A stretch of 64,000 nt of DNA, taken from Candidatus Saccharimonadota bacterium (GTDB taxonomy: Bacteria; Patescibacteriota; Saccharimonadia; Saccharimonadales; UBA4665). The DNA is taken from contig PLYP01000006.1 of NCBI GenBank assembly GCA_003153395.1, positions 1 to 64,000 on the forward strand, given 5' to 3'. A program made the position numbers and the translations under genes. Below are positions 1-64,000 of the stretch, one piece after another; positions within the stretch are counted from its first letter, which is position 1, and each line of letters begins with the position of its first letter. Below the pieces are notes generated by a model. That model was not told the origin of the DNA. It did no database searches and saw nothing but the letters and a program-made list of their open reading frames with translations.

Positions 1-95
1 ATTTGCGTAAAAATCACATTATTATTATGCTTGCCTTATTTGCTCTCCCTAAACTAAAATATATGTAATAGCTACTCGGGGAAGAGGTTAAAGTA

Positions 96-809
96 ATGGC
101 AGTTTATAGTAACAAACAGATAAGACAGGCAATAGACGAAGGACATATCCTTTGTCATCCGTTTGAGCCGAAGCATGTTTCTCACGCTAGTCTAGATGTT
201 ACTCTCGGTTATTACTATTACCGAATAGAGCGAATGAACGAGAGAACTATATACAACCCGTTCGACCAGGAAGACGTAGAAAGATACTTTGATGGGCCAT
301 ATAAGGCCATGAAACACGGCGAATGGTGTAGACTGAACGGTTTTGAGCCAGTTAACAATATCCCGCTTGATCATCCAGTAATAAGTCTTAAGCCGCGTGA
401 ACGAATACTGGCACACACCCATGAGTTTTTTGGTATTAAACCACCTGGTGCTTACGAAGTTAAATCCCGCTCTAGCTGGGGCAGAAACGGCGTTGCTGTT
501 TGTTTTGACGCCGGCTGGGTAGATCCCGGGTATATTAACCGGCTGACACTCGAAATATATAACCTGAATGAACGCGAAACCGTGCTTTTGCCTGTTGGCG
601 AGCGCATTGCTCAGGCCATTTTCTTGGAAACCGGTGAAGTGGAAGGTAGCTATGGGACTGGCCGAAATGACGGATTTAGCGGCAAATACCAGACCGGAGA
701 TGATATAGAAACTATAATTAAAACTTGGTCGCCAGATATGATGCTACCTAAAGCTTACCGTGACACCAGAGAGATGCCAAAGAAAATTGAGGGTATGGCA
801 TATGAATAG
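96..809 (+). CDS. dcd: dCTP deaminase-like (Dcd/dUTPase superfamily)
   Basis: Converts dCTP to dUTP (and in bifunctional members on to dUMP), supplying the precursor for dTMP. The 237-residue protein has the family signature: SRSSWGRNG at about residues 124-132 (the RSS..R.G nucleotide-binding motif), then DPGY with LTLEIYN at about 143-156, where the Glu of TLE matches the catalytic Glu of Dcd, and a C-terminal GTGRNDGFSGKYQ stretch like the mobile lid. It is somewhat longer than E. coli Dcd. A purine-rich GAAGAGG lies about 8 bases before the ATG. Its 3' end overlaps the start of the thymidylate kinase/ThyX gene by 8 bases, so the two are probably translationally coupled. Mono- versus bifunctional activity cannot be told from sequence. 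Confidence 0.85.
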   Translation: MAVYSNKQIRQAIDEGHILCHPFEPKHVSHASLDVTLGYYYYRIERMNERTIYNPFDQEDVERYFDGPYKAMKHGEWCRLNGFEPVNNIPLDHPVISLKPRERILAHTHEFFGIKPPGAYEVKSRSSWGRNGVAVCFDAGWVDPGYINRLTLEIYNLNERETVLLPVGERIAQAIFLETGEVEGSYGTGRNDGFSGKYQTGDDIETIIKTWSPDMMLPKAYRDTREMPKKIEGMAYE

Positions 810-3117
810 AGGCAAATATATTGTTGTTGAAGGTCCTGAAGGAGTAGGAAAAACTACTCAGCTTCAAGAACTTACGAGGCGCATGCAGGCTGCAGGATTA
901 CCAGTCAGATGTTTAAGAGAGCCAGATAGTCAAAGCGACCTTACGGCGCGAGCGATTCGTCAGTTAACCCAAGATCCGCGTTATCCAATGAATACCAGGA
1001 CTGAAGTACTCTTATATAACGCGGCGCGCTCTCAGAGTTTAGAAATAATAAAACAAAGCGTTGAGCACGGGGTAACATGCCTAGTAGATCGTAACTACCT
1101 AACTACTTTAGCTATTCAATATTACGGTCGCGGCGATGTTCCTGACTACAACACTATAAATAACATTATTAGCTTTGCTGTCGACGGATTTGAGCCTGAT
1201 CTGTGCATCGTTTTAGATGCCCCTGTAAACATTTTAAAGTCCAGGCTGCAGAAAAGAAAAAGCGGCGAGCGATTCGATAACTTAGATGAAGCATTTTTAG
1301 AAAGAGTTAGGGCCGGATATTTGTGGGAAGCCAAACAAAGAAAACTTCCGGTAGTGTTTGCAACAAGCGCACAAAACGAAGTTGCTGATCAAATATGGAA
1401 GCTAGTTTCCGGCGAACTAGCAATTAGAAGTAAAGCCGAACCGTCACCAGTTGAACCCCCCGTATCAGTCAAGCAAGTAATTGAGCAGAAACAACTAGGT
1501 GCTAAAGAAGCTAAGCCTGACAATACTAATATTGACTACGTTAAAAAAACAGAAGACGGCAAATTTGAGATAACTGAAGCCGGCAAAGAATATTTAAATG
1601 AAACAGTTACTGACAGCGAAGGTAATGTTTATAGTTTTAAAGATAAATTAAGCCCTGTAACCATTGCTGCAGCAATGGCTAGGCTTAGTCGCCGCGGCGA
1701 CGATATGCGGATAACCCTTTTAGATGAATTCGCCGGCAAAATAGATAAGGATGCACAGCTACTTCAAAGAGTTATTACGGCTTACGGAGACGACTCTGTT
1801 CAGCAACTAGGCGGAATACATGTAGTAGTTGAGAACGCTTCCAACTTGCTTACTAAAAAACTGGAGTGGGGAAGATTAGCAGCCTATCTAGAACAATCCA
1901 CGCGCTATATATATTTTGATCACACTGACAGCGAAGGAAAATATAAGTACTACACACCTGCGCATTTCAAGGGAGCTATTAAAAAGCAGTATGAGCAGGA
2001 TTTAGATAATATATTTGAAATATATTCTGATATGGTAAGAGCCCTCACAGATTATGTGCGCAAAAACTCAGATACACCTGAGAAAGATAGAGACATAGCC
2101 TGGAAGGGCGCAACCAGAGCTCAAGCTTGTGATGCTGCCCGAGCTGTGCTACCGGTTGCTACTAAATCTACCGTTGGCATATTTGGTTCCGGGCAAGCTA
2201 TAGAAAGTTTAATCATGCACCTCATGAGCGATGAGCTTCCTGAAGCCATAGAGACCGGACAAGCTCTTCTAGATCAAGCCCGTAAAATTATTCCAATGTA
2301 CTTGGAACGAGCGGATAAACCAGAACGAGGCGGAGCAATGATTGCTTACAGGGCAAATACATTTAAGGCTGTTAAAGATCTGGCTAAAAAGAATTTGCCG
2401 GATAATCACTCGTCAAGAACAGATACTTCGGCGACCCTCATAGATTATTGGCCAAAGAACGAGATGCTTCTTGTTCCGGATATGCTTTATGAGCACAGCA
2501 GCCTGTCACTCGATGAGCTGCAAACTACGGTAAGTTCCTGGCCATATGACAAAAAGATGGAAGTCTTTAAAGCATATATGGGCGAGCGGTTAAACCGACG
2601 TCACAAACCAGGAAGGGCCTTAGAAAAAGCTCATTATAGCTGGGACATAATTTGTGATTACGGCATATTTAGGGATTTGCAGCGACATAGAATGGTTGAC
2701 GACATGAACTGGCAGCAACTTACCCCTAGATATGGCTACGAAATACCATCACTAATTGAAGAAGCCGGCTTAAGCGAAGAATTTGAAAGCTGTTTTGAAA
2801 TAAGCCTAAAGCTTTACAGCTTACTCCAAGAGAATGGCTATAATATAGAAGCTCAATATGCAACTCTCTTAGGCCATAAAATGCGCTGGAAGGTGACATA
2901 TAACGCCCGTGAAGCATTTCATTTGCATGAGCTAAGAACATCACCGCAAGGACATCCTGGATACAGAAAGCTGGTACTAGAAATGCATGAAAAATTATCT
3001 GAAGTGCATCCTCAACTGGCTGAAGCCATGAAATTCGTTAATCAAGACGAAGATCCCAAGCTGACTAGGCTAGCAGCAGAACGCTACACTCAGTTTAAGC
3101 TAAACCAACTAGGATAA
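802..3117 (+). CDS. Thymidylate kinase fused to a double ThyX-like region
   Basis: A 771-residue predicted fusion. Residues 1-205 are a dTMP kinase with P-loop GPEGVGKT (11-18), a DRN motif near residue 95 and a lid-like RLQKRKSGERFD. After a polar linker come two ThyX-like segments. The first (about 265-500) holds YLEQSTRYIYFD near 362-373 but no RHR. The second (about 500-771) has RHR at 628-630 followed by NWQQLTPRY, then NAREAFHLHELR, matching the flavin/dUMP signature of FAD-dependent thymidylate synthase. One polypeptide could therefore make dTMP and phosphorylate it. The start at 802 is chosen because MNRGKYIVVEG is the usual Tmk N-terminus; a start at 760 would add 14 residues and overlap dcd further. 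Domain calls are by motif; activity of the first ThyX half is uncertain. Confidence 0.82.
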   Translation: MNRGKYIVVEGPEGVGKTTQLQELTRRMQAAGLPVRCLREPDSQSDLTARAIRQLTQDPRYPMNTRTEVLLYNAARSQSLEIIKQSVEHGVTCLVDRNYLTTLAIQYYGRGDVPDYNTINNIISFAVDGFEPDLCIVLDAPVNILKSRLQKRKSGERFDNLDEAFLERVRAGYLWEAKQRKLPVVFATSAQNEVADQIWKLVSGELAIRSKAEPSPVEPPVSVKQVIEQKQLGAKEAKPDNTNIDYVKKTEDGKFEITEAGKEYLNETVTDSEGNVYSFKDKLSPVTIAAAMARLSRRGDDMRITLLDEFAGKIDKDAQLLQRVITAYGDDSVQQLGGIHVVVENASNLLTKKLEWGRLAAYLEQSTRYIYFDHTDSEGKYKYYTPAHFKGAIKKQYEQDLDNIFEIYSDMVRALTDYVRKNSDTPEKDRDIAWKGATRAQACDAARAVLPVATKSTVGIFGSGQAIESLIMHLMSDELPEAIETGQALLDQARKIIPMYLERADKPERGGAMIAYRANTFKAVKDLAKKNLPDNHSSRTDTSATLIDYWPKNEMLLVPDMLYEHSSLSLDELQTTVSSWPYDKKMEVFKAYMGERLNRRHKPGRALEKAHYSWDIICDYGIFRDLQRHRMVDDMNWQQLTPRYGYEIPSLIEEAGLSEEFESCFEISLKLYSLLQENGYNIEAQYATLLGHKMRWKVTYNAREAFHLHELRTSPQGHPGYRKLVLEMHEKLSEVHPQLAEAMKFVNQDEDPKLTRLAAERYTQFKLNQLG

Positions 3118-3122
3118 TATTT

Positions 3123-3866
3123 TTACATTAAGTTTGCGTAGTTTGTGTGCAGATTGCCAGAAACTGATAGTCCAAAAGATGTTGCGTTTGTAAGTAGGGC
3201 TAAAGCAGCGCCTTCTGGGCGAGAAAAGTGCCCTTCATGAGTTAACATGTGCCTAGGTTCGCCGGCACCAATAGCTAAAAAGCCAAGGCCTTCTAGAATA
3301 GGGGGCCTGTCTTGTCCTCTCCGGCTATGGTTTTGCATATCAAATTGTTGTTTAATTAAATCTGCTACACGAATCTTAATATCTGGAGTTCCCTCAACTC
3401 GTTCTTCAGTAGAGATTGCGTCATAGTCCACGCCTTGAAACATAACAACTACTATCGTTCTATCTTCTGGGCGCCTAATTTGACTAATTGCAGCGTGAGT
3501 AACCTGAGCATCAACTTCGTCCAATGGTTCTCCATGTATATGACCGGATGCTTCTAGCTTTAAAACTGCGCCGCCTACTTCTTCCACTACTCCTACGAAT
3601 CTATCAATAAAAGGATCTATTTGGATACGTCCTTCGTCAATCCCAATCACTGCGGTAGTTCCAAATCGGGCAATATTATCTAAAACTGTTCTCTCGTCCA
3701 TCTCAAATGGCCTATGCTTGCCATCTTCAACCGGTTTTCTCTGCATTATTCTACGAGAACCTGTCGCAGAAGGAGGAGTATCTCCCGAGAGTATACGTAA
3801 ATCCGCATTATTAAATGGAGTACCTAGAGATTGTTCACCTTGTATCCTGCTTGATCTTTTAGACAT
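3123..3866 (-). CDS. Hypothetical protein, 247 aa
   Basis: I do not recognise this family. The protein is soluble, with no signal peptide or membrane segment. Its N-terminal 50 residues are polar and probably disordered (SKRSSRIQGEQ start, serine/arginine-rich); the rest alternates hydrophobic beta-like strands (TAVIGIDEGRIQID, TIVVVMFQGVDYD) with charged loops and ends in a Gly/Ser/Asn-rich tail. It is convergent with the thymidylate gene (5 bases between stops). A terminator-like hairpin lies 26 bases upstream of its start, in its own leader. Confidence 0.6.
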   Translation of the reverse strand: MSKRSSRIQGEQSLGTPFNNADLRILSGDTPPSATGSRRIMQRKPVEDGKHRPFEMDERTVLDNIARFGTTAVIGIDEGRIQIDPFIDRFVGVVEEVGGAVLKLEASGHIHGEPLDEVDAQVTHAAISQIRRPEDRTIVVVMFQGVDYDAISTEERVEGTPDIKIRVADLIKQQFDMQNHSRRGQDRPPILEGLGFLAIGAGEPRHMLTHEGHFSRPEGAALALLTNATSFGLSVSGNLHTNYANLM

Positions 3867-3891
3867 AGTATCTATTAGTTCCTAAAAAACT

Positions 3892-3925
3892 AAAGAGCTC
3901 CCTTGTTTCGCATGGAGCTCTTTTT
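3892..3925. terminator. Terminator-like hairpin in a divergent intergenic region
   Basis: A 10-bp stem (AAAGAGCTCC / GGAGCTCTTT) around a 12-base loop. On the plus strand it is followed by TTTTT, on the minus strand by AGTTTTTT, so it could terminate either way. The gene to its left is on the minus strand and starts 26 bases away, so on that strand the hairpin lies in the 5' leader and could be an attenuator. On the plus strand there is only the distant thymidylate gene to terminate. Confidence 0.6.
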
Positions 3926-4132
3926 GTTATTTGATTATCTTTTTAAATTTGTGTGAAAAGCCCCGAAGCTAAAATGACGTAAATGAATTATGCCAGGTGA
4001 CACGATTCATGATACATTTAGTTTCGTTATTTGCTTTCACAAGTGAAATGTTACCTCAAAGTCCTATTGCTTGTCAAATTTTTACAACAATATAATTTAG
4101 AAAAATAACCGCTATTCTTAAACGATTTAGGC

Positions 4133-4138
4133 TATTAT
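4133..4138 (+). promoter_or_regulatory. -10 box of the M20 peptidase gene
   Basis: TATTAT ends 6 bases before the GTG start at 4145, leaving no room for a ribosome binding site. This implies a leaderless transcript. No clear -35 box is visible. Confidence 0.55.
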
Positions 4139-4144
4139 ATTTAT

Positions 4145-5239
4145 GTGACTGTGAGTACTTCTTCTGATCTAACTGAGATACTGGGTGATTTAATTAAATT
4201 TTCTACAGTCAGTAACAATCTCACTGAATTAAATGCATGTTTCGACTATATAGAAAATTTCTTAAATAATTTTGATATTCATATTAATAGATACGACTGC
4301 AGGGGTCGACCATCTCTACTTGCCACAACTAAAAAAACTAATAAACCTAAAATCCTGTTACAGGCTCATTTGGACGTTGTACCTGCCGACAAAAAACAGT
4401 TTTCTTTAATTGAAAAAACTACTCGCTTTTATGGCAGAGGGGTTTTTGACATGAAGTTCGCTGCCGCTATATATCTAAAACTTATCTCGGAACTAGCTAC
4501 CAAACTAAAGGAATTAGATTTCGGTATTATGTTTACTAGCGATGAAGAAGTCGGCGGCATAAACGGTGTTGGTTATTTACTGAATGAAGAAGATTACTCG
4601 GCTGATGTTTGCTTGCTACCGGACGGAGGTAACAGCTGGGAGATACAAACAACATCTAACGATCTATGGATGATAAAACTTACAGCAACGGGTAAAACTG
4701 CGCATGGTTCACGACCTTGGGAAGGCGATAACGCCATAGACACATTAATTAAAGCACTGGTAGACATTAAAAGTCTTTTTGGCGAATCAAAAGCTTTCAC
4801 TAATAGCATTACGGTTAGCCAGATAAGCGGCGGAAAAGTAATAAATCAGGTTCCAGGCAAAGCGGAAGCTACAATAGATATGCGACTAGTTAACAGAAAA
4901 GAAATTAAACCGCTAAAAGAAAAAATTAATTTAATAACTAAGCTATATAAAATTGAACTCGAAACCTTGGCCTATGAACAAGGCGTAGCAACTGATTTAA
5001 ATAATCCTGAAATTAAGAAATTTATAAATCTAGCCGAAAAGATATATGGAAAGGCAATTAGCAAAACACACTCTTTTGGATCTAGTGACGCTCACTTTTT
5101 TGCGGACAAAAATATCCCGGTAATTATTATTAGACCGGCCGGCGGTGGAGCGCATAGTGATAATGAATGGCTTAATAAAGAGCAATTCTTCAGTTTTTAC
5201 GAATTAATTAGAGATTACGTTCTTACATCCAAACAGTAG
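4145..5239 (+). CDS. M20 family metallopeptidase (ArgE/DapE/CPG2-like)
   Basis: A zinc-dependent amidohydrolase or exopeptidase. Visible metal and catalytic motifs in order are AHLDVVPA (about 77-84; His and Asp), GRGVFDMK (bridging Asp, about 103), SDEEVGG (catalytic and metal Glu pair, about 130-136), LLPDGGN (Asp) and a late GGGAHSDNEW His. The central dimerisation domain (about 175-285) has the usual TGKTAHGSRPWEG start. At 364 residues it has family length. The exact substrate (acetylornithine, succinyl-diaminopimelate or a di/tripeptide) cannot be assigned. GTG is used because the nearby ATG at 4143 is followed at once by a stop. Confidence 0.82.
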   Translation: MTVSTSSDLTEILGDLIKFSTVSNNLTELNACFDYIENFLNNFDIHINRYDCRGRPSLLATTKKTNKPKILLQAHLDVVPADKKQFSLIEKTTRFYGRGVFDMKFAAAIYLKLISELATKLKELDFGIMFTSDEEVGGINGVGYLLNEEDYSADVCLLPDGGNSWEIQTTSNDLWMIKLTATGKTAHGSRPWEGDNAIDTLIKALVDIKSLFGESKAFTNSITVSQISGGKVINQVPGKAEATIDMRLVNRKEIKPLKEKINLITKLYKIELETLAYEQGVATDLNNPEIKKFINLAEKIYGKAISKTHSFGSSDAHFFADKNIPVIIIRPAGGGAHSDNEWLNKEQFFSFYELIRDYVLTSKQ

Positions 5240-5295
5240 GCCTCTTCCCTTGAAATTATGGCCATATGGTGTTAATATATATTGACTTTTAGTTT

Positions 5296-5751
5296 ATGCA
5301 GCAAAACCACTCTCAGCCCTCAGGACCTGTAGAAGCAGGTATTAGGCCATATGATATTCGCGATGAACCCCGAAGTTTTTTCGAAGATGGTTCAGCCGCG
5401 CAAATCGCCGGAGAACTTGCGCTGAGAGCAATTGATCAACGTAAAGCAATTATAGAGAAGCTAAAATTACCTACAGTAAGTATTGTTTATTCTAATGAAG
5501 GTCCTCCGACTTATGTTTATAAAAAACACCAAGACACACCGGCTGAAGATAGTGCAGAACAAAAGACGCGTTCTCAGCTGCAAACGAGTAAGCTTCTAAG
5601 AAGCTCCAGGATTTATATGTTAGAGGCGATCCTTGCCTCTCCTGAAACACCATTGATGAAACTATTCGGCCCGAGACACGTACTAGGTAGTTTGCGAGCG
5701 GCACAGAATGTGTTACAATTACGCCAAGTTGCCAGAGACAGCGACGGGTAA
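5296..5751 (+). CDS. Hypothetical protein, 151 aa
   Basis: No recognised family. The polar, Pro-rich N-terminus (about 1-30) is followed by a helical region (AAQIAGELALRAIDQRKAIIEKL) and a second helical block near the C-terminus; there is no membrane segment. A TATATT box lies 12 bases before the ATG and no Shine-Dalgarno is visible. It stands alone between the M20 peptidase and the rplJ-rplL operon and is followed by an intrinsic terminator. Confidence 0.55.
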   Translation: MQQNHSQPSGPVEAGIRPYDIRDEPRSFFEDGSAAQIAGELALRAIDQRKAIIEKLKLPTVSIVYSNEGPPTYVYKKHQDTPAEDSAEQKTRSQLQTSKLLRSSRIYMLEAILASPETPLMKLFGPRHVLGSLRAAQNVLQLRQVARDSDG

Positions 5752-5803
5752 ATAACCTTAATTATGTCGCCTAGGTACAAACATCTAACTTTTTGATAGT
5801 TTG

Positions 5804-5834
5804 AACGTCTTTGGAAATCAAAGACGTTTTTGTT
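5804..5834 (+). terminator. Intrinsic terminator before rplJ
   Basis: A 9-bp stem AACGTCTTT / AAAGACGTT with a 7-base loop runs into a T-rich tract (TTTTTGTTT). It ends the upstream hypothetical gene. Because it lies about 70 bases before rplJ it could also be an attenuator for the ribosomal operon, but no L10-leader fold is evident to me. Confidence 0.7.
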
Positions 5835-5905
5835 TGGCAACGAGAATTAGGTTAATTAAATGGTCGATAACCTAAATCTTAAAATCTAAGGGAGATTTAA
5901 CCAAT

Positions 5906-6430
5906 ATGGCATTAACCAAAAGCCAAAAACAAGACGTTATAAATGAAGTCGCAGAGCTTTTAGGTGAATCTAAAATGACTGTGGTTGCTAAATACCAGGG
6001 AATTGACGTTAAAGCTCTTCAGTCTTTACGTAAGGACGCCCGCGAAAATGGCACTAAAGTAAAGATTGTTAAGAACCGCCTAGTTAAACAGGCTTTGCTG
6101 CAGACAGATAAATTTCAGAAAGCCGATAGTAGCACGCTAGAAGGTATGCTTCTATACGCTTTCAATAGCGTTGATGAAGTCGCAGCTGCCCAAGTACTAA
6201 GTAAATTCGCTAAGACAAATCCAACTTTAGAGTTTGTTGGAGGATTTAGCGGTGAAGGCGAGTTTGTTAGTTCAGATAACGTTAAAGCACTGGCCGCTCT
6301 TCCTGGCAAGAACCAAATGATAGCCGGTCTAATTAATACTCTTAACGCACCACTTCGTGGTGTTACATCGAGTCTAGGCAGCAATTTACACGGTATTTTA
6401 TCAGGGCTGGAAGCTAAAGCTAGTAATTAA
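5906..6430 (+). CDS. rplJ: 50S ribosomal protein L10
   Basis: Stalk base protein of the large subunit; it binds 23S rRNA and anchors L7/L12 dimers. The N-terminal domain shows the L10 pattern: [37 protein letters not shown] and [10 protein letters not shown]. The C-terminal helical part ends in a Leu/Gly-rich stretch. Its 174 residues fit the family. A purine-rich AAGGGAG precedes the ATG, and rplL follows after 26 bases, the usual operon order. Confidence 0.95.
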
Positions 6431-6456
6431 TAAGGAAATTTAAGGAGAATATTGTA

Positions 6457-6837
6457 ATGGCAGATTTAAAGAAAATTGCAGAACAGCTTGTTGGACTGAC
6501 TGTATTAGAAGTAAATGAACTTGGAAACATCTTAAAGGATGAATACGGTATTGAGCCAGCAGCCGCTGCAGTTGCAGTAGCAGGCCCAGCTGTCGGAGCT
6601 GATGCAGCTCCAGCCGCAGAGGAAAAGTCTGAATACGATGTAATTCTAAAAGACCCAGGTGCCCAAAAAGTAGCTGTAATTAAGGCAGTTAAGGACATCA
6701 CTGGTCTAGGACTTGGCGAAGCTAAAGCAATAGTAGATGGCGCACCAAAGCCAGTACTAGAAAAAGCTAAAAAAGAAGATGCTGAAGCAGCTAAGAAGTC
6801 TCTAGAAGACGCTGGTGCAACAGTAGAACTTTCTTAA
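6457..6837 (+). CDS. rplL: 50S ribosomal protein L7/L12
   Basis: Multicopy stalk protein that recruits GTPase translation factors. The N-terminal dimerisation helix region (about 1-35) leads into an Ala/Pro/Val-rich hinge (about 37-55) and a C-terminal domain with [20 protein letters not shown] and [19 protein letters not shown], the factor-binding surface. Length 126. It has one of the clearest Shine-Dalgarno sequences in the window (TAAGGAG, 8-9 bases from the ATG), unlike many neighbours that appear leaderless. Confidence 0.97.
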
Positions 6838-6858
6838 TATAAATATAAAAGTTTATAG

Positions 6859-6897
6859 AACCGCCTAGCGAATTTAATCTGGGCGGTTATAACTTTT
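6859..6897 (+). terminator. Probable terminator of rplJ-rplL
   Basis: AACCGCC (6859-6865) pairs with GGCGGTT (6882-6888) around a 16-base loop, about 20 bases after the rplL stop. The T-tract after the stem is weak (ATAACTTTT), so efficiency is uncertain. Confidence 0.55.
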
Positions 6898-6917
6898 CCA
6901 CAGAATAAATACAGATT

Positions 6918-6946
6918 TTGACATAATATATAGATCGTGGTATTTT
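6918..6946 (+). promoter_or_regulatory. Promoter of the 169-aa gene
   Basis: TTGACA (6918-6923), a 17-base spacer and TATTTT (6941-6946). This is one of only two near-consensus -35 boxes I found. It leaves a leader of about 45 bases containing a small hairpin (AAGTGT / ACACTT). Confidence 0.5.
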
Positions 6947-6996
6947 TAGGGGGAAAGTGTATCTAATAAACACTTATTATTTGAGAGACAAATAAA

Positions 6997-7506
6997 ATGC
7001 CGGATGTACCAGAAAAACAAGTCAAAAGGCTTAGAACTTTGATTCAAGAAGCCGAGACTAGCTTGGCTGCGGCTACTGAGCTTCTAATAAGCTTGGTCGG
7101 CGACGATGAAAATATTCAGCCAGTTAACCGTGAAGAAACACTTGGTAAAGTTATCGAGGGAGTTTTTGATGGACAAAACATGGTTGGTTCTGATGGAAAA
7201 ACCTATCCTGTTCCTGCGAATTACGCCAGTAAGTCTAAACTTGTCCAAGGAGATATCCTTAAACTAACTATCGCCGATGACGGCGCCTTTTTATATAAGC
7301 AAATTGGGCCAATCCCTCGTAAACAGGTTGTGGGTGCTTTAATACTTGAAAACGGTCATTATTTTGTGGATGTTAATGGCAGGAAATTTAGAGTTTTACT
7401 AGCTAGTGTTACTTACTTTAAAGCTAAGCCAGGCGATCAGGTTAGCGTCAATATTCCTGAAGATGACACCAACTCTGAATGGGCTGCGCTCGAAGCTGCT
7501 CTTTAG
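6997..7506 (+). CDS. Conserved protein of unknown function, 169 aa
   Basis: I recall similar proteins from other Patescibacteria but know no function. The N-terminus (about 1-40) is one long amphipathic helix likely to form a coiled coil (VKRLRTLIQEAETSLAAATELL). Then come two small beta-rich segments: one starting EGVFDGQNMVGSDGKTYPVP with KSKLVQGDILKLTI, and a second, FVDVNGRKFRVLLASVTYFK. A short-repeat OB- or SH3-like fold is possible from this pattern. It lies between rplL and dnaX with its own promoter. Confidence 0.6.
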   Translation: MPDVPEKQVKRLRTLIQEAETSLAAATELLISLVGDDENIQPVNREETLGKVIEGVFDGQNMVGSDGKTYPVPANYASKSKLVQGDILKLTIADDGAFLYKQIGPIPRKQVVGALILENGHYFVDVNGRKFRVLLASVTYFKAKPGDQVSVNIPEDDTNSEWAALEAAL

Positions 7507-7562
7507 ACTTAAATTTTACCGCATTAGCAATAGTACAACATCCTCAAGAGACATATTAGGCG

Positions 7563-7568
7563 TATAAT
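7563..7568 (+). promoter_or_regulatory. -10 box of dnaX
   Basis: Perfect TATAAT ending 11 bases before the dnaX ATG, with no Shine-Dalgarno between. Expect a leader of about 4 bases or none. Confidence 0.6.
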
Positions 7569-7579
7569 ATATAGTACGT

Positions 7580-9013
7580 ATGGGTCAAGCGTTATATAGG
7601 AAATATCGTCCTAGATCTTTAGAAGATGTAGCAGGACAAGAGCACATTACTAGGACACTAAGGCAGGCAATTAAAAGCCAGCAAATTAGTCATGCCTATC
7701 TTTTTACCGGTCCTAAGGGAGTGGGAAAGACTAGTGTAGCTAGAATTCTAGCACACGAAATTAATGGTCTTACATATAATGACGATGAACCGCACATCGA
7801 TATTATTGAAATCGATGCCGCCAGCAATCGAAGAATTGATGAGATTAGAGAGCTTAGAGAAAGAGTGTATATAGCTCCGAGTATTGCTAAATATAAGGTA
7901 TACATTATTGACGAAGTTCATATGTTAACCCGTGAAGCTTTTAACGCACTCCTTAAAACTCTAGAAGAACCTCCAGCACATGTTGTCTTTATACTTGCCA
8001 CAACTGACTCTCATAAGCTGCCAGGCACGATTATTAGTCGAACCCAAAGATACAGCTTTAAACCAATTTCACCTGAGGATATGGCTAAATATCTTGGTAA
8101 GATTGTTAAGAATGAAAAGATTGTTGCTGACACGCAGGCTCTACAAATAATTTCCGAGCATGGACAGGGCAGTATGAGGGATAGCGTCAGTATTTTAGAC
8201 CAGGCCAGAAGCTTTAGTTCTAAGGTAACGGCAGAGTCAGTCACTGAAATGTTGGGATTGCCTAGCAAGGATGCATTAAACAGCCTTATTAATTTGACAT
8301 TAAAAGATTCCAGCTCAGCAACTCTAATATCTAATTTAAGTAATCTGTACGAACAAGGTTATCAGGCCGGAACTATTGCCAAGGAAATTAGTGAAGAATT
8401 AAGGGTGCGCCTTATTAATAGCGACGATAGTTTAAATAAATCAGATACGTTGAAACTACTGCGAAGTCTATTGGAAGTAAACTATTCATCTGACCCTAAT
8501 CGATTGCTAGAAATAGTGTTATTAAATGCACAGCCAAAATCGATAAATAGTAACGAAAAAACTAGTCTTGAGACAACCGAAATAATTGAAAATAAAACTG
8601 ATGAAGAACCAAAAATAGCTGAGGAAAAACCAATAACGAAAAAGGAGACCAAGCTGGTTGCCTTTGACGAAACTCAGTGGCAAGCAGTACTTATGTCCTT
8701 AAAAGCAAAGCATAATACGCTGTACGGAGTTGTACGGATGGCAGAGCCTACATTTGCAGAAGATGGAACACTGGATCTGGCCTTTGCTTTTGATTTCCAT
8801 AAAAAGCGACTATCTGAGTCAGCAAATAGTAAGAAACTCAGCGACATAATAAAAGAACTGACCGGTCAGTCTATTAAAATAGTCTGCAGACTAGATAAAA
8901 ATGCCAAACCACCGACCGTTAATGAATTAAAAACTAAAGCTGAGCCTGAAAAATCTGAAGATTTATCCACCATAAGCAGTATTTTTAATGGCGCTGAACT
9001 GCTAGAATCATGA
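7580..9013 (+). CDS. dnaX: DNA polymerase III subunit gamma/tau, zinc module missing
   Basis: Clamp-loader ATPase that loads the beta clamp and organises the replisome. Domain III AAA+ motifs: Walker A GPKGVGKT (44-51), IDAASNRRIDEIREL (78-92) and the Walker B DEVH (111-114), then the sensor/arginine-finger region TIISRTQRYSF. In most DnaX proteins four zinc-binding cysteines lie between Walker A and IDAASN. Here that segment (about 58-76) is shortened and has no cysteine. The C-terminal 170 residues are a charged linker (TEIIENKTDEEP) and a short domain like the gamma/tau region III-IV. It precedes dnaB by 38 bases, probably one replication operon. Confidence 0.93.
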   Translation: MGQALYRKYRPRSLEDVAGQEHITRTLRQAIKSQQISHAYLFTGPKGVGKTSVARILAHEINGLTYNDDEPHIDIIEIDAASNRRIDEIRELRERVYIAPSIAKYKVYIIDEVHMLTREAFNALLKTLEEPPAHVVFILATTDSHKLPGTIISRTQRYSFKPISPEDMAKYLGKIVKNEKIVADTQALQIISEHGQGSMRDSVSILDQARSFSSKVTAESVTEMLGLPSKDALNSLINLTLKDSSSATLISNLSNLYEQGYQAGTIAKEISEELRVRLINSDDSLNKSDTLKLLRSLLEVNYSSDPNRLLEIVLLNAQPKSINSNEKTSLETTEIIENKTDEEPKIAEEKPITKKETKLVAFDETQWQAVLMSLKAKHNTLYGVVRMAEPTFAEDGTLDLAFAFDFHKKRLSESANSKKLSDIIKELTGQSIKIVCRLDKNAKPPTVNELKTKAEPEKSEDLSTISSIFNGAELLES

Positions 9014-9051
9014 ATACACTATTTTTTACGACTCCTCGAAGGGATTATTAA

Positions 9052-10419
9052 ATGGAACCCACTATATCCGGAGTAACAGGAAACCCGCCCCAAAACTCAG
9101 AAGCTGAAGCAAGCTTACTGGGAGCTTTACTAATCGATAGTGAAGCCATAGTAAAAATTGCCGACTCAATTAGCGCGTCTGACTTTTATGATAAGAAACA
9201 CGAGAGGATTTACGAATCAATTCTAAAGTTATATGAAAATCATCAAGCCGTAGACGTTCTTACTCTCGCCGATCAGCTTAAAAACTCCGGCTATCTGGAC
9301 AGTATTGGCGGTCCGTCTTACCTCACAGAACTAACTAATTTTGTTCCAACAGCTGCACATGTCGAACAATACGCCGATATTGTGTCTCAAAAAGCAATGC
9401 GCCGTCGTCTAATTAAAGCGTCCAGAGAGATTACCGGATTAGGCTTCGATGAATCTAAGCAGCTTAGAGAACTTATTGAAGAAGCCGAAACTCGTCTATT
9501 TAATGTTAGCCAGCAGCATATTAAGCAAGACGTAATAAGCTTAGAAGCGATCTTAGCGGAAAGCTTCGACAGACTGGACGACTTGCATAAAGATAAGCAA
9601 AAAATTAGAGGTGTGCCAACGGGTTTTAAGGACCTGGACTCCACTCTAGCTGGTTTTCAGCGCTCAGACCTCGTAATTCTCGCAGCTAGACCATCTATGG
9701 GGAAAACTGCCCTAGCACTTAACTTTGCGCATAATGTGGCCGTCCAGTCTAATGAGCCGGTACTGATTTTTAGCCTGGAGATGAGTAAGGAACAGCTTGT
9801 CGACCGGCTTCTATCCATTGAATCCGGCGTAGATGCTTGGGCTCTTAGAACTGGAAATCTAACAGACGCCGATTTTGAAAAAATTGGCCAAGCTATGGGC
9901 ACACTAAGCGAAGCACCTATTTTTATTGATGACACTCCTAGCATAACCATTAGTGATCTAAGGACAAAAGCACGCCGCGAAGCTCATAAACGAGACCTGG
10001 GACTAATTATAGTTGACTATCTGCAGCTAATGAGTGGCGGCGCAAGATTAGGAGGAGATGGCAACAGAGTTCAGGAAATTTCGGAAATCTCCAGAGGTCT
10101 TAAAGGAGTAGCCAGAGAACTGAATGTACCTATTCTAGCGCTGAGTCAGTTAAGCCGATCTGTAGAAAGCCGAAGCCCGCAAATTCCACAGCTAGCTGAT
10201 CTAAGGGAATCTGGTTCAATTGAGCAGGACAGTGATGTGGTTATGTTTATCTATAGAGAAGATTACTATAATCCCGATACGGACAGGAAAAAAATGGCAG
10301 ATATATTCATCAAAAAGCATAGAAACGGCCCGGTTGGAGGTGTTGAGCTATACTTTGAAAACGAAAAACAACGTTTTCGATCAGTAGATACGCGTCACCA
10401 AGACCCATTTAACAGTTAG
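9052..10419 (+). CDS. dnaB: Replicative DNA helicase
   Basis: Hexameric 5'-3' helicase of the fork. The N-terminal helical domain (about 10-110) starts PPQNSEAEASLLGALL. The RecA-like C-terminal domain has FKDLDSTLAGFQRSDLVILAAR leading into Walker A PSMGKTAL (about 217-224), Walker B LIIVDYLQLM, ALSQLSRSVE, and the late DLRESGSIEQDSDVV motif. At 455 residues it has normal length; no intein is present. A GAAGGGA sequence precedes the ATG. It sits directly behind dnaX. Confidence 0.95.
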   Translation: MEPTISGVTGNPPQNSEAEASLLGALLIDSEAIVKIADSISASDFYDKKHERIYESILKLYENHQAVDVLTLADQLKNSGYLDSIGGPSYLTELTNFVPTAAHVEQYADIVSQKAMRRRLIKASREITGLGFDESKQLRELIEEAETRLFNVSQQHIKQDVISLEAILAESFDRLDDLHKDKQKIRGVPTGFKDLDSTLAGFQRSDLVILAARPSMGKTALALNFAHNVAVQSNEPVLIFSLEMSKEQLVDRLLSIESGVDAWALRTGNLTDADFEKIGQAMGTLSEAPIFIDDTPSITISDLRTKARREAHKRDLGLIIVDYLQLMSGGARLGGDGNRVQEISEISRGLKGVARELNVPILALSQLSRSVESRSPQIPQLADLRESGSIEQDSDVVMFIYREDYYNPDTDRKKMADIFIKKHRNGPVGGVELYFENEKQRFRSVDTRHQDPFNS

Positions 10420-10439
10420 GTAACCATAACTCTTATGGC

Positions 10440-10445
10440 TATAAT
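10440..10445 (+). promoter_or_regulatory. -10 box of the GT-C-like membrane protein gene
   Basis: TATAAT ending 10 bases before the ATG at 10456, with no Shine-Dalgarno sequence. Confidence 0.5.
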
Positions 10446-10455
10446 ACTTTAAAGC

Positions 10456-11646
10456 ATGAAAAGACTTAGGGCTCATTATAAGAGAGTCAATTTAACTTAC
10501 CTGACACTAGCAGTAGTTATTTTAATTGGACTAGCATTTCTGCTACTTTATCATCTTGGTAGTCTTACCGGCGGACTCAGCAGCGGCGAGATTGATACCA
10601 GCAAGGCTGTAGTTGGATGGCATGGAATTTATCATAATCCGCTCAATCTACCAATAAACTTTATACGCAGCATAGTCTTCTTTATTTATCCCACTCATGG
10701 ACAAACGCTAACAAGACTACCTAATACTTTGTTTGGACTGCTAAGTATCATTAATTTCAGTTTTCTAGTTTATCTATGGCACGGTAAGCGTACAGCTATT
10801 TTGGCTGGCACTCTATTTGCTAGCGCAGCCTGGACTCTACATGTATCACGTCTTGCCAGCATGGACGTTATGTATTTATGGGGCATAACAACTTTACTTT
10901 TATCTCATGTTATCTATTACCAGTTTAAAGATAAGTTGCGTTACTTTTACATAAATTTATTTGTTTGGGGGATACTAATTACTATTCCAGGCCTAATATG
11001 GCTAGTAATCATTGATTTAGCTTTTCAAAGGTCGCGAATTGCAAGCAGCTGGAAGAGCTTAAACAAATGGTGGCAAAGAATTATAGCAGTCATTTTACCC
11101 TTGTTATGGCTACCGTTACTAGTTTTGTCTTTTCGCAGTAGCTCACTATTAAAACAATGGGTAGGTTTACCTAATCGTTTTCCGAGCCTACTTCACATTT
11201 TAAAAGATATAATCGCTGTACCGTTTCATTTATTTATTAGAGGTCCTAAGTATCCAACTCTTTGGCTTGGTAAAGTACCGGTTTTAGACTTTTTTGTTCT
11301 AGCTATGGCCGTAATTGGCATATACTTTTATGCCCAAAACTATAAGAGCTCACGCAGTCGCTTGCTTGGTTCGCTGTTTTTAGTATCAGCTCTACTTGTT
11401 GGTTTAGGTGGATCAGTCAGCTTTAGCCTGGTTGTTCCGTTCGCGTATTTAATGGCGTCTACAGGAATTACTTATCTTCTTAGAAGTTGGATGAACGTCT
11501 TTCCGCTTAATCCGCTTGCTAGAAGCCTAGGTGTTACATTAATAGTTCTAGCAGTAACAGCAAGCTGTATATACAATCTTAGGTCATACTTTATAGCTTG
11601 GCCAGGTAATCCTGATACTAAAGCCAATTTTAACCGACGGCTATAA
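10456..11646 (+). CDS. Multi-pass membrane protein, GT-C glycosyltransferase-like
   Basis: About ten predicted membrane helices over 396 residues. The first (about 16-36) is followed by a long extracytoplasmic loop with WHGIYHNPLNLPINFIR. The topology and the repeating membrane/loop pattern with TLTRLPNTLFG and LAGTLFASAAWTLHVSRLASMD resemble the dolichyl-phosphate-mannose/ArnT (PMT, GT39/GT83) superfamily, whose SR.xxMD-like loop is seen here as SRLASMD. The expected acidic D-E catalytic motif in loop 1 is not obvious (GEIDTSK is the nearest), so it may be a divergent or inactive relative. It lies between dnaB and ybaB. Confidence 0.6.
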   Translation: MKRLRAHYKRVNLTYLTLAVVILIGLAFLLLYHLGSLTGGLSSGEIDTSKAVVGWHGIYHNPLNLPINFIRSIVFFIYPTHGQTLTRLPNTLFGLLSIINFSFLVYLWHGKRTAILAGTLFASAAWTLHVSRLASMDVMYLWGITTLLLSHVIYYQFKDKLRYFYINLFVWGILITIPGLIWLVIIDLAFQRSRIASSWKSLNKWWQRIIAVILPLLWLPLLVLSFRSSSLLKQWVGLPNRFPSLLHILKDIIAVPFHLFIRGPKYPTLWLGKVPVLDFFVLAMAVIGIYFYAQNYKSSRSRLLGSLFLVSALLVGLGGSVSFSLVVPFAYLMASTGITYLLRSWMNVFPLNPLARSLGVTLIVLAVTASCIYNLRSYFIAWPGNPDTKANFNRRL

Positions 11647-11651
11647 CGTTA

Positions 11652-11657
11652 TATAAT
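11652..11657 (+). promoter_or_regulatory. -10 box of ybaB-recR
   Basis: TATAAT 34 bases before the ybaB ATG, followed by a GAGGGAAG ribosome binding site at proper distance. This is a conventional leadered start. Confidence 0.5.
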
Positions 11658-11691
11658 GGATATAACGAAAGTAATGTAGAGAGGGAAGTAA

Positions 11692-11985
11692 ATGAGCCGA
11701 TTTGACCAAGCTAAAATGCTAATGAAGGTTAAGAAGATCCAGGGTGAGCTGCAGAAAATGACCATCACTATTGAAAAAGGTGATGGCGCTGTAAAAGTAG
11801 AAATGTCTGGTGAACAGAAATTAAAGAAGATTCATATTGATCCTGAATATATCGATTTAGATGATATCGGACAACTTGAAAGATGGATAGAAGATGCCGT
11901 TAAAGACGCAATTAACGAAAGCCAAAAAATAGCCGCCGAGAAAATGCAGCCCATGATGGGCGCCCTCGGCAATCTAGGCATGTAA
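11692..11985 (+). CDS. YbaB/EbfC nucleoid-associated protein
   Basis: Small dimeric DNA-binding protein commonly encoded between dnaX and recR. The 97-residue protein has the family pattern: helical N-terminus (KMLMKVKKIQGELQKM), central strands with VKVEMSGEQKLKKIHIDPEYID, and a C-terminal helix with EDAVKDAINESQKIAAEKM followed by a Met/Gly-rich tail. It is 15 bases from recR. Here the usual dnaX-ybaB-recR cluster is kept but interrupted by dnaB and a membrane protein. Confidence 0.9.
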   Translation: MSRFDQAKMLMKVKKIQGELQKMTITIEKGDGAVKVEMSGEQKLKKIHIDPEYIDLDDIGQLERWIEDAVKDAINESQKIAAEKMQPMMGALGNLGM

Positions 11986-12000
11986 ACCAAGAACTCCTAA

Positions 12001-12606
12001 ATGCAAATATTACCGCCAGTACTTACTGATCTAGTTGAAGCGTTTGGTCGTCTTCCGGGCGTAGGCCCCAGGACTGCAGAACGCTATGCTTACTACTTAG
12101 TTCGTCATGCTGATGATGCAACGCATCAACTGGCTGCAGCATTAAATGCCTTACCCGAAGGAATTGGTTACTGCGAGAAAACTTACGCGCTTGTACCTAA
12201 AGGTCAGAAATTATCCGATCTATACACCGACCCCAGGCGTAATAAAAAGATTGTTGCAATTGTTGCAGAACCATTTGATATAGTCGCACTAGAGAAAACA
12301 GGCCAGTTTAACGGCACTTATCACGTACTGGGTGGTCTGGTTTCACCGATAGACGGCATTACTCCGGAACAGCTTAGAATTGACCAGCTAATAAAGAGAA
12401 TGGACGAGGATAAGGTAGAAGAAGTTATTCTGGCTTTAAATGCCAGCGTAGAAGGAGAATCAACTTCTCTATATATTCAGCAGCAAATTGGTAAAAGAAA
12501 AATTAAAATTACTCGGTTAGCTCGAGGTCTGCCAATTGGCGTAGACCTAGAATACGCCGATCAAATTACTCTAACCAGGGCTCTAGAAGGCCGTCAGGTG
12601 TTCTAG
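12001..12606 (+). CDS. recR: Recombination protein RecR without zinc finger
   Basis: Works with RecO/RecF in loading RecA onto gapped DNA. The N-terminal helix-hairpin-helix FGRLPGVGPRTAERYAYYL (15-33), the DPRR motif after the zinc-finger position, the Toprim core (KKIVAIVAEPFDIVALEKTG, then GTYHVLGGLVSPIDGITPEQL) and a C-terminal Walker-like TRLARGLPIGVDLEYAD are all clear. The canonical C4 finger just before DPRR is lost: none of its four positions is Cys, and only one Cys (near residue 58) remains in the region. Length 201 is normal, so the segment is substituted rather than deleted. Confidence 0.93.
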   Translation: MQILPPVLTDLVEAFGRLPGVGPRTAERYAYYLVRHADDATHQLAAALNALPEGIGYCEKTYALVPKGQKLSDLYTDPRRNKKIVAIVAEPFDIVALEKTGQFNGTYHVLGGLVSPIDGITPEQLRIDQLIKRMDEDKVEEVILALNASVEGESTSLYIQQQIGKRKIKITRLARGLPIGVDLEYADQITLTRALEGRQVF

Positions 12607-12630
12607 TTTGGTTTAAGCTAGCCTATCACC

Positions 12631-12636
12631 TACAAT
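12631..12636 (+). promoter_or_regulatory. -10 box of the DHH phosphoesterase gene
   Basis: TACAAT ending 8 bases before the ATG at 12645, with no Shine-Dalgarno sequence. Confidence 0.45.
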
Positions 12637-12644
12637 TACTACAA

Positions 12645-13658
12645 ATGGCCACCTATCCAGACACCGACAAAATAAAAGATATTATTGAGGCTGCTAACAC
12701 TATAGTTATAGTTCAGGCCGACAACCCTGACGCTGATAGTTTAGGTAGCGCACTGGCATTAGAGCAAATACTTCACGATTTAGGTAAAACACCTTATCTC
12801 TATTCTGGAGCAGAAATGCCCGGATATCTAAGATATTTAACCGGTTGGGATAGAGTAGAAAAAGAACTTCCCAATAAATTTGATGCTTCAATTATAGTAG
12901 ACGCTTCGACCATGACACTGCTAGAAAAACTTACTAAAAGTAACCAGCAAGGCTGGTTAGCATCTAAACCATGTATTGTTCTTGATCACCACGAAATAGT
13001 AGATAATAAAGTACCGTTTTCAACTGTAGAAATTAATGATCATAATCGCTCTTCAACTGGCGAGCTAATCTACCTAATCTCTAAGCAGTTAGGCTGGAAT
13101 ATGTCGCAAGTAGCTCAGGAAAATATAATGCACTCCATACTCGGTGACACCCAAGGGCTTAGCAATCAGCTAGCAACGGCCGAAACCTATCGGATTATGG
13201 CCGATATGATAGAAGCTGGGGTAGACAGACCATATCTTGAAGAGAAAAGACGTGAGTATTCTAAAATGCCTCTAAGCATATTTAGATATAAAGCGGACCT
13301 CATTAAACGGACAGAATTTAAAGAAAACGATTCAATAGCTCTCCTAGTTATTCCCCAGGATGAAATAAACAAATATAGTCCGCTATATAATCCCGGTCCT
13401 CTAATTCAAGGCGATATGCTGCAAACTAAAAATGTTCGCGTTGCCATTGTTTTAAAATATTATGATGACAAAAAAGTTACTGCTGCTATTCGTGCCAATA
13501 TTGGAGCACCGATAGCTGCGGGCCTTGCCGAACATTTTGGCGGTGGTGGGCATAAGTACGCCGGTGGCTTTAAGACTAGTCCTAATCAAGATATAGATAA
13601 GATTAAGCAGGAATGCTTTGATAAAAGTATCGAGCTACTTAAACAAATAGTAGATTAA
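12645..13658 (+). CDS. DHH/DHHA1 phosphoesterase (NrnA/GdpP-like)
   Basis: Likely degrades short oligoribonucleotides, pAp or cyclic dinucleotide products. Motif I is NPDADSLGS (about 27-35), motif III is DHH in VLDHHEIVDN (about 109-118), and the C-terminal DHHA1 domain ends in GGGGHKYAGG. In most relatives motif I starts with His two residues before NPDGD. Here that position is Ala (QADNPDAD) and the Gly is also Ala, while the metal-binding Asp residues are kept. The 337 residues fit NrnA. There are no transmembrane, PAS or GGDEF parts, which argues against GdpP. Confidence 0.85.
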   Translation: MATYPDTDKIKDIIEAANTIVIVQADNPDADSLGSALALEQILHDLGKTPYLYSGAEMPGYLRYLTGWDRVEKELPNKFDASIIVDASTMTLLEKLTKSNQQGWLASKPCIVLDHHEIVDNKVPFSTVEINDHNRSSTGELIYLISKQLGWNMSQVAQENIMHSILGDTQGLSNQLATAETYRIMADMIEAGVDRPYLEEKRREYSKMPLSIFRYKADLIKRTEFKENDSIALLVIPQDEINKYSPLYNPGPLIQGDMLQTKNVRVAIVLKYYDDKKVTAAIRANIGAPIAAGLAEHFGGGGHKYAGGFKTSPNQDIDKIKQECFDKSIELLKQIVD

Positions 13659-13679
13659 TTATAATATTAAAAATAAGAC

Positions 13680-15086
13680 ATGAAGCTATATAACACTTTA
13701 ACTAAACAAGAAGACGAAATAACCCCACTAAATCCACCAGTAGTCACTGTTTACACCTGTGGTCCGACAGTCTACGACTATTCTCACGTTGGCCATTTGT
13801 TTAACTACGTCCGTATGGACATGCTTATACGGGTTTTAAAAGCCGGTGGCTATAAAACAAAGTGGGTAATGAATATAACTGACGTCGGGCACTTAGTAAG
13901 TGATGCCGATGAAGGTGAAGATAAGCTAGAAAAAGGCGCTAAGCGTGAGGGTAAATCGGCCTGGGAAATAGCCGAATTTTATACACAAGATTTCTTTGAA
14001 GGCATGAAGCTTCTCAATAATTTAAAGCCTGATCACATAGTTAAGGCCACGGATCATATTAAGGACCAGATCCGTCTCATTAAAATACTAGAGGAAAAAG
14101 GTTTTACCTACATAATTGATGACGGAGTATATTATGATACCTCGTTATTTCCAAAATATGGGCAGTTCGCGAATCTAGATTTAGATGAACAGCAAGCTGG
14201 TGCCAGAGTTGAGGTCAACCCTCAGAAAAGGCAGCCTTACGATTTTGCGTTATGGAAATTTTCTCCTAAAGATTCTCATCGGGACATGGAATGGGGCAGT
14301 CCATGGGGCAAGGGTTTTCCGGGATGGCATATAGAGTGTTCGGCAATGAGCATGAAATATTTAGGAGACACACTAGATATTCATACCGGCGGTATAGATC
14401 ACATTCCTATTCATCACACTAATGAAATTGCTCAGAGTGAAGCTGCAACTGGTAAGCCACTGGCTAATTACTGGCTCCATAGTAATCATGTGCTGATAGA
14501 CGGTAAAAAAATATCCAAGAGTCTTGGTAATTCTATCCGGCTTCAGGAAGTAATTGAAAGAGGCTACGAACCAGAAGTGCTCAGACTACATATACTTGAA
14601 TCTCACTACAGGAACCAATCCAGGTTTAGCTGGGACAGCTTAGAAGCCGCTAAGCATAGATTAGATGATTTAAGAGCAATGGCGGCACTTAGATATCAAG
14701 TGCAAGAAACTGTTCATGATGCCGCTACCTTTTCTTTAGAAGACGTACCTGATGAATTAAAGAACATACTTCAGAATGATCTTAATACGCCTGAAGCTTT
14801 GGCTTTTTTGAGCCACGTGAACACGCAGCTACTACTAGTATTAATTGAAGACGATATGCTTGATCACTTTGTGCTGATGCTAGAAGGAATAGATTGGCTG
14901 CTGGGGCTTAATTTATCTAAAGTCAAAGATATTTCAAGCAGGCAAAAAAACTTAATTATGGAACGCGAAGCTGCCAGGAAAAATAACGATTGGGGTAGGG
15001 CCGATAGCCTGCGTAATGAACTAGAAAATCAGAAGGTGGGAATCAGGGATACCGACAACGGTCCTATTTGGTTCCCGCTTTCGTAG
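13680..15086 (+). CDS. cysS: Cysteinyl-tRNA synthetase
   Basis: Charges tRNA-Cys. Class I signatures: the HIGH equivalent is HVGH in VYDYSHVGHLFNYVRMD (about 34-50), and the KMSKS equivalent is KKISKSLGNS. All four zinc ligands seem present: Cys in TCGPTVYD, Cys in GWHIECSAMS, and His/Glu in HHTNEIAQSE, in contrast to the zinc-free DnaX and RecR nearby. Length 468 is typical. A TATAAT ends 14 bases before the ATG. The last 23 bases overlap the 3' end of the convergent AI-2E permease gene. Confidence 0.95.
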   Translation: MKLYNTLTKQEDEITPLNPPVVTVYTCGPTVYDYSHVGHLFNYVRMDMLIRVLKAGGYKTKWVMNITDVGHLVSDADEGEDKLEKGAKREGKSAWEIAEFYTQDFFEGMKLLNNLKPDHIVKATDHIKDQIRLIKILEEKGFTYIIDDGVYYDTSLFPKYGQFANLDLDEQQAGARVEVNPQKRQPYDFALWKFSPKDSHRDMEWGSPWGKGFPGWHIECSAMSMKYLGDTLDIHTGGIDHIPIHHTNEIAQSEAATGKPLANYWLHSNHVLIDGKKISKSLGNSIRLQEVIERGYEPEVLRLHILESHYRNQSRFSWDSLEAAKHRLDDLRAMAALRYQVQETVHDAATFSLEDVPDELKNILQNDLNTPEALAFLSHVNTQLLLVLIEDDMLDHFVLMLEGIDWLLGLNLSKVKDISSRQKNLIMEREAARKNNDWGRADSLRNELENQKVGIRDTDNGPIWFPLS

Positions 15087-16188
15087 TAACCTTATTAAAT
15101 TTAGGCTCATCGATAATATCTTTTGAATAAAAGAATTCTAGAATCGCTATTTTAAGACAGCCGGCAATAGGAATTGCAACAAGTCCTCCAACCAGACCGC
15201 CAAAACTAATACCGATTACTACTGACATAAAGACAAGCAGCGGCGACATATTTGTGGTATTGGCTTGAATTCTAGGTTGAACAATATAGGCTTCAATCTG
15301 CATATAGAAAATATAGTAAAGTAGAATAATTATTGCTGAACTAGTTGAGTCAAATAGAGCTATAGTAGTAACAATAACTGCCCCAATTGTATGACCAACT
15401 AAAGGTATTAATCCGCAGATAAATATAATTACTATTATTGCCGCTGGATAGCTAATATGAAGCAGCAGAACAGCCGGCATAATTAATAACGAAGCAAGCG
15501 CCGCCAGTATAACCTGACCATTTACGTAACCACGAATCACCCTATACATGTCGTTACCAATTCTATCGACCATTTTATGGTGCCTGTCGGGCACAATCTC
15601 TCGCACAAATCTAATCCAGCGAGGACCCTCTACAAGCATCATGAACGTAAGAACTAGAACTGTAAGTACCGCGAAAAAGCTACTTCCAACTGATCGAGCC
15701 GTAGTAAATGCTGTCCCACCAATATTCTTTAGTCGGCCAGAAAGCTGACTCGATATTGAATTGACTTCATTCTGCAGATGATAGTGACGTATAAATCCGC
15801 CTACCGCCCCATTTTGACTTCTAAAATCATTAATAAGCTTTGGTGCCTGATTAATTAAACTCTCAGTTTGTTTAATAAGCGGAGGAACTATGCTGGCAAT
15901 AAAAATACCTAGGACTAACACTACTGCTAGGAACGATAGAGTTGTAGCAATTGAGCGGCTGCCGCGGCTTTTACCCGGCAGTTGACGACTAAGCCAAAAA
16001 ACTGGAGCGTTTAAGGCTAGAGCTAGAAAAAAAGCGGTAAAAATTAGAGTCAATGGGTAAGAAGCTCTTCGAACTACGTAAGTAAGAAGAATAATAACTA
16101 AAGTTAAAAGAGCTAAGCGTACGAATGTTTCGGTGGATACGGTAACGGCAACTTCAGGTAACTTCTCTGAGTTTCGGAATTTTAACAT
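15064..16188 (-). CDS. AI-2E family (PerM/YdiK-type) membrane protein
   Basis: Polytopic protein of the AI-2 exporter / Na+-H+ antiporter-like family, 374 residues. There are paired N-terminal helices (about 20-60), a third helix near 75-100, a long extracytoplasmic amphipathic segment (about 105-165, KQTESLINQAPKLINDFRSQ), then a cluster of C-terminal helices with GYVNGQVILAALASLLIMPAVLLL and LIPLVGHTIGAVIV, the characteristic P.vG..iG region. It is last gene of a minus-strand envelope operon, 2 bases behind a glycosyltransferase stop. The transported substrate is unknown. Confidence 0.82.
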   Translation of the reverse strand: MLKFRNSEKLPEVAVTVSTETFVRLALLTLVIILLTYVVRRASYPLTLIFTAFFLALALNAPVFWLSRQLPGKSRGSRSIATTLSFLAVVLVLGIFIASIVPPLIKQTESLINQAPKLINDFRSQNGAVGGFIRHYHLQNEVNSISSQLSGRLKNIGGTAFTTARSVGSSFFAVLTVLVLTFMMLVEGPRWIRFVREIVPDRHHKMVDRIGNDMYRVIRGYVNGQVILAALASLLIMPAVLLLHISYPAAIIVIIFICGLIPLVGHTIGAVIVTTIALFDSTSSAIIILLYYIFYMQIEAYIVQPRIQANTTNMSPLLVFMSVVIGISFGGLVGGLVAIPIAGCLKIAILEFFYSKDIIDEPKFNKVTTKAGTK

Positions 16189-16190
16189 GA

Positions 16191-17357
16191 CTACATTATG
16201 TCCTTTTGTTTACGCTTAATCAATGCATCCTCATATATACCAAGTAATTTGCTGCCAACAATTTTAACGTCAAAATCTTTGGTAAAGTTTTCACCCCAGG
16301 CCGCTTTTTCACTTCTCATATTAGGATTGTTTAAATACAGCTTTAAAGCGTCGGCCAGATTCTTAGGGCTATATCGATTAAACAGCAAACTCGGTTGACT
16401 GGATAAAACAGATGAATAGCCTACGTTATTGCCGGCCAGAACTAAGGAATTGCCTGAAGCCATAGCTTCCAATAGCACTATTCCAAAACTTTCTCCTCCA
16501 GTACTGGGAAATATAGATATGTTGGCCGATGCTAAATATTTAGGCTTATCTTCCTCGCTAATAAATCCAGTAAAATCTACCATTCCGGATAACTTATGTC
16601 GTTTAGCATATCGTTTTAGCTTTCTTTCTAACGGTCCGGCTCCGCATATAATAATCCGGCATTCGGGAAAGTTATCCTTACTTTCGGCAAGAATCTTGAC
16701 GGCTTTAAGTATAGTTAAGCACCCTTTCCGCCTTACTAGCCGGCCTAGAAACAATATATTTATTTTGTCGTCCTGATACTTTGCTAGCGGTGTAGCGCTA
16801 TTAAACTTTGCGTAATCCACTACGTTAGGTAGCACCTCGCTGCCTTTACCAAAATCTCTTTTAGCTATTCTCTGTGCGGCAGTAGAAACGCTCAGCATTT
16901 TATCGAATCTCTTTAGCGATCTATATAGCCATTTTCCCAGAAACCAGTCGCCAACAGATAAATACCATGAATTAGGGACAATATGAAACGTGCCAATTAC
17001 GGCAGTTGTTTTTGGACTAAGTTTAATTAGTTTTGCCCCCATCATTGGGCTATATGGCGTCTGTACATGCAGAACATCGAACTTTTCTTCCTGAATTAAT
17101 TTCTTAAGTCTGGATTTTTTAGCTGGCAGGGGAATAGATAACTTATTACCATTGGATGCCACATGAAGAGATCTGCTTAATGAAATAGCGTCCCCAATCC
17201 CATCGGCTATTTTGCCGGAAACAAGATAACGCACTTCATGGCCTAGACTTTTATAATAGCCCCCTAGAGCAAGAATATATTGTTGAACTCCGTCAGGTTT
17301 TTCTAACCCACCGTCAAGCACAAATCCAATTTTAAGTTGTGGCTCGGATTTCTCCAT
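16191..17357 (-). CDS. GT4 family glycosyltransferase
   Basis: Transfers a sugar from an activated donor to a lipid or glycan acceptor at the inner membrane face. GT-B fold signs: an N-terminal GFVLDGGLEKPDGVQQYILALGG-type acceptor loop, INILFLGRLVRRKGC at the start of the donor domain (about 203-217), RIIICGAGPLERKLK, and the E-x7-E motif in GGESFGIVLLEAMASG. 388 residues. Its start overlaps the 3' end of the upstream glycosyltransferase by 26 bases, so the two are tightly coupled. Pairing suggests sequential steps of one glycolipid or polysaccharide pathway. Confidence 0.88.
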   Translation of the reverse strand: MEKSEPQLKIGFVLDGGLEKPDGVQQYILALGGYYKSLGHEVRYLVSGKIADGIGDAISLSRSLHVASNGNKLSIPLPAKKSRLKKLIQEEKFDVLHVQTPYSPMMGAKLIKLSPKTTAVIGTFHIVPNSWYLSVGDWFLGKWLYRSLKRFDKMLSVSTAAQRIAKRDFGKGSEVLPNVVDYAKFNSATPLAKYQDDKINILFLGRLVRRKGCLTILKAVKILAESKDNFPECRIIICGAGPLERKLKRYAKRHKLSGMVDFTGFISEEDKPKYLASANISIFPSTGGESFGIVLLEAMASGNSLVLAGNNVGYSSVLSSQPSLLFNRYSPKNLADALKLYLNNPNMRSEKAAWGENFTKDFDVKIVGSKLLGIYEDALIKRKQKDIM

Positions 17358-18486
17358 GATGCTCCTTAAGCGCGTGACGGTAAAATACTTCGTACTGCTT
17401 TACTACGTTAGGATAATTGTATTGTTTGACGTATTGTTTAGCCCATTTTTTCCATATTTCTCTAAGCTCTTTTTCGTATATTAAGGTTTCCAGTCTTCTA
17501 GCAAACTCGGCTGTATCTTCGGGATTAACAATACTCATCGCTCCTGTTCCTTGCATAAGATCTGTGTAACCAGAATTATTTCCCGCTACAACTACCGTAC
17601 CCATAGCCATTGCCTCTAGAAGTACAATGCCAAAACTTTCTCCAAAAATAGCTGGGGAACAAAATATATCGGCTTCGGCTAGCAGCTGAAGCTTTAGCTC
17701 TTCACTAATATAGCCTAGGAAAGAAACATTTTTAAGCTTTAGATCCTCAGTTAGCAGTTCTAGTTTTTCTCTTTCCGGGCCATCACCGGCAATAATAAGC
17801 TTTACATCAGGGTTGTCCTGAGAAAATAACTGAAAAGCACGAAGCAAGTACTTAACGCCTTTTCTTCTTTCAAGCCTTCCAATAAACAGAATTGATCTTT
17901 CGTTTTCTTTCTTCTTGACGGTAGGCTTACTACTTTTGTACTTAACTAAATCTATACCGTTAGGAATAATTGTTATGGGTTCATCAGTTAACCCGGCTGC
18001 GTAGGCAGCACCTGAAGGAGAAACCGCAGTAAGTTCATGTAAATACTTCATAACTGATCTTAGGTACGGCGTAACTACTCGTATTACCGTTCGCGTCATA
18101 AGAGCTTCAGGAACTTTAGAGTGAAAAGTAGCAATATTAACGCTTGTTGACCGCTGAAGAAGTTGGCGGCTTAGCAGCGGCACCCATGGCTCATGGAAGT
18201 GTAGAATGTCGAACTTTTCCTTAGCGAGTATGGCGTCAATCTTTTCGCCGTCGTCAGTACTAGATACTTGGGTAGTAGTAGAAGCAGGCGAGCGAAAATC
18301 GGTAGAGTTACCCATAAATATGACATTGGGCTGGTCAGGAAGCTCATGATTTCTAGGCTTAGGAGTAATTATCTTTACGTCATGGCCCAATTCTATTAGA
18401 CCTTCTTCTAAGGCCAACACTACTTCTAGAACCCCACCATGCTTAGTGATGTTATAAGGGCATACTAAACCAATTTTCATCTTCAT
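17332..18486 (-). CDS. GT4 family glycosyltransferase, PimA-like
   Basis: 384 residues. The N-terminus IGLVCPYNITKHGGVLEVVLALEEGL matches the PimA/PimB group of phosphatidylinositol mannosyltransferases (motif P....GGV...V), though the acceptor cannot be proven. Donor domain: RSILFIGRLERRKGVKYLLRAF, KLIIAGDGPEREKLE and E-x7-E in FGESFGIVLLEAMAMG. On the minus strand TATACT (18491-18496) ends 4 bases before the first ATG and 10 before a second in-frame ATG at 18480, so the second Met may be the real start. Confidence 0.88.
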   Translation of the reverse strand: MKMKIGLVCPYNITKHGGVLEVVLALEEGLIELGHDVKIITPKPRNHELPDQPNVIFMGNSTDFRSPASTTTQVSSTDDGEKIDAILAKEKFDILHFHEPWVPLLSRQLLQRSTSVNIATFHSKVPEALMTRTVIRVVTPYLRSVMKYLHELTAVSPSGAAYAAGLTDEPITIIPNGIDLVKYKSSKPTVKKKENERSILFIGRLERRKGVKYLLRAFQLFSQDNPDVKLIIAGDGPEREKLELLTEDLKLKNVSFLGYISEELKLQLLAEADIFCSPAIFGESFGIVLLEAMAMGTVVVAGNNSGYTDLMQGTGAMSIVNPEDTAEFARRLETLIYEKELREIWKKWAKQYVKQYNYPNVVKQYEVFYRHALKEHHGEIRATT

Positions 18487-18501
18487 AATAAGTATACCAT
18501 T

Positions 18502-19431
18502 TTAAGACTTAGATAACACCTTACGTAGTCCCGGTGGAAGCATGACTCCAGCTGCTTTTTTATCCGCAAGTATTCCTGGGGTGTGGGCTCTACTATTAGC
18601 CTGATATCGCCTATAACGCTTAAATACCACTAGCATGTGTTGTTTTACTATCTCGTTATTAAAATAATGGTCCTGCTTTGATATCACGTGTATTACAGGC
18701 AAGTCTATTTGTTTTTGACAGTTATCTAGATTTAAAAACTCTGCTGTTGTTAGCCAGTGGGTTCTTACGTCATTGGCTTGCCAAATCTTTACTTCAAATT
18801 CCATATTTTTACTAAATTCTTCTGAGGTTATATCTATCATCCTTTTTTTAGAGTTAGGCATATGAACATAAAGCGTATTCAGAATAAACTTATTTAGTAG
18901 TAAATACCTTATAAAAAATGTAGTCGGCCTAGTACCAAAAAATCTGGTAGCTTTAACATAGAATTTTCGCTCGTTAACTTTATATACAAAGTCGTCTTTA
19001 TGCATAAAACCAACTAGGCTAACAAGTATGTCTACTTTTTTTGCTAGTTCAGGGTAACGCTGCAGCATTCTCGTAACCACTACAAAACCGAATGAAATAG
19101 CAACAATACTTATCTTTTTTCTTTTAAACCTAAGTTTTATAAAAGCCGCTAAATAATCTGCGAAGGCATCTATGTCCGGTTTTCTGCCAATTTTTGCGAA
19201 ACTGTCCATTCCACCAAAACCCGGAAGATCCGGCATAGTAACCGAACCGTAGTCATTTAGGTTCTCCACTAAGCTCCACCAGCGTTCCAACATTGCATGG
19301 TGACCATAAATTAAAAGTATATTCCGCGAATGAGTATCTGGGCCCGGCACATGAAGCATGCGCCCTTCAAGCTTGTTGATATTTAAGGGCACTATATAAT
19401 CAGCGGGATTTGATGAAACTTTATTAGACAT
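18502..19431 (-). CDS. Alpha/beta hydrolase, 309 aa
   Basis: Alpha/beta-hydrolase fold: oxyanion region LLIYGHHAMLERWW (about 38-51), MPDLPGFGGMD (about 68-78), a nucleophile elbow VAISFGFVV (about 108-116, A-x-S-x-G) and a late strand with HVISKQDHYFNNE supplying the acid. The catalytic His is less clear (a candidate lies in SRAHTPG near 284). It is first gene of the minus-strand operon with the two glycosyltransferases and the permease, suggesting a lipid or glycan ester substrate, but that is inference from context. Confidence 0.78.
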   Translation of the reverse strand: MSNKVSSNPADYIVPLNINKLEGRMLHVPGPDTHSRNILLIYGHHAMLERWWSLVENLNDYGSVTMPDLPGFGGMDSFAKIGRKPDIDAFADYLAAFIKLRFKRKKISIVAISFGFVVVTRMLQRYPELAKKVDILVSLVGFMHKDDFVYKVNERKFYVKATRFFGTRPTTFFIRYLLLNKFILNTLYVHMPNSKKRMIDITSEEFSKNMEFEVKIWQANDVRTHWLTTAEFLNLDNCQKQIDLPVIHVISKQDHYFNNEIVKQHMLVVFKRYRRYQANSRAHTPGILADKKAAGVMLPPGLRKVLSKS

Positions 19432-19540
19432 AAATTGTTTTCGCCAATTTAAGATACCATACCAAAATTACTTCTATAAGTCTATCTGTATAAGGAGTTG
19501 TGAACTAAGATAAATTAAGTTAAAATTCAAGACGTTGTAG

Positions 19541-19615
19541 TGGGGCGTGGCCAAGTGGTAAGGCACCAGTTTTTGGTACTGGCATCCGCAGGTTCGAATC
19601 CTGCCGCCCCAGCCA
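19541..19615 (+). tRNA. tRNA-Gln (UUG), CCA encoded
   Basis: Cloverleaf readable by eye: acceptor TGGGGCG/CGCCCCA, D-arm with AAGTGGTAA, anticodon stem CCAGT/ACTGG with a 7-base loop giving anticodon TTG, T-arm GCAGG/CCTGC with loop TTCGAAT, discriminator G and encoded CCA at 19613-19615. It marks the left edge of an accessory region. Its last 25 bases (GGTTC, 14 bases, CAGCCA) recur in diverged form six times downstream, as expected of an integration target. Confidence 0.96.
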
Positions 19616-19620
19616 AACAC
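19591..19620 (+). repeat. tRNA-Gln 3' end as founding copy of the spaced repeat
   Basis: GGTTC at 19591-19595, 14 bases, then CAGCCA at 19610-19615, continuing AAACACGCCTAT into the flank. The six downstream copies keep the two end blocks, the exact 14-base spacing and the CC at inner positions 5-6, which pairs with GG in the T-stem (the 31209 copy has TC). The copy at 31209 also shares CGCCTAT in the 3' flank, suggesting it is the original right-hand partner. Confidence 0.75.
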
Positions 19621-19678
19621 GCCTATTGACAGTGCTTACGATTGCTAATATTGTAGCTTTGTCGTCAAGCAGGGAGAT

Positions 19679-20758
19679 ATGGTGAAATTACGAGAGCAGA
19701 CAAGATTACTGACTTCTATCGTTGGCAGCTACCCCAAGCCCAAGGACATTTACCCTAAGTCGGGTAGAAAATTATTAGACAGCTTTGGGTCTTCCTTCGA
19801 AGCGTACGAACAAAAAACAGGCAAACAAAAGTTCAGCGCGTTATTAGATCAGGCTGCGCTGACAGCAATTGCTGACCAAACTCAGGCCGGTATTGACATC
19901 ATCACTGATGGAGAAGAACGACGTGGCCACTATGTGCTGTCCATTATTAATAAACTGTCGGGTATAGACACTTTAAACTTGAAAAATATCAGTATTCGCA
20001 ACGGGACTGCTGAACAGATGGCTCCACGAGTAACTGGTAAAATGGCATATAACGGATCGATCGTAACAGAAGAGTACGCTTTTACTAACAGCCACACCAA
20101 TAAACTTATTAAAATCGGCCTACCTGGCCCTGCGACAGTAGTTGATTGTGTCGCAGACGAATACTACAAAGGTGATAAAAAACAACTGGCTTATGACTAC
20201 GCCGACGCTATTCGCTCTGAAGTTGCGGCCTTAATAAAAGCTGGTTGCAAGGTGATTCAGTTTGATGACCCAGTGTTGCTGCGCTATCCCGATGAGGCTC
20301 GCGATTGGGGGCTAAAAGCGCTTGAAAGATGTTTCGAGGGATACCAGAACAAGGCGACTTTTATCGTGCACATCTGTCGAGGTTACCCAGATAAGCCCTT
20401 GGAAAGGAAAGGAATTAACTACAAAGCCAATCAGAACTATTACGTAGATATTCTGGCCTGGTTATCGCAGTCTAAGCTTGATGTCGTTTCGATCGAGGCG
20501 GCTCAAGGTAATCTGGATCTTTCAATCTTGCCAGCCATTGGCAACAAAACTGTCATGCTCGGGGTTTTAGACGTTGGAAATAACAAAGTTGAAACGGTCA
20601 ATGAGTTGACCGCGCGCGGTCGAGAAGCTTTGCGGTACCTACCGAAGGATCAACTAATACTTGCACCCGATTGCGGTATGATCGAGCTTTCCAGAAGCTC
20701 TGCTAAAGGAAAACTCAGTAATTTAGCAACTGCAGCAAATAAGCTGAACAGAGTCTGA
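19679..20758 (+). CDS. Cobalamin-independent methionine synthase-like protein (MetE C-terminal/archaeal type)
   Basis: Transfers a methyl group to homocysteine or a related thiol. The 359 residues cover only the catalytic C-terminal barrel, as in archaeal short MetE, and begin with the typical SIVGSYPKP. The zinc ligands are visible: His and Cys in VHICRGYP, Glu in VSIEAAQG and Cys in LAPDCGMIEL. GDGEERRG-like TDGEERRGHYV is also family-typical. A GGGAGA sequence precedes the ATG. It is the first gene after tRNA-Gln, and its stop is followed 3 bases later by a tRNA-end repeat. Methyl donor is unknown for short forms. Confidence 0.85.
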   Translation: MVKLREQTRLLTSIVGSYPKPKDIYPKSGRKLLDSFGSSFEAYEQKTGKQKFSALLDQAALTAIADQTQAGIDIITDGEERRGHYVLSIINKLSGIDTLNLKNISIRNGTAEQMAPRVTGKMAYNGSIVTEEYAFTNSHTNKLIKIGLPGPATVVDCVADEYYKGDKKQLAYDYADAIRSEVAALIKAGCKVIQFDDPVLLRYPDEARDWGLKALERCFEGYQNKATFIVHICRGYPDKPLERKGINYKANQNYYVDILAWLSQSKLDVVSIEAAQGNLDLSILPAIGNKTVMLGVLDVGNNKVETVNELTARGREALRYLPKDQLILAPDCGMIELSRSSAKGKLSNLATAANKLNRV

Positions 20759-20761
20759 AAT

Positions 20762-20787
20762 GGTTCCTGACCGAGATGCTCAGCCGA
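20762..20787 (+). repeat. tRNA-Gln 3'-end-like repeat, copy 2
   Basis: GGTTC, 14 bases (CTGACCGAGATGCT), CAGCCG, preceded by TGAAAT. It begins 3 bases after the stop codon of the MetE-like gene. Compared with tRNA-Gln the ends and the inner CC are kept and the rest has diverged. Confidence 0.7.
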
Positions 20788-20869
20788 AAACTACTATGTT
20801 ATGAAAGTCTATGAAGCCTAGAAATGCATCCAGTAAAATGACTTCGTACCAATAACTTACAAACCGGCG

Positions 20870-20875
20870 TATAAT
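20870..20875 (+). promoter_or_regulatory. -10 box before the MTB12-like gene
   Basis: TATAAT 38 bases before the ATG at 20914. A second TATAAT (20897-20902) lies 11 bases before the ATG and is followed by TAGGAGAG as ribosome binding site. Either could serve; the first gives a normal leader. Confidence 0.45.
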
Positions 20876-20913
20876 GCCCCTATAGGAAGCTTAATTTATA
20901 ATTTAGGAGAGCT

Positions 20914-21411
20914 ATGAGAAAGTATTGGATTGTCTTAATAGCGCTAGTAGTTATTGTAGGTGGCGGTTGTGCCATCTGGTGGTTTGCCAGTGGCCAAAAT
21001 ACCAATAATTCTACTAGCACTACATCTTCAGCTGCTACTCAAACGTCAGCTAAAAATCAAATCAGAGCCAACTGGGTAAAATTCTTCGCCGGCACGACCT
21101 CTGCCCAGAACAAAATCAACCTACTGCAGAACGGCCAACAGTTCGCTCAAGTCATTCAAGCTCAAGCACAATCGGCAACGGCTAAGGCGACAACCGCGAC
21201 AGTTTCCAACGTGAGCCTTAGCGGCAACACCGCGTCTGTTACATACACCATTGATATAAACAAGCAGCCGGCGCTCAGTAACCAAAAGGGTCAAGCTGTC
21301 GATGTGAATGGTACCTGGAAGGTGGGTGACGCTGCCTTTTGTGGGTTACTCCAGCTATCTGGCAGTGTACCGCCGAATTGCCCGGCTACTACCAGCCCGT
21401 CGTCCCAATAG
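20914..21411 (+). CDS. Secreted/anchored MTB12-like protein
   Basis: An N-terminal membrane segment (about 4-26, ending in GGGCAIWWFASG, a weak lipobox at best) and a Ser/Thr/Asn-rich spacer (27-50) precede a domain that resembles the C-terminal domain of mycobacterial low-molecular-weight antigen MTB12: WVKFFAGTTSAQNKINLLQNG (about 55-75), TVSNVSLSGNTASVTYTID, GTWKVGDAAFCGLLQLSG and a final PPNC. That family is largely actinobacterial, which fits acquisition from an actinobacterial host or donor, though this is inference. It is followed after 30 bases by an MFS exporter, so the two may be co-transcribed. Confidence 0.7.
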   Translation: MRKYWIVLIALVVIVGGGCAIWWFASGQNTNNSTSTTSSAATQTSAKNQIRANWVKFFAGTTSAQNKINLLQNGQQFAQVIQAQAQSATAKATTATVSNVSLSGNTASVTYTIDINKQPALSNQKGQAVDVNGTWKVGDAAFCGLLQLSGSVPPNCPATTSPSSQ

Positions 21412-21441
21412 CATCAAATCTAACCTTGAAGGAGTGTTGTT

Positions 21442-22995
21442 ATGGCCGTGGCTGCAGCGCCTATGAAACGCCGAGGGGTTTTAGCTGTTGTCTGTACTAT
21501 CCTGTTTTTGACTTTTTTAGATAACACCATTGTGAGCGTTGTTCTGTCGGGAATCCAGACAGATCTCAATGCCAGCGTTCAAGCACTTCAATGGATAGTT
21601 GCCGGCTATATGCTAGCTTTTTCCGCCTTAATGCTGACCGGTGGTACCCTGGGTGATATCTTCGGCCGTAAAAAAATCATGCTCGGCGGTCTGGCTGTGT
21701 TTTCGGTAGGCTCGGCGGTGGCCATGCTAGCGCCATCAACCGGTGTACTGACGGCCGGCCGAGTGATCATGGGTATTGGTGCAGCCGCCTCGGAACCAGG
21801 TACATTGTCTGTGATCCGCCATATTTTCCCAGATCGAAAATCGCGTTCCAGGGCCCTAGGCGTGTGGGCGGCAGTATCGGGCTCGGCACTGGCTTTCGGG
21901 CCGATTATTGGCGGTCTCATCAGCGGCGTTGCCAGCTGGCGGGAAGTATTTACCTTTAACTTGATTGCCGGGATCTTAATATTGATTATCGGGCTAAAGG
22001 TTTTGCCCGAAAGTGCCGACCCGCAGGGCCGGAAAGTGGATATTGGCGGACTTATATTAGGAGCGGCAGCGCTTGGACTAGCAGTATTTTCTGTTATAGC
22101 TGGCGAGTCGGCAGGTTATAGCACGTGGTGGATTGATGCATTATTTGCTGCTTCAGCTCTTTTCTTGGCCATTTTCATTTACTGGGAGCGGCGATATGCT
22201 GACGCCATGCTTAAGCTGAGCTATTTCCGCATACCAGCTTTTAGCGGCGCAAACATAATTGCCTTTGCCACTAACTTCGGAGTATTTGCGATTTTTTTCT
22301 TCACGGCACTCTACCTGGCTATCGTTGCCGGCTTTTCGGGATACCGTATCGCACTGTCGTTCGTGGCTTTGGCTGCCAGTATGGTAGCCTCGTCATCGTT
22401 CACCGGCCGCTGGCTGGCTAGGCACGGCCCAATCTATCCTATGACGGTAGGTTGCTTGCTGGGTGGTATAGGTATCTTCGTAGTTGATGCGATTATGAAA
22501 CCGGGGGTCAACACCGGCACATTGATTTGGTCGTTAGCTATTGTAGGCTTTGGGTTTGGTATGACGCTGGTAACCTCAACCAGCATAGTGTTAACAATCA
22601 TACCCGCTGAACGGTCCGGCATGGCATCCTCGACGTTTAATGTGTCGAGGGAACTGGGCGGTGTATTCGGAGTGGCGGTGCTTGGATCTATCGTAAATGG
22701 ACAGCTGACATCGCAGCTGATCCAAAAATTGCAGGCTTTGGGATTACCTCATGACTTTCAGTCGCTGGTTACTTATGCGATTACTCACGGCGGTAACTTA
22801 CCAGCCAATAGCCATGTTTCGGCCGGAGCAGTGTTGAGCCATCCCCAGTTAGTGCAACAAGTAACTAACGCATCGTATCAAGCTTTTGGAAATGGCTTGG
22901 ATATTGCCCTGCGGTTAGCTGGGATAGTTATGTTAATATCGGCCGTTATCTCGGTTCTGACTATGCGGCTACCGGCGAACAAGTTGCGGTTCTAG
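21442..22995 (+). CDS. MFS transporter, DHA2 (EmrB/QacA) drug exporter type
   Basis: 517 residues with about 14 membrane helices, the DHA2 topology. Motifs: FLDNTIVSVVLSGIQTDLNAS in helix 1 (D-x-T-I-V-N/S-V-A-L type), the motif A loop GDIFGRKKIML (about 70-80), and motif C in helix 5 (SGSALAFGPIIGGLISGV). Likely a proton-driven exporter of drugs or metabolites. Start: ATG 21442 behind AAGGAGTG. Base composition looks clearly more GC-rich than the flanking core genes. Its TAG stop lies inside the next tRNA-end repeat. Confidence 0.92.
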   Translation: MAVAAAPMKRRGVLAVVCTILFLTFLDNTIVSVVLSGIQTDLNASVQALQWIVAGYMLAFSALMLTGGTLGDIFGRKKIMLGGLAVFSVGSAVAMLAPSTGVLTAGRVIMGIGAAASEPGTLSVIRHIFPDRKSRSRALGVWAAVSGSALAFGPIIGGLISGVASWREVFTFNLIAGILILIIGLKVLPESADPQGRKVDIGGLILGAAALGLAVFSVIAGESAGYSTWWIDALFAASALFLAIFIYWERRYADAMLKLSYFRIPAFSGANIIAFATNFGVFAIFFFTALYLAIVAGFSGYRIALSFVALAASMVASSSFTGRWLARHGPIYPMTVGCLLGGIGIFVVDAIMKPGVNTGTLIWSLAIVGFGFGMTLVTSTSIVLTIIPAERSGMASSTFNVSRELGGVFGVAVLGSIVNGQLTSQLIQKLQALGLPHDFQSLVTYAITHGGNLPANSHVSAGAVLSHPQLVQQVTNASYQAFGNGLDIALRLAGIVMLISAVISVLTMRLPANKLRF

Positions 22996-23014
22996 ACCGG
23001 CATGCTCAGCCAAA
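22988..23014 (+). repeat. tRNA-Gln 3'-end-like repeat, copy 3
   Basis: GGTTC, TAGACCGGCATGCT, CAGCCA then AA. The MFS stop codon TAG is the first three bases of the inner segment, so gene and repeat are fused. It matches copy 4 over 25 consecutive bases. Confidence 0.75.
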
Positions 23015-23017
23015 TGG

Positions 23018-23023
23018 TAAACT
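23018..23023 (+). promoter_or_regulatory. -10 box of the cupin gene
   Basis: TAAACT ending 7 bases before the ATG at 23031; no Shine-Dalgarno. It lies only 3 bases after the tRNA-end repeat, so the cupin unit would carry its own leaderless promoter. Confidence 0.4.
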
Positions 23024-23030
23024 AAAGTAG

Positions 23031-23456
23031 ATGAAACCATACACTATCATAGGTGCTAACGAGACAGAGGATGCCTACGCTGGAAGCGATGACGTTCCGG
23101 GGGAGTTTCGTAGACTGACCAGCGCTCTCAACTGCGAGCAATTGGCCATAACATTAATCCGCATTCCGCCTCATTCTGATTTTGAGCAGGGCACTGGCCA
23201 TTTTCACGAAGAGGTTGAGGAGGTTTACTTAATAACTCGTGGTACATTAACGATGCGCTTCGGCATCGACATTAAAAAGGTCTCGGCTGGCTCAGCAGTA
23301 CGCGTAGCGCCCAAGACCCCGCGTTCGCATCGTAATGAAGGCGACGAACCGGTAGAAATGTGGGCTATATCGCTTAAGATTGACCACCATGATGCCACTA
23401 AAATAGACGATTTCTGGGAAGCATCCGAACAAGCCAAACAGCACCTTGCGGATTAA
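23031..23456 (+). CDS. Cupin domain protein, 141 aa
   Basis: A single cupin barrel. Motif 1 G-x5-H-x-H-x3,4-E-x6-G is seen as GTGHFHEEVEEVYLITRG (about 50-67), and motif 2 as PRSHRNEGDEPVEMWAIS (about 96-113) with a likely metal His in RSHRNEG. Enzymatic and small-molecule-binding cupins cannot be told apart here. The gene is alone between two tRNA-end repeats (copies 3 and 4), making the smallest unit of the accessory region at about 470 bases. Its stop codon directly abuts copy 4. Confidence 0.85.
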   Translation: MKPYTIIGANETEDAYAGSDDVPGEFRRLTSALNCEQLAITLIRIPPHSDFEQGTGHFHEEVEEVYLITRGTLTMRFGIDIKKVSAGSAVRVAPKTPRSHRNEGDEPVEMWAISLKIDHHDATKIDDFWEASEQAKQHLAD

Positions 23457-23485
23457 GATTCTAGACCGGCATGCTCAGCCAAAGC
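23457..23485 (+). repeat. tRNA-Gln 3'-end-like repeat, copy 4
   Basis: GATTC, TAGACCGGCATGCT, CAGCCA then AAGC, starting on the base after the cupin stop codon. Identical to copy 3 over 25 bases except for the second base of the first block. Confidence 0.75.
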
Positions 23486-23560
23486 ATAAGTATTATCTTT
23501 GCTTAACCGTCTTGAGCAATTATTGCAGGTACGGAGTACAATTGAAGGTATACGTATTGG

Positions 23561-23577
23561 TATAATTTAGAAGGAGG
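23561..23577 (+). promoter_or_regulatory. -10 box and strong ribosome binding site of the YggT-like gene
   Basis: TATAAT (23561-23566) is followed by AAGGAGG (23571-23577). Two ATGs follow in tandem. The second, at 23584, has the better spacing (6 bases). Confidence 0.5.
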
Positions 23578-23583
23578 CATATG

Positions 23584-23973
23584 ATGGCCGACGACATTCA
23601 AAAAGTTCGTGAAACGACTACTCAATCAGGTGATACAGTTCAAAAAACTACCGAAACGAAAAGCTCAAGTGATAAAGCCGAGCATCGGAGTAATGTAGCT
23701 TCAAGAGTTGTTTGGTTTGTTGCGGGAGTATTACTTGTGCTACTTGGGTTCCGATTTGTACTTACGTTGCTTGGTGCTAATACTACTAATAGCTTTGCCA
23801 GTTTTATCTATAAAACATCACACCCATTTGTTTCTCCCTTCTTCAGCTTGTTTAACTATAACAATCAAGTTTATGGGGTCTCTCGTTTCGAAACCTATAC
23901 CTTAGTGGCTATGGTAGTCTATGCAATAATTGCATGGGGAATTGCCAAATTGATTACATTGAATCGAGATTAG
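23584..23973 (+). CDS. YggT-like membrane protein
   Basis: About 129 residues. A charged, Thr/Ser/Lys-rich cytoplasmic N-terminus (1-40) precedes two membrane helices (about 41-68 and 103-123) joined by a loop, SFASFIYKTSHPFVSPFFSLF, that resembles the YggT family's F...P.L.P.R segment. Function in these organisms is unknown; YggT proteins are tied to envelope or osmotic functions elsewhere. The first ATG at 23581 is possible but only 3 bases from the Shine-Dalgarno. Confidence 0.65.
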   Translation: MADDIQKVRETTTQSGDTVQKTTETKSSSDKAEHRSNVASRVVWFVAGVLLVLLGFRFVLTLLGANTTNSFASFIYKTSHPFVSPFFSLFNYNNQVYGVSRFETYTLVAMVVYAIIAWGIAKLITLNRD

Positions 23974-24099
23974 ATATACTTGCTTCAAACCTTACAAGTT
24001 CAGCCTCGCCCCAAATGAAAGATTACAAATACCGATCGAGACACATAAACAGGTAATTAATATGTCGCGGGAGGATAAGTTAATAAAGTGTCATGGGAG

Positions 24100-24105
24100 T
24101 ACAAT
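24100..24105 (+). promoter_or_regulatory. -10 box of the LapA-like gene
   Basis: TACAAT ending 7 bases before the ATG at 24113; no Shine-Dalgarno sequence, so probably leaderless. Confidence 0.45.
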
Positions 24106-24112
24106 ATGAACT

Positions 24113-24439
24113 ATGAATAATAGTATTCCTAACAATCGACCGGAAGAGAACTCTGATAAACAAGCTGTTTCCGATCTACCACTACGTGAAGCGAAGAAGA
24201 CACGAATAAGCACAGCATGGTTTATGGCGGTAAGTTTTATTATCTTACTCCTATTGTTACTAATTTTTATCTTACAAAACCTACAGGACATACCTATTCA
24301 GTTCATTAGCTTTCACTGGAAAATTCCGCAAGGTATTGCAATGCTACTTGCTGCAGTTGTAGGCGGATTTTTAGTGGCGTTGTTTGGCACGGCTCGAGTT
24401 GTCCAGCTAGGACGCAGATTAAGAAAAGACAAAAGCTAA
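24113..24439 (+). CDS. LapA-domain (DUF1049) membrane protein
   Basis: 108 residues. After a polar N-terminus (1-33) come two membrane helices (about 36-58 and 75-97) separated by QNLQDIPIQFISFHWKIPQGI, the N...V.v.F..w....P.. pattern of lipopolysaccharide assembly protein A. It ends with a basic tail RLRKDKS. As CPR bacteria generally lack lipopolysaccharide, the E. coli role is unlikely to apply directly. Confidence 0.75.
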   Translation: MNNSIPNNRPEENSDKQAVSDLPLREAKKTRISTAWFMAVSFIILLLLLLIFILQNLQDIPIQFISFHWKIPQGIAMLLAAVVGGFLVALFGTARVVQLGRRLRKDKS

Positions 24440-24468
24440 GCAACGATATCCAATTTACTTCTACCCTC

Positions 24469-24490
24469 GTTAACCAAGGCCAGCCAAAGC
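24469..24490 (+). repeat. Possible decayed tRNA-end repeat (half site)
   Basis: CAGCCAAAGC matches the right end and flank of copy 4 exactly over 10 bases, and the inner CC and GGC are partly kept, but there is no GGTTC block at the expected place. It lies 30 bases after the lapA-like stop, where a boundary before the toxin-antitoxin pair would be expected. Confidence 0.3.
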
Positions 24491-24500
24491 GTAATAGGCA

Positions 24501-24528
24501 TTGACAAGTGGCACACTTTTGATACACT
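24501..24528 (+). promoter_or_regulatory. Promoter of the toxin-antitoxin pair
   Basis: Consensus TTGACA (24501-24506), a 16-base spacer and TACACT (24523-24528), ending 6 bases before the antitoxin ATG. A strong leaderless promoter. TACACTGGATAC near the start may also serve as operator, but I see no clear palindrome. Confidence 0.65.
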
Positions 24529-24534
24529 GGATAC

Positions 24535-24759
24535 ATGAGTACATCAAAATCCCGAATCAATGTTAGTGTTCCTGACGATGTTAAAGCTGCCCTAACTAAG
24601 TTAGCTAAAAGGGATCAGCTACCCACCGCCACAAAGGCAGTACGTCTTATAGAAATGGGCCTCGAACTGGAGGAAGATGAAATCTGGGACAAAATAGCAG
24701 CTAATAGAGACCAGAAGGAAACCAAGTTTCATACGCACGCTGAAGTATTCGAGACCTAG
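24535..24759 (+). CDS. Antitoxin, ribbon-helix-helix type
   Basis: 74 residues. The N-terminal strand-helix-helix SRINVSVPDDVKAALTKLAKRDQ with TATKAVRLIEMGLELEEDE is the RHH DNA-binding dimerisation pattern; the acidic/polar C-terminus (about 52-74) would wrap the toxin. Its stop is immediately followed by the toxin ATG, the usual antitoxin-first order. Autoregulation is expected for the family but no operator is proven. Confidence 0.8.
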   Translation: MSTSKSRINVSVPDDVKAALTKLAKRDQLPTATKAVRLIEMGLELEEDEIWDKIAANRDQKETKFHTHAEVFET

Positions 24760-25032
24760 ATGTACGAGATCCTCTATATTGATGAGGTGGTTAACGAAGA
24801 TTTACCATACATTTTAGAACCTTGGAAAAGTGAGATTAGAAAAGCGATTGAGTTAAAACTAATGACTCGTCCCGAAGCTTACAGCAAACCCCTCCGTCGG
24901 TCATTAAAAGGTTATCGAAAACTAAAGGTTGGCGATTATAGAATAGTCCTGAGGATCGAAGACAAAGTAGTCAAAGTTTTTGTCATTCAGCATAGGTCCG
25001 TCGTATACGAGACTGCACCCAAACGGCTATAA
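24760..25032 (+). CDS. RelE/ParE family toxin
   Basis: 90 residues with the RelE fold pattern: YEILYIDEVVNEDLPYILEPWKSEIRKAIE helix region, LKGYRKLKVGDYRIVLRIED (strands with the conserved basic L.g.yR.r.gdyRv motif) and VVKVFVIQHRSVVYE at the end. RelE members cleave mRNA on the ribosome and ParE members poison gyrase; GDYRIV and QHR suggest RelE, but the subtype is uncertain. Such a pair could stabilise the surrounding accessory region. Confidence 0.82.
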   Translation: MYEILYIDEVVNEDLPYILEPWKSEIRKAIELKLMTRPEAYSKPLRRSLKGYRKLKVGDYRIVLRIEDKVVKVFVIQHRSVVYETAPKRL

Positions 25033-25167
25033 CATCGAAGCTGTTTGGGATGATTTGAAGAAAAGCACAGACCTCGTTGAAGGACGGGAAGAACAAAGTT
25101 AAGAAAACAAGTGCACTGGGTGTCTCATTTGCCTCGTTTAACAGAGACTCCCTCAAGAAGAGGATGA

Positions 25168-25173
25168 TATACT
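25168..25173 (+). promoter_or_regulatory. -10 box of the P-loop kinase gene
   Basis: TATACT ending exactly 6 bases before the ATG at 25180; no Shine-Dalgarno. Leaderless transcript expected. Confidence 0.6.
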
Positions 25174-25179
25174 AAAGCA

Positions 25180-25716
25180 ATGACAGATAGTGGCGTACTT
25201 GTTCTTGTGATCACAGGGTCAGTCGGTGTCGGCAAGTCGAGCACGGCAGATGTAATATCGGAGATTCTAAGAAAACGTGATGTCCCGCATGCCGTAATCG
25301 ACATGGACTATTTACGCTATGCGTTTCCTCGTCCAGCAGACGATCCATTCCATCGGACGCTGGGCGCTAAAAACTTAGCATCTGTCTGGAAAAATTACCA
25401 GAGCATTGGTGTACGCAATATTATCATTCCTAACATCGTTGAAGATAAGGCCGATGTCGATGCTATTGCCAAGGCCATACCCGGCGCTAAAGTTTTTGTC
25501 GTTCGCTTAAAGGCATCCCTGGACACGATACATAATCGACTCCACGAACGTCATCACAATCGCGACAGCGACAATCTTAATTGGCACCTTGATCGAGCAG
25601 ACGAGCTCACTAAACAACTGGAAAGTTCTAAAGTGGAAGATTTTGTGGTTGATACTGACGATAAGCCTTTAAGAGAAATCGCGAAAGAAATACTTGTAAA
25701 ATGGTTGAGTAATTGA
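25180..25716 (+). CDS. P-loop kinase, adenylylsulfate kinase/Zeta-like
   Basis: 178 residues. N-terminal Walker A GSVGVGKSS (about 12-20), then an acidic D-x-D in AVIDMDYLRY (about 40-49), and a Thr/Arg-rich HNRLHERHHNRDSD lid near 116-130. The layout matches small AAA_33/APS-kinase-like enzymes that phosphorylate a nucleotide or small metabolite. There is no dedicated APS motif, so the substrate is not assigned. It is not obviously linked to the RelE pair 147 bases upstream. The stop lies 6 bases before the next tRNA-end repeat. Confidence 0.7.
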   Translation: MTDSGVLVLVITGSVGVGKSSTADVISEILRKRDVPHAVIDMDYLRYAFPRPADDPFHRTLGAKNLASVWKNYQSIGVRNIIIPNIVEDKADVDAIAKAIPGAKVFVVRLKASLDTIHNRLHERHHNRDSDNLNWHLDRADELTKQLESSKVEDFVVDTDDKPLREIAKEILVKWLSN

Positions 25717-25722
25717 CGAAAA

Positions 25723-25749
25723 GGTTCTAGACCGGCACGCTCAACCAAG
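25723..25749 (+). repeat. tRNA-Gln 3'-end-like repeat, copy 5
   Basis: GGTTC, TAGACCGGCACGCT, CAACCA then AG, preceded by GAAAA. It differs from copy 3 at one inner base and in the right block. Its antisense reading encodes VERAGLEP, the kind of peptide produced when an antisense tRNA T-arm is translated. Confidence 0.7.
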
Positions 25750-25851
25750 TATTGCACCAAAGGAGACCGTAATCCTATTAAGCAGCACCAAAAAAACACT
25801 TAAGTCTGTAGAATCCCTCGATGTTCGAACCGCTGACTCAGAATTTATAAT

Positions 25852-26508
25852 TTATTGTCGCGGGGATTTTTCGCCATAAATAAGATCGCCCGCGTCGCCA
25901 AGACCGGGAAAAATTAAAAACTCGTCGTTCAACTTGTCGTCAATGGCCGCCGCAAAAAGCACTAGATCCGGGATATGCCGGCCTATGTACTCAATAGCCG
26001 GTTTGCTTGCCAGCACGCTAGCTGCGTAGACTACAGATGGTTTGCCATATTTCATCAGCTCGTAGTAAGTGTCAACAAGCGTTGTTCCGGTGGCGATCAT
26101 CGTATCGGCAATGATTAGCGGACGTCCATCTAGCGGTGGGCAGGCAACGTATTCAATCACGCTTTGCATAGCACCATCGCTCCCCAGTCGCCGATAGGCA
26201 GTAATGAAGGCGCTGTCCGCTTGGTCAAACACGTCTAGCATTCCCTGGTGAAATGGAAGTCCCGCACGCAAAACAGTAGCTAATACCGGCTGCGTAACCA
26301 ATTCATGCGTCTTGGCCGCGCCAAGTACCGTCTGCGTTGTAGCTTTGTGGTAGTCCAACTCCTTGCTTATCTCATAACCAATTAACATCCCGGTGCGTTT
26401 AACGTTAGTAACAAACCGTAGGCGATCTTGCTGAATAGACTTATCCCTCAGTTCACGTAGGTACTGGTTGATGATCGAGGAGTGAGTGGATAAATCGCGG
26501 ATTTGCAT
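25852..26508 (-). CDS. upp: Uracil phosphoribosyltransferase
   Basis: Salvages uracil with PRPP to UMP. 218 residues with family hallmarks: PVLATVLRAGLPFHQGMLD (about 75-93), the PRPP-binding LIIADTMIATGTTLVD (about 132-147) and the uracil site FPGLGDAGDLIYGE near the C-terminus. On the minus strand TATGCT (26515-26520) ends 6 bases before the ATG. It diverges from the baeRF/hydrolase/CCA genes and is the first gene in the longest module of the accessory region. GC-richer than core genes. Confidence 0.92.
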   Translation of the reverse strand: MQIRDLSTHSSIINQYLRELRDKSIQQDRLRFVTNVKRTGMLIGYEISKELDYHKATTQTVLGAAKTHELVTQPVLATVLRAGLPFHQGMLDVFDQADSAFITAYRRLGSDGAMQSVIEYVACPPLDGRPLIIADTMIATGTTLVDTYYELMKYGKPSVVYAASVLASKPAIEYIGRHIPDLVLFAAAIDDKLNDEFLIFPGLGDAGDLIYGEKSPRQ

Positions 26509-26633
26509 GCCTATAGCATACTACAGGTCGCAGCAGCGTGAACGTTATGAATTTGATCTAGATCACTACACCTGGGTGGCAATTATCACTGACTACTATT
26601 CTTAACGGCCCCATACTTCAGCTGTAGATGTAT

Positions 26634-26641
26634 AAAGGAGG
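26634..26641 (+). promoter_or_regulatory. Strong ribosome binding site for a 46-codon ORF
   Basis: AAAGGAGG, 7 bases before ATG 26649. This decides that the short ORF, and not only the baeRF gene 110 bases further on, is translated. Confidence 0.6.
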
Positions 26642-26648
26642 TGTGCTT

Positions 26649-26789
26649 ATGAAAGCATCGGCAGCGGAATGTCATGCAATCAATGACCGCCCCTGCGTAA
26701 AAGCAAATCAAGACCGTACTTCGGATAAGACTTTACATAACCAGAGTAGGATAAACAATGATAAATTTTCCCAATCAACAAGAGCTTAA
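26649..26789 (+). CDS. Short ORF, 46 aa, coupled to the baeRF gene
   Basis: Begins MKASAAECHAIND and ends SQSTRA; polar, two Cys, no membrane segment, no recognised family. Support comes from the strong Shine-Dalgarno and from a 32-base overlap with the next gene, whose own ATG (26758) has no good ribosome binding site. It could be a leader peptide whose translation opens the baeRF start, or a small protein. It may also be fortuitous. Confidence 0.45.
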   Translation: MKASAAECHAINDRPCVKANQDRTSDKTLHNQSRINNDKFSQSTRA

Positions 26790-27603
26790 GACACTACGGG
26801 CTTTTAATGAACTCAACTGCGTAACAATCTATGCTCCATTTATTGACCCGAATGCAGCAACCAATCCAAACAGGATTGAACTTAAAAATCTACTACGTGA
26901 AACCGAAACAGCCTTACGGTCTGCCCACGTGGAACCAGGAGAAATAAAACAGACGCTCCGACCTGCCCGGGCACTGCTAGAAAACCACGAATTCTGGCCA
27001 ATAAAGCACGAGAGCCTGGCCCTGTTTATGCACCCAAAGCTATTTAGCTATTACCACATTCCCGACCACGACATCCCATATGTGCTGACTGTTGGAAAAG
27101 GCTTCAATTTGAAGCCCCTAATTAAAGCCGCGCAAGAGAACAAATCATACTTTGTCTTAGCGCTTAACCATAACAATGTTCAATTATACAAAGGCGACCA
27201 TTACAACCTCCAACCGGTGCGCCTCAAAAACTTTCCTACCAATATGAAACGGTCGCTCAACATTGATGAATACCCAAAAGCAAGCGAGACGCACAACATT
27301 GCACCCGCCAGTACTGGCAAGGGTTCAGAAGCATATCACGGCCAATATAACGTCAGCCAAACTGACAAAGTCATGCTCCTCCAATTTTTTAAGCACATAG
27401 ATAAGCGCCTACATGCTTTTTTGCGGCGTAACCAGTCGCCGCTGATACTGGCCGGTGTCAACTACTTATTACCAATCTATCGCCAGGTTAATACTTCTGA
27501 GTATCTACTGGAAGACAACCTAAAAGGCAGCTTTGAGCGAACTGACCTGGACACTATAAGAAAACGCTCATTGGCACTTATCAATAGAGGGGAGCCTGTA
27601 TGA
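26758..27603 (+). CDS. Archaeo-eukaryotic release factor-like protein (baeRF family)
   Basis: 281 residues matching, in layout, bacterial relatives of eRF1/aRF1: an N-terminal domain with CVTIYAPFIDPNAATNPNRI (about 22-41), LFMHPKLFSYYHIPD, a middle domain YFVLALNHNNVQLYKGD (about 136-152, a classic baeRF strand) and a C-terminal domain ending ILAGVNYLLPIYRQVN with YLLEDNLKGS. Some family members act in ribosome rescue or hibernation; the role here is unknown. The stop overlaps the next start by 4 bases (ATGA). Confidence 0.7.
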   Translation: MINFPNQQELKTLRAFNELNCVTIYAPFIDPNAATNPNRIELKNLLRETETALRSAHVEPGEIKQTLRPARALLENHEFWPIKHESLALFMHPKLFSYYHIPDHDIPYVLTVGKGFNLKPLIKAAQENKSYFVLALNHNNVQLYKGDHYNLQPVRLKNFPTNMKRSLNIDEYPKASETHNIAPASTGKGSEAYHGQYNVSQTDKVMLLQFFKHIDKRLHAFLRRNQSPLILAGVNYLLPIYRQVNTSEYLLEDNLKGSFERTDLDTIRKRSLALINRGEPV

Positions 27604-28265
27604 AAACCGAGTTACATAAACCTGCAACAGTTTCAGCGCGAATCGTGCACATACCTATCGATGGCTTTGAACTAGAGGCTGAGCTGCAAGTTCCGCCGGA
27701 AGCCAAAGGATTGGTTATTTTTGCCCACGGTAGCGGTAGTAGCCGGCATAGTCCACGAAACAAATTTGTTGCGCAAAAGTTGCTTCAAGATTCGCTAGCT
27801 ACGTTACTGGTGGATTTGCTATCGGAGGAAGAGGATAGTTATTATCAAAGTCGGTTTGACATAGCATTACTTACTGAGCGTCTTGTTATAATCACTGACT
27901 GGGCCACACATTACGAAGCTACTGAACATCTCAACATCGGTTATTTCGGTGCTAGTACAGGTGCGGCCGCTGCTATGTTGGCCGCAGCCGGGGCTGAAGA
28001 TGTTGTTAAAGCAATTGTCTCCCGCGGTGGGCGAGTAGACCTGGCAGACGAGGCTGCAGCATCGGTGAGAGTACCCACGATGCTCATCGTTGGGCTACAA
28101 GATCACGGTGTCCGGGAAGCAAATGAAGAAGTCTTTATGAAGCTCAAGGGCAAAAAAGACCTTGCTGAAATTCCTAACGCCACCCATCTGTTTGAAGAGC
28201 CAGGCGCTTTGGAGCGTGTCGCTCAACTAGCATCAGCCTGGTTTGGAGAGTATTTAAACCCGTGA
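27600..28265 (+). CDS. Dienelactone hydrolase-type alpha/beta hydrolase
   Basis: 221 residues. Oxyanion HGSGSSRHSPRN (about 43-54), nucleophile elbow GYFGASTGAAAAM (about 120-132, G-x-S-x-G), acid in LIVGLQDHGVRE and the catalytic His in ATHLFEEPG. This subgroup often neighbours phosphoribosyltransferases, as here with upp in the same module. Translationally coupled to the baeRF gene by ATGA. The substrate is unknown. Confidence 0.82.
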   Translation: MKTELHKPATVSARIVHIPIDGFELEAELQVPPEAKGLVIFAHGSGSSRHSPRNKFVAQKLLQDSLATLLVDLLSEEEDSYYQSRFDIALLTERLVIITDWATHYEATEHLNIGYFGASTGAAAAMLAAAGAEDVVKAIVSRGGRVDLADEAAASVRVPTMLIVGLQDHGVREANEEVFMKLKGKKDLAEIPNATHLFEEPGALERVAQLASAWFGEYLNP

Positions 28266-28339
28266 ACCATCGCAGCCTGACTTGTCCATATGTCCAACAC
28301 TAGATCGGTGGCAATGGCGTGATAGCCTTCATAAGACCC

Positions 28340-30193
28340 ATGAAAACCAAGCAACAAATAGAGGCGAAGCCATTAGGCATTGATTTAGCTTCTAGGGCTG
28401 AATCCCAACTATTCTTGTGGTTTCTCGCCTGTTTGCTCTTTGGCAAACCTATCCAACGGGAAATTGCTGGTCAAGCCTACAAAACACTAACCGATGCCGG
28501 CATAAATTCGTTAAACCAACTGCTTAAAACCGACTGGAACACCCTGGTCGCCCTACTTGACCAAGCCCGCTACGTGCGTTATGACTTTTCGACTGCCACC
28601 AAGCTACTCGAGGTTGCCAAGGCCCTAAAAGAACAATACGGTTCAGTTACCCAGTTACTTAAACAATCCGCTAACATTGGAGATTTAGAAAAGCATCTAA
28701 CAGCTTTTAAAGGTATTGGGCCAGTAACCGCCGCTATTTTTATCAGAGGCTTGGTACCGGTATGGTTTGAAGAAGCTACACCTCATGATTATGAGGCTGC
28801 CAGGTATGCTGCAGGTATCCTCAGCCGACAGGGCTTCGAGGCCTATATCATCGGCGGGGCAGTTAGGGATCTCTGGCTTGGCCGACACCCTAAGGATTTT
28901 GACCTGGTCAGCAACGCTACTCCCAAACAACTCATGGGGATTGCTGAATTTAATCAGTCAACGTATAAAGACGCGTCCCAAGCCTTTGGCGTCACGCGGG
29001 TTAAGTTCTTGCATCAAGGTATTAGCCATGAATTGGAGGTCGCAACGTTTAGGAAGGACCTTGAAGCTCATCAGGGGCGGAAAGCCACAAAAGTTATCTT
29101 TGCCAAGCTCGAAGATGATGTAACCCGCCGAGATTTTACAATTAATGCCCTGGCACTTAACCCAATAACCAATCAGATAATTGACTACGTTGGCGGTATT
29201 GATGATTTAGACAATAAGATAGTGCGGTTTATCGGTAAACCCGAACAGCGGATTCAAGAAGACCCTCTGCGCATCATGCGCGCGATTAGGTTTAAGAACC
29301 AGCTAGGCTTTTCTTACCACCCGGCAGCTGTTTTAGCTATTAAAAAGGCTGTTAAACAGGGGTGCATAGAGACTATAGCGGTTGACCGGCTTCGTGATGA
29401 ATTAACAAATCTCCTCATCGACCCAAGCCGGAGTAGTTCAGTTCATGATTTAAGCCGGTTTGGCATATTAGAGCAGGTTTTGCCCGAGGTTACGGCTGCT
29501 AGGGGTATAGTTCAACCGCAGCAGTTTCACGCTGAGGGTGACGTTTGGCAGCATGAGCTACTAATTCTTGACTACCTGCCGCCGAACCCCAGTAAGCGCC
29601 TGGCTTGGGCAGCTTTGTTGCACGACATTGGTAAAGGCCCGACGAGCACTAAGCCCCTTAGCTCAAAGGATCGCATTCGTTTCAACCGGCATTATGCCGT
29701 GGGCTCTGAAATGGCTAAAACTATCCTCAGAAGACTCAAATTTTCAAACCATGACATAAAGGATATTACCTGGATGATTTATAACCATATTGCCATCGAT
29801 GATCTGCCCTCAATGCGTCCGAGCCGACAACAGAGTATGCTGGGTTATCCGGCTTTCGAAGATTTGCTTGAATTACACCGTGCCGATGCCGCAGCTAGTT
29901 GGAGGCCCGGCAAACCTCATGGCACCAAGCCTAAGTTTCGGGAAATTGAGCACCTGTGGCACCTATACCAATCCAAAAGCCCTGAACTCAAGCAACCATC
30001 GCTGAAGCGAGATCTTGGCATTGATGGTAAGTGGCTACTCAAAGAGTTCGGAAAAGAGTTTAATATTTCCTCGGGACCGTCAATCGGGGAAGTCCTTTCC
30101 ACTTTAGAGGACTGGTATAAAGATGAGGGCATCAAAGATCCAGAAGCCTATAAACGCAAAGCAAGGCACTTACTTAAGCGCTACACTCTATAG
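28340..30193 (+). CDS. HhH glycosylase-like domain fused to CCA-adding enzyme with HD domain
   Basis: 617 residues from ATG 28340; a GTG at 28319 would add seven. Residues 1-150 resemble the helix-hairpin-helix part of endonuclease III-type proteins (LFLWFLACLLFGKPI; hairpin FKGIGPVTAAIFIRGL). From about 150 follows a class II nucleotidyltransferase: AYIIGGAVRDLWLGRHPKDFDL with the G-G-x-V-R-D and D-x-D motifs, RRDFTINALAL, and EDPLRIMRAIRF. An HD domain (WAALLHDIGKGPT) and a C-terminal helical tail complete it. Known role of the middle part is tRNA 3' CCA addition or repair; what the N-terminal domain adds is not known to me. Confidence 0.85.
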   Translation: MKTKQQIEAKPLGIDLASRAESQLFLWFLACLLFGKPIQREIAGQAYKTLTDAGINSLNQLLKTDWNTLVALLDQARYVRYDFSTATKLLEVAKALKEQYGSVTQLLKQSANIGDLEKHLTAFKGIGPVTAAIFIRGLVPVWFEEATPHDYEAARYAAGILSRQGFEAYIIGGAVRDLWLGRHPKDFDLVSNATPKQLMGIAEFNQSTYKDASQAFGVTRVKFLHQGISHELEVATFRKDLEAHQGRKATKVIFAKLEDDVTRRDFTINALALNPITNQIIDYVGGIDDLDNKIVRFIGKPEQRIQEDPLRIMRAIRFKNQLGFSYHPAAVLAIKKAVKQGCIETIAVDRLRDELTNLLIDPSRSSSVHDLSRFGILEQVLPEVTAARGIVQPQQFHAEGDVWQHELLILDYLPPNPSKRLAWAALLHDIGKGPTSTKPLSSKDRIRFNRHYAVGSEMAKTILRRLKFSNHDIKDITWMIYNHIAIDDLPSMRPSRQQSMLGYPAFEDLLELHRADAAASWRPGKPHGTKPKFREIEHLWHLYQSKSPELKQPSLKRDLGIDGKWLLKEFGKEFNISSGPSIGEVLSTLEDWYKDEGIKDPEAYKRKARHLLKRYTL

Positions 30194-30258
30194 AATAGAC
30201 GGTATTTTTAGGTTCAAAATTATCATTTACCATTTTTAATAGTTGGGCTATAACTAGA

Positions 30259-30289
30259 AGGCTCCAAACCAACACGCCCAGCCAAACAC
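30259..30289 (+). repeat. tRNA-Gln 3'-end-like repeat, copy 6
   Basis: GGCTC (30260-30264), CAAACCAACACGCC, CAGCCA then AACAC. The right flank AACAC is the same as that following tRNA-Gln itself. It lies 66 bases after the stop of the CCA-enzyme gene. Confidence 0.65.
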
Positions 30290-30348
30290 TATTTACAACA
30301 TGTAGGTCCTTAAAGTCTAGGTTTAACTATACTAACGGAAACCAAAAA

Positions 30349-30373
30349 GGTTCATGTCTGGTATACCCACCCA
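30349..30373 (+). repeat. Weak further candidate tRNA-end repeat
   Basis: GGTTC, 14 bases, CACCCA, with an A-rich left flank like copies 5 and 7. The spacing is exact, but the inner segment does not have CC at positions 5-6, so this may be chance. Confidence 0.25.
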
Positions 30374-30409
30374 GACTGGGCAACAGATATAACTGCATCC
30401 CTAGAAATT

Positions 30410-30946
30410 CTATTTTTTATGCTCACTCAGCGTGTCGGCCACCATATCCGTATAATTTTTCATAAAATCACGCTGCTCTTTGCCGATATGTCCTTCAAAC
30501 TGGAAGTAGCTAAAAATAAGCGCACCTCCATTGCTAATTTTAAGGGGGTAAACGGCACTATAAGAAACACCGGAACTAGCTTGATTAATGTGCGCCTCTT
30601 CTGTTTTCAGCACAGGGCTATAGATGAAACGCCAATCAGTCGTATCTTTTGGTTTGCCAGTTTTAATAGCCCGGGCAATAATATTATCTTTATCGCCGAG
30701 CGGTATCCTAATGTCCTCAAAAGGTATATTAGATACTCTGATGATGTCCTTCGCCATATCTGAGTCGGACATGGCGATACGATCTATAGTGCCTGACTCC
30801 ACGTCAACGAGTAATAACACAATTATACCCAGGTACATAAACGCAACTTCTGATTCTTGATCAAATGGCGCGTTGACAATAACCTGAAAAAGCTCAGGTC
30901 CAATTTTTTCAGTATTTAATGCTAGTACGAGTTTCGCGTAATCCAT
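30410..30946 (-). CDS. GAF-like domain protein, 178 aa
   Basis: Soluble protein with alternating strands and helices: YLGIIVLLLVDVESGTIDRIAMSD, then FEDIRIPLGDKDNIIARAIKTGKP (typical GAF i-ai-tG-p), SAVYPLKISNGGALIFSYF and a closing helix RDFMKNYTDMVADTL. No catalytic or output domain is attached, so a small-molecule or redox sensor is possible but not shown. It starts one base after the stop of a small membrane protein gene on the same strand, so they form an operon. Confidence 0.6.
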   Translation of the reverse strand: MDYAKLVLALNTEKIGPELFQVIVNAPFDQESEVAFMYLGIIVLLLVDVESGTIDRIAMSDSDMAKDIIRVSNIPFEDIRIPLGDKDNIIARAIKTGKPKDTTDWRFIYSPVLKTEEAHINQASSGVSYSAVYPLKISNGGALIFSYFQFEGHIGKEQRDFMKNYTDMVADTLSEHKK

Positions 30947-30947
30947 T

Positions 30948-31169
30948 TTATTTCTTTGATCTTAAAGACACTGGTCCATAAATATTCTTGCTAACTAAAA
31001 CAAATTTTATAGTTGCCGATAGCCATCCTATAAGGAACCCAAAGAAAATTAAAGCTATATCTTTTAGATCTGATGTTCCCTTAAGTCTCCATCTAATTAG
31101 CAGAACAATTGCCCAGGCAATAAAAATTCCAATACTATATATCGTCCACGATTTGTACGATTTACTCAT
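30948..31169 (-). CDS. Small two-helix membrane protein, 73 aa
   Basis: Two predicted membrane helices (about 9-27 and 38-62) joined by a short basic loop RWRLKGTSDLKD, with a basic tail SLRSKK. No family recognised. First gene of the minus-strand pair with the GAF-like protein, suggesting a membrane-linked sensor unit (inference). Confidence 0.55.
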   Translation of the reverse strand: MSKSYKSWTIYSIGIFIAWAIVLLIRWRLKGTSDLKDIALIFFGFLIGWLSATIKFVLVSKNIYGPVSLRSKK

Positions 31170-31208
31170 ACCTTAATTGTACTCTTTAGGCAGTAAAAAA
31201 TGTTGAAA

Positions 31209-31239
31209 AGGTTCCTGATCGTCATATTCAGCCAACGCC
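31209..31239 (+). repeat. tRNA-Gln 3'-end-like repeat, copy 7 (right edge)
   Basis: GGTTC (31210-31214), CTGATCGTCATATT, CAGCCA then ACGCC, preceded by GAAAA. The right flank CGCCTAT matches that of tRNA-Gln, as expected if this was the original junction. Core-like genes resume after it. Confidence 0.65.
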
Positions 31240-31290
31240 TATGTCGTTAGATTTTTCGTTCTAAATACTTAACCTGCTCTTCATCTGGAG

Positions 31291-31296
31291 TAAAAT
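31291..31296 (+). promoter_or_regulatory. -10 box of the YjbQ-like gene
   Basis: TAAAAT ending 6 bases before the ATG at 31303; no Shine-Dalgarno sequence. A weak TTAACC lies 16 bases upstream of the box. Confidence 0.5.
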
Positions 31297-31302
31297 GAAT
31301 GT

Positions 31303-31695
31303 ATGGATAAAGTTCGTCGTTTGAAGATTAATACGGATGAGAGTAGACAAGTTATAGACATTACGGACAAAGTAACTAATCTAGTTAGTAAGAGCGCATC
31401 GGCATGTTTAGTGTTTGTAGCACATACTACATGCGCAGTTACCACAGCAGATCTTGACCCAGGTACTGACCTAGATTTACTAGATGCTGTATGGGAAATG
31501 ATCCCCAAACTTAAGTATCGCCATCCTCATAATCCTGAACATGTGCCTGCACATTTAGCTAGCTCTATTATCGGGCCATCTGTATTAGTCCCCGTAGAAG
31601 AGAATAAGCTTGTTCTTGGTACCTGGCAACGTATCATTTTTGTTGAGCTTGATGGACCACGCGAGCGACGATTGATTGTCGTTAGCATTGGTTAA
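31303..31695 (+). CDS. YjbQ/UPF0047 family protein
   Basis: 130 residues with the family pattern: IDITDKVTNLV, CLVFVAHTTCAVTTADLDPGTDLDLLDAV (about 36-64; the conserved H-T-T/S and D-P), RHPHNPEHVPAHLASSIIGPSVLVPV and GTWQRIIFVELDGPRERRLIV. YjbQ proteins show thiamin-phosphate-synthase-like activity in some tests, but the true role is unsettled. First gene beyond the accessory region. Confidence 0.88.
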   Translation: MDKVRRLKINTDESRQVIDITDKVTNLVSKSASACLVFVAHTTCAVTTADLDPGTDLDLLDAVWEMIPKLKYRHPHNPEHVPAHLASSIIGPSVLVPVEENKLVLGTWQRIIFVELDGPRERRLIVVSIG

Positions 31696-31817
31696 AGAAT
31701 ATATATTTAAATTGGTCAATTTTTCGTAAAATTAACCGCCTTTTCCCAGATCTAAGGTATAAGCCATTGCTAATAATTATTTTTGATGTAGATTAAAGGA
31801 AGAACAAAGGAGTTTTC

Positions 31818-32585
31818 ATGTCAGGATTTATTTTCTTCGTAGTAATCATAATGGTTTTCTTTCTATTTAGTTGCATTAGAGTTATTAAGCAATACGAGCG
31901 CGGCGTAGTACTAAGGCTCGGAAAATTACGTTCCGGAATCAAACAACCTGGTATATGCTTTATCATTCCCGGCATTGATCATCTTCGTAAAATTGGTATG
32001 CGAACAGTTACACTTCCGGTAGACTCTCAAAAAGTAATTACCAAAGATAACGTTTCCATAGATGTGGCTGCAGTTGCATATTATCAAGTGGCAGACGCGG
32101 CAAAATCAGTAACAGAAATTGAAGATGTTTTGTCTGCCATTTACCAAATAGCTCAAACGACCGTAAGAAATATAGTAGGACAAAACCTACTTGACGACGT
32201 ATTAAGCCAAACGATTAAGATTAACGAAGCAATTAAGGCAATACTAGATAAGACTACTGAGAAGTGGGGAGTATATGTAAGTATGGTTGAGCTGAAAGAT
32301 ATTCAGCTTCCTGTTAGCATGCAGAGCGCGATGTCAGCAGCTGCTCAAGCAGAAAGAGAGAAAAGAGCTAAAATAATAGCCGCTGAAGGAGAACAGCTTA
32401 GTGCTGCTGCTCTAGCAAAAGCCGCAGATGTGATATCAAAACATCCTATTGCACTGCAATTACGTAACTTGCAAGTATTATCAGAAATAGCGTCAGATAA
32501 AAACAGTACTATCGTATTTCCATCTCAGTTTATGGATACTGTTAGCAGCGTAAGGCAATTTATGGAAAAAGAAGGCAAAGCTTAG
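31818..32585 (+). CDS. SPFH/stomatin-like (slipin) protein
   Basis: 255 residues: an N-terminal membrane hairpin (about 2-20, FIFFVVIIMVFFLFSCI), then IKQYERGVVLRLGKLRSGIKQPG, the stomatin signature, RTVTLPVDSQKVITKDNVSIDVAAVAYYQV, and a C-terminal coiled coil rich in Ala/Glu (AAAQAEREKRAKIIAAEGEQ). Forms oligomers organising membrane microdomains. No NfeD partner is adjacent. AAAGGAG precedes the ATG. Confidence 0.9.
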   Translation: MSGFIFFVVIIMVFFLFSCIRVIKQYERGVVLRLGKLRSGIKQPGICFIIPGIDHLRKIGMRTVTLPVDSQKVITKDNVSIDVAAVAYYQVADAAKSVTEIEDVLSAIYQIAQTTVRNIVGQNLLDDVLSQTIKINEAIKAILDKTTEKWGVYVSMVELKDIQLPVSMQSAMSAAAQAEREKRAKIIAAEGEQLSAAALAKAADVISKHPIALQLRNLQVLSEIASDKNSTIVFPSQFMDTVSSVRQFMEKEGKA

Positions 32586-32603
32586 TTTCCTAGAGATTTA
32601 TAT

Positions 32604-33398
32604 TTAGCCCAATAATCCTTTATGCGTTCTTGATTCATAGGCTGCCACAGCTAAATCAAGAGTAGTTTGCTGAAGATCTTGCAAGTCCGAACTTCTTAAT
32701 TGGCTAGTCAGAGACGGATCAATGTGTCCTACTGCCATTGTAGCTCTAAATAAGTTTTTAAATCGCTTGTTGCCATAATATGGCATCATTGCTATAACCA
32801 TCAACTCATCTTGGTCTCTTACACCGCGAGTAATTTTAACCGGGGTGTGTTTTATAACTTGCACTTTCTTACGATTTCCTGTATTTCTATGCTCTTCTGC
32901 AAATATGGCAACGCTTGATCTGTTATCTACTGCACCTATACATAATTTAGCCAGCTCTCTTCTAGCTATTTCTCTAGCTTCTTCTAGTTCCGCGAAGGTA
33001 ATTATGCCACTTTCTCCATGGACATCTTTGGTTCTAAATGCTGGCACAGCTCTACCTTTATCAAAAAGCCAGCCAAAAAAAGGTTTTTCGAAATATGGAG
33101 CGTTTGCCGGTGTTACTACATTGCCAATGATTGGATTTAGTTCCGACTCCTCATAAATAGCACCTGCTTGAAATACAGGATCAAGCCATGTAGCATGACC
33201 CAATAAGGCTAATACTGGTAATCCGTCTCCTAAATGTTGTCCAATAGCTTCACGGCTACCTGGTAGCCAAAGTCTCTGGGTATGAGTAATAAATGCAGAT
33301 AATCTATGAAATTTCTGCATAAATTCTGGATTAGCAGGTAAATTCGAATAATATTCATAAACCGCCGGGTTATCTACTCTAATCTCTGGTCTATCCAT
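32604..33398 (-). CDS. PlsC-like acyltransferase
   Basis: 264 residues. The H-x4-D motif is GHATWLDP (about 67-74), and the later block FAEEHRNTGN (about 165-174) takes the place of the FPEGTRS motif, with Glu-Glu-His instead of Glu-Gly-Thr. This matches the lysophosphatidate acyltransferase superfamily but is divergent in the second motif. No membrane helix is obvious. TATAAT (minus strand, 33407-33412) ends 8 bases before the ATG. Role in lipid uptake or remodelling is plausible for a CPR organism, but inferred. Confidence 0.7.
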   Translation of the reverse strand: MDRPEIRVDNPAVYEYYSNLPANPEFMQKFHRLSAFITHTQRLWLPGSREAIGQHLGDGLPVLALLGHATWLDPVFQAGAIYEESELNPIIGNVVTPANAPYFEKPFFGWLFDKGRAVPAFRTKDVHGESGIITFAELEEAREIARRELAKLCIGAVDNRSSVAIFAEEHRNTGNRKKVQVIKHTPVKITRGVRDQDELMVIAMMPYYGNKRFKNLFRATMAVGHIDPSLTSQLRSSDLQDLQQTTLDLAVAAYESRTHKGLLG

Positions 33399-33406
33399 AA
33401 AAGCTA

Positions 33407-33412
33407 ATTATA
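33407..33412 (-). promoter_or_regulatory. -10 box of the PlsC-like gene
   Basis: TATAAT on the minus strand, ending 8 bases before the start codon, with no Shine-Dalgarno. Confidence 0.5.
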
Positions 33413-33513
33413 CATAATAAGCCAGACTTTCGCATATTTCGCTACTAGATGTTTAACTTAAACAAAATGCGCCGGCATAAGTAAGTTATAAATATAAATA
33501 ATAATTAACAATT

Positions 33514-33541
33514 AAAAAAGGAGGCCCTAGTTAGCCTCCTA
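33514..33541 (-). terminator. Intrinsic terminator of the 47-aa gene
   Basis: On the minus strand a stem AGGAGGC / GCCTCCT with an 8-base loop is followed by TTTTTT. It lies 20 bases after the stop of the small gene and is the best terminator in the window. Confidence 0.8.
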
Positions 33542-33561
33542 ATTAATAGTTCACTAAACTG

Positions 33562-33705
33562 TTATTTAGCTTTTTCTCTCTTATCTCTTTCGATTGCCAT
33601 GAGAATCAGATCTGACCTATTAGTCTTAGGATCAATGTCCCCGCCTAAATAAGTAATCAGATCTTTATCGCTCATGTCCTCAAAATTCTTCCTAGTATCA
33701 CCCAT
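33562..33705 (-). CDS. Small charged protein, 47 aa
   Basis: Starts MGDTRKNFEDMSDKDLITY, contains LGGDIDPKTNRSDLILMAIE and ends RDKREKAK. Highly charged, helical, no Cys, no membrane segment. No family recognised. A good ribosome binding site (AGGAGGG, 5-6 bases from the ATG) and a strong terminator right behind it support a real, separately terminated gene below the usual annotation size. The helix-loop-helix layout could suit DNA or protein binding, but nothing proves it. Confidence 0.65.
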   Translation of the reverse strand: MGDTRKNFEDMSDKDLITYLGGDIDPKTNRSDLILMAIERDKREKAK

Positions 33706-33893
33706 ATTACCCTCCTAAAATTTAAGTTAGTATCAATATAGTAGTTCTATTACACTTTCTTGGCAGTAAGATAATCGAAAACTAAACGTTATAAGGTATT
33801 TTCGATAGTTTTAGGAGCGATAGTTTGTCCGGACGTCGGCTCCATTGGTTCGCTAGACGATATCCTCACATAAAAGTTATATTTAGGCAATAA

Positions 33894-34622
33894 CTATATT
33901 AAACTGGCGGCCGCACTATCTAGTTGCCAGGTGACTTTGCCGCCATTACTTTCAATCACCTCGATTACTTTAGCAATTGGATACGAATTTTCACCGTTAA
34001 TAATATGGGCTATAATCTCTGACTTAGATTCGCCGGAGCACAATATTTTACAGTCCTTAACACTAGCTAAAGACTTTAGCGTCAAACTAATCCTATCTGG
34101 TGGTGGTTTAGGAGAATAATGTACTGCCGTAACTAATGCACCTGCATAAGTCTCATTATCGTGTCCAGGAAATAAAGATAAAGTGTGACCATCTTCTCCC
34201 ATACCTAGCCATAGCTCGTTAATTTTAGGCACGCTGTTTTCGGCAGGTAAAGATCGAAGAGTGGCTTCGTAATCGCTGGCAGCATCCTCGGCAGATTTGT
34301 AGTAATTAGGAGCTAGCATATTTGTTTCATCTATTTTTAATTTACTAAGAAATGATTCGTGTATAGCGTACCAATTAGACAAGGGGTCATATAACGGAAC
34401 AATCCGCTCATCACCAAGAACGAAATTAACATTTTTCCAAAAACTTTCGCTTGCATACTTTTCACTAAGAACCTTATAAGCTAGCATCGGCGCCGTTCCG
34501 CCTGCTAAAACCCAAGTAAATTTATCTTGTTGCTCTAAAGTATTTTTAATATTAGCAACAATAGAGTCAGCGGCAGCGGCAGCCAACTCCTGAGGATTAT
34601 TAAATATTTGTGTATCGGCCAT
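33894..34622 (-). CDS. pgl: 6-phosphogluconolactonase (DevB/Pgl type)
   Basis: Hydrolyses 6-phosphogluconolactone in the oxidative pentose phosphate pathway. 242 residues with the SugarP_isomerase/DevB pattern: FTWVLAGGTAPMLAYKVLSE (about 34-53), VNFVLGDERIVPLYDPLSNWYA (about 64-85) and LWLGMGEDGHTLSLFPGH (about 137-154), the last containing the GxGxDGHxAS-like catalytic motif. Diverges from gnd, the next enzyme in the pathway, with only 45 bases between starts. Confidence 0.92.
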   Translation of the reverse strand: MADTQIFNNPQELAAAAADSIVANIKNTLEQQDKFTWVLAGGTAPMLAYKVLSEKYASESFWKNVNFVLGDERIVPLYDPLSNWYAIHESFLSKLKIDETNMLAPNYYKSAEDAASDYEATLRSLPAENSVPKINELWLGMGEDGHTLSLFPGHDNETYAGALVTAVHYSPKPPPDRISLTLKSLASVKDCKILCSGESKSEIIAHIINGENSYPIAKVIEVIESNGGKVTWQLDSAAASLI

Positions 34623-34654
34623 AATAATCCAAGCTTAACACGTTCAAAATATAT

Positions 34655-34660
34655 TATACT
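34655..34660 (+). promoter_or_regulatory. -10 box of gnd
   Basis: TATACT ending 7 bases before the ATG at 34668. It lies between the divergent pgl and gnd starts, and no Shine-Dalgarno precedes gnd. Confidence 0.55.
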
Positions 34661-34667
34661 TAAGCGG

Positions 34668-36125
34668 ATGGATGAAAATTTAGCAGATATTGCAGTGATG
34701 GGACTGGCCGTAATGGGCCAAAACTTAATACTCAACATGAACGATCATGGTTTTAAAGTGATCGCTTTTAACAGAACGGTTAGTAAAGTAGACGATTTTC
34801 TAAATAATGAAGCTAATGGGACAAATGTTGTCGGGGCTCATTCCGTAGAGGAGATGGTAGCCGGACTAAAAAAGCCCAGACGAGTCATGTTAATGGTCAA
34901 GGCCGGGCAAGCGGTAGATGAAACAATAGAGCATATACTGCCGCACCTAGAAGCCGGCGACATAATAATAGACGGCGGTAATACGCTTTTTAGCGATACA
35001 GTGCGGCGCCAAGAATACGTTGAGTCTAAAGGACTTCTATACGTTGGAACGGGCGTATCAGGAGGAGAAGAAGGAGCTAGAAACGGCCCTTCAATTATGC
35101 CGGGCGGAAGTCCCGGGGCTTGGCCGTATATTAAGGATATTTTTCAAAGCATTGCAGCTAAAGGCAGCAACGATGAACCTTGCTGCGAGTGGGTAGGAGA
35201 CGGCGGAGCCGGACACTACGTAAAAATGGTACATAATGGAATTGAGTACGGCGACATGCAGCTTATCGCTGAATCTTACCAACTATTAAAGGATCTTGCA
35301 GGTCTAGATAATCAGGAAATGTCCGACGTCTTCAAGAAATGGAACACAGGTGTACTTGATAGCTACCTTATTCAAATTACTAGCGAAATACTAGCTTACA
35401 AAGATACTGACGGCAGTTATATTGTAGATAAGATTCTCGACACCGCCGGTCAAAAGGGAACCGGTAAGTGGACAAACATGAGTGCTGCTGAACTTGGTCA
35501 ACCGGCTACAGTAATTAGCGAAGCCCTATTCGCCAGGTTTACTTCGGCTTTAAAAGACCAGCGGGTTAAAGCCTCTAAAGTTTTAAAAGGTCCCGGAAAT
35601 AAAGCGGAAGTAGACAAACAGTCTCTAATTGAAAATATTGGAAAAGCACTTTACGCGTCTAAGATTATTAGCTACACCCAAGGCTATATGCTGATACAAA
35701 CAGCAGCTAAGGAATACGGCTGGAATATTAATTTCGGAAGTGTAGCTCAAATGTGGACGGGTGGATGCATAATTAGGAGCCGGTTCTTAAGCGACATAAA
35801 AGCGGCCTATGATAATACCCCGGAACTTAATAACTTATTACTTGATTCATTCTTCGTTAGTGCAATCAGTGAAAACCAAGACGCTTGGAGAAAAGTTATT
35901 TCTCTGGGGGTTGAAAACGGCATCCCTCTTCCGGCTTTTAGCGCTGCAATATCATTTTATGATGCGTATCGAAGCGAAAGACTGCCTGCAAACTTAGTTC
36001 AAGCCCAGCGAGATTACTTTGGCGCTCATACTTATGAGCGTATAGATAAGCCCAGTGGAGAATTCTTCCATACCAATTGGACAGGGCACGGTGGCACAAC
36101 TTCTTCCAGCTCCTATAACGCCTAG
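34668..36125 (+). CDS. gnd: 6-phosphogluconate dehydrogenase (decarboxylating)
   Basis: Oxidises 6-phosphogluconate to ribulose 5-phosphate, making NADPH and CO2. 485 residues, the long dimeric form. NADP fold GLAVMGQNL (12-20) and FNRTVSKVDDF; substrate loop GVSGGEEGARNGPSIMPGG; catalytic Lys186 and Asn190 in YVKMVHNGIEY; C-terminal tail with FHTNWTGHGG. The start at 34668 places the usual IAVMGLAVMG near the N-terminus and fits the -10 box; an upstream ATG at 34608 lies inside the pgl coding region. Confidence 0.95.
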   Translation: MDENLADIAVMGLAVMGQNLILNMNDHGFKVIAFNRTVSKVDDFLNNEANGTNVVGAHSVEEMVAGLKKPRRVMLMVKAGQAVDETIEHILPHLEAGDIIIDGGNTLFSDTVRRQEYVESKGLLYVGTGVSGGEEGARNGPSIMPGGSPGAWPYIKDIFQSIAAKGSNDEPCCEWVGDGGAGHYVKMVHNGIEYGDMQLIAESYQLLKDLAGLDNQEMSDVFKKWNTGVLDSYLIQITSEILAYKDTDGSYIVDKILDTAGQKGTGKWTNMSAAELGQPATVISEALFARFTSALKDQRVKASKVLKGPGNKAEVDKQSLIENIGKALYASKIISYTQGYMLIQTAAKEYGWNINFGSVAQMWTGGCIIRSRFLSDIKAAYDNTPELNNLLLDSFFVSAISENQDAWRKVISLGVENGIPLPAFSAAISFYDAYRSERLPANLVQAQRDYFGAHTYERIDKPSGEFFHTNWTGHGGTTSSSSYNA

Positions 36126-36150
36126 GAAGTTAATTTAGCCTAAACTTCCT
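36124..36150. terminator. Hairpin between convergent gnd and ppcA
   Basis: AGGAAGTT (36124-36131) pairs with AACTTCCT (36143-36150). It covers the gnd stop and the last ppcA codons. No T-run follows on either strand, so termination is uncertain. Confidence 0.35.
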
Positions 36151-37643
36151 CTGATTACTGCCATCTGCTCTATTAACTTTGTAGACTCCGACCCCGATTT
36201 ACTTTTTAACAGCTTGCCGCTTAGTTCTATGTGCATTTTTTCGTTGTTTGTAGTAGGCCCAAACTTAACATTTAAAATTTGCTCTAAATAATCTATATCT
36301 TGACGTATTTCTTGCCAGCCCTTATTGTTTTTTGTTAAAGCGCTTAAGTTATCGTGGTTAAGATATTTTCCAGCAGCTACAAAGTTATCTTTCATACTTT
36401 TATAAGTGCTGAATAAAACATTGGACTGTGATTTACTTAGTTTGTTAAGCGTTCTACCGGCTCCGATAAACTCCGGTGGGATACCTATAGAATAAAAACC
36501 GGCTGTAAAAGTTATAGCTCTTGGTAGTTCAACTGTTCCTAGTTTTCTTCCATAGGCCAGTAATCCAATATGCTGTCGCCTTTCTCGTCTTTTAGGCACG
36601 CTTGCAAATATTTTGTTGAGATCGGGAATAATTTTATTTATAGTACTGCCATAAAATTCAGACGATATTTCAATTACTTCTTCCAGTAAGCTTTGCTCCT
36701 TGGGAGTAAAGCTAAGTGGCTTTAACTTTGGAAGCTTGTCTTCCAGTTTTTTAATCGCCGCCTTAACTTTGGCTTCAATATTATCGTAGCGAAAAGAAGA
36801 CTGAATAGTAACCGTGCGTACACCGGGATATTCACTCATAAACCGATCAATACTGTCTGGGCTTAAACCGCCTCGAAAAGCTAGGCTCCCCGGACCTAAA
36901 ATAGGGAAGATAGGAAGTTTGCTGCTCTTACTAAATTCGTATAGCCTAGCTAATCCCAGCTTGTTTCCCAGAACACTGGCTATATGCCCGGAGGAAAGTG
37001 CGGAGTCTGAGCACGCCAGAAAAACCCGCAGGTATTTAGGTCGAAAAGCAAAATTGGCATCATGGAGTTTTAAATAGTTATATAGCAGCTGCTTAACATT
37101 TAGCTGACTTTCAACACTTTCTATTAAAGGTATTAACTCTAGGTAAGTATCGTTAGGCAAACGATCTGGAGTAAAGTCCAGTGATTTAAACTTAGCAAGT
37201 TTATCAAATAGCTTTTGCATATGTATTACCTGTTCTGCTCGCTCGGTCATTGGGAGAATTACTTCAAATAAAGGCTTGTTAGCAAGCTTTAGATCTCGTG
37301 CAAAATCCTCGCTGCTTAGTATTACTGTCATGGCTTGAAGCAGGTTATAACCTTTTTCTTCCCAAATATTTGGAATACGAAATGTTAGGAACTTATCTTT
37401 GCCAAGAATATTCCTTTTAAAGTAGTCATAGTACTCACTAAAAAGTCGATCAATAACGGCAGCGTCGGCGTTTTTTCCTTCCCAGTCCCACATATATTCA
37501 CTGACTCCTAGGTCCTTAAAACATATGACAGATTCACTAATTTCCTCCGGAGCGCTTATAAAAGCGCTCCTGTATTTACTCCAATACGGAGCAGAGGCAT
37601 TATCCGGATGTTGGGTGGCCATTGTGCTAGGTATATTTCGCAT
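36135..37643 (-). CDS. ppcA: Phosphoenolpyruvate carboxylase, archaeal type
   Basis: Carboxylates PEP to oxaloacetate. At 502 residues it is about half the length of bacterial-type PEPC and begins with the archaeal-type signature IPSTMATQHPDNA (about 4-16). Other motifs: MWDWEGKNADAAVIDRL, FRIPNIWEEKGYNL, VILPMTERAEQV, and FPILGPGSLAFRGGL (about 248-262). This type is scattered in bacteria. It is 2 bases behind an aminotransferase gene on the same strand, making a PEP to oxaloacetate to aspartate pair likely. Confidence 0.9.
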   Translation of the reverse strand: MRNIPSTMATQHPDNASAPYWSKYRSAFISAPEEISESVICFKDLGVSEYMWDWEGKNADAAVIDRLFSEYYDYFKRNILGKDKFLTFRIPNIWEEKGYNLLQAMTVILSSEDFARDLKLANKPLFEVILPMTERAEQVIHMQKLFDKLAKFKSLDFTPDRLPNDTYLELIPLIESVESQLNVKQLLYNYLKLHDANFAFRPKYLRVFLACSDSALSSGHIASVLGNKLGLARLYEFSKSSKLPIFPILGPGSLAFRGGLSPDSIDRFMSEYPGVRTVTIQSSFRYDNIEAKVKAAIKKLEDKLPKLKPLSFTPKEQSLLEEVIEISSEFYGSTINKIIPDLNKIFASVPKRRERRQHIGLLAYGRKLGTVELPRAITFTAGFYSIGIPPEFIGAGRTLNKLSKSQSNVLFSTYKSMKDNFVAAGKYLNHDNLSALTKNNKGWQEIRQDIDYLEQILNVKFGPTTNNEKMHIELSGKLLKSKSGSESTKLIEQMAVIRGSLG

Positions 37644-37645
37644 AG

Positions 37646-38803
37646 CTATTTGCTGCCTTTTTTAATAAAGTCCGATAGTAGTTGCAGAGCTTTTTTAAGC
37701 GTTTCTTCTTCACATACAAATGTAAGACGGGCAAAGCCAGGGGCCTCGAATGCTTCTCCGGGAACTAAGGCTACTCCCGTTTCGTTTAACAAATTTTCAC
37801 ACCATTCAATACTACTACTTGTAATTTGTCTCAAATCCAAGAAAACGTAGAACGCACCTTCTGGTGGGTGATATTTAATTTCGGGTATTTTGTTAAGCTC
37901 ATCGCAGACTATTTTTCTTTGCTTTTTAAGTGTATCTATAGTCTCTTTTGGTGGTTGATCATCATGTTCTAGCGCTGCAATAGCTGCCAGCTGTGCTGGA
38001 ACTGATGCATTGCCCATAATGTGGCTGATTAGGCTGGTCATACCTTTAATAACCTTGGTGTCTCCTATAGCGTAGCCGATCCTCCAACCGGTAATAGCCT
38101 GACTCTTAGAAAATCCATTGACGATCAATAAATTCTTAAAGTCCGCACTTGGAACCATGAAGAAATTATCGGAATAAACTAACTTTGAGTAAATATCATC
38201 TGAAATAACCATAATGTCTTTATCGTTAAGTACGGTAGCAAGTTCCTTAAGAGATGATTCAGAAAAAACCGCTCCAGTAGGGTTATGCGGGGAATTTAGT
38301 ATTATGGCTTTTGTTTTAGAAGATAATTTTTGCTCAACTAAATTAGAGTCAATGTCATAGCTAGAGGTAAGAGGAACTTCAATGACTTTGCCTCCCGCTA
38401 GTTCAATTAAATGATTATAGCTAACCCACTCCGGTGTCGGCACTATAACTTCATCTCCGGGATTAATAAGGGCAAGTAGGGCGCCATATAAGGCAGGTTT
38501 TGCTCCAGAAGTAATAATTACATTATCTCTATTTATCCAGTCTAATCCGTAAAAATTTCTGGCGTGATCAGCTAACTTTTCTCTTAATTCAGCCATTCCG
38601 GCAACTGGTGTATATTTATTGAGCGCTAAATGTTTAGATACATATTCTTGAATATAGCTTGGAGTATCTCCAGCAAGCTCACCAGCAGTTAGGTTATGTA
38701 TTGTTTTACCTTCGCTGGCTAGCTGTTTTACTCTGGCATTAAGTGCTAGCGTTGCACTTTCGCTGACACTATCAAGCCTTGAAGATAACGTAATCTCTCC
38801 CAT
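37646..38803 (-). CDS. Class I aminotransferase, aspartate-type
   Basis: PLP enzyme of 385 residues. Visible: NLTAGELAGDTP near the N-terminus, VIITSGAKPALYGAL (about 103-117), NSPHNPTGAVFSESSL (substrate-arm NPTG), VISDDIYSKLVY, and the Schiff-base Lys in FSKSQAITGWRIGYA (about 232-246). The sequence fits subgroup I-gamma aspartate/aromatic aminotransferases. Linked to ppcA by 2 bases, it probably converts oxaloacetate to aspartate. TATACT on the minus strand (38813-38818) ends 9 bases before the ATG. Confidence 0.88.
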   Translation of the reverse strand: MGEITLSSRLDSVSESATLALNARVKQLASEGKTIHNLTAGELAGDTPSYIQEYVSKHLALNKYTPVAGMAELREKLADHARNFYGLDWINRDNVIITSGAKPALYGALLALINPGDEVIVPTPEWVSYNHLIELAGGKVIEVPLTSSYDIDSNLVEQKLSSKTKAIILNSPHNPTGAVFSESSLKELATVLNDKDIMVISDDIYSKLVYSDNFFMVPSADFKNLLIVNGFSKSQAITGWRIGYAIGDTKVIKGMTSLISHIMGNASVPAQLAAIAALEHDDQPPKETIDTLKKQRKIVCDELNKIPEIKYHPPEGAFYVFLDLRQITSSSIEWCENLLNETGVALVPGEAFEAPGFARLTFVCEEETLKKALQLLSDFIKKGSK

Positions 38804-38895
38804 TATATAAACAGTATATCTCAGGTCGCTATATAAATTTGGCTATCGTAAAGCTATTTCTAGCCAGATGCGTCAATATATTGCTTGTATTAGGG

Positions 38896-40038
38896 CTAAT
38901 TTATTTTATATATGTACACAGTTCCAGCACTTGGGCCATTGGAAATATTTGTTGCGACATACAGATAACCTGACGCAGATGCTATTGCAGCGGGATTGTT
39001 GCCGTTTAAGCTTACTGTCTGATCATATGTGGGAGTAGCAGGACTTGTTAGGTTATAGCTCAATGCTAGATAGTTACCGCCGTTAATTGTATAGAATACA
39101 AGTTTGTCATTGGTAACCAGCAAATTGTATGGATCGTCACCATATGCAGTGTTTTGTGATGGTGGAGTTATTGTACTCGATAAGGTAGGAGCAGAAGGAT
39201 TAGCGATATTTACAATATTAATCACGTTCGAGTTTATTCCAGTAACATATGCATAAGTATCTTTAAATGCTATTAATCCGGCTGCATTATTGTAAAGTCC
39301 GGGCGTTAATTTAACACTACTGATATATACAGGATTTGTTTTCTTGCTAATATTGAAGACGTTTAATGTAGTATTTGCGTCAGAAGTTACATATGCGTAT
39401 TCGCCTCTAACGGCTATAGCAGTAGGAGACTTTAATAGATCGGAATTTACTCCTAAGGCGGCAACTTCATTGGGAGCCTGTTTATTGCTAATATCATATA
39501 TTTCTACTTTTGGTTTACTGGTAACTGAAGCCCAGTCCACCACATATGCATAGTTTCCACTAACTTTTAAATAATCCGGCTGTGATCCGTTTATAAGGGA
39601 GCTAGATAGGTACGTTAGGGGCGAAGTACTGCTTGTACTCGTTTGATATATAGCGAGTACATTTCCATTTATTGAATAAAGGTAATTTCCATCATTAGAC
39701 ACGACAATCTTGGAGGCACTGCTGGGCACTGTAGTGACGAGTTTGGGAATAGTACCAGAGCTCGTTGACCATACAGATATCTTAAAATCATTTGTAGTAT
39801 AGGCCACATTTAATTCAGGGTTTAGCGCCAGATCACTAATTTGTGAACCGGGGATATTAAGTGTTTGCGATAAAGTTAAATCCTGCTTAGCTTTACCAGC
39901 ATAACTAAGGGCGGCAGACGGATTAATAGGGTCTGCATGACTTGTTGTAAGGATCCTTGTCCCTACAGCAGCAATAATCAAAACTACAAGAACGGGAACA
40001 ATCCAATGAGCAATACCTGACTGATTAAGCTTTTTCAA
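38896..40038 (-). CDS. Secreted/anchored beta-propeller (LVIVD-like) protein
   Basis: 380 residues. An N-terminal membrane helix (about 12-31, WIVPVLVVLIIAAVGTRIL) follows a basic KKLNQSG start; a pilin-like fold is not evident. The rest is made of about seven repeats of 40-50 residues of the kind YVVDWASVTSKPKVEIYDISN, YAYVTSDANTTLNVFNISK, YAYVTGINSNVINIVNIAN, typical of LVIVD/YVTN propellers displayed outside the cell. Such proteins often bind surfaces or other proteins; partner unknown. A weak AAAGGAAA lies about 14 bases before the ATG. Confidence 0.75.
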   Translation of the reverse strand: MKKLNQSGIAHWIVPVLVVLIIAAVGTRILTTSHADPINPSAALSYAGKAKQDLTLSQTLNIPGSQISDLALNPELNVAYTTNDFKISVWSTSSGTIPKLVTTVPSSASKIVVSNDGNYLYSINGNVLAIYQTSTSSTSPLTYLSSSLINGSQPDYLKVSGNYAYVVDWASVTSKPKVEIYDISNKQAPNEVAALGVNSDLLKSPTAIAVRGEYAYVTSDANTTLNVFNISKKTNPVYISSVKLTPGLYNNAAGLIAFKDTYAYVTGINSNVINIVNIANPSAPTLSSTITPPSQNTAYGDDPYNLLVTNDKLVFYTINGGNYLALSYNLTSPATPTYDQTVSLNGNNPAAIASASGYLYVATNISNGPSAGTVYIYKIN

Positions 40039-40296
40039 TTTTTTATTTCCTTTTTATTTTTGTTGATCTATGCATATTATATAAATCTGCTACAAATACG
40101 TCAATACTAAACAAAAGCAAACCTATTGCAAGTCTGTACTCTTATAAATATCATGGGTTTTATAAATAATGATTTGTGATTGTAGTAAGTTATTTAAGGT
40201 TTGCATTAATTTTTTTGAAAAGTGTAGTAACCCTAAATTATTATGTCTTATCCAGGTATACAAAATATAGCATAGAGTGTAAAATGATAACAATTA

Positions 40297-41100
40297 ATGT
40301 CAGAGATAATCCTTTCCGCCAAAGATGTAGTTAAAAAATTCGGCAATATTACAGCCGTTGATGGTATTTCTTTTGACGTAAAAAAAGGCGAAATTTTCGC
40401 TTTCTTAGGTCCAAATGGAGCGGGCAAGAGTACAACTATTAAAATGCTGACTACCATGCTTCGTCCCACTTCAGGATTGCTTAAACTAGCCGGGCATGAT
40501 GTTACTACAGAACGAGATAGTGCTCGCAAATCTTTCGGTATTGTTTTTCAGGATCCAAGTCTTGATGAAGAACTTTCAGCAGTTGAAAATATGGAACTGC
40601 ATGCCACCCTATATAGAATACCTAAGAAAGAACAGCCTCAAAGAATAGAGGAAATGCTCAAACTAGTCGAACTCTGGGATAGAAAAGGATCATTAATTAA
40701 AACTTTCTCCGGAGGTATGCGTAGAAGACTAGAAATAGCCCGCGGCTTGCTGCATGAACCAAAAGTACTGTTCTTAGATGAACCTACGCTGGGATTAGAT
40801 ACTCAGACTCGTAATACCATGTGGAGATATGTGAAAAAGTTAAGCCAAGAAAAAGGCATGACTATTTTCTTCACTACTCATTACCTGGATGAGGCTGAAG
40901 ACGTAGCAGAGACAATAGCTATAATTGATCACGGTAAAATAGTGGCTCGGGGAACAACCGAAGAACTTTGTAAGCAAACAGAAACTAAATCTCTTGAGGA
41001 AGCATATCTAAAACTTACTGGCAAAGAAATACGCGAAGAAAGTACAAATAACGACGGATTAAACTTCAAAATGTCGCTCAGAAATAGTAGGTTAAGATAA
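40297..41100 (+). CDS. ABC transporter ATP-binding protein (DrrA-like)
   Basis: 267 residues. Walker A GPNGAGKST (about 39-47), Q-loop FQDPSLDEELSAVENM, signature FSGGMRRRLEIARGL (about 134-148), Walker B VLFLDEPTLGLD and switch His in FFTTHYLDEAEDVAE. The C-terminal tail with LEEAYLKLTGKEIR is usual in the daunorubicin-resistance type. It pairs with the ABC-2 permease 5 bases downstream as a drug, lipid or glycan exporter. TAAAAT lies 11 bases before the ATG. Confidence 0.93.
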   Translation: MSEIILSAKDVVKKFGNITAVDGISFDVKKGEIFAFLGPNGAGKSTTIKMLTTMLRPTSGLLKLAGHDVTTERDSARKSFGIVFQDPSLDEELSAVENMELHATLYRIPKKEQPQRIEEMLKLVELWDRKGSLIKTFSGGMRRRLEIARGLLHEPKVLFLDEPTLGLDTQTRNTMWRYVKKLSQEKGMTIFFTTHYLDEAEDVAETIAIIDHGKIVARGTTEELCKQTETKSLEEAYLKLTGKEIREESTNNDGLNFKMSLRNSRLR

Positions 41101-41105
41101 AAGTC

Positions 41106-41858
41106 ATGGATCTGAATATTATTTATGTATTATGGCTCAGACAAATAAGGCGTTACTATCGCAGCGGCTCGAGACTACTAGGCACCCTTGGACAGCCGAT
41201 ACTGTTACTACTGGCCTTAGGTTATGGAATTGGCGCGATTTATAGGCGGGCCGGCGAGGGAAACTATATCCAGTTCTTGGTTCCCGGTGTTATTACGCAA
41301 ACAGTATTACTTTCCGGCATTTTTTGGGGAATAATTATTCTTCAGGATAAGAGATTCGGATTTTTGTCTGAGCTGCTAGTAGCGCCCGTAAGCAGACTAA
41401 AAATCTTAATCGGCAGCGCTTTAGGCGGCGCAACAATATCTATACTTCAGGGAATACTGGTATTTGCGATCGCTTTTGTTTTTGGGTTTAGGCCTTATCA
41501 CTGGATCAATGTCCCTCTGGCTTTTGCTATTTTAGTATTCATGTGTCTGGCGCTTACGTCTTTTGGAGCGGGGATTGCTTCATCGGTAGACGATTTCCAG
41601 GGTTTTCAGGGAATTAATAATCTAATCGTGCTTCCTATGTTCTTTTTATCTGGCGCCCTATATCCGTTAAATAATGTCCCAACTTTTTTGAAAATTATAA
41701 CTACTATTAACCCCGTAAGCTACATGGTTGATTCACTTCGCTTTTTACTTGCCAACCAAACGCATTTTGGTCTAGGTAAGGATCTTATCGTGATGTCTAT
41801 TACTTTCGTGGTGGCTATAGCTTTTGCAGTCGACAGGTTTAATAAAGTACAGATGTAG
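41106..41858 (+). CDS. ABC-2 type permease (DrrB-like)
   Basis: 250 residues with six predicted helices, starting IIYVLWLRQIRRYYRSGSRLLGTLGQPILLL, and the ABC-2 motif region FSGALYPLNNVPTFLKIITTINPVSYMVDSLR near 191-222. Partner of the preceding ATPase. Ends 5 bases before the stop of the convergent flippase-like gene. Confidence 0.9.
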   Translation: MDLNIIYVLWLRQIRRYYRSGSRLLGTLGQPILLLLALGYGIGAIYRRAGEGNYIQFLVPGVITQTVLLSGIFWGIIILQDKRFGFLSELLVAPVSRLKILIGSALGGATISILQGILVFAIAFVFGFRPYHWINVPLAFAILVFMCLALTSFGAGIASSVDDFQGFQGINNLIVLPMFFLSGALYPLNNVPTFLKIITTINPVSYMVDSLRFLLANQTHFGLGKDLIVMSITFVVAIAFAVDRFNKVQM

Positions 41859-41863
41859 CCTTT

Positions 41864-42823
41864 TTACGCTGCACTTTCATCGCTATACCATCCTAGTTTC
41901 TCAGTATAAATAAAACTAAATAGACCCAGTACTAGAGGAATCCAATAGCTTATTAAACGAAATAGGAGTACTGCTGCTAGAGCCTGCTGCGTAGAAGCGT
42001 TATAAGCTAGAAAAGCCGCTAGAAGTGCCGCTTCGTAGCCTCCCAAGCCCCCTGGAGTAGGACTGAAGTTCTTGAGCCCGTTACCGAAAGTGAATATTAT
42101 TAAAGTAATTACAAAAGACAAATGAATGCCGACTGCTTTAGAACTATAAAATAAGCAAAATACGTAACAAAGCGTTAAAGTCATTTGAGACAGCAAAGCC
42201 ACGGCAGTCCGCTTAGGGTTATGCTCATAAGTTATTAGCTGTTTGGCGACATTCAAAATAGTCTTTTTAATTTTTCTGTATCCGATAAAAAGAAAAACTA
42301 ATACCGCGAATATAACTATGGCTAATAAAATTCTAACTACATGGGAAGTATTAGAACTAATATGAATTGGTAAGATCTTACTGGGAGGAAACAACGCTAG
42401 AGCCGTCACTACGATAATAATGTGACCTATTAAGCCGCTGAGGTTGTTCATTGCAACTACTGTAGCTGCTTGGTAAGACTTGTGTCCTTTATGTTTTAGA
42501 TATTCATAGTTTGCACCTATGCCACCAATACCGGCTGGCAGCGTTTGATTTACAAATATAGCACTTAGCTGCACAAATAGTTCTTCAAAATATCGTAATC
42601 GTTTTTTTGCAAACAGCATATAAGACAAGGCAGCTGCAAAAAAGGTTCCGGTCATAAATAATGCTGAGAGAATAAAATAGGCAAAATTCGGGTGATACAA
42701 ATAATGCAAGCTGGAACGAAAAGTTTTAAATTGCGGCAATATTACATAAAGACCAATAACAAAGATTAGCGGTATTACTAATTTCTTTATATTTAATCCG
42801 CGGTTTAAGGATTTCTTAGTCAT
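41864..42823 (-). CDS. Flippase-like membrane protein (UPF0104/LPG synthase TM-type)
   Basis: 319 residues with about eight membrane helices. LPAGIGGIGANYEYLKHKGHKSYQAATVVAMNN and the late FSPTPGGLGGYEAALLAAFL (P.PGG.G..E) are the conserved signs of the glycosyltransferase 2-associated/aglD-MprF membrane family. No lysyl-transferase domain is attached. CATAAT on the minus strand (42833-42838) ends 9 bases before the ATG. A second member of the family lies at 50955. Confidence 0.82.
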   Translation of the reverse strand: MTKKSLNRGLNIKKLVIPLIFVIGLYVILPQFKTFRSSLHYLYHPNFAYFILSALFMTGTFFAAALSYMLFAKKRLRYFEELFVQLSAIFVNQTLPAGIGGIGANYEYLKHKGHKSYQAATVVAMNNLSGLIGHIIIVVTALALFPPSKILPIHISSNTSHVVRILLAIVIFAVLVFLFIGYRKIKKTILNVAKQLITYEHNPKRTAVALLSQMTLTLCYVFCLFYSSKAVGIHLSFVITLIIFTFGNGLKNFSPTPGGLGGYEAALLAAFLAYNASTQQALAAVLLFRLISYWIPLVLGLFSFIYTEKLGWYSDESAA

Positions 42824-42971
42824 GCTTCGACCATTATGATCTTAAATTCACCAAAAGCACAAGCGTTTCACTGTTTGCAAGTACTGCTTAAATCATTGTT
42901 TAAAATCTTACGATACTTATATCTTAAATGTGATTTAATGTATCAATTCTAAGGAGAGGCTTTTTTTAATA

Positions 42972-43916
42972 TTGGAGACACTGACTAACAAAAAGACAAT
43001 AAGATTTACTGTTACCGCGCTAAAGTGGTGTTTTACTTTAGCTGCCGTATATATATTGCTGACATTGTTGCTGCCAAGCAATTATCTAACTATAAAAAAT
43101 TATAGATTTTCAGAATTTGAGTATCGAATAGTATTACTGCTTATTGCAATACCAGTTATATGTGTCTGGTTTGTAGCTTTTTGGGGATATTCGAAACTCC
43201 AGATTTATTCCCAAAAGGTAGCCGACACTAAAGAAGGCAGTGAACTTGTCACACTGACAAAGGGAATAATGTGGCTGGCATGGAGCCTACCTGTTAATGC
43301 AATAATTAACCGAATACTTACTGGTATTGCAGATAAAAATAACTCCTTTCACTCTGCATCAGTAATATTAATAAACTACCTGGATTTAATAATGCCCTTT
43401 ATCGCATTCGTTCTTATCGCTATTGCTGCAAAAGGATTAATATCTATAGCCAAATTAGACATCGGGCTAACTAACTCAAGATTCGTAATGCTGATATTCA
43501 TAATAATCGGAGTACTTTATTGCTACCTGACTTTAAAATCAGCAAATCTAAGTTCAATGTCAACTACTAATAATCATTACTACTTGCCAGCTTGGCTGAT
43601 AATTTTAACCATCATTATTCCATATTTATACGCATGGTTCTTGGGTTTACTAGCTTCTTATGAGCTCATTATATACACCAGAAAAATTGAAGGTATTATC
43701 TATAAAAGGGCCCTGACGCTACTTTCCGTTGGACTATTTTCTATAATTTTCAGTTTTATTTTAAGCCAATATATTAATAGCATTTGGCCCATCAATGGCA
43801 GCATCATATTTAACTACAGGTTATTTTTGGGCATTTTAATTAGAATAATGGGCGGAATTGGATTTATTGTGCTTGCTGTTGGTGCTAATCGTCTTAAACG
43901 AATAGAGGATGTTTAA
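42972..43916 (+). CDS. Eight-helix membrane protein of unknown function
   Basis: 314 residues, about eight predicted helices, with no recognised family motif. TTG is the only early start in frame: there is no ATG before about residue 98, and AAGGAGAGG lies 12 bases upstream, a rather long spacing. It is followed after 3 bases by an 88-aa gene and then a sensor kinase, so it may be the membrane part of that sensor system. Confidence 0.6.
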   Translation: METLTNKKTIRFTVTALKWCFTLAAVYILLTLLLPSNYLTIKNYRFSEFEYRIVLLLIAIPVICVWFVAFWGYSKLQIYSQKVADTKEGSELVTLTKGIMWLAWSLPVNAIINRILTGIADKNNSFHSASVILINYLDLIMPFIAFVLIAIAAKGLISIAKLDIGLTNSRFVMLIFIIIGVLYCYLTLKSANLSSMSTTNNHYYLPAWLIILTIIIPYLYAWFLGLLASYELIIYTRKIEGIIYKRALTLLSVGLFSIIFSFILSQYINSIWPINGSIIFNYRLFLGILIRIMGGIGFIVLAVGANRLKRIEDV

Positions 43917-43919
43917 GTT

Positions 43920-44186
43920 ATGAATGATCAAACATCCGTCTATGATCAAGTGGTAAGAATAACCCACGTCTATTTAGGACCAGCTGCCGATAGATTCATA
44001 GCTAGGCAGGTAGAAAATCATTTACATAAACCGCCTCAAGATTTAACCAAAAATGATCTTAAAAGTTTAATAGACTGGATTGGTGCAGTCGTATCACTTT
44101 TGACTGATGATGCGGTAATTATTAAGGAATATCTTAAGGAGCTAAGCAAGTTTGCGGAATCCGATAATGGAGCAGGCAAGCTATAA
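43920..44186 (+). CDS. Small protein preceding a sensor kinase, 88 aa
   Basis: Soluble, helical: SVYDQVVRITHVYLGPAADRF, QVENHLHKPPQDLTKNDLKSLIDWIGAVVSLLTDD and a closing helix. I do not recognise the family. Its stop overlaps the kinase start by one base (TAATG), so the two are translationally coupled and the proteins probably act together. Confidence 0.6.
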   Translation: MNDQTSVYDQVVRITHVYLGPAADRFIARQVENHLHKPPQDLTKNDLKSLIDWIGAVVSLLTDDAVIIKEYLKELSKFAESDNGAGKL

Positions 44187-45334
44187 TGGCAATTGAGGAG
44201 ACTAATGGCATTAATACCGATGATAACTTAAGACGCAAAACAGTCGTTACAAGCAAAACAAGAGCAGAGGCGGATGCAATATTCCGCAGTATTGGTGATG
44301 GCGCTATAACTACCGATGAATTTGGAAGAATAACCCGCGTTAATCCCGTAGCCGCTCATTTATTAGGACTAAAAGAATCTGAGTTAGTTGGTTTTCCGTT
44401 TTTTAAAATTATTACAGCAGTCAGTTTTGATGGCGAAATCATGAACGTGATTGACCGGCCTATTACCAGAGCGTTTTTAACTGGTCGACCCGTAGAAGGA
44501 AAAATGATTTATCAAACGAATAAAGGAAAAAGGGTTCCTGTTTCGGTTAACGCTTCACCAATCACACTTAAGGGTAAGCCTCTTGGTGCTATTGAAGTTT
44601 TTCGCGATATAAGTTTGGAAATAGAAATTGACAGGATGAAAAGTGAGTTTATATCGCTAGCCTCACACCAACTTCGTACTCCATTATCAGCGATTAAAAC
44701 TTATACTCACATGCTAACTGATGGATATATGGGAGAACTCAATCCTATGCAAAAGACGTCTCTAGAAACAATTATTAGCGCTTCTAATCGTATGAATGAG
44801 CTTATATCTACTCTACTTAACATAACGAGGATTGAAAGCGGCACTATTGCCGTATATCCAAAGATAATCAAAATTGACGAAACTATTAAGGAAATATTGC
44901 CGGAGCTTGAATTAATAGCCACCTCAAAGCAAATAAGACTAAAAATGCAGATTGTTGGAAAAAATAGCACTAAAATTAAAACAGATACATTAATCGTCAA
45001 AGAAGTTGTGACAAATCTAGTCTCTAACTCAATAAAATATACGCCCGACAACGGTCAGGTAACAATAATTGTTAGGCCTAAAAAGACAGAAATAGTAGTG
45101 GAAATTAACGATACCGGATGGGGTATACCTAATAGATCACATGATAAAATATTTTCTAAATTCTTTAGAGGTTCGAATATTATTAAACGAGAAACATCCG
45201 GTACCGGACTTGGACTATATATGGTAAAAGGTCTGATGGATACGTTAAATGGCAAAGTTTGGTTTAATAGCGTGGAAGGAAAAGGTACCAGTTTTTTCTT
45301 TTCGCTACCTAGAGTATCGAATAAAATTAAATGA
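44186..45334 (+). CDS. PAS-domain sensor histidine kinase
   Basis: 382 residues, without membrane helices. PAS domain about 30-145 (SIGDGAITTDEFGRITRVNP, ending VEVFRDISLEIE-like), HisKA with the phospho-acceptor in FISLASHQLRTPLSAIKTY (about 153-171), and HATPase: N-box VVTNLVSNSIKYTPD, G1 EINDTGWGIP, G2 TGLGLYMVKGLMD. The membrane protein two genes upstream may give it membrane contact. A receiver-only regulator lies 124 bases downstream as likely partner. Confidence 0.9.
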   Translation: MAIEETNGINTDDNLRRKTVVTSKTRAEADAIFRSIGDGAITTDEFGRITRVNPVAAHLLGLKESELVGFPFFKIITAVSFDGEIMNVIDRPITRAFLTGRPVEGKMIYQTNKGKRVPVSVNASPITLKGKPLGAIEVFRDISLEIEIDRMKSEFISLASHQLRTPLSAIKTYTHMLTDGYMGELNPMQKTSLETIISASNRMNELISTLLNITRIESGTIAVYPKIIKIDETIKEILPELELIATSKQIRLKMQIVGKNSTKIKTDTLIVKEVVTNLVSNSIKYTPDNGQVTIIVRPKKTEIVVEINDTGWGIPNRSHDKIFSKFFRGSNIIKRETSGTGLGLYMVKGLMDTLNGKVWFNSVEGKGTSFFFSLPRVSNKIK

Positions 45335-45458
45335 TTATTACGGATATACCTTCTAAGTTAAGACGATTAAGTAAAAAATTAGACAGGTTGAAATATTATA
45401 TATATGCTATAAATAGTTGTAACCCAAGAAAAATAGACTTGGATTGGAGATATAAATA

Positions 45459-45860
45459 GTGGCCAGAATATTAGTCGTTGAGGATGATAAAGATTTAAAT
45501 AACGCTTACTGCATAATACTGCGCCATCAGGGCCACGAAGTTGTAGAAGCATTTGACGGGAAAGAAGCGCTTAGTAAACTTACAGATTTTAATCCGGATC
45601 TGGTTTTACTTGATCTACTCATGCCAATTATGGGCGGACTGGAATTTTTGCAGAAATGGGACAATGCAAAAAGACGCAAGGTTAAGGTACTGATATTTAC
45701 CAACATGGAAAATTCACCGGAAATTGCAGAAGCTTATAAACTAGGTGCCAGCCGATGCATCATCAAATCTTGGACAGCACCACATAATCTAGCGAAAGTA
45801 ATAAGCGATACCTTAAACAATAAGAATAATAAAAGCGAATCTGTTAAGTCTGTAGCGTAG
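45459..45860 (+). CDS. Receiver-only response regulator
   Basis: 133 residues of a single REC domain: acidic VEDDKDLNN (about 7-15), phospho-acceptor in LVLLDLLMP (about 49-57), Thr in IFTNMEN and Lys in CIIKSW. No output domain, so it signals by protein contact. GTG is the start (no ATG fits the conserved MARILVVEDD). The last 17 bases overlap the convergent Crp-type gene. Confidence 0.88.
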   Translation: MARILVVEDDKDLNNAYCIILRHQGHEVVEAFDGKEALSKLTDFNPDLVLLDLLMPIMGGLEFLQKWDNAKRRKVKVLIFTNMENSPEIAEAYKLGASRCIIKSWTAPHNLAKVISDTLNNKNNKSESVKSVA

Positions 45861-46542
45861 ACGGCTGTATATCAGAAATAAACTGGTCGTTTACCTGCTG
45901 TAATAATTTTGTAATGTTTAGCTTGTAAGGCATATTCTTACCGTAGCTAATTATGCCTTGTTTTTTAAGTTTATTAAGCTCGGTAGCCGCAGTTTCGCGG
46001 GTTAAACCTGTTAGATTAGCAAAATCCTGGTGGGTTAAATCTAGTGTGATCTCAATAGTGTTCTTTTCTTGAGCGTTACCGTGGGTTAATGCCAGATAAT
46101 GCAGCGTATAAATTAATTTATCACTGGCCCTTGAATGTTGCAGCGCATTTAAGCGCATCGATCCACCTAATTGATCGGAGAGCAATCGATCTAACTCTTG
46201 GTAAAGCAGCTCCGGGCTTTTCTTAATAAATTTTACTAGGGTTTGCTTATCAATAATATAAACTTCAACTTCAGGTGTAAACGCCTCATAATAATAAATA
46301 GCACTAGGCACCTTGCCGTAAATCCAAGTAGCAGGAAAAATATTATCAGCCGTATAAAATGCTACTGGTTTTTCATCTCCATTAACGCTTAAATTGTAAG
46401 CTTTTACTGTGCCGGACTTAACAGCATAGGCATAACGCGGCGCTTCACCCTGGAAGATAATAATTTCGCCTTTCTTAAACTTACGAACCTGCTGTCTGTC
46501 TAAGAATGTCTTTAAATAATTGGCCGCTACTTGGTCACCCAT
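45844..46542 (-). CDS. Crp/Fnr family transcription regulator
   Basis: 232 residues. The cyclic-nucleotide-binding-like barrel starts about 18 (FKKGEIIIFQGEAPRYAYAVKSGTVKAYN) and is followed by a long dimer helix and a C-terminal winged helix with LTHQDFANLTGLTRETAATELNKLKKQGI (about 168-196). No N-terminal Cys cluster of FNR is present, so oxygen sensing by Fe-S is unlikely. Proximity to respiratory genes 8 kb away is suggestive only. Confidence 0.9.
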   Translation of the reverse strand: MGDQVAANYLKTFLDRQQVRKFKKGEIIIFQGEAPRYAYAVKSGTVKAYNLSVNGDEKPVAFYTADNIFPATWIYGKVPSAIYYYEAFTPEVEVYIIDKQTLVKFIKKSPELLYQELDRLLSDQLGGSMRLNALQHSRASDKLIYTLHYLALTHGNAQEKNTIEITLDLTHQDFANLTGLTRETAATELNKLKKQGIISYGKNMPYKLNITKLLQQVNDQFISDIQPSTLQT

Positions 46543-46635
46543 ATAAGTCTCAGTATACCCCTTAAAATGTCTAAGTTATATTATACTGCACTTATTATTT
46601 TATTATGTCCAATTTAGGGTATTTGTCTGATCTTT

Positions 46636-48168
46636 TTAGGTGCCCGCTGCTTTATCCGTTCCAACAATAAATATAAAGTCAGCATTATATACCCCGGCGT
46701 ATGGATTAGATGTGGTAACAATGTTGCCAAACTTCTGAACTAATGCGGCTTTAGTAGCCGGTTTTGATCCATTACTGACGTCAATAATGCTTGAGGTTGG
46801 CGAAACTCCTCCGAAATAATTACCGGTCTGGTCAACGTTTATATGCATCGTGGCTAGAATTTGTTTGTACTTGGTAGCTAAGCCGTATATGTTAGTCGCA
46901 TTAAGAACTACGACCTTTGCGCCTTCCTGAACAATCGGATTATTAGAGGTGTGTTGGGCAACGAACGCCTCAATGTCACTATAATTGTTGATTCCAAGCG
47001 CTGGTATTAAAGCTTCTTGTCCGTTACTAGAATAATAACTACTGAGCAGGCTATGACCATTGGCGCTGTTAAGACTTAGTGACTGAATTTTTTGAGTCGG
47101 TATTTTTTTAGATAGTCCATATAGTCTCCTGGCATCGCTAAGGTTCAAGTCAGTTTGCACATTATTACCTAGACTATCGAACAGACTGCTCAACTTAATA
47201 GGATTTGCCAGAACACTGCTGCTCGAAGCCTTAGCCTGCAATGCGACAAGCATTTGTCTTTGATGCTGAGTTCTATCAAAATCGCTCTGAGGAAAGCCGT
47301 AAGAAACGTCTCCTGCCGCATTATCACCACGCGCTCTAGCTAAGTTAAGCGCTTGCTGACCATTTAATGTAACGGTTCCGTTAGCAAGTTTTAAATTAGT
47401 ATAGGCATCAAATAGTCCACGCGGATCCGGACTTTGTATATTAATAGTAATTCCGCCAACCGCATCCACGGCCTGCTTAAATGCTGTGTAGTTTATTAGA
47501 GCGTAATAATCTAGAGGTATGCCAAATTTCTGGCTCACTATTTGCTCAAGTTCACCCATTCCGCCATTTGAGTAACCATTGGATGAGAAATTATCCGCCT
47601 TGCCAAATTCGTAGGCGGCATTAATTTTCTGATAACCATGATTAGGTATAGTGACCCATAAATCTCTAGGTACGCTTAACATCCAGGCCGTATTGTTCCT
47701 AGTATCAATACTGAGAATCATAATGGAGTCCGTTAAATAGGCTCCTCCGTGCATAGGATCATCCGGAGAGTTGCCAGCCAGCAGAATATTGACTCGTCCG
47801 GTATCTTCGCCCTTTAATTTAGATGTGTGCAATAGATCAAAGATGCTTCCGCCAAATGCCTTATGCAGATCGTATGCAAATTTACCGCCATAATATAGCC
47901 CGCTAATTATTCCCAGGACAACTAAGATAATAATGAGTCGCTTAAAAGTCCTTTTTTTAAAGATCCGCTTTCTTAATGGAGTCTTTGCAGGAGCCGCGTT
48001 TGGTGAAATCCGGCCTCTTTTGGCACTATCTCTGTTATAGCTATTTAAGGTCATACCGACTCCCGGAAACTGCGAAGCTTGTTTTTTGGTTACTATAATA
48101 TCCATTCCGGGTCTTGGACGGGATGGTGTAAGGCCAGATATGTTGGGTTTTCTTGGTGTTTGTGGCAT
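46636..48168 (-). CDS. LytR-CpsA-Psr (LCP) family protein with LytR_C domain
   Basis: Attaches anionic or other glycopolymers to peptidoglycan. 510 residues: basic cytoplasmic N-terminus (1-70), one membrane helix (about 75-96, LIIILVVLGIISGLYYGG), LCP domain with NILLAGNSPD, GGAYLTDSIMILSID, LSVPRDLWVTIP, INAAYEFG and LARARGD (the D and R residues bind the pyrophosphate lipid), then a C-terminal LytR_C domain (KVVVLNATNIYGLATKYKQIL). Minus-strand TATAAT (48180-48185) ends 11 bases before the ATG. Confidence 0.92.
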   Translation of the reverse strand: MPQTPRKPNISGLTPSRPRPGMDIIVTKKQASQFPGVGMTLNSYNRDSAKRGRISPNAAPAKTPLRKRIFKKRTFKRLIIILVVLGIISGLYYGGKFAYDLHKAFGGSIFDLLHTSKLKGEDTGRVNILLAGNSPDDPMHGGAYLTDSIMILSIDTRNNTAWMLSVPRDLWVTIPNHGYQKINAAYEFGKADNFSSNGYSNGGMGELEQIVSQKFGIPLDYYALINYTAFKQAVDAVGGITINIQSPDPRGLFDAYTNLKLANGTVTLNGQQALNLARARGDNAAGDVSYGFPQSDFDRTQHQRQMLVALQAKASSSSVLANPIKLSSLFDSLGNNVQTDLNLSDARRLYGLSKKIPTQKIQSLSLNSANGHSLLSSYYSSNGQEALIPALGINNYSDIEAFVAQHTSNNPIVQEGAKVVVLNATNIYGLATKYKQILATMHINVDQTGNYFGGVSPTSSIIDVSNGSKPATKAALVQKFGNIVTTSNPYAGVYNADFIFIVGTDKAAGT

Positions 48169-48373
48169 TATTTGTAAACATTATACCTCAACCTTATTGC
48201 TATAAATGTCAAAACTTTGTTTTGTCTGTCATAGCCTAATATTAGCTACTGAAGATTAGCTGATAATACTTTAGGAGCATCAGCTAAGCGTTTACTCAGT
48301 TTGAGAGAGTGTAATACAGCTGATACAGGATTAAGTAAGTGTATTTTAAGGTATACTGTTATCTAATAGATTT

Positions 48374-49321
48374 ATGAAGTTAGTTGTACAAATCCCATGT
48401 TTAAACGAGGAAGAAACTCTTCCCTTAGTACTTAAAAGTATTCCTAAGAAAATAGACGGAATAGATGATATTGAAATACTTATTATTGACGATGGATCAA
48501 CAGATAAAACTGTAGAAGTAGCCAGGAAGCTTGGCGTAAAACATTTCGTCCATCACGTAAGAAATCAGGGGTTAGGTCGGTCTTTCCATGATGGCGCTTT
48601 AAAATCGCTGGAATTAGGTGCAGATATAATTGTCAATACCGACGGAGATAATCAATATCCCGGTGATCGTATTGGAGATTTAGTCCAGCCAATCATTAAA
48701 GGCATTGCCGATATTGTAATTGCCGATAGGCAAACACATCAGATTGAGCATTTTTCATGGACTAAAAAATTATTACAGAAGGTGGGATCCGCAGTAGTCA
48801 ATGAAGCTGCAGGCACCAATGTACCTGATGCCGTTAGTGGCTTTAGGGCTTACAGCCGCGAATCAATCTTTAGGTTAAATACAATAACTCGATATAGCTA
48901 CACGACCGAGACTATAATTCAGGCCGGCTATAAAGGCCTGCATATTGACAGTATTATCGTCGATACCAATGGCAAATTGCGCGAATCAAGATTATTTAAG
49001 TCTACCTTTGAACATGTCTGGAAATCAGCCTTAACAATCATAAGAGCATACATAATGTATAAGCCATATATTATATTTGGGTACTTGGGTTTTATTTTAT
49101 TCCTAGCCGGCTTAGTCCCGTTTGCGCGATTTACAATCTATAGTATCCAAGAGGGCACCACAAGAGGACATATACAGTCGTTATTAATAGGCTCGGTGCT
49201 AATGATCGGTGCATTTCTTTGTTTAGTACTAAATATTATTGCTGATCTAATTAGAACTAACCGGGTTCTAACCGAAGATAATCTTGAACAAACCAAAAGA
49301 CACAGATTTAATAATAGCTAA
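48374..49321 (+). CDS. GT2 glycosyltransferase (polyprenyl-phosphate type) with C-terminal membrane helices
   Basis: 315 residues. N-terminal GT-A domain: VQIPCLNEEETLPLVL, IDDGSTDKT (about 39-47), the D-x-D equivalent NTDGDNQYP (about 93-101) and GFRAYSRES. Two C-terminal helices (about 230-252 and 270-294). Resembles DPM1/GtrB enzymes that charge polyprenyl phosphate for GT-C transferases, two candidates of which (10456, 49323) are in the window. TATACT lies 16 bases before the ATG. Confidence 0.88.
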   Translation: MKLVVQIPCLNEEETLPLVLKSIPKKIDGIDDIEILIIDDGSTDKTVEVARKLGVKHFVHHVRNQGLGRSFHDGALKSLELGADIIVNTDGDNQYPGDRIGDLVQPIIKGIADIVIADRQTHQIEHFSWTKKLLQKVGSAVVNEAAGTNVPDAVSGFRAYSRESIFRLNTITRYSYTTETIIQAGYKGLHIDSIIVDTNGKLRESRLFKSTFEHVWKSALTIIRAYIMYKPYIIFGYLGFILFLAGLVPFARFTIYSIQEGTTRGHIQSLLIGSVLMIGAFLCLVLNIIADLIRTNRVLTEDNLEQTKRHRFNNS

Positions 49322-49322
49322 T

Positions 49323-50852
49323 CTATTTTAGAAACTCAGCAGGTTGATTATATCGAGGCGTAAGCGGACCTAGTACGTGTTGAACGGCATGATTAGCGTC
49401 ATAAACTATTTGATTATGCCAGTACCAAGCATCATTACTTCTGAGTATATAGGTTAGTGCTCCGCCGCCCCAGAACAATGAGAAAATTACGACCACCATC
49501 GTAGCAACTTTTATCCTTATATGATTCTTTAGAATTATAGATACGCTCATAACCATCATAAGTATTATGGGCAGTAATATAGGTATTAGATAGCGACCAT
49601 TTATTGCGACAGGCTGTCTAGTATCCAGGAAAGATTTAAACTCATCCAGCCAAAGTGTCACTATATATATTACGGAAAGAAGAGCTAGCAGTACTATATT
49701 TGAAGCTTCATACTGCCTTAGCAGCCTCTTAAAGCTTATAAGTACAGCGACTATCCCAATCGCCACAAAAACCACGGCGCTAAGAGATGGCACAGGCAGG
49801 GGACCACGAGTCTGATATAGCGTTCCTGGGCCATCTACAGTAAAAAATATTCTTAGCCACATACCATAAAACCAGTCGGCTCCAAAAGTAACAATACCTT
49901 TCTCAGTCCCTATTTCCGTATCTATGCGATTTATCTTAAAGTCATAGTCCCTTATCCAAGGTCCGTAGGCGCTACATTCTTTTATGCTTAAAACCTTGTC
50001 GCATTCCGGCGTAGGTGTATGGTATTTTATTAAATTGACCGCATAACGCTGACCGAAGAGAGTCAAACTAATTAGTAAGCCGGCAACTATAATTATTCTA
50101 AGTTTGACAGAATGTTTTTTCCATCCCCCGTGTATTTCTTTTATTAATTCTTTACTTATTCCAAAAGTCTTCACTAAACGGAAAATAATAAATCCGCTTA
50201 CAATTACAGCGATTGGTAAGAACGCATACTTAACTAGGCTTCCAAGTAACATTAGACAAATTAGACTAGTAAATAAAGATAGGTTAAATCTTTTTTTCTT
50301 TAACTCGTCGCTAAATCTAAAAGCTAGTAGTAGAGTTAAACCGGTAACAGGAAAGAAAAGGTTATCGTAGTTTATCTGGGCGGCAAGCAGACTAACTACC
50401 GGCAGAAGAATAAAAATTAAGCAAGTTATATTCACTAACCTTAAAGACGCTCCTGTCTTAAGCAGAACTTTTTTGAAAATAAATAGACCCCATGTAAATA
50501 AGGCAATATTAATTGCTCTAAGAATCAATACTTGAACAGTTTGGCTATTAGTAAAAACGCTAATGAGTCGATAGGGAAAGCTCATTAGATACTGATAAAG
50601 GTACGATGGGTCTCTAGCGAGCGCTCCGTAAGCATCTCCGCCTGCTGGCTGATGTGACCAAAAAGGACTAATATGATGCGCGTATAAACGAATAATTCCT
50701 AAGTGAAAATCCTCATCAAAAGCCATAGGATATCTGCCACTAAGGGCAATCCATGCTGCCTGAATTACCAGAAAACCTGCAATAAGATAGAAAAATTGTT
50801 TATTATCAATTAATCTAAGCAAACTTTTACCGAAATGTTTTATATACTTCAC
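49323..50852 (-). CDS. GT-C-like multi-pass membrane protein
   Basis: 509 residues, about 11-13 helices. The first extracytoplasmic loop has MAFDEDFHLGIIRLYAHHISPFW (acidic D-E-D as in PMT/DUF2142-type transferases) and a QPAGGDAYG stretch. Likely uses a lipid-linked sugar made by the convergent GT2 enzyme, whose stop is 1 base away. No exact family assigned. Confidence 0.7.
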   Translation of the reverse strand: MKYIKHFGKSLLRLIDNKQFFYLIAGFLVIQAAWIALSGRYPMAFDEDFHLGIIRLYAHHISPFWSHQPAGGDAYGALARDPSYLYQYLMSFPYRLISVFTNSQTVQVLILRAINIALFTWGLFIFKKVLLKTGASLRLVNITCLIFILLPVVSLLAAQINYDNLFFPVTGLTLLLAFRFSDELKKKRFNLSLFTSLICLMLLGSLVKYAFLPIAVIVSGFIIFRLVKTFGISKELIKEIHGGWKKHSVKLRIIIVAGLLISLTLFGQRYAVNLIKYHTPTPECDKVLSIKECSAYGPWIRDYDFKINRIDTEIGTEKGIVTFGADWFYGMWLRIFFTVDGPGTLYQTRGPLPVPSLSAVVFVAIGIVAVLISFKRLLRQYEASNIVLLALLSVIYIVTLWLDEFKSFLDTRQPVAINGRYLIPILLPIILMMVMSVSIILKNHIRIKVATMVVVIFSLFWGGGALTYILRSNDAWYWHNQIVYDANHAVQHVLGPLTPRYNQPAEFLK

Positions 50853-50954
50853 GTTTTTTAAAATTACTTGTCCTATTATAACCCTATTACTGAAAACACA
50901 CTTAAGCGTTTAAATTTATGCCAAAAAATAAATTAAGCTAATATATAAGTAGTT

Positions 50955-51821
50955 ATGTGGAAAAAAATATTTAAACCGATCCTGGCCATAATTATTTTCA
51001 TTGGTACAATAGTTTTCTTTATTTATTATTTTGCATCGCATGCTAGCGTTAGGCAGCAGCTGTCACATTTATCTTTAGTAAAAATAGCTATTTTAATAAT
51101 GCTTTACATGTTAACTATGCTGGCTTTAGCTCTAGTTAATATATCTACATTGAGACTAGTAAAAATAAAAGCTTCCGGACGCGAAAGTATTTTATTAACT
51201 GCCTATACAGCTGTCGTAAATTTTTTCGGACCCTTACAGAGCGGACCAGCAGCTAGAGCCGTATATTTAAAAAGAAGATATAGTGTAGACCTAAAGAAAT
51301 ATTCTGTTGCAACACTTGTATATTACTTTTTTTGGGCAGCATTTAGCGGTATCTTCTTACTTTCAGGATTACTCAAATGGTGGTTAATACCTCTTTTAGC
51401 TATTTGCGTAACGTTGCTTTACTTGTTAAGTAAACATGAATTTATAAAAAACAAAATGCGTTTACTTGATTTAAAGGCCTGGTATTTACTAGCCCTAGCC
51501 ACGTTTGCCCAGATATCGATCATTACTGTCATCTACTTTATTGAGCTTCATTCGGTGACTCCTGCAACACATTTTAGCCAAGCAATTATATATACCGGGG
51601 CTGCCAACTTTGCGCTCTTTGTTTCAATTACTCCGGGAGCATTAGGATTTAGAGAAACTTTCTTAGTTTTTTCTAAGCATTTACACCATATAAGTAATTC
51701 AAGTATCATAGCAGCTAATATTATCGATCGTTCAGTTTACCTTATAGTTCTCATCATATTGGCGCTAATAATCGTACTCACACATGCCAGCAAATATTTA
51801 GGTATGAAATCTGAAAAATAA
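50955..51821 (+). CDS. Flippase-like membrane protein (UPF0104), second copy
   Basis: 288 residues with about eight helices. Conserved FGPLQSGPAARAVYLKRRY (about 89-107) and FVSITPGALGFRETFLVF (about 224-241) match the MprF/AglD-like flippase family. Only distantly similar to the copy at 41864. A TATA-rich stretch ends a few bases before the ATG. Confidence 0.8.
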   Translation: MWKKIFKPILAIIIFIGTIVFFIYYFASHASVRQQLSHLSLVKIAILIMLYMLTMLALALVNISTLRLVKIKASGRESILLTAYTAVVNFFGPLQSGPAARAVYLKRRYSVDLKKYSVATLVYYFFWAAFSGIFLLSGLLKWWLIPLLAICVTLLYLLSKHEFIKNKMRLLDLKAWYLLALATFAQISIITVIYFIELHSVTPATHFSQAIIYTGAANFALFVSITPGALGFRETFLVFSKHLHHISNSSIIAANIIDRSVYLIVLIILALIIVLTHASKYLGMKSEK

Positions 51822-51934
51822 TAATCGATTAATGACTTATTTTGTTAGCGTAATTTGGCGTTTTTGATTGCTTTAAGTCTTAATATTAATTTTACTAACT
51901 CTCGCTTTATACAGCTATTTTTCAATCATCGCCT

Positions 51935-51940
51935 TATAAT
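51935..51940 (+). promoter_or_regulatory. -10 box of the OmpR-type regulator gene
   Basis: Perfect TATAAT ending 7 bases before ATG 51948, so transcription would begin at the start codon itself. No -35 box is evident. Confidence 0.65.
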
Positions 51941-51947
51941 AGAGTAT

Positions 51948-52631
51948 ATGAGAATACTGGTAGTTGAAGACGAACCGAAAATAGCCCATGCCATTAAGCA
52001 GGGACTTGAAATTAAAGGCTTTGCTGTAGACGCAGTTTATGACGGCGATACTGGCCTAAGTTATGCGCAGGATCCTGACTATGACGTTATTGTTCTTGAT
52101 CGCATGTTACCGGGGAGTATTGATGGAACTGAGCTATGTAAAAAACTAAGAGAAAATAAAATTAACACACCGATACTAATGCTTACTGCTCGCGGCACTA
52201 TTGGCGATAAGGTAGAAGGATTGAATAGCGGGGCAGACGATTATCTGGTAAAACCTTTTTCATTTGATGAGCTTACTGCTCGTGTCAGAGCCTTATTAAG
52301 ACGTCCGCCAGTCCAAGTAGGCGCTGAGCTAAAAGTAGCCGATCTTACGGTAGACACCAATAATTACGTAGTAAAAAGAGCGAAAGAAGATATTAAATTA
52401 TCTCATAAAGAATATGCGCTTCTAGAATACATGATGCACCACGAAGGACAGATAATAACTAAGGATATGATAATAAATCATGTTTGGGATCAGGATGCCG
52501 ACATATTACCAAATACTATAGAAGTATATATAGGATATTTACGCAATAAGATTGATCGGCCATTCCCACGTTCGCCTCAGCTACTTCACACCATGAGAGG
52601 CTTTGGCTATAAATTGAGTGCCACAAATTAA
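51948..52631 (+). CDS. OmpR/PhoB family response regulator
   Basis: 227 residues: REC domain with VEDEPKIA (about 6-13), phospho-acceptor in VLDRMLPG (about 50-57), Thr in MLTARG and Lys in YLVKPF, then a winged-helix DNA-binding domain (SHKEYALLEYMMHHEGQII, LRNKIDRPF, MRGFGYKL). The start at 51948 gives the canonical MRILVVEDE and fits the -10 box; an ORF extension to 51855 has no support. The kinase gene follows 8 bases later. Confidence 0.93.
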   Translation: MRILVVEDEPKIAHAIKQGLEIKGFAVDAVYDGDTGLSYAQDPDYDVIVLDRMLPGSIDGTELCKKLRENKINTPILMLTARGTIGDKVEGLNSGADDYLVKPFSFDELTARVRALLRRPPVQVGAELKVADLTVDTNNYVVKRAKEDIKLSHKEYALLEYMMHHEGQIITKDMIINHVWDQDADILPNTIEVYIGYLRNKIDRPFPRSPQLLHTMRGFGYKLSATN

Positions 52632-52639
52632 ATATTGCA

Positions 52640-53659
52640 ATGTTTAGATCAGCTACATTTAAATTAACCCTCTGGTACATAGCAATAGTTATGAGCATAA
52701 GTTTATTGTTTAGTATTGCGCTTTATAATGTCACGACCCACGAACTCGACAGGGGTCTTCAAAGCGAATCTCGAAGCCTTTATAATCAGTTTCCAATCTT
52801 TCAAAATGATCCCCGTTTTGGTTTTAAGCCTAATACTTATTACGACGACTCTACCCATAGAATATTACTTCGTTTAATCGGCTTTAATATGATAGTTTTA
52901 GTAGCTGCTGGCTTTACAAGCTACGGGCTTGCCAGGCGAACTTTGCGGCCTATTGAGGAAGCTCATGAGCAGCAAAAAAGATTTACTTCAGACGTATCGC
53001 ACGAACTTAGAACTCCACTGACAGCTATAAAAATGGAGAGCGAAGTGGCACTCCTTAAATCCAAAGCTGACGCTAGTGAGCTTCGGGGAACTATTAAAAG
53101 CAACCTCGAAGAAGTTGCAAAACTTGAGTCTTTAATTAATAATCTTCTTAGATTAACTCGCCTAGATGCCGATGAAGTCCAACATATATTTACAAAAGTT
53201 AATTCTAAAGATATTGTAAGCCAAGCAGTAGATCAGGTTAAAAAGACTGCTGAGAATCATAAGATATCTATAAACGTAAACGTTTCTAATGCTTCGCTTG
53301 TAGCAGATAAAGAAAGTTTGTCTCAGTTACTGGTCATACTGCTGGATAACGCGATTAAATACAGTCCGAAAGACAGTAGCGTTTTAGTAGAGTCTATACC
53401 AAATAAAGATAATGTGATTTGGAAGATAAAAGACGAAGGTTCTGGAATTGATCCTAAACATCTTGATCACGTATTTGACAGGTTTTATAGAGCTGACTCA
53501 TCAAGGACAAAGAATGGAAGCGAAGGGTATGGATTAGGCCTGAGCATTGCAAAAATGATAGCCGACATCCATCAAGGAACAATAACTATATCGAGTAAGC
53601 TAAAAAAAGGTACGACTGTTACTGTAATTATTCCTAAAAATACTGTTACTACTAGTTAA
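52640..53659 (+). CDS. Membrane sensor histidine kinase
   Basis: 339 residues. Two membrane helices (about 12-31 and 80-98) enclose a short outer loop of about 48 residues, and a partial HAMP-like link (RRTLRPIEEAHEQQKRF) leads to HisKA with SHELRTPLTAIK (about 120-131) and HATPase: LLVILLDNAIKYSPKD, KDEGSGIDP, FYRADSS and GYGLGLSIAKMI. Partner of the regulator directly upstream. CiaH/SaeS-like layout; signal unknown. Confidence 0.92.
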   Translation: MFRSATFKLTLWYIAIVMSISLLFSIALYNVTTHELDRGLQSESRSLYNQFPIFQNDPRFGFKPNTYYDDSTHRILLRLIGFNMIVLVAAGFTSYGLARRTLRPIEEAHEQQKRFTSDVSHELRTPLTAIKMESEVALLKSKADASELRGTIKSNLEEVAKLESLINNLLRLTRLDADEVQHIFTKVNSKDIVSQAVDQVKKTAENHKISINVNVSNASLVADKESLSQLLVILLDNAIKYSPKDSSVLVESIPNKDNVIWKIKDEGSGIDPKHLDHVFDRFYRADSSRTKNGSEGYGLGLSIAKMIADIHQGTITISSKLKKGTTVTVIIPKNTVTTS

Positions 53660-53910
53660 GTCGAAGAGAATAAACGTTTACGAGCAATGAATATTTCAAG
53701 GCTTGCAAAAAATAAGTATGCTAAACCACTCAGGCAAGTACTAATTATTGCGGCATGCTCAAATATTATTAATGCTATTCCGCTTAAAAGCGTAAGTCCA
53801 ACTAAAACATAGCTTAAGTGAATTCTATTACTTGATGGAAACACTACTAAGATTGTCGTAAATATTAAGCTTAATACGGCGATAATTACATGGGTTAGTA
53901 TAAGAATCAT
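53656..53910 (-). CDS. Small three-helix membrane protein, 84 aa
   Basis: Three predicted helices over almost the whole length, ending in a basic RKRLF tail. No family recognised. Minus-strand TATAAT (53918-53923) ends 7 bases before the ATG, so it may be transcribed alone although it lies just downstream of cyoE on the same strand. Its last 4 bases overlap the kinase stop. Confidence 0.5.
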   Translation of the reverse strand: MILILTHVIIAVLSLIFTTILVVFPSSNRIHLSYVLVGLTLLSGIALIIFEHAAIISTCLSGLAYLFFASLEIFIARKRLFSST

Positions 53911-53917
53911 TAATTAA

Positions 53918-53923
53918 ATTATA
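53918..53923 (-). promoter_or_regulatory. -10 box of the 84-aa gene
   Basis: TATAAT on the minus strand, ending 7 bases before the ATG; no Shine-Dalgarno sequence. Confidence 0.5.
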
Positions 53924-53934
53924 CCACTAATTTC

Positions 53935-54870
53935 TTATGGTAATAGGAATGAAAAGGGCAGTAGTATAAAAAAAGTCAGAAGTGTAATTAGGGAAAATAA
54001 AAAAGACTTCTTTGCCCATAACTGATCGTTTTTAGTATTTTTGCCAGATAGAATTATTCTAAACCAAATTAATCCGACAATAGTCATAAGTATCGAATAA
54101 AGTTCGCCGGCATAGCCAAATATACTTAGCGCCCAATTTGAAATAATAAACAGTACAGCGAATAATCCAATTTGGATTTTAGCACTTCTTATTCCTTTTA
54201 CTATTGGCCATAGCGGCAGTTTTGTCTTTTTATATTCATCTATTCTATATATAGCAATGGAATAAAAATGAGCCATTTGCCAAGTAATCATAATGAGTAG
54301 TAGGAGCAGGGCAGCTAGATTCAGCTCTCCTGTGGCTGCCGAATAACCGGCAACTATCGACGCCCCTCCGGGCAAGGTTCCTGCTAATGTTCCGTATATG
54401 CTTTTTCTTTTTACATACCCGTATACCCCAACATAGGAAATAAAGGCAAAGACACCAATATATACAGTTAAGATATTAGTCAAAAATAAAACTGTGAAAC
54501 CAATTATTCCTAAGATTAGGGAAAACAGTATCATATTAGTGCCAGAAATTACTCCAGTAACACTAGCCCGGATCTTCGTCCTTTTCATTTTAGAATCTAT
54601 ACCACGGTCAATATAGTTATTAGCAACACATGCCGAGGCAATAATTAGTCCAGTTCCAGCCGTTAAAGCCAATAAATGCTTTATGTCTAAGTTCCATTTA
54701 CTAGCAAAAATATATCCGGCAACACCGCTCAAGACATTGCTATACACTATGCCGGGTTTACATAAATAGTAATAAGGCTGAAGCTTAGACCTATATGTTT
54801 TGAGACTAGCACCTGCTACTAGACTGAGCGGTAAATCTGATGAGGCAGTACTTCCTTTAGATTCCGCCAT
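53935..54870 (-). CDS. cyoE: Heme O synthase (protoheme IX farnesyltransferase)
   Basis: UbiA-family prenyltransferase making heme O for the oxidase. 311 residues, about nine helices. First Asp-rich motif NNYIDRGIDSKMKRT (about 85-99) and second YRIDEYKKTKLPLWP (about 206-220) are both intact. The N-terminal tail of about 20 residues is polar. Its start overlaps cyoD by 14 bases, last of the cyo operon. Confidence 0.94.
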   Translation of the reverse strand: MAESKGSTASSDLPLSLVAGASLKTYRSKLQPYYYLCKPGIVYSNVLSGVAGYIFASKWNLDIKHLLALTAGTGLIIASACVANNYIDRGIDSKMKRTKIRASVTGVISGTNMILFSLILGIIGFTVLFLTNILTVYIGVFAFISYVGVYGYVKRKSIYGTLAGTLPGGASIVAGYSAATGELNLAALLLLLIMITWQMAHFYSIAIYRIDEYKKTKLPLWPIVKGIRSAKIQIGLFAVLFIISNWALSIFGYAGELYSILMTIVGLIWFRIILSGKNTKNDQLWAKKSFLFSLITLLTFFILLPFSFLLP

Positions 54871-55237
54871 CTTGCTTCTTTACATAATTATTTATTTGCG
54901 ACGGGGTAAGCATATGGTAGTTCAGGTTATACATTATCCAAATTGATCCACCTACTAATATGACGACTACACCAACCATAAAACTAAAAACCAGAAGCCT
55001 CAACCGCGGCTTGGTTTCTTTTCCTAGATGCAGAAAAAGAGTTAGCTGAGTAATAAACTGCATTAAAGCTAGAGTTGATACAATTAATGCTAATCCCCAT
55101 TTCTTGCTAACTAGATTGTTCACCACAAGAACATAGGCCGATAAAGTACAAATTAGAGATAAAACAAAACCAACAACATAAGATTTATAGCTACTGCTAG
55201 GTTCGTGCAATGAAATAACTATTTTAGGTCGGTTCAT
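54857..55237 (-). CDS. cyoD: Cytochrome o ubiquinol oxidase subunit IV
   Basis: Small assembly/stability subunit with three helices, 126 residues from ATG 55237. The pattern SYVVGFVLSLICTLSAYVLV, ALMQFITQLTLFLHLGKE and a third helix matches CyoD/COX4_pro. The start at 55237 overlaps the cyoC stop as ATGA; an upstream in-frame ATG at 55285 would add 16 basic residues inside cyoC. Confidence 0.9.
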   Translation of the reverse strand: MNRPKIVISLHEPSSSYKSYVVGFVLSLICTLSAYVLVVNNLVSKKWGLALIVSTLALMQFITQLTLFLHLGKETKPRLRLLVFSFMVGVVVILVGGSIWIMYNLNYHMLTPSQINNYVKKQDGGI

Positions 55238-55857
55238 ACGCCTATGCCTCCGAGCAGGTAAACGATTGTGAAAATGAATATCCATATAACATCTAAGAAG
55301 TGCCAGAAAAGACTAAATAAAGTTAACTGCCTTATAGTAGTACGTCCAATACTGCCCTTGTATAGACGAAATATCATAACAAACATCCAAAGTAGCCCTA
55401 TAGTTATATGAAGACCGTGTGTTCCAACTAGAGTAAAGAATGATGACAAAAAGCCACTTCTATGCCAGCTGTTATTGCTAGCAGCTAGTCGTGAAAACTC
55501 AGTCAGCTCCATGCTCAGGAAGCTTATACCTAAAACGAAAGTTACGCTTAACCAACTAATCACTTGATTTTTACGTTTACTCTGCGCAGCTAGTACGGCA
55601 AGTCCACAAGTAAAACTGCTGGTGAGAAGTATTAGCGTTTCCGTAAGTGCGTAGGGGAGACTAAACAACTGATGGGCACTTTGACCACCAAAAGTATTAT
55701 TGTGCAGGACGGCATAGGTTGCGAAAAGGCTAGCAAACAAAACACAGTCCGTCATTAGATATAGCCAAAATCCAAATAGCGTCTTCGAATCTTCTTCATG
55801 TTTCTCAGCAACATGAGCCGCTTGTTTTATAGCAATGGTTTCTATGTCGCTACTCAT
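55234..55857 (-). CDS. cyoC: Cytochrome o ubiquinol oxidase subunit III
   Basis: 207 residues, five helices, the short quinol-oxidase type of subunit III: FGFWLYLMTDCVLFASLFATY (about 28-48), LTETLILLTSSFTCGLAVLAA, GTHGLHITIGLLWMFVMI and a final WHFLDVIWIFIFTIVYLLGG. Overlaps cyoB by 4 bases and cyoD by 3-4 bases. Confidence 0.95.
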   Translation of the reverse strand: MSSDIETIAIKQAAHVAEKHEEDSKTLFGFWLYLMTDCVLFASLFATYAVLHNNTFGGQSAHQLFSLPYALTETLILLTSSFTCGLAVLAAQSKRKNQVISWLSVTFVLGISFLSMELTEFSRLAASNNSWHRSGFLSSFFTLVGTHGLHITIGLLWMFVMIFRLYKGSIGRTTIRQLTLFSLFWHFLDVIWIFIFTIVYLLGGIGV

Positions 55858-57842
55858 GCCTTAGTTCCGCCATTAAGTGGAATCTCAATCTTTTCAATTT
55901 GTGAAACTGTAATAACTTTTTCGTGTTCACCGCTCGTGGTACGCAGAATTATCGTTAATACTAAACCTAGAAAGCCGATTATTAATAACCACCAAATATG
56001 CCAAATGATTGAAAACCCAATAGTTAATGAAAATAGGCCTATAAAAAAACCTGAGCTGGTATTTTTCGGAGAATATATTGGCGAATAACTATCATTCTCT
56101 GTTTTAGTCTTGGAATGTTTACTGGCCCAGTAGGCATCTCTTTGATTAACTACGGGCAAGAGAGCAAAATTATATTCCGGCGGCGGTGAAGTAGTTGACC
56201 ATTCCAGCGTTCTCGCAGACCATGGATCGCCGCTTAAATCTTTAGTTTCATTTCTCTTCCAAATGCTGACGATAACTTGAAGTATTTGCAGTCCTAAGCC
56301 TATAAATATGATAGAAGCGCCGATTCCCGCCACAATAAATAGCGGCTGCCAGCCAAGTGAAGCGCTATAGTGATCCATGCGCCTGGTAGCACCCATGATA
56401 CCGAGAATATATAGCGGTAGAAACGCTAGTATGAATCCAACTATCCAGCAGTAAGCGGCATATTTACCGAGCTTTTCATTTAATCTAAAACCAAAAGTTT
56501 TAGGGAACCAATAGGTTATTCCTGCGAAGTAGCCGAAAAGTACGCCGCTAACTATCATGGTATGGAAGTGAGCAACTAGAAACAAACTGTTATGCAACTG
56601 GAAATCAATGGGAGGAACAGCCATTAATACTCCTGCTACACCGCCCATAGTGAAAAGAAATACAAAGCCCATAAACCAGATCATTGGAGACGTAAAACGT
56701 ATCCGACCGCGGTACATTGTAAACAGCCAATTAAAAATTTTGACGCCGGTAGGAACGGCAATTAACATTGTTGCAATTCCAAAAACGGCATTGACGTTTG
56801 CTCCTGCGCCCATAGTGAAGAAATGATGCAACCAAACACCATACGATAAGAACACTATTGCCCAAATAGCCCAGACCATAGACTTATAACCAAATAGACG
56901 TTTACTAGAAAAAGTTGATACGATTTCAGAGAATATTCCAAAGGCCGGTAAAATTAGTATATATACTTCCGGATGTCCCCAGGCCCATATTAGATTTATA
57001 TACATCATGGCGTTTCCGCCGTAACCAGCACTAAAGAAGTGCATGCCAAGTGTCCTATCTAGTGCCAATAGAGTTAGCGTCACAGTTAGAATTGGAAAAG
57101 CAAAAGCAACCAGAGTCATCGCTCCAAGAACACTCCAGGCAAACATAGGCATTTTCATTAATGTCATTCCCGGAGCTCTCATTTTTAGAATGGTAACTAT
57201 AAAATTAATTCCAGATAGCAAACTTCCAATTCCGGCAATCTGCAAACTCCAAATCCAATAGTCGACACCTACACCAGGACTATATTTCAGCTCAGATAAA
57301 GGTGGGTAGGCCAGCCATCCAGCAGCGGAGAATTCACCGATACCTAAAGATAAATTAATGAGTACTGCGCCGAAAGCAAACAACCAAAAACTAGTGGAAT
57401 TCATGAACGGAAAGGCAACATCCCTAGCTCCTATCATTAATGGCAGCACCAGATTAATCAGGCCAAACATCAGACCCATCCCGGCAAAAAATATCATTAT
57501 AGTACCGTGAGCGGATACTACCTGTTGAAACATATTCGGTGATAATAAGCCGTGAGCACTACCTACGGATGTTGCTTGCTGAAGTCTCATCATACCGGCA
57601 TCAGAAGCCCCGCGTAGTAGCATTAGAACAGCTACAATAATGTACATAACACCTATCTTTTTATGATTGGTGGTTGTTATCCATTCTTTGTATAGCCATG
57701 TCCATCTTTTTTTATAAGTAATTAAAGCAATTACAGCTAATACTGCAATAGAACCACCAATTACTGCGCCGGCTGTTATTGGACTGGAAGGGAGGGCGTG
57801 CACATTTAATTTACCTAGTATATTAGCCAAATTATTCATCAT
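55854..57842 (-). CDS. cyoB: Cytochrome o ubiquinol oxidase subunit I
   Basis: Catalytic, proton-pumping heme-copper oxidase subunit, 662 residues (E. coli 663). Low-spin heme ligand in AHGTIMIFFAGMG, CuB site WAWGHPEVYIL (His and cross-linked Tyr) and WLHHFFTMG, the two axial His in VAHFHTMIVSG, and the D-channel-like N/D residues in helix II-III appear in place. The extra N- and C-terminal helices expected for CyoB are present. Quinol reduction of oxygen fits subunit II lacking CuA. Confidence 0.96.
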   Translation of the reverse strand: MMNNLANILGKLNVHALPSSPITAGAVIGGSIAVLAVIALITYKKRWTWLYKEWITTTNHKKIGVMYIIVAVLMLLRGASDAGMMRLQQATSVGSAHGLLSPNMFQQVVSAHGTIMIFFAGMGLMFGLINLVLPLMIGARDVAFPFMNSTSFWLFAFGAVLINLSLGIGEFSAAGWLAYPPLSELKYSPGVGVDYWIWSLQIAGIGSLLSGINFIVTILKMRAPGMTLMKMPMFAWSVLGAMTLVAFAFPILTVTLTLLALDRTLGMHFFSAGYGGNAMMYINLIWAWGHPEVYILILPAFGIFSEIVSTFSSKRLFGYKSMVWAIWAIVFLSYGVWLHHFFTMGAGANVNAVFGIATMLIAVPTGVKIFNWLFTMYRGRIRFTSPMIWFMGFVFLFTMGGVAGVLMAVPPIDFQLHNSLFLVAHFHTMIVSGVLFGYFAGITYWFPKTFGFRLNEKLGKYAAYCWIVGFILAFLPLYILGIMGATRRMDHYSASLGWQPLFIVAGIGASIIFIGLGLQILQVIVSIWKRNETKDLSGDPWSARTLEWSTTSPPPEYNFALLPVVNQRDAYWASKHSKTKTENDSYSPIYSPKNTSSGFFIGLFSLTIGFSIIWHIWWLLIIGFLGLVLTIILRTTSGEHEKVITVSQIEKIEIPLNGGTKA

Positions 57843-58717
57843 ATACTGCTCCCATTGGTTATGGGTTCCATATACTTCATTATGATGTTTTCAAATAAAC
57901 CATCCGGTACATTTTTATAATAACTGACGCGGTTATAGGTGCTCGGTAGAGCCAGTTTATTATAATTATTTAAGTTAAGCACCGATTTACTTTTTGCAAG
58001 CGAACTTATCCATGAATTATAGCTATTACTACTGACGGCATCAGCCGTAAAATTCATCCCTGAAAAACCTTTTCCACTAATATTTGCCGATGAACCATAG
58101 TAGCTGCCAGCCTTATTGGCCATTAAATGTAGCGTGGTAGACATACCGGGCATTGCATAAATTTGACCGCCTAGATTTGGCAGCCAAAAGGAATTCATTA
58201 CTGTATCGGAAGTAATGTTGAAACTTATTGGAGTGTTAAGGGGAATTACGAATTTATTAACACTAGCTATATGCTGCTTGGGATATATAAATAGCCATTT
58301 CCAGTCTAGAGCAACTACTTGAACTTGGATTGGTTTAACTTTACTTGCAATAGCTTGATATGGATCTAAGGCATGCGAACTATTCCACGTTATAACAGAT
58401 AAAATAGTAATAATAATTAGTGGAATACCCCACCATATAGTCTCTAGAACTCTGCTGTGGTCCCAGTCGGGAGTGTACTTGGCGGATGTATTTCCTTCCC
58501 TATATTTCCAAGCTATTAATATTGTCAGCGCGTAAACGGGAAGAACCACAACTGCGGATAATATTAAAGCAATAAAGATAAGGCTGCGCTCTTTTTGGCC
58601 AATTACACCTGCCGGCTGCAAGACGGCTACATTTTGTCCGCTTAAATACCAAACTGAAACTGCAAGTATTAAAATAATAGGTAGCAAAATTATTAAAATT
58701 TTACTCTTTTTACTCAC
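57839..58717 (-). CDS. cyoA: Cytochrome o ubiquinol oxidase subunit II
   Basis: 292 residues with two N-terminal helices after a signal-like helix, then a cupredoxin domain: VQVVALDWKWLFIYPKQHIAS, SFWLPNLGGQIYAMPGMSTTLHLMA and SANISGKGFSGMNFTADA. The CuA Cys/His ligands are absent, as in quinol oxidases. No lipobox Cys is seen, unlike E. coli CyoA. GTG is the start. First gene of cyoABCDE; promoter-like TATAGT/TATAAA boxes lie 35-45 bases upstream. Confidence 0.95.
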   Translation of the reverse strand: MSKKSKILIILLPIILILAVSVWYLSGQNVAVLQPAGVIGQKERSLIFIALILSAVVVLPVYALTILIAWKYREGNTSAKYTPDWDHSRVLETIWWGIPLIIITILSVITWNSSHALDPYQAIASKVKPIQVQVVALDWKWLFIYPKQHIASVNKFVIPLNTPISFNITSDTVMNSFWLPNLGGQIYAMPGMSTTLHLMANKAGSYYGSSANISGKGFSGMNFTADAVSSNSYNSWISSLAKSKSVLNLNNYNKLALPSTYNRVSYYKNVPDGLFENIIMKYMEPITNGSSI

Positions 58718-58877
58718 AGTGAATAACCCATAAATATAAGCACTTTGTTTATACTATAACACTCTTACTAAAGCCATGACTAACCGGCATTTTCAAGTCA
58801 GATATTTAAATTCAATTTACCTAGTATTTAAACCAACTGAAAGTTACTAGTGCTTGCATAAAGATATAAATATGCTA

Positions 58878-58906
58878 TTGCTTAATTTGACTTTTTAGAG
58901 TATAAT
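58878..58906 (+). promoter_or_regulatory. Promoter of the 130-aa gene
   Basis: TTGCTT (58878-58883), a 17-base spacer and TATAAT (58901-58906), ending 9 bases before ATG 58916. No Shine-Dalgarno sequence. Confidence 0.6.
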
Positions 58907-58915
58907 AGTCTTTCT

Positions 58916-59308
58916 ATGAATCAGAGACAAAGGGAACAAGGAGAGCTGCTAGAAGTCTCTCATTTTATACCTGAGCGGATCGCCCGACGTGCAGTAGCTG
59001 AAAGTGCTGGTCATCTATTCTTTGACGATTATCTGGTAACGGAAATTACTACGGACAGCAGAGATCTAGCTCAGGTCACTCATGCAACTTTTAAAGGTCT
59101 CGTTCCCTCAGAAAACTACGTCTATCCGACGCGTATTGATATAGATTTTATGGGCCACAGAAGGCTCAGACGCCTTTACGACCACATTCGTGGCAGAGAA
59201 CCAGTAGCAAAATTGAATGTTGAGTCATATAGTTTGCCGCGAAGTGCAGTTGCTTTGCCAAATACAACTGGCACAGGTGTTTTAAGAAATATTGTCGTTC
59301 AGAAATAG
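58916..59308 (+). CDS. Hypothetical protein, 130 aa
   Basis: Soluble; no family recognised. Contains IPERIARRAVAESAGHLFFDDYLVTEI, strands around THATFKGLV and RIDIDFMGHRRLRRLYDHIRG, and a Ser/Thr/Gly-rich C-terminus. It stands alone between the divergent cyo operon and the convergent FAD-oxidase gene, with a good leaderless-type promoter. Confidence 0.6.
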   Translation: MNQRQREQGELLEVSHFIPERIARRAVAESAGHLFFDDYLVTEITTDSRDLAQVTHATFKGLVPSENYVYPTRIDIDFMGHRRLRRLYDHIRGREPVAKLNVESYSLPRSAVALPNTTGTGVLRNIVVQK

Positions 59309-59356
59309 CTTCAACATAAGCTTTACCACTTTAATTCAAGGCATCCAAGACTTACC

Positions 59357-61021
59357 TTAAAAATGTTCCCTTATATGGCTGAAAGAGTATTCCCATTCAG
59401 CATTGGCTTTTTTATGAGGATTAAAAATTAACTGCGGATCCATAATATGTTTTGCTTCCTTAAAAATTGTCATCATGCTTTTACCGTACATCATTTCTAG
59501 CCATGGTCCTCTGACTAAGCCATCATTATGTTCGCCTGAAAGCGAGCCGCCGTACTTTAATACCAAGTTATTAACTTCTTTCATAGCCGGCAATATTTTT
59601 TTTCTATCTTTCGGGTCTTCTAACTTCATTAAAGGTATTACATGGAAGTTCCCGTCTCCCATATGACCGGCAATTGTAGCCAGCAGCCTATACTTCTTTA
59701 TAATTTTTCTAAGTTTAGGTAAAAATACGGTCAAATTATTTGGGGGAACAACAAAGTCATCTATAAACGGAGCAGTATGTTTGTCTTTTACTTTGCTCCT
59801 AAGAAGCTGGAAACTATAACGCCTCATTATCCAAAATTTTTCACTTTTAGACTCAGAGGGGTCTTCTTCAAAGCCGTTGATTTCATACCTTGCTCGCTTA
59901 GGATTTAGTGTCTTGTGAAGTGCAATCACTTTTTGCCTTACTTCTGCTTCTGTTTCACCATTGAACTCAACCATTAGAATAAGCTTGGGTACGCCTCTAA
60001 GAAGCTGAAGGCCGTCAGGAATAAGTGTTATTAGCAGATGGATAAATCTTTTCCAGCCAAGCAGTTTTAGGAAACTAGGCATAAAACGAATTGATAGCCA
60101 AAGGGTGGCGTCATCAAAAGATTCAAACGTAGACGGCTTAGCTTCTAGAACCGTTGGAATAACTTCACCAAGATCATCTATGTCTTTCATAAATAAGACA
60201 AGGAGTCCGGAATGTTCTCTAGCTTTAACCAACCTAAAGTGGATGTCAGTTACAAAGCCCAATGTTCCTTGAGCTCCGACTATTAATTTTGTTAAATCAA
60301 AAATGCCTTTTTCTTTGTCCCACACATCCCAAAGGTTATAGCCAGTTGAGTTTTTACTTACTTTAGGTTTTGCGTTATTTATTTCCTCATAATTCTCGTC
60401 TATAAGCTTAAATAACTTTCTGTAGACTTCACCTTCGAAATCCTTTTGGGCCATTTTTTTATTTAGCTCTGTTCTATTTAATGGTTTAACTTCTCGCTCA
60501 ACCCCATCAGCAAAAACAAAATTAAGCTTAGTAACAAAGTTCTCTGTCTTACCGTATTCCAGAGATTTCTCACCACCGCTATTATTGTTAACCATGCCGC
60601 CAATAGATGCCATATCCCTAGATGCAGGATAACTAGGCATAAGGGCATGATGCTTCAAAGTTTCTGACTCAAAGTCCCTATAAAAAACACCGGGCTGGGC
60701 GTGAGCGCTAACAGAAGTTATATTCTCTATCTTATTAAAATATTTCTGAAAATCCACTATGACTGAATCATTTATTGCTCCGCCCGACATATCGGTTCCG
60801 GCACTCCGGGCCGTTAAACTTATGTGAGCTTTATCCTGCTTAGCCTTAGCGGTAAATTTAATCAATATTTCAACGTCTTTGGCATTACGAGGTTTGACTA
60901 TAAGTTTGGGCCTAAGTTCAAACATCGATGCGTCGTGAGAGTAGAAATCTCTGGCTTCAATAGAATCATCAAGTTCACCAGAAAAACCGGCCTTTTTAAG
61001 GCCTTCCATAATTTCATGCAT
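59357..61021 (-). CDS. FAD-linked oxidase (GlcD / D-lactate dehydrogenase type)
   Basis: 554 residues. PCMH-type FAD domain: LTARSAGTDMSGGAINDSVIVD (about 67-88), PAHAQPG-like SAHAQPGVFYRDFE, and IGGMVNNNSGGEKSLEYGKT (about 140-159); C-terminal domain with AGHMGDGNFHVIP (about 465-477) and GEHNDGLVRGPWLEMMYG. These match D-lactate or glycolate oxidoreductases that pass electrons to quinone. No Fe-S domain is attached. Lying between cyo and NDH-2, it may be a second entry point to the quinone pool (inference). Confidence 0.88.
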   Translation of the reverse strand: MHEIMEGLKKAGFSGELDDSIEARDFYSHDASMFELRPKLIVKPRNAKDVEILIKFTAKAKQDKAHISLTARSAGTDMSGGAINDSVIVDFQKYFNKIENITSVSAHAQPGVFYRDFESETLKHHALMPSYPASRDMASIGGMVNNNSGGEKSLEYGKTENFVTKLNFVFADGVEREVKPLNRTELNKKMAQKDFEGEVYRKLFKLIDENYEEINNAKPKVSKNSTGYNLWDVWDKEKGIFDLTKLIVGAQGTLGFVTDIHFRLVKAREHSGLLVLFMKDIDDLGEVIPTVLEAKPSTFESFDDATLWLSIRFMPSFLKLLGWKRFIHLLITLIPDGLQLLRGVPKLILMVEFNGETEAEVRQKVIALHKTLNPKRARYEINGFEEDPSESKSEKFWIMRRYSFQLLRSKVKDKHTAPFIDDFVVPPNNLTVFLPKLRKIIKKYRLLATIAGHMGDGNFHVIPLMKLEDPKDRKKILPAMKEVNNLVLKYGGSLSGEHNDGLVRGPWLEMMYGKSMMTIFKEAKHIMDPQLIFNPHKKANAEWEYSFSHIREHF

Positions 61022-61069
61022 AGATTAAGCTTAAGGGGTTTACTCTATAAAAAGCAAATTTAGTAATAT

Positions 61070-62146
61070 TCAATTTTTAATTAACTGCTTGTATACTTCC
61101 ATGTATTTTTTAGCTACTTTATCCCAACTATAATTTTCTAAAGTGAACTTACGACTTTGTTCGCCAAAACGTTGGGCCTCGGCAGGACCAGACAGAAAGC
61201 CGTCTACAGTTTTATAAAACTCATCTATTTGGCCTGGCTCAATTAATATTCCGTTAGAATTATTCGTAATAGCGTCCCTAATACCCCCAATACTCGATGC
61301 CACAACCGGCAATTTACACAGGGAAGCTTCCAGAACTACAAGCCCGAATCCTTCAATATCATTTTTAACCACTATATTTGGCATTACAAAGACATCGCTG
61401 GCATTATAGGCAGCAATTCTTACATAATCTTCAACTTGGCCCATAAGGCGGACATGGCCACTTAAATTTTGTTTAATTATCTCTTTTTCTATATTTTTTC
61501 TTTCTTCTCCTTCGCCAATAATTATGAACAAAAGATCTTTATGCTTTTTAATTAGAAGTGGCAATACGTCTCGTATAAATATCCGCACACCTTTTCGCTC
61601 AACCAGCCGTCCAACACTTAGAATAATTTTGCTGCTAGATTTAACCTCCAATATTTCTCTACCTTCTTCGCGGCTATATTGCCCATATATATCGTCTTTT
61701 ATGCCTAAGGGTATACTGTGGATTTTTTCTGGTGCTACACCACTTTCAGTCGCAATATCACATACTTCCTGGCTAATACAGAAAATGGCATTAGCTCGCT
61801 TAACGCAGTAGGGAATAACCTTTTGATACAAATAGTTATCCCACGTTAAATCGAGTCCATGCGACACAACTACATACGGTTTAGCGAAAAGTCGCGACAA
61901 AATTAGACCTAACGGGGAAAAAAGTGAATCCTGAATATGAATAATGTTTATATCGCCTTTAAGAAGCTCGTAAAAGGACCATAGCGATAGGTAAGGCAAG
62001 ATAACTGGGTACCATTTTCTCGATCCGCCCCATTTCACTAGAGCTAAATCGTTACTTTTACTTAGCTCCTGGGAAATATCATGCGCAAATAGCTCCATTC
62101 CGCCAACACTAGGAGGAAATTTTCTAGTTATAAAAAGTATTTTCAT
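61070..62146 (-). CDS. GT4 family glycosyltransferase
   Basis: 358 residues. N-terminus ILFITRKFPPSVGGMELFAHDISQEL (P..GG.e acceptor loop), VVSHGLDLTWDNYLYQ, donor domain IILSVGRLVERKGVRIFIRDVLP and LLFIIIGEGEERKNIE, and E-x7-E in IEGFGLVVLEASLCKLPVVAS. It ends 48 bases before the oxidase gene on the same strand. Confidence 0.9.
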   Translation of the reverse strand: MKILFITRKFPPSVGGMELFAHDISQELSKSNDLALVKWGGSRKWYPVILPYLSLWSFYELLKGDINIIHIQDSLFSPLGLILSRLFAKPYVVVSHGLDLTWDNYLYQKVIPYCVKRANAIFCISQEVCDIATESGVAPEKIHSIPLGIKDDIYGQYSREEGREILEVKSSSKIILSVGRLVERKGVRIFIRDVLPLLIKKHKDLLFIIIGEGEERKNIEKEIIKQNLSGHVRLMGQVEDYVRIAAYNASDVFVMPNIVVKNDIEGFGLVVLEASLCKLPVVASSIGGIRDAITNNSNGILIEPGQIDEFYKTVDGFLSGPAEAQRFGEQSRKFTLENYSWDKVAKKYMEVYKQLIKN

Positions 62147-62215
62147 TAATAATTAGTTTCTTTCAATTTGTTATTGTAGCTTGAAGTTCATACTTAACAA
62201 AAAGCTTAAGCTTGG

Positions 62216-62221
62216 TATAAT
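62216..62221 (+). promoter_or_regulatory. -10 box of the NDH-2 gene
   Basis: TATAAT ending 11 bases before the ATG at 62233; no Shine-Dalgarno of note (GTAGAAG only). Confidence 0.5.
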
Positions 62222-62232
62222 CATTGTAGAAG

Positions 62233-63429
62233 ATGTCAAAAACAGAAAACGTATTAATAGTAGGCGGCGGCTTTGCAGGTGTAAAAGCGGCATTAGAGCT
62301 GGCTGACAATGAAGATTTCCACGTAACTCTTCTGACAGATGATAGAGATCTTAGATATTATCCAACGCTATATAGAACTGCAACAGGAGGGAGCCGAGCT
62401 AATTCAAGTATTCCGCTCGATTCAATTCTATCCGCAAGTAATATAGATGTTGTTATAGGACAAGCCGAAACGCTAGATCGCCAGAAAAAGATAGTCACAA
62501 CGGTTGATGGACAAGCCTGTGAATACGACGTACTTATTCTGGCGCTAGGAGTTGTTACAAACTATTTTGGTATTCCGGGCTTGCCCGAATATTCATATAG
62601 TATTAAAACCCAGTCGGAAGTCGCCAGATTTAAGAATCATTTACATAAACAACTCATCGAAGATAATCGGCCAGACCTTAACTACATTATTATCGGTGCC
62701 GGCCCTACTGGCATTGAACTTGCCGGAGCACTACCTGAGTATTTAAAGCACATTATGAAAAATCACGGAATCTCTAAGCGGAGTATCCATATTGATCTAA
62801 TAGAAGCGATGCCAAGGCTGCTGCCTAATTTACCAAAGTCAGTTTCACGAAAAGTTAAATCGCGTCTAAAAAAATTAGGCATAAGTCTATATCTTAAAAG
62901 TAAAGTTGAAGGCGAAACGGCGGATGAGCTAACCATTAACGGCAAACCGATTAGAAGCCACACGGTTATTTGGACAGCTGGCGTAACTAATCATCCGTTT
63001 TTTACGAGTAATAAGTTTGTACTTATGGGAAGAGGCAAGGTAGCCGTCGATACTTATCTTCAAACTGAACCAAATATATTCGTACTTGGCGATAATGCCA
63101 ACACGCCTTATAGCGGCTTGGCTCAAACAGCACTAAGAGATGGTAGTTTTGTTGCCCAAAATCTTATCAGAAGATCTAAAGGCAAAAAATTCAAAAGTTA
63201 TAACGCTAAAGAGCCTATATCGGTTATTCCGGCAGGTAACAGGTGGGCAGTTGTTTTATGGGGACGATTCCATTTTGCCGGCCTGTCAGGCTATTTACTG
63301 AGGGAAGCAGCTGATTTGAGAGGCTTTAGTAAGCTGGAGCCATGGTCAAATGCCGTGCAGCAATTTTTAAGCGAATTTTTGTATCAGGACGATTGCTCTA
63401 TATGCTCACTTGCAAACAGTAAGTCTTAA
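62233..63429 (+). CDS. ndh: Type II NADH:quinone oxidoreductase
   Basis: Non-pumping, membrane-peripheral flavoenzyme passing electrons from NADH to quinone. 398 residues. First Rossmann fold VLIVGGGFAGVKAALELAD (6-24) for FAD, second YIIIGAGPTGIELAGALPEYL (about 153-173) for NADH, then VIWTAGVTNHPFF, FVLGDNANTPYSGLAQTA and a C-terminal amphipathic tail (SGYLLREAADLRGFSKLEPW) for membrane binding. CxxC-like DDCSICS at the end is unusual. With Cyo it gives a two-enzyme aerobic chain. Confidence 0.92.
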   Translation: MSKTENVLIVGGGFAGVKAALELADNEDFHVTLLTDDRDLRYYPTLYRTATGGSRANSSIPLDSILSASNIDVVIGQAETLDRQKKIVTTVDGQACEYDVLILALGVVTNYFGIPGLPEYSYSIKTQSEVARFKNHLHKQLIEDNRPDLNYIIIGAGPTGIELAGALPEYLKHIMKNHGISKRSIHIDLIEAMPRLLPNLPKSVSRKVKSRLKKLGISLYLKSKVEGETADELTINGKPIRSHTVIWTAGVTNHPFFTSNKFVLMGRGKVAVDTYLQTEPNIFVLGDNANTPYSGLAQTALRDGSFVAQNLIRRSKGKKFKSYNAKEPISVIPAGNRWAVVLWGRFHFAGLSGYLLREAADLRGFSKLEPWSNAVQQFLSEFLYQDDCSICSLANSKS

Positions 63430-63451
63430 AGAACATAATCTATAAAAACTG

Positions 63452-63457
63452 TACAAT
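63452..63457 (+). promoter_or_regulatory. -10 box of the UvrD-like gene
   Basis: TACAAT ending 8 bases before ATG 63466; no Shine-Dalgarno sequence. Confidence 0.45.
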
Positions 63458-63465
63458 ATAGTTAT

Positions 63466-64000
63466 ATGGAGAGAGACTTTACTCAGTCGTTTAATCAGTT
63501 AAATGTAGCCCAAAAACAAGCCGTCGAAAAAATAGATGGACCGGTCTTAGTTATTGCCGGACCAGGCACAGGTAAAACGCAACTTCTTAGCCTCAGAGTA
63601 GCGAACATTCTTAAAAAAACCGATACCGATCCATCAAGTATTTTATGTTTAACATTCACTAATTTTGCGGCTACGAATATGCGAGACAGGTTAGCTAAAT
63701 TAGTAGGGCCCGCAGCTCAAAATGTATCTGTCAGAACTTTTCATAGCTTTGCTAGTGAACTAATGCAGTTATTCCCAGATTATTTTTGGAACGGTGCAAG
63801 TTTAAAAACAGTTCCAGATGCCGTACAGCTGGAAATTATTCAAACTATTTTATCCGATCTACCACTAGATAATCCTTTGTCGGTTAAATTTGCCGATAAC
63901 TATACCGCCATAAGCGATGTAATGCAGGCACTCAAACTGGCTAAAGAAGCTGGACTTACACCTCAAAAATTAGCTGCAATGATTGCAGTAAACGATGCAT
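63466..64000 (+). CDS. UvrD/PcrA superfamily 1 DNA helicase, cut by window end
   Basis: The first 178 codons are visible. Q-motif LNVAQKQAVEKIDGPVLVIAG, Walker A GPGTGKTQLL (about 33-42), motif Ia ILCLTFTNFAATNMRDRL and VRTFHSFASEL. The 1B region follows (KLAKEAGLTPQKL). No stop before the edge. In Patescibacteria such genes may carry a C-terminal PD-(D/E)XK nuclease, which cannot be checked here. Confidence 0.88.
   Translation, partial: MERDFTQSFNQLNVAQKQAVEKIDGPVLVIAGPGTGKTQLLSLRVANILKKTDTDPSSILCLTFTNFAATNMRDRLAKLVGPAAQNVSVRTFHSFASELMQLFPDYFWNGASLKTVPDAVQLEIIQTILSDLPLDNPLSVKFADNYTAISDVMQALKLAKEAGLTPQKLAAMIAVNDA

Follow-up and report, generated by a model that had tools for sequence, protein, structure and literature searches.

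Thymidylate synthase and dTMP kinase carry out consecutive steps in nearly every cell, and the locus described here raises the question of whether a lineage of Saccharimonadia, which are tiny symbiotic bacteria, joins the two steps in one protein, and how a synthase part made of two unequal halves could form an active site. The window, the whole stretch of 64,000 nucleotides that was analysed, opens with a dCTP deaminase-like gene (dcd) followed by a gene that a preliminary description had read as dTMP kinase fused to two ThyX-like halves. Our reading, to which we give a probability of roughly 80%, is that this gene encodes a bifunctional thymidylate synthase-kinase taking dUMP to dTMP and on to dTDP, with a pseudo-heterodimeric A/B ThyX. 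The genes and domains concerned are the following.

96-809, plus strand: dcd, encoding a dCTP deaminase-like protein of 237 residues (PF22769, 112 bits; cut-off 27).
802-3117, plus strand: fusion gene, dTMP kinase followed by ThyX half A and ThyX half B, 771 residues (open frame, Pfam, NCBIfam and full-length relatives).
802-1422, plus strand: thymidylate kinase domain, residues 1-207 (over the TIGR00041 cut-off; predicted fold like 5xbh).
1423-1548, plus strand: low-confidence linker, residues 208-249 (pLDDT below 50 at 211-220 and 234-240).
1549-2316, plus strand: ThyX half A, residues 250-505 (Thy1 55.3 bits scored separately; aligned to M. tuberculosis ThyX 3gwc; E-x-S-x-R-Y kept, RHR absent).
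2317-3114, plus strand: ThyX half B, residues 506-771 (Thy1 64.1 bits scored separately; aligned to solved ThyX chains; RHR and NAR...ELR kept).

The reading of the kinase and the two ThyX halves as one gene holds. The frame runs for 771 codons with zero internal stops from an ATG at 802, which has GAGGG 8 bases on its 5' side (an alternative in-frame start is the GTG at 760), and within it Pfam matches both Thymidylate_kin (residues 9-198, 92.6 bits; cut-off 27) and Thy1 (PF02511), the latter in two stretches (118.9 bits; gathering cut-off 24.8). An artefact of assembly or reading frame could be suspected, because the first base of the window is also the end of its contig and another contig of this genome, in the other orientation, stops inside the fusion gene. 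However, this second contig represents the same locus and overlaps window positions 1-2716 with 0 mismatches and the same open frame; the frame is full-length in relatives at 37-78% identity, the same fusion occurs in 46 of 60 relatives and the fusion gene overlaps dcd in 49 of 71 fused loci, which leaves the artefact a negligible chance. The fusion is real and lineage-wide.

The survey of relatives for the same arrangement shows how far this lineage extends. The fusion protein is matched in 56 of the 60 relatives, of which those with a title are Candidatus Saccharimonadia, and the 46 with kinase and double ThyX in one frame include three truncated at the end of a contig (G005, G020 and G025) and one decayed paralogue (G006). 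Three further relatives carry decayed fusions (G004, G028 and G037), and in three more (G051, G054 and G059) kinase and ThyX are adjoining genes. Among the best 80 of 554 confirmed relatives in a scan of named genomes, nearly all full-length matches are labelled Candidatus Saccharibacteria/Saccharimonadia, Patescibacteria or only bacterium, with one Parcubacteria (L101), and the remaining matches, which are without the kinase, are mostly from Actinobacteria/Acidimicrobiia. The alignment is matched by 270 of 380 Patescibacteria genomes, many through the kinase alone, and among the matches listed from these genomes there is no full-length stop-free frame outside the window's order. One candidate for such a fusion (L181, genome G213) has a single in-frame TGA between kinase and ThyX; as its frame has no other stop, the TGA is read as a true stop between adjacent genes. 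Other Patescibacteria have the double ThyX alone or beside a kinase gene: a kinase lies within 400 bases on the same strand at 7 of 15 double-ThyX loci read in other families (L187-L201), and likewise at L181 and L182. The three-part fusion was not found in phages, where 90 records match and 0 cover 80% of the query. Unfused double ThyX occurs in Actinobacteria, in other Patescibacteria and in phages (L147 lies in a viral contig), and the double ThyX is older than the kinase fusion.

The genes around the fusion bear on the pathway that it would serve. The coordinates agree with the reported 8-base overlap of dcd and the fusion gene (802-809), and the coupling extends to relatives, dcd being at most 60 bp upstream in 61 of the 71 fused loci with room for it. 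The product of dcd, at 90.2 bits just below the curated cut-off of TIGR02274 (92.8), is classed as dCTP deaminase-like in a broad sense. The genome is 100% complete by its label and has a DHFR; it contains no second dcd and no separate dUTPase match over cut-off. Consequently, the pathway from dCTP to dTDP that had been assigned to a single operon stands in part: dcd is coupled to the synthase-kinase, but the dUTP to dUMP step is not covered by a separate enzyme, and for this reason Dcd may be bifunctional, acting as a dUTPase too. Upstream, the second contig carries a separate tmk encoding 212 aa, a gene resembling LPG synthase on the opposite strand, and genes that by their sequences are ribosomal/nusG genes. 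Separate tmk and thyX genes had been named in advance as evidence against a working fusion; a tmk is indeed present two genes upstream of dcd, whereas neither a ThyA nor a second ThyX beside the fusion gene was found in the genome.

The question of how two unequal halves could make one synthase turns on where their catalytic residues lie.

1864-1908, plus strand: half A catalytic loop EWGRLAAYLEQSTRY, residues 355-369 (Ser366, Arg368 and Tyr369 in 120/120).
2683-2691, plus strand: half B RHR, residues 628-630 (Arg628 119/120, His629 117/120, Arg630 118/120).
2902-2937, plus strand: half B NAREAFHLHELR, residues 701-712 (Asn701, Arg703 and Arg712 each 117/120, the other three being gaps).

Canonical ThyX has the RHR...S-x-R-Y motif, with regular spacing, and the catalytic Arg in one domain. 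The fusion protein departs from this pattern in both halves, since half A is without RHR and half B, which has RHR and the Arg, shows loop insertions and Thr for Ser. The motifs lie where the preliminary description had read them, with QSTRY and no RHR in half A (residues 354-372) and RHR with NWQQLTPRY in half B (623-646). The protein scores 52.7 against the canonical ThyX equivalog TIGR02170, below the curated cut-off of 87.9, so we do not place it among the canonical ThyX enzymes, although it probably acts in the same way. The two Thy1 stretches and the A/B split of residues mark it as a double ThyX instead; actinobacterial L112 also has two such stretches. We compared 120 double ThyX proteins, comprising 80 from Saccharimonadia and near relatives, 25 from Actinobacteria and 15 from other Patescibacteria. 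In half A, Arg447 is as invariant as the Ser/Arg/Tyr of the loop (120/120) and Glu364 is present in 118/120, while the first Arg of RHR is found in only 3/120 and Gln stands for the Arg of NAR in 105/120. Arg712 of half B aligns with the dUMP-activating Arg174 of T. maritima ThyX, the surrounding ELRTS being aligned to solved chains. A counterpart of Arg174 was also sought in half A, at position 473 across a one-residue gap; it is His in 54/80 and Arg in 18/80 Saccharimonadia, and as it is Arg in 25/25 actinobacterial rows, we make no claim that the actinobacterial half A lacks an activating Arg.

Published work on ThyX describes a site between monomers, with Ser88 and Gln89 contributed by one and Gln75 and the conserved Arg182 by another (PMC3498832), and an activation of dUMP by Arg174 in which Ser88 and Tyr91 assist (PMC8316439). 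Mapped onto these sites, the residue split suggests that the half A loop together with the RHR and Arg of half B would make a complete site; in the reciprocal site the leading Arg of RHR is missing, and so, in Saccharimonadia, is a conserved activating Arg. The pattern fits an A/B composite active site, and the halves probably share one site between them. The proposal that the halves had divided dUMP and FAD binding is therefore right in that the catalytic residues are divided across the 120 proteins, but the division is not simply dUMP in one half and FAD in the other: with the Ser/Arg/Tyr loop in half A and RHR plus the dUMP-activating Arg in half B, both halves would touch dUMP. The duplication is not recent, since hhalign detects no significant similarity between the profiles of the halves (probability 4.5%; 0.2% in global mode), and the assignment of both to ThyX depends entirely on Pfam and on alignment with solved ThyX chains.

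Predicted structures add to this picture. The full-length model has a mean pLDDT of 85.7, and its helices and strands follow one another in much the same order in the two ThyX halves. In a viral structure library its two best matches are proteins of 461 and 491 residues, which is double-ThyX length, the longer one being named thymidylate synthase of Microcystis phage LMM01. In a structural search of the PDB with the same model, kinases fill the first 50 matches listed, so that this search speaks neither for nor against a ThyX fold. A model of the ThyX part alone, made without an alignment, reached a pLDDT of 45.7 and was set aside.

The kinase part carries the two motifs given here.

832-855, plus strand: P-loop GPEGVGKT, residues 11-18 (GxxxxGK in 73/73 fused proteins counted).
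1087-1101, plus strand: DRNYL motif, residues 96-100, with DR at 96-97 (DR in 38/39 fused kinases of the window's subfamily, k1, and DG in one).

It resembles bacterial dTMP kinase (Tmk; TIGR00041/PF02223) in fold, P-loop, DR motif and a score over the curated cut-off (NCBIfam TIGR00041, 106.8 bits; cut-off 83.25), and its predicted fold matches that of thymidylate kinase 5xbh over model residues 5-207 (Z 24.1, rmsd 1.8, 192 aligned). We take DRNYL to be the DRx motif of these enzymes. Unlike bacterial Tmk, it is the N-terminal domain of a larger protein in a genome that also has a separate tmk of another lineage. The GxxxxGK motif is lost in L033, which is outside the 73 counted.

Two readings would grant a function to only some of these parts. 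According to one, half B, or each half, pairs with its own kind to build a full ThyX site and half A is merely a structural partner. Half B does have RHR, NAR...ELR and, in most Saccharimonadia, a T-x-R-Y of its own (Arg643 in 67/80, Tyr644 in 63/80), but its loop is variable, the Tyr644 position being His in 25/25 actinobacterial rows and Tyr in 0/15 other Patescibacteria, whereas the Ser/Arg/Tyr of half A is invariant across all three groups; we regard such a site as unlikely. According to the other, only the ThyX part works here, the fused kinase is tolerated or structural and the separate tmk makes dTDP. That tmk scores 117.2 bits, over the dTMP-kinase cut-off, and lies in the same neighbourhood, and in one relative (G053, locus L028) the fused kinase is without DR and the genome has two other kinase matches. 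On the other hand, the P-loop and the DR motif are conserved as listed above, a kinase stays in the fusion although its subfamily varies among relatives, and the fused gene's kinase is the sole PF02223 match in 30 of 60 relatives, 18 of them with genomes at least 95% complete (in this count G037 is below the cut-off, and the ThyX parts are decayed in G004 and G037). In these 30 relatives the fused kinase is therefore probably the dTMP kinase, and an idle fused kinase in the window's genome seems to us quite improbable.

The origin of the kinase raises a further choice, between one exchange and several. The fused kinases form two subfamilies, k1 (the window's type, TIGR00041-like) and k2, for which NF005923 is the best fit, yet below its cut-off; three weaker k1-like kinases are a possible third set. 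The motif search located the site in 26 of the 29 k2 kinases, and all 26 have NR in place of DR; the other three are decayed proteins. The kinase tree sets k1 and k2 at a great distance from each other and puts the separate tmk of the window's genome in a third lineage, hence not a recent copy of the fused kinase. In the ThyX tree, by contrast, the fused proteins group in a single clade (64 rows, SH-aLRT 96); the decayed L023 falls outside it and has a very long branch. A second ThyX tree again gives a fused clade (47 rows, support 93/93). Within this clade the kinase types are scattered, and if the fusion arose once, its kinase must have been swapped at least once while the ThyX module stayed in place. 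A single exchange, with the scatter due to poor resolution of the ThyX tree, would agree with the many short inner branches and with a borderline AU test (p 0.048 for a single k1 clade and 0.10 for a single k2 clade). It is the less likely course, given that at least 6 changes are needed (5-95% range 6-9 for k1), that neither k1 nor k2 forms a single clade in any of 200 bootstrap trees and that both types occur inside one taxonomic family. Judged from these trees, the kinase has probably been exchanged more than once, and several exchanges are likely.

The fate of the fusion in genomes with a thyA gene provides separate evidence on what its parts do. A strong ThyA is present in 7 of the 60 relatives (G004, G007, G010, G028, G032, G037 and G046; G049 has a weak match in a 210-residue frame), and in six of the seven thyA is about 8 kb or less from the fusion gene, and a gene for a reductase of the DHFR family or a similar one lies close by (that of G010 matches RibD_C and DHFR). 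The fusion is lost in G046; G004 and G028 have lost most of half A together with RHR and NAR; every motif, P-loop included, is lost in G037; and in G032 the half A Tyr and Arg712 of half B are changed while RHR remains. Both systems are kept in G007 and G010, and the kinase P-loop is intact in G004, G028 and G032. The only other decayed fusion is in G006, whose genome also has an unfused double ThyX in intact form (L024). ThyX is decayed or absent in 5/7 relatives with a strong ThyA versus 2/53 without one (G022 and G057; Fisher p 7.6e-5, ignoring kinship), and among genomes at least 90% complete in 2/4 versus 1/42 (p 0.017, ignoring kinship). Near an arrived thyA, the ThyX halves thus tend to lose their catalytic residues while the kinase usually remains intact, which supports the ThyX part as the working synthase and a kinase with its own duty. 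Groundwater Patescibacteria are reported to have acquired a thyA (PMC12455944).

In the synthase-kinase that we propose, the C-terminal A/B pair would fold as a pseudo-heterodimeric ThyX, and two chains would assemble into an A2B2 particle that corresponds to the homotetramer usual for ThyX. In every working site the Glu/Ser/Arg/Tyr loop of half A would meet the RHR and dUMP-activating Arg of half B, so that a particle would have two sites, not four. Using FAD, methylene-THF and NADPH, the synthase part would convert dUMP to dTMP; the N-terminal kinase would then convert dTMP to dTDP with ATP, and Dcd from the same operon would supply dUTP/dUMP. We infer the activity of both modules, the composite sites and the quaternary arrangement; channelling is a possibility, and coupling may bring a benefit through local dTMP transfer or a fixed stoichiometry. 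A wider scenario, which we put at slightly below even odds, is that the whole order has this synthase-kinase with an obligate two-half site, that its kinase has been replaced in place several times by dTMP kinases from other lineages, with the conserved dcd and ThyX flanks as anchors, and that the coupling is selected until a thyA lands next to the fusion gene, after which ThyX decays to an appendage of the kinase.

Compared with known systems, the fusion shares with ThyX of T. maritima, M. tuberculosis and PBCV-1 the Thy1 family (PF02511) and the key site residues, here spread over two halves, but it differs from the solved enzymes in having two unequal domains per chain plus a kinase, with no RHR in half A and a longer, altered loop in half B. 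The unfused double ThyX proteins (about 540 aa) of Acidimicrobiia, other Actinobacteria, other Patescibacteria and phages have the same A/B arrangement and residue split, with 38-45% identity per half to the non-patescibacterial rows, but no kinase in frame, although in other Patescibacteria a kinase is often the neighbouring gene. Chlamydia ThyX is also long (about 530 aa) and possibly double-length too, and we know of no kinase fusion in it. No open-access paper listed by the literature searches presents the ThyX-dTMP kinase fusion in its title or displayed abstract. Both families are known; what appears to be new is their combination, the divided ThyX site and the exchange of the kinase.

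From a biological point of view, the double ThyX would be a naturally occurring heteromeric counterpart of an enzyme known as a homotetramer, in which two specialised halves build one site, and a decaying ThyX near thyA represents an enzyme replacement under way. For annotation, matches to 'dTMP kinase' of about 770 aa in Saccharibacteria are probably also the thymidylate synthase of these organisms. The stable synthase-kinase fusion, kept despite the differing origins of its kinases, would offer a ready system for testing the direct hand-over of dTMP from one enzyme to the next.

The fusion gene lies partly within a stretch shared by two contigs of the same assembly: positions 1-2716 of the window are identical over 2716 bases to positions 1-2716 of locus L007 on contig C4. 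The two contigs were left unmerged in the assembly despite this shared stretch, and the fusion locus is tallied twice in gene searches of this assembly, once on each contig. Two open frames near the gene returned no match in a Pfam search:

3123-3866, minus strand: open frame of 247 aa, convergent with the fusion gene
5296-5751, plus strand: open frame of 151 aa, directly 5' of a gene that we take, from its sequence, to be rplJ

In several Saccharimonadia, thyA and a DHFR/RibD_C-like reductase gene belong to a gene set that recurs near the fusion gene (loci L202, L203, L204, L205, L206, L207, and L033). ThyA was not found in the window's own genome (G000), although DHFR has a strong match there (C11:28744-29214). 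In the relative G052, the region L208:4913-7853 carries a Thy1 match within a 307-aa frame, dcd, and a 443-aa protein that weakly resembles the second fused kinase subfamily (k2) over one stretch and has no Pfam match.

Within the window's order, three sampled genomes of family f26 carry the double ThyX unfused, and in most sampled f26 genomes, the double ThyX match scored no higher than the kinase range. Members of f26 may possibly depend on hosts for thymidylate.

Follow-up and report, generated by a model that had tools for sequence, protein, structure and literature searches.

A small symbiotic Saccharibacterium and its relatives carry stacks of unrelated accessory genes behind tRNA genes, in an arrangement that looks like integron-style swapping with a tRNA gene as the point of entry. 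We propose that the stack behind tRNA-Gln(UUG) in the 64-kb window (the whole stretch of DNA analyzed) is an additive cassette array, formed by site-specific insertion at the tRNA-Gln 3' end by a serine integrase acting in trans. We assign this complete statement a probability of roughly 0.57, whereas the array itself, considered apart from its enzyme, is highly probable. Islands that grow by addition at a tRNA gene have been described before; what is new here is a conserved site that is not a tRNA sequence, together with its broad distribution and the absence of an integrase. The features of the array are as follows (gene assignments from Pfam unless indicated).

19541-19615, + strand: tRNA-Gln(UUG), identified with ARAGORN
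19591-19615, + strand: tRNA-Gln(UUG) 3' end, GGTTCGAATCCTGCCGCCCCAGCCA, anchor and putative insertion target, at the hinge of synteny
19616-20786, + strand: unit 1, gene for a MetE-like C-terminal catalytic domain (19679-20758; PF01717, 6.5e-36), with the site at its end
20762-20786, + strand: site 1, 4 bp past the MetE-like stop codon (40.4 bits; genome-wide E 1.5e-6)
20787-23012, + strand: unit 2, Mycobact_memb-like gene (20914-21411) and MFS transporter (21442-22995)
22988-23012, + strand: site 2, overlapping the end of the MFS gene (42.0 bits; E 7.9e-7)
23013-23481, + strand: unit 3, 469 bp, a lone cupin gene (23031-23456; PF07883)
23457-23481, + strand: site 3, immediately 3' of the cupin stop codon (39.6 bits; E 9.6e-7)
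23482-25747, + strand: unit 4, YGGT-like (23581-23973) and LapA-domain (24113-24439) genes, then an RHH antitoxin/ParE toxin pair (24535-25032) and an AAA/phosphotransferase-like kinase (25180-25716)
25723-25747, + strand: site 4, ending in CAACCA, 7 bp past the kinase stop codon (45.6 bits; E 2.9e-7)
25748-30284, + strand: putative unit 5, UPRTase (- strand), baeRF, dienelactone-hydrolase-like and CCA-adding enzyme genes
30260-30284, + strand: site 5, degenerate (25.1 bits; E 0.01)
30349-30373, + strand: weak extra copy, 89 bp after site 5 (14.1 bits)
30285-31234, + strand: unit 6, two - strand genes, for a 178-aa protein (GAF-like in the earlier annotation) and for a small membrane-protein-like product (ORF coordinates)
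31210-31234, + strand: site 6, the last recognized copy of the window (29.6 bits; E 1.3e-4)

No homologue of unit 1 was found at the same place in relatives, and the unit 6 proteins have no Pfam match. It is doubtful that the 4.5 kb of unit 5, with its CCA enzyme, move as one mobile unit, and this is the least certain of the units because one of its genes is probably a housekeeping gene and its terminal site is degenerate. Site 5 and the weak copy at 30349 together resemble the 92-bp mini-units of relatives, the only elements with a palindromic look.

The first-pass annotation had recognized six copies of a motif, correctly placed on the + strand; its first four positions stand, and the last two are off by one (30260 and 31210 are correct). 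It had also read every copy as carrying the GGTTC and CAGCCA blocks of the tRNA, which is exact only for 22988 and 31210, the remaining copies having one mismatch each. The closest pair is 22988/23457 (24 of 25 bases) rather than the third and fourth copies, which had been described as identical, and the inner CC is indeed kept everywhere except at 31210, where it is TC. Searching the window for GGTTC-N14-CAGCCA with at most one mismatch returned 9 matches, whereas 100 shuffled versions averaged 0.52 and none had more than 3; the repeats are thus no product of chance.

The array sites have the consensus GGTTCYWGACCGRYATGCTCARCCA and share with tRNA-Gln only GGTTC, the inner CC and the CARCCA tail. 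The 14 bases inside the site (YWGACCGRYATGCT) are conserved, non-random and unlike those of the tRNA, and the sites thus form a family of their own instead of being decayed, tRNA-derived repeats as initially thought. The tail letter of the site tracks its tRNA: of 76 Gln-array sites, 71 have G at position 21, and of 8 Met-array sites, 7 have A there (Fisher 1e-6, uncorrected for relatedness). The six-base-pair length of the common hexamer is compatible with a tyrosine recombinase too.

Within the genome, the sites are confined to two tRNA-Gln arrays, one orphan apart. A profile search (E<=1) returned ten matches, nine of them in the arrays, one array per tRNA-Gln gene: six of the window copies and three behind tRNA-Gln(CUG) (C1:35301, 36377 and 36797); the orphan lies at C1:111918. 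The motif is therefore not common throughout the genome. The family is also present in other Saccharimonadales, WWE3 and Woesebacteria, with 125 sites in a scan of relatives as opposed to none in controls, for which sequence or pattern was reversed without complementing. These sites lie mostly on the same strand as, and downstream of, tRNA-Gln, Met or Asn. Genomes of family f35 had no sites at up to two mismatches. We counted the identical contig of G020 and G025 once, and treated sites with the same context in bins labeled 'Nitrospirae' (L131) and 'Armatimonadetes' (L137) as belonging to misbinned CPR contigs.

Synteny between relatives breaks at the tRNA, and variability is found only downstream. 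For tRNA-Gln(UUG), 48 of 53 upstream ORFs have a homologue at the same side in relatives versus 12 of 69 downstream; for tRNA-Gln(CUG), the corresponding fractions are 50/75 and 21/117. Gene order behind the tRNA thus differs between relatives. Moreover, cassettes with 92-99.9% identity occur across genera, with their edges at the CARCCA hexamer. G225 and G177 share a unit at 99.86% identity over 2811 bp, G025 and G221 one at 98.6%, and G087 and G098 one at 92% over 6.1 kb; in each pair homology extends to the final base of the site, and the sequences that follow are unrelated. In G052/G093, homology begins at site position 19, and an SDR unit of the genome studied here has a counterpart in G171 at 92.65% identity. 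The G225 and G177 bins come from like-named samples, so misbinning is possible, though their DNA outside the shared unit differs. The synteny break and the shared units edged at CARCCA support the mobile, tRNA-anchored array proposed in the first-pass annotation. The three outcomes named there as counter-evidence, a common gene order, a genome-wide motif and as many hits in controls, did not occur. A defined site, a defined entry point and near-identical cassettes across genera make it possible to test how the genome-reduced symbionts of the candidate phyla radiation acquire accessory genes.

The placement of sites shortly after stop codons and their T-arm-like appearance would also suit an RNA element, such as an mRNA 3'-end processing or terminator signal, with no role in recombination. 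We give this reading almost no credence: the motif is restricted to tRNA-anchored regions, no covarying pairs were found in 43 extended sites, and the shared-unit edges contradict it, as unit homology stops exactly at the motif.

We envisage instead that repeated site-specific insertion at the tRNA-Gln 3' end would produce the array. Each unit would be a small non-autonomous element consisting of a start, one or more genes and the site. Recombination between the site of a presumably circular unit and the 3' end of the tRNA would take place inside the common CARCCA, keeping the tRNA intact and placing the newcomer directly behind it. Older units would be displaced outward, so that their sites build up the array, probably in order of accretion. 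The units are without a recombinase; the enzyme would most likely be supplied in trans by the large serine integrases of autonomous elements targeting tRNA 3' ends.

Indeed, no tyrosine (PF00589) or serine (PF00239) recombinase gene was found in the window array, in agreement with the earlier description of an array with no integrase on board. That description favored a tyrosine integrase as the enzyme, which the data do not support: the genome encodes a single tyrosine recombinase, which is Xer-like, and large serine recombinases are found at tRNA ends and within units. Among 26 large serine integrases examined, 22 end in a tRNA 3' end or within about 110 bp of one, on the opposite strand, contradicting the published statement that no members of this enzyme family with tRNA genes as targets are known (PMC4383910); such enzymes could become new tools for site-specific integration. 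Three reside within site-bearing units at tRNA-Gln: in G191 and G395 the integrase is in the first unit, which is closed by a site, and in G053 the site follows 9 kb further on. In G397, the end of a serine integrase falls inside an array site. Two integrase-less units (G025 and G221) start with sequences that match the G191 integrase element at 26 and 25 of 30 bases, directly follow CAGCCA, and both end in a site. On this positional evidence, large serine integrases that target tRNAs and would act in trans are the best candidates for the array recombinase.

Several observations qualify this assignment. The two serine integrases of the genome studied here lie at tRNA-Asn and are cut off at a contig end; none was found at tRNA-Gln. 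A PF00239 search of 23 genomes gave no match in six, all of which carry sites, although some of the six are incomplete. Identity among the tRNA-Gln serine integrases is mostly no more than about 22-40%, so that one would not readily expect them all to share a single conserved site. In the closest serine-integrase clade, two members have no site within reach, and the array serine integrase has three viral relatives, none of them near a site.

The same array could also be the work of the host Xer-like tyrosine recombinase, with CARCCA acting as a 6-bp spacer between binding arms, as in Xer-dependent elements and pdif modules. This enzyme is present in nearly all site-positive genomes, the common segment is 6 bp long and agrees with the respective tRNA, and AGCAT directly after CCA, mirroring the ATGCT before it, occurs at 12 of 142 unit starts versus 2.6 expected. 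Against this, the right-hand arm at unit starts is weak and heterogeneous, being conserved in a few families only, and the two f35 genomes checked, from the family free of sites at up to two mismatches, both have Xer. The array site is not known to resemble dif arms, and a scan with a loose dif pattern, which gave matches at chance level, speaks neither way. Published islands using Xer target dif and not tRNA genes (PMC4383910). We consider Xer an improbable array enzyme.

A role for an element-borne tyrosine integrase or another undetected enzyme, present transiently on helper phages or plasmids, is improbable as well. True displaced tRNA-Gln 3' ends, a classical mark of tyrosine integrases, occur occasionally in relatives' arrays (for example an exact copy at L091 9002), and a second tyrosine recombinase family is present in G234, G198, G043 and G017. 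However, the second recombinases adjoin neither tRNA-Gln nor sites, 2.9 million viral contigs contained no match to the patterns used, and a plasmid collection yielded nothing beyond a 20-base chance match. Second tyrosine recombinases beside a tRNA-Met pair in WWE3, and beside a 313-aa gene of no assigned function in four Saccharibacteria, lie away from the arrays and were therefore dropped as candidates. Y1 transposases are absent from the genome studied here.

The resemblance to integrons is architectural. As in integrons and CALINs, a site at one cassette end is combined with a fixed entry point and, putatively, a trans-acting enzyme, so the earlier phrase 'functionally like an integron' holds for architecture. 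It does not extend to the components: there is no IntI and no attC-like covariation, a tRNA takes the place of attI, and only 65% of cargo ORFs are oriented toward the site. Actual membership in the integron family, as a CALIN-type array of attC sites, which fold into imperfect hairpins of conserved structure, with its integrase elsewhere, would account for one site per unit 3' end in fixed orientation and for the toxin-antitoxin and small accessory cargo; it is very improbable and largely refuted by the target, the non-covarying extended sites and the score of the Xer-like protein against the integron integrase model (140.8 bits, cut-off 265). More tentatively, Patescibacteria might own an integron-like gene capture system unrelated to integrons, with tRNA 3' ends as entry points, a conserved 25-bp cassette site and large tRNA-targeting serine integrases, whose 3' coding ends run through the tRNA or site and which would act in trans to carry cassettes lacking an integrase from one distant lineage to another. 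Integrase-less modules mobilized in trans are also known as pdif modules and IMEX, which depend on Xer; to our knowledge the array site is not dif-like, and its target is a tRNA.

Additive flexible genomic islands such as Alteromonas fGI1 (PMC4119200) are similar in their conserved tRNA target, accreting cassettes, strain-variable content and short repeats marking units. Here too, the tRNA and its upstream side are conserved, the downstream side is variable, and edge repeats follow the tRNA orientation. In the Methylophilaceae tRNA-Lys island the repeats correspond to the terminal 20 bases of the tRNA (PMC10872708), a trait not required of the class; the arrays described here have instead a separate conserved site, behind three tRNA types and across several deep patescibacterial groups. 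Tandem islands in Islander likewise comprise several insertions per tRNA gene with attR-like marks in one orientation, but Islander requires each island to have an integrase as well as a piece of the tRNA concerned, and lists only 4 tandems of at least three in 2168 genomes (PMC4383910), whereas the window array lacks an integrase per unit, the exceptions among relatives being G191, G395 and G053. Tycheposons are also cargo-bearing elements at tRNA genes, with a tyrosine recombinase on board and sizes of 4-200 kb (PMC10872708); the units in our arrays carry no tyrosine recombinase and span 0.07-12 kb, mostly <5 kb.

The gene units behind tRNA-Gln(UUG) in the window are separated by copies of a 25-base site, with nine motif matches at ≤1 mismatch compared with 0.5 in shuffled sequence. 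The features concerned in this genome are:

19541-19615, tRNA-Gln(UUG)
20762, 22988, 23457, 25723, 30260 and 31210, copies of the site motif
30349, weak copy of the motif
C1:31454-31527, tRNA-Gln(CUG), the second tRNA-Gln gene

Alignment of 61 sites with 40-base flanks revealed a single conserved block, GGTTCYWGACCGRYATGCTCARCCA, with a weaker CGAAAA 5' of it, and, of 94 sites from Saccharimonadales, 43 show a longer upstream consensus, GATTAGgCTGAACAAAGacCGAAAA. The first-pass annotation had regarded the sites as copies of the tRNA-Gln 3' end; this does not hold, as the family has its own conserved block and shares with the tRNA only GGTTC, the inner CC and the tail.

A whole-genome profile search returned 10 matches at E≤1, comprising the six in the window, three behind tRNA-Gln(CUG) and one orphan (C1:111918; L218 1500-2260), which has an altered tail and adjoins a Gly-Pro-Ser-Thr repeat protein. 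Among relatives, nearly all of them metagenome assemblies, 37 of 393 genomes of the order carry the site at ≤2 mismatches and none does in a reversed-control scan of the same genomes; family f35, which contributes most of the sampled genomes, has no site at this threshold. Scanning of genome contigs and follow-up also detected arrays outside the order: in WWE3, in a Woesebacterium and in a marine patescibacterium. The densest arrays have 5 to 7 sites within 3-8 kb behind tRNA-Gln. Where contigs reach far enough, sites usually lie downstream of, and on the same strand as, tRNA-Gln (either anticodon), tRNA-Met or tRNA-Asn, and the tail matches the respective tRNA (CAGCCA, CAACCA and GAGCCA) with few exceptions, one being the copy at 25723.

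Upstream of tRNA-Gln(UUG), relatives conserve CysS, an AI-2E family protein, two glycosyltransferases and an alpha/beta hydrolase, in that order. Across nine UUG loci, 48/53 upstream ORFs but only 12/69 downstream ORFs are matched by a homologue on the corresponding flank of another locus (50/75 versus 21/117 at CUG loci). In the fetched array loci, no homologues of MetE, MTB12, MFS, cupin, ParE or the kinase were detected.

Some units are found again in other arrays. G087 and G098 share 6.1 kb at 92% identity up to the last base of a site, beyond which the DNA differs; G225 and G177, which belong to different genera, are 99.86% identical over 2.8 kb up to a site; the unit common to G025 and G221 spans from CCAGCCA to a site; homology between G052 and G093 starts at site position 19; and the SDR unit behind our tRNA-Gln(CUG) and its G171 copy (92.65% identical) have the same first base position. 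These sharp edges place the predicted crossover within CARCCA. The cargo (62 proteins) is accessory, with NUDIX, PemK, Ham1, Fic, PIN, glycosyltransferases and sortase among the 25 commonest of 84 families. Unit 5 (25748-30284), which contains the CCA-adding enzyme and whose terminal site is degenerate, may be a rearrangement instead of a cassette. The enzyme itself (28319-30193) has ~170 extra residues N-terminal to its PolyA_pol domain, for which a Pfam search gave no match.

Our genome encodes one tyrosine recombinase, which is Xer-like: its score exceeds the XerA model cut-off and falls well short of the cut-off for integron integrases. Most site-positive genomes of the order likewise have a single one. 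WWE3/Woesebacteria (L188-L192) have a second, probably vertically inherited, conserved beside tRNA-Met genes and, in three loci, also tRNA-Ile. At L205 (3858-5728) and L206 (3241-5084), a tyrosine recombinase gene and that of an unannotated protein of 313-317 aa form an operon, possibly a mobile element of Saccharibacteria, with a large serine recombinase nearby.

From sequence comparison, large serine recombinases are the best lead for the array enzyme. Serine integrases have been stated as not known to target tRNA genes (PMC4383910); in Patescibacteria, however, 22 of 26 inspected large serine recombinase genes terminate inside the 3' end of an oppositely oriented tRNA gene or no more than ~110 bp from it, at tRNAs for Gly, Asn, Glu, Gln, Met, Arg, Ser, Pro, Ile, Asp and Trp. 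Recombinase genes ending in a tRNA gene of the opposite strand are:

L219 7471-9006, own genome (contig C2), directly past the window
L094, L198, L223, L226-L240 and L242, further loci

Because of this arrangement, the C-terminal residues of many are antisense tRNA (...SWLGMRDSNPR; in our genome, at tRNA-Asn, ...SWLRGLDSNQRPSG), and integration may therefore alter the enzyme C-terminus. In G191 and G395, the serine recombinase gene comes first after tRNA-Gln and belongs to a unit with a terminal site; in G397, the gene terminates within an array site; in G053, a site lies 9 kb downstream. Integrase-less units of G025 and G221 resemble the G191 integrase element at their start and end in a site, as expected of non-autonomous derivatives mobilised in trans. 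The serine integrases concerned are mutually divergent.

The array belongs to the known kind of additive genomic islands, in which gene cassettes insert at a conserved tRNA target (PMC4119200) and one of which has repeats of the tRNA end (PMC10872708). New with respect to these is that the conserved site is not a tRNA sequence, serves at three tRNA types and is spread over distant Patescibacteria, that the units are small and lack an integrase, and that there is a probable link to serine integrases; a literature search of partial coverage found no account of such arrays in Patescibacteria.

Gene-less mini-units of 92-93 bp flanked by two sites occur at L049 (9765-9856), L072, L070, L075 and L099, and window positions 30285-30373 are perhaps a further one. 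They are imperfectly palindromic (AGCATGTAAGTCC ... GGTTCC..GACATGCT), and some contain a terminator-like hairpin.

What the first reader, a model, noticed from the sequence alone, without database searches (positions are those of the whole stretch)
20756..25749. Repeats abut or overlap stop codons, as in gene-plus-site cassettes
Copy 2 starts 3 bases after the MetE-like stop; copy 3 contains the MFS stop codon; copy 4 starts on the next base after the cupin stop; copy 5 starts 6 bases after the kinase stop. So four of six repeats lie right at the 3' end of the plus-strand gene to their left. Ordinary stacked islands would leave att remnants at variable distance from genes. A site fixed at the 3' end of each gene is how integron cassettes (gene plus attC) are built. 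Alternative: a REP-like 3'-UTR element that happens to resemble the tRNA end.
Basis: seen in the sequence. Interest (0 to 1): 0.75.

Follow-up and report, generated by a model that had tools for sequence, protein, structure and literature searches.

The report
Gene cassettes stacked behind tRNA-Gln
Tiny parasitic bacteria of the candidate phyla radiation collect foreign genes one after another behind a glutamine-tRNA gene, each gene ending in the same 25-base recombination site, in an integron-like array that appears to be driven by a serine recombinase instead of an integron integrase.

Summary
Six copies of GGTTCYNGACCGNNATGCTCAGCCA (20762, 22988, 23457, 25723, 30260, 31210) lie on the + strand behind tRNA-Gln(TTG); four abut or overlap a stop codon. 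The same site, in the same orientation, follows tRNA-Gln(TTG/CTG) or initiator tRNA-Met in many Saccharibacteria, and tRNA-Gln in WWE3 and other Patescibacteria. An exact-pattern scan of 257 Gb finds it almost only in CPR genomes. In WWE3/Microgenomates the site abuts stop codons (65% vs 19% control); in Saccharibacteria as a whole it does not. Junction comparisons put the crossover inside CARCCA at the site's 3' end, and the base R follows the target tRNA. No ssDNA hairpin is conserved and no IntI is present, so it is not an integron. In seven relatives the island between tRNA and site carries a ~430-aa CcrB/XisF-like serine recombinase; these form one clade, with a tRNA-Gln subclade spanning Saccharibacteria, WWE3 and Woesebacteria. 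The window's genome lacks it. Best reading: serial serine-recombinase integration at tRNA 3' ends, including recombinase-less gene cassettes moved in trans. Precedents are SCC and Dehalococcoides ssrA islands; single-gene cassettes, tRNA platform and CPR-wide spread seem new. Nothing was shown biochemically.

The parts
19541..19615 (+). tRNA-Gln(TTG) with encoded CCA; integration platform (attB-like)
   Evidence: ARAGORN; intact acceptor stem TGGGGCG/CGCCCCA
19616..20786 (+). Cassette 1: MetE/Meth_synt_2-like gene (19679-20758) plus site
   Evidence: Pfam PF01717; 1 of 391 other genomes of the order has even a distant match (28% identity); GC 0.453 vs flank 0.39
20762..20786 (+). Site copy 2, 36.3 bits, 3 bases after the stop; preceded by GAACAGAGTCTGAAAT as in other Saccharibacterial sites
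20787..23012 (+). Cassette 2: lipoprotein-like gene (20914-21411) and EmrB/QacA-like MFS exporter (21442-22995) plus site
   Evidence: GC 0.499
22988..23012 (+). Site copy 3, 45.7 bits; contains the MFS stop codon
23013..23481 (+). Cassette 3: cupin gene (23031-23456) plus site
   Evidence: PF07883; GC 0.490
23457..23481 (+). Site copy 4, 42.4 bits; first base after the cupin stop
23482..25747 (+). Cassette 4: YggT-like, LapA-domain, RHH antitoxin (24535-24759) and ParE-type toxin (24760-25032), P-loop kinase (25180-25716) plus site; probably composite
25723..25747 (+). Site copy 5, 40.7 bits, CTCAACCA variant; followed by a P'-arm motif as in recombinase-bearing elements
25748..30284 (.). Block 5: UPRT (-), baeRF, hydrolase, PcnB-like polymerase; its left end has the P' motif AGTATTGCACCAAAGGAGACCGTAATCC, so probably a decayed recombinase-type element
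30260..30284 (+). Site copy 6, degenerate, 25.5 bits
30285..31234 (.). Block 6: two minus-strand ORFs (30410-30946, 30948-31169) and a site
31210..31234 (+).

Best explanation
The repeats are recombination sites of a CPR-wide family of elements that integrate at the 3' end of tRNA-Gln (also initiator tRNA-Met and, for a sister group, tRNA-Asn) through a ~430-aa CcrB/XisF-like serine recombinase. A circular element carries a left half-site, P (GGTTCYNGACCGNNATGCT), next to CARCCA. Recombination with the tRNA end exchanges DNA inside CARCCA, so the tRNA stays intact and the element's P half-site ends up at its far end. Repeated integration stacks elements and leaves one site per unit. In the window, and most clearly in WWE3, most units are recombinase-less gene cassettes: one to a few genes followed directly by the P half-site. 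I infer that these were moved in trans by a recombinase encoded elsewhere. Shown by sequence: the site family, tRNA association, orientation, junctions within CARCCA, identical cassettes in different genera, recombinase-bearing elements bounded by tRNA and site. Inferred: that this recombinase is the catalyst, circular intermediates, trans mobilisation. The window's genome itself lacks this recombinase, so its arrays are fossil or depend on an incoming enzyme.
For: Exact pattern in 257 Gb of genomes: 18 stretches against ~0.06 expected (my estimate), nearly all CPR; 68 of 392 genomes of the order have a <=3-mismatch match, against few in the backwards control. Position: 66 of 69 sites with a tRNA in the same locus lie downstream and same strand (58 Gln, 7 Met, 1 Asn). 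Junctions: the same cassette start (97% identical) follows tRNA-Gln in G233 and a site in G190, the two diverging left of CAGCCA; a 2811-bp cassette 99.9% identical in two genera ends exactly at CAGCCA. Discriminator base R: tRNA-Met arrays A/G 6/1, tRNA-Gln arrays 3/55, p=7e-6. Recombinase: seven islands hold a ~430-aa serine recombinase near the tRNA and a site at the far end (G032, G306, G034, G233, G398, G023, G167); one clade (100/99), tRNA-Gln subclade 99/99 including WWE3 and Woesebacteria; Resolvase + Recombinase + Zn ribbon, best NCBIfam match CcrB. The subclade G032/G306/G034 shares the P variant GTAC[CT]AGACC. Cassettes are foreign: GC 0.45-0.50 vs 0.39.
Against: The window's genome has no member of this recombinase clade, and array-bearing WWE3 genomes G395 and G396 have no PF00239 match at all. 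Only 8 of 112 site downstream ends carry the P' motif found after tRNAs next to recombinase genes, so most cassettes lack half of the presumed attP. G190 has a different, ~550-aa recombinase at the same tRNA, so more than one enzyme may use it. No excised circle was observed and nothing was tested biochemically.
Confidence: 0.72

Rival explanations
1. Ordinary stacked islands only: every unit was once a full recombinase-bearing element, and deletions removed the recombinase and most cargo, leaving small relics. No cassette is moved in trans.
For: Full-size elements exist. Block 5 of the window keeps a P' arm and looks decayed. Sites 30260 and 31210 are degenerate.
Against: WWE3 cassettes are minimal: ORF, next base P half-site, and the next cassette starts within ~10-30 nt of CCA, several in a row. 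Independent deletions would not end at CCA each time. A recombinase-less 2.8-kb cassette is 99.9% identical in two genera, ending exactly at a site, so it moved without its own recombinase.
Confidence: 0.25
2. A tyrosine recombinase (the lone Xer protein, or the second ~291-aa tyrosine recombinase of WWE3) moves the cassettes, a Xer-dependent or integron-type system.
For: The Xer-type protein is present in nearly all array-bearing genomes; WWE3 genomes carry a second conserved tyrosine recombinase next to tRNA-Met/tRNA-Ile.
Against: No tyrosine recombinase lies at any array; the crossover is at the right edge of the motif, outside a symmetric core; the elements that do carry an enzyme carry a serine recombinase. 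dif was not mapped.
Confidence: 0.1
3. True integron: attC sites and a lost or distant IntI.
For: Array layout, orientation, single genes, toxin-antitoxin cassettes, crossover at the right edge of the site.
Against: Fold z-scores of core and 100-nt upstream near 0 on both strands; complement of the right arm upstream no commoner than in shuffles; no IntI in the genome; no GTTRRRY core in the site; platform is a tRNA gene.
Confidence: 0.03

Closest known systems
Dehalococcoides ssrA-specific genomic islands with CcrB-like integrase DsiB (PMC3146451)
   Same: Serial integration at the 3' end of an RNA gene; over a dozen direct repeats downstream; a conserved element-side motif next to the repeat that does not match ssrA; many islands (15) without an integration module; CcrB-like serine recombinase.
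   Different: Target is tmRNA, insertion in the T-loop, islands are larger multi-gene units. Here the targets are tRNA-Gln/Met/Asn, the crossover is at the CCA end, units may be a single ORF plus site, and the family spans CPR classes.
Staphylococcal cassette chromosome (SCC, CcrA/B/C)
   Same: Large serine recombinase; tandem elements at the 3' end of an essential gene with att repeats between them. NCBIfam best match of the recombinases is CcrB, far below its cut-off.
   Different: Target rlmH, CcrAB pair, large resistance islands; no single-gene arrays.
Integrons (IntI/attI/attC)
   Same: Functional layout: oriented single genes each followed by a site, fixed platform, crossover at the right edge of the site.
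   Different: No IntI, no folded attC, serine recombinase, tRNA gene in place of attI.
Tycheposons and other tRNA-targeting islands
   Same: tRNA 3' ends as insertion points; passenger cargo.
   Different: From own knowledge these use tyrosine recombinases; no per-gene sites.

Membership tests
Integron | IntI-type tyrosine recombinase at the array or in the genome | tested here: not met
   Only one PF00589 protein, Xer-type, on another contig
Integron | attC sites fold as single-strand hairpins | tested here: not met
   Mean z -0.14 to -0.26 on core and upstream; R' complement as in shuffles
Integron | Array of single genes each followed by a same-orientation site | tested here: met
   Window 4/6; WWE3 arrays; promoters not tested
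Integron | Circular cassettes excised and inserted at the platform | not testable with these tools
   Only junction evidence
Large serine recombinase (CcrB/SCC-like) islands | Recombinase with Resolvase, Recombinase and Zn-ribbon domains on the element | tested here: met
   Met for elements in relatives; absent from the window's genome
Large serine recombinase (CcrB/SCC-like) islands | Site-specific insertion at the 3' end of an essential gene that is preserved | tested here: met
   tRNA-Gln/Met ends intact, junction within CARCCA
SCC proper | Recombinase a member of the CcrA/B/C families, target rlmH | tested here: not met
   CcrB model 92-123 bits against cut-off 900; target is tRNA
REP elements | Palindromic repeat scattered between genes | tested here: not met
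   No hairpin; copies confined to two tRNA-Gln arrays in this genome
Xer/pdif modules | Sites match dif / Xer core | not tested
   dif of these genomes was not mapped

The most novel reading that the evidence does not exclude
A serine-recombinase counterpart of the integron: minimal gene cassettes (ORF plus a 25-bp half-site, no partner half-site) are captured in trans behind tRNA-Gln across the CPR, giving genome-reduced bacteria a general gene-capture array that evolved independently of IntI/attC.
Probability: 0.45. Interest if true: 0.88.

Novelty: new variant of a known kind. Interest (0 to 1): 0.72.

Why it matters
CPR bacteria have reduced genomes and poorly known routes of gene gain. 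A shared array behind tRNA-Gln, recognisable from a 25-bp motif and used by Saccharibacteria, WWE3, Woesebacteria and other Patescibacteria, gives such a route and a simple way to read out recently acquired genes (efflux pumps, toxin-antitoxin pairs, Fic, NUDIX, an aadA-like gene). If single-gene cassettes are really moved in trans, gene cassettes evolved at least twice with unrelated enzymes, which makes the open question of how an ORF gets fused to a recombination site testable in a second system.

Tried and rejected
attC-like hairpin (seemed visible in L086 and L094 as TTGAGCAT/ATGCTCAG with GTC(C)AGG/CCTGAC) tested on 107 sites and rejected as a general feature. Recombinase search first by tyrosine recombinase: none at any array. 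The second tyrosine recombinase of WWE3 is conserved next to tRNA-Met/tRNA-Ile and absent from the window's genome, kept only as a rival. Serine recombinases at first looked dispensable because some array genomes lack them; neighbourhood analysis then linked the ~430-aa clade to the site. A symmetric tyrosine-recombinase core centred on GNNATG was rejected because the tRNA acceptor stem would be broken and junctions lie at CARCCA. No exact match in IMG/VR. Literature searches found no description of a CPR cassette system; the library holds only open-licence papers. Conserved starts of cassettes in general (6-mer test) not above shuffles.

Full report
OBSERVATION. The window is G000:C2:1-64000 of a 920-kb genome of a Saccharibacteria-like order. 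tRNA-Gln(TTG) lies at 19541-19615. A seventh, degenerate copy is at 31210. A PWM trained on 64 sites scores the six window copies at 25.5-46 bits; reversed sequence never exceeds 10.5 bits. The tRNA tail shares only 18 of 26 bases with the consensus, so the copies resemble each other more than the tRNA.

DISTRIBUTION. The motif GGTTCYNGACCGNNATGCTCAGCCR with up to 3 mismatches is in 68 of 392 genomes of the order, often clustered. An exact-pattern scan of 257 Gb finds 18 stretches: Saccharibacteria, WWE3, Woesebacteria, another Patescibacterium, and two near-identical contigs of one sediment labelled Nitrospirae and Armatimonadetes, both with tRNA-Gln, probably misbinned. By my estimate chance would give about 0.06. 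IMG/VR has no exact match.

POSITION. Of 69 sites (20 bits or more) with any tRNA in the same locus, 66 lie downstream and on the same strand: 58 behind tRNA-Gln, 7 behind tRNA-Met, 1 behind tRNA-Asn. Some loci were chosen by tRNA-Gln, but those behind tRNA-Met and most arrays were chosen by the site alone. The window's genome has a second array behind tRNA-Gln(CTG) on contig C1; its SDR-gene cassette is 91-92% identical to copies in two other genera.

STOP CODONS. In WWE3/Microgenomates/other CPR arrays 65% of sites fall within -25..+30 nt of a same-strand stop versus 19% of random intergenic positions (p=2e-6). In Saccharibacteria as a whole it is 16% versus 18%. Sites are not fully independent, so p-values are indicative. 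In WWE3 L155 the cassettes are ORF, P half-site, ORF, P half-site (17460-18011/18021, 18035-18619/18620, 18666-19268/19269).

JUNCTIONS. (a) The same cassette start, 97% identical, follows a site in G190 and tRNA-Gln(CTG) in G233; the two sequences differ left of CAGCCA. (b) A 2811-bp cassette is 99.9% identical in G224 and G176 (two genera, same sampling series), lacks any recombinase, and ends exactly at CAGCCA. (c) A HAM1-family cassette runs from site to site in G224 and G034. (d) Cassette starts behind tRNA-Met and behind a site match in G006. The crossover is thus inside CARCCA. The base R equals the discriminator of the target: A in 6 of 7 sites behind tRNA-Met, G in 55 of 58 behind tRNA-Gln, p=7e-6. 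The tRNAs keep intact 3' ends.

RECOMBINASE. No IntI and no tyrosine recombinase lies at any array. Serine recombinases next to tRNA 3' ends are common in the order. One ~430-aa type sits 0.15-2.3 kb from tRNA-Gln, tRNA-Met or tRNA-Asn, pointing to the tRNA, and in seven genomes the element's far end is our site: G032, G306, G034, G233, G398 (Woesebacteria), G023 (tRNA-Met, CAACCA) and G167 (tRNA-Asn, GAGCCA as in that tRNA). This type is one clade (100/99) with a tRNA-Gln subclade (99/99) that includes WWE3 and Woesebacteria; targets follow the tree, and one subclade has its own P variant. Domains: Resolvase, Recombinase, Zn ribbon; nearest NCBIfam models CcrB and XisF, far below cut-off. After the tRNA these elements share a P' motif, roughly GGCACC-N6-GACC; it follows only 8 of 112 sites, but about 30-fold more often than random positions. 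One of the eight is window site 25723, so block 5 is probably a decayed recombinase element.

HAIRPIN TEST. Folding of core, upstream and both strands gives z near 0; an attC-like pairing is absent in general.

MECHANISM. Circular element or cassette, serine recombinase, exchange inside CARCCA at the tRNA end, P half-site left at the far end, stacking by repetition. Shown: architecture, junctions, clade-target match. Inferred: catalysis, circles, trans action. Against a pure relic model stand the minimal WWE3 cassettes and the shared recombinase-less cassettes; for it, the decayed sites and the absence of the recombinase from the window's genome.

KNOWN SYSTEMS. Dehalococcoides ssrA islands are the nearest published case found: CcrB-like DsiB, more than a dozen repeats behind ssrA, islands without integration modules (PMC3146451). 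SCC is the next. Serine integrase sites are described in PMC3783163. Integron layout is shared, membership is not.

VERDICT. Observation confirmed; integron reading replaced by a serine-recombinase, tRNA-anchored cassette array that is CPR-wide. Limits: MAG assemblies, simple ORF calling, related sequences, no experiment.

Noticed in passing
G000:C2:80532-80987 (L168:3471-4997 -): The same genome carries a 508-aa serine recombinase whose 3' end overlaps tRNA-Asn(GTT) on the opposite strand; recombinases whose C-terminal codons run through a tRNA are common in this order.
   Followed up: partly
L086:10990, L088:4734, L091:873, L092:430: An alternative junction CTCA|TATG (followed by TCACGAACTTGAGCA in some) replaces CTCA|GCCA in several arrays; unexplained.
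   Followed up: no
L056, L057, L060, L075, L077, L097, L099, L173, L233; window 25113-25146: GTCTCATTTGTCTCATTT lies 20-45 nt upstream of sites that end larger or recombinase-bearing elements. A similar stretch inside cassette 4 of the window has no site after it, perhaps a lost element end.
   Followed up: no
L157:12272-13198: WWE3 cassette directly behind tRNA-Gln(CTG) encodes an AadA_C/nucleotidyltransferase (aminoglycoside adenylyltransferase-like) protein, a gene type typical of integron cassettes.
   Followed up: no
L140-L145: WWE3 and related genomes have a second, conserved ~291-aa tyrosine recombinase next to tRNA-Met and tRNA-Ile.
   Followed up: partly
L086:9484-10079; window 24535-25032: Toxin-antitoxin pairs (MazE-Fic, RHH-ParE) are among the cassettes, as in chromosomal integrons.
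   Followed up: no
L110, L115: Near-identical contigs with tRNA-Gln and a consensus site were binned as Nitrospirae and Armatimonadetes from one sediment; probably misbinned CPR.
   Followed up: partly
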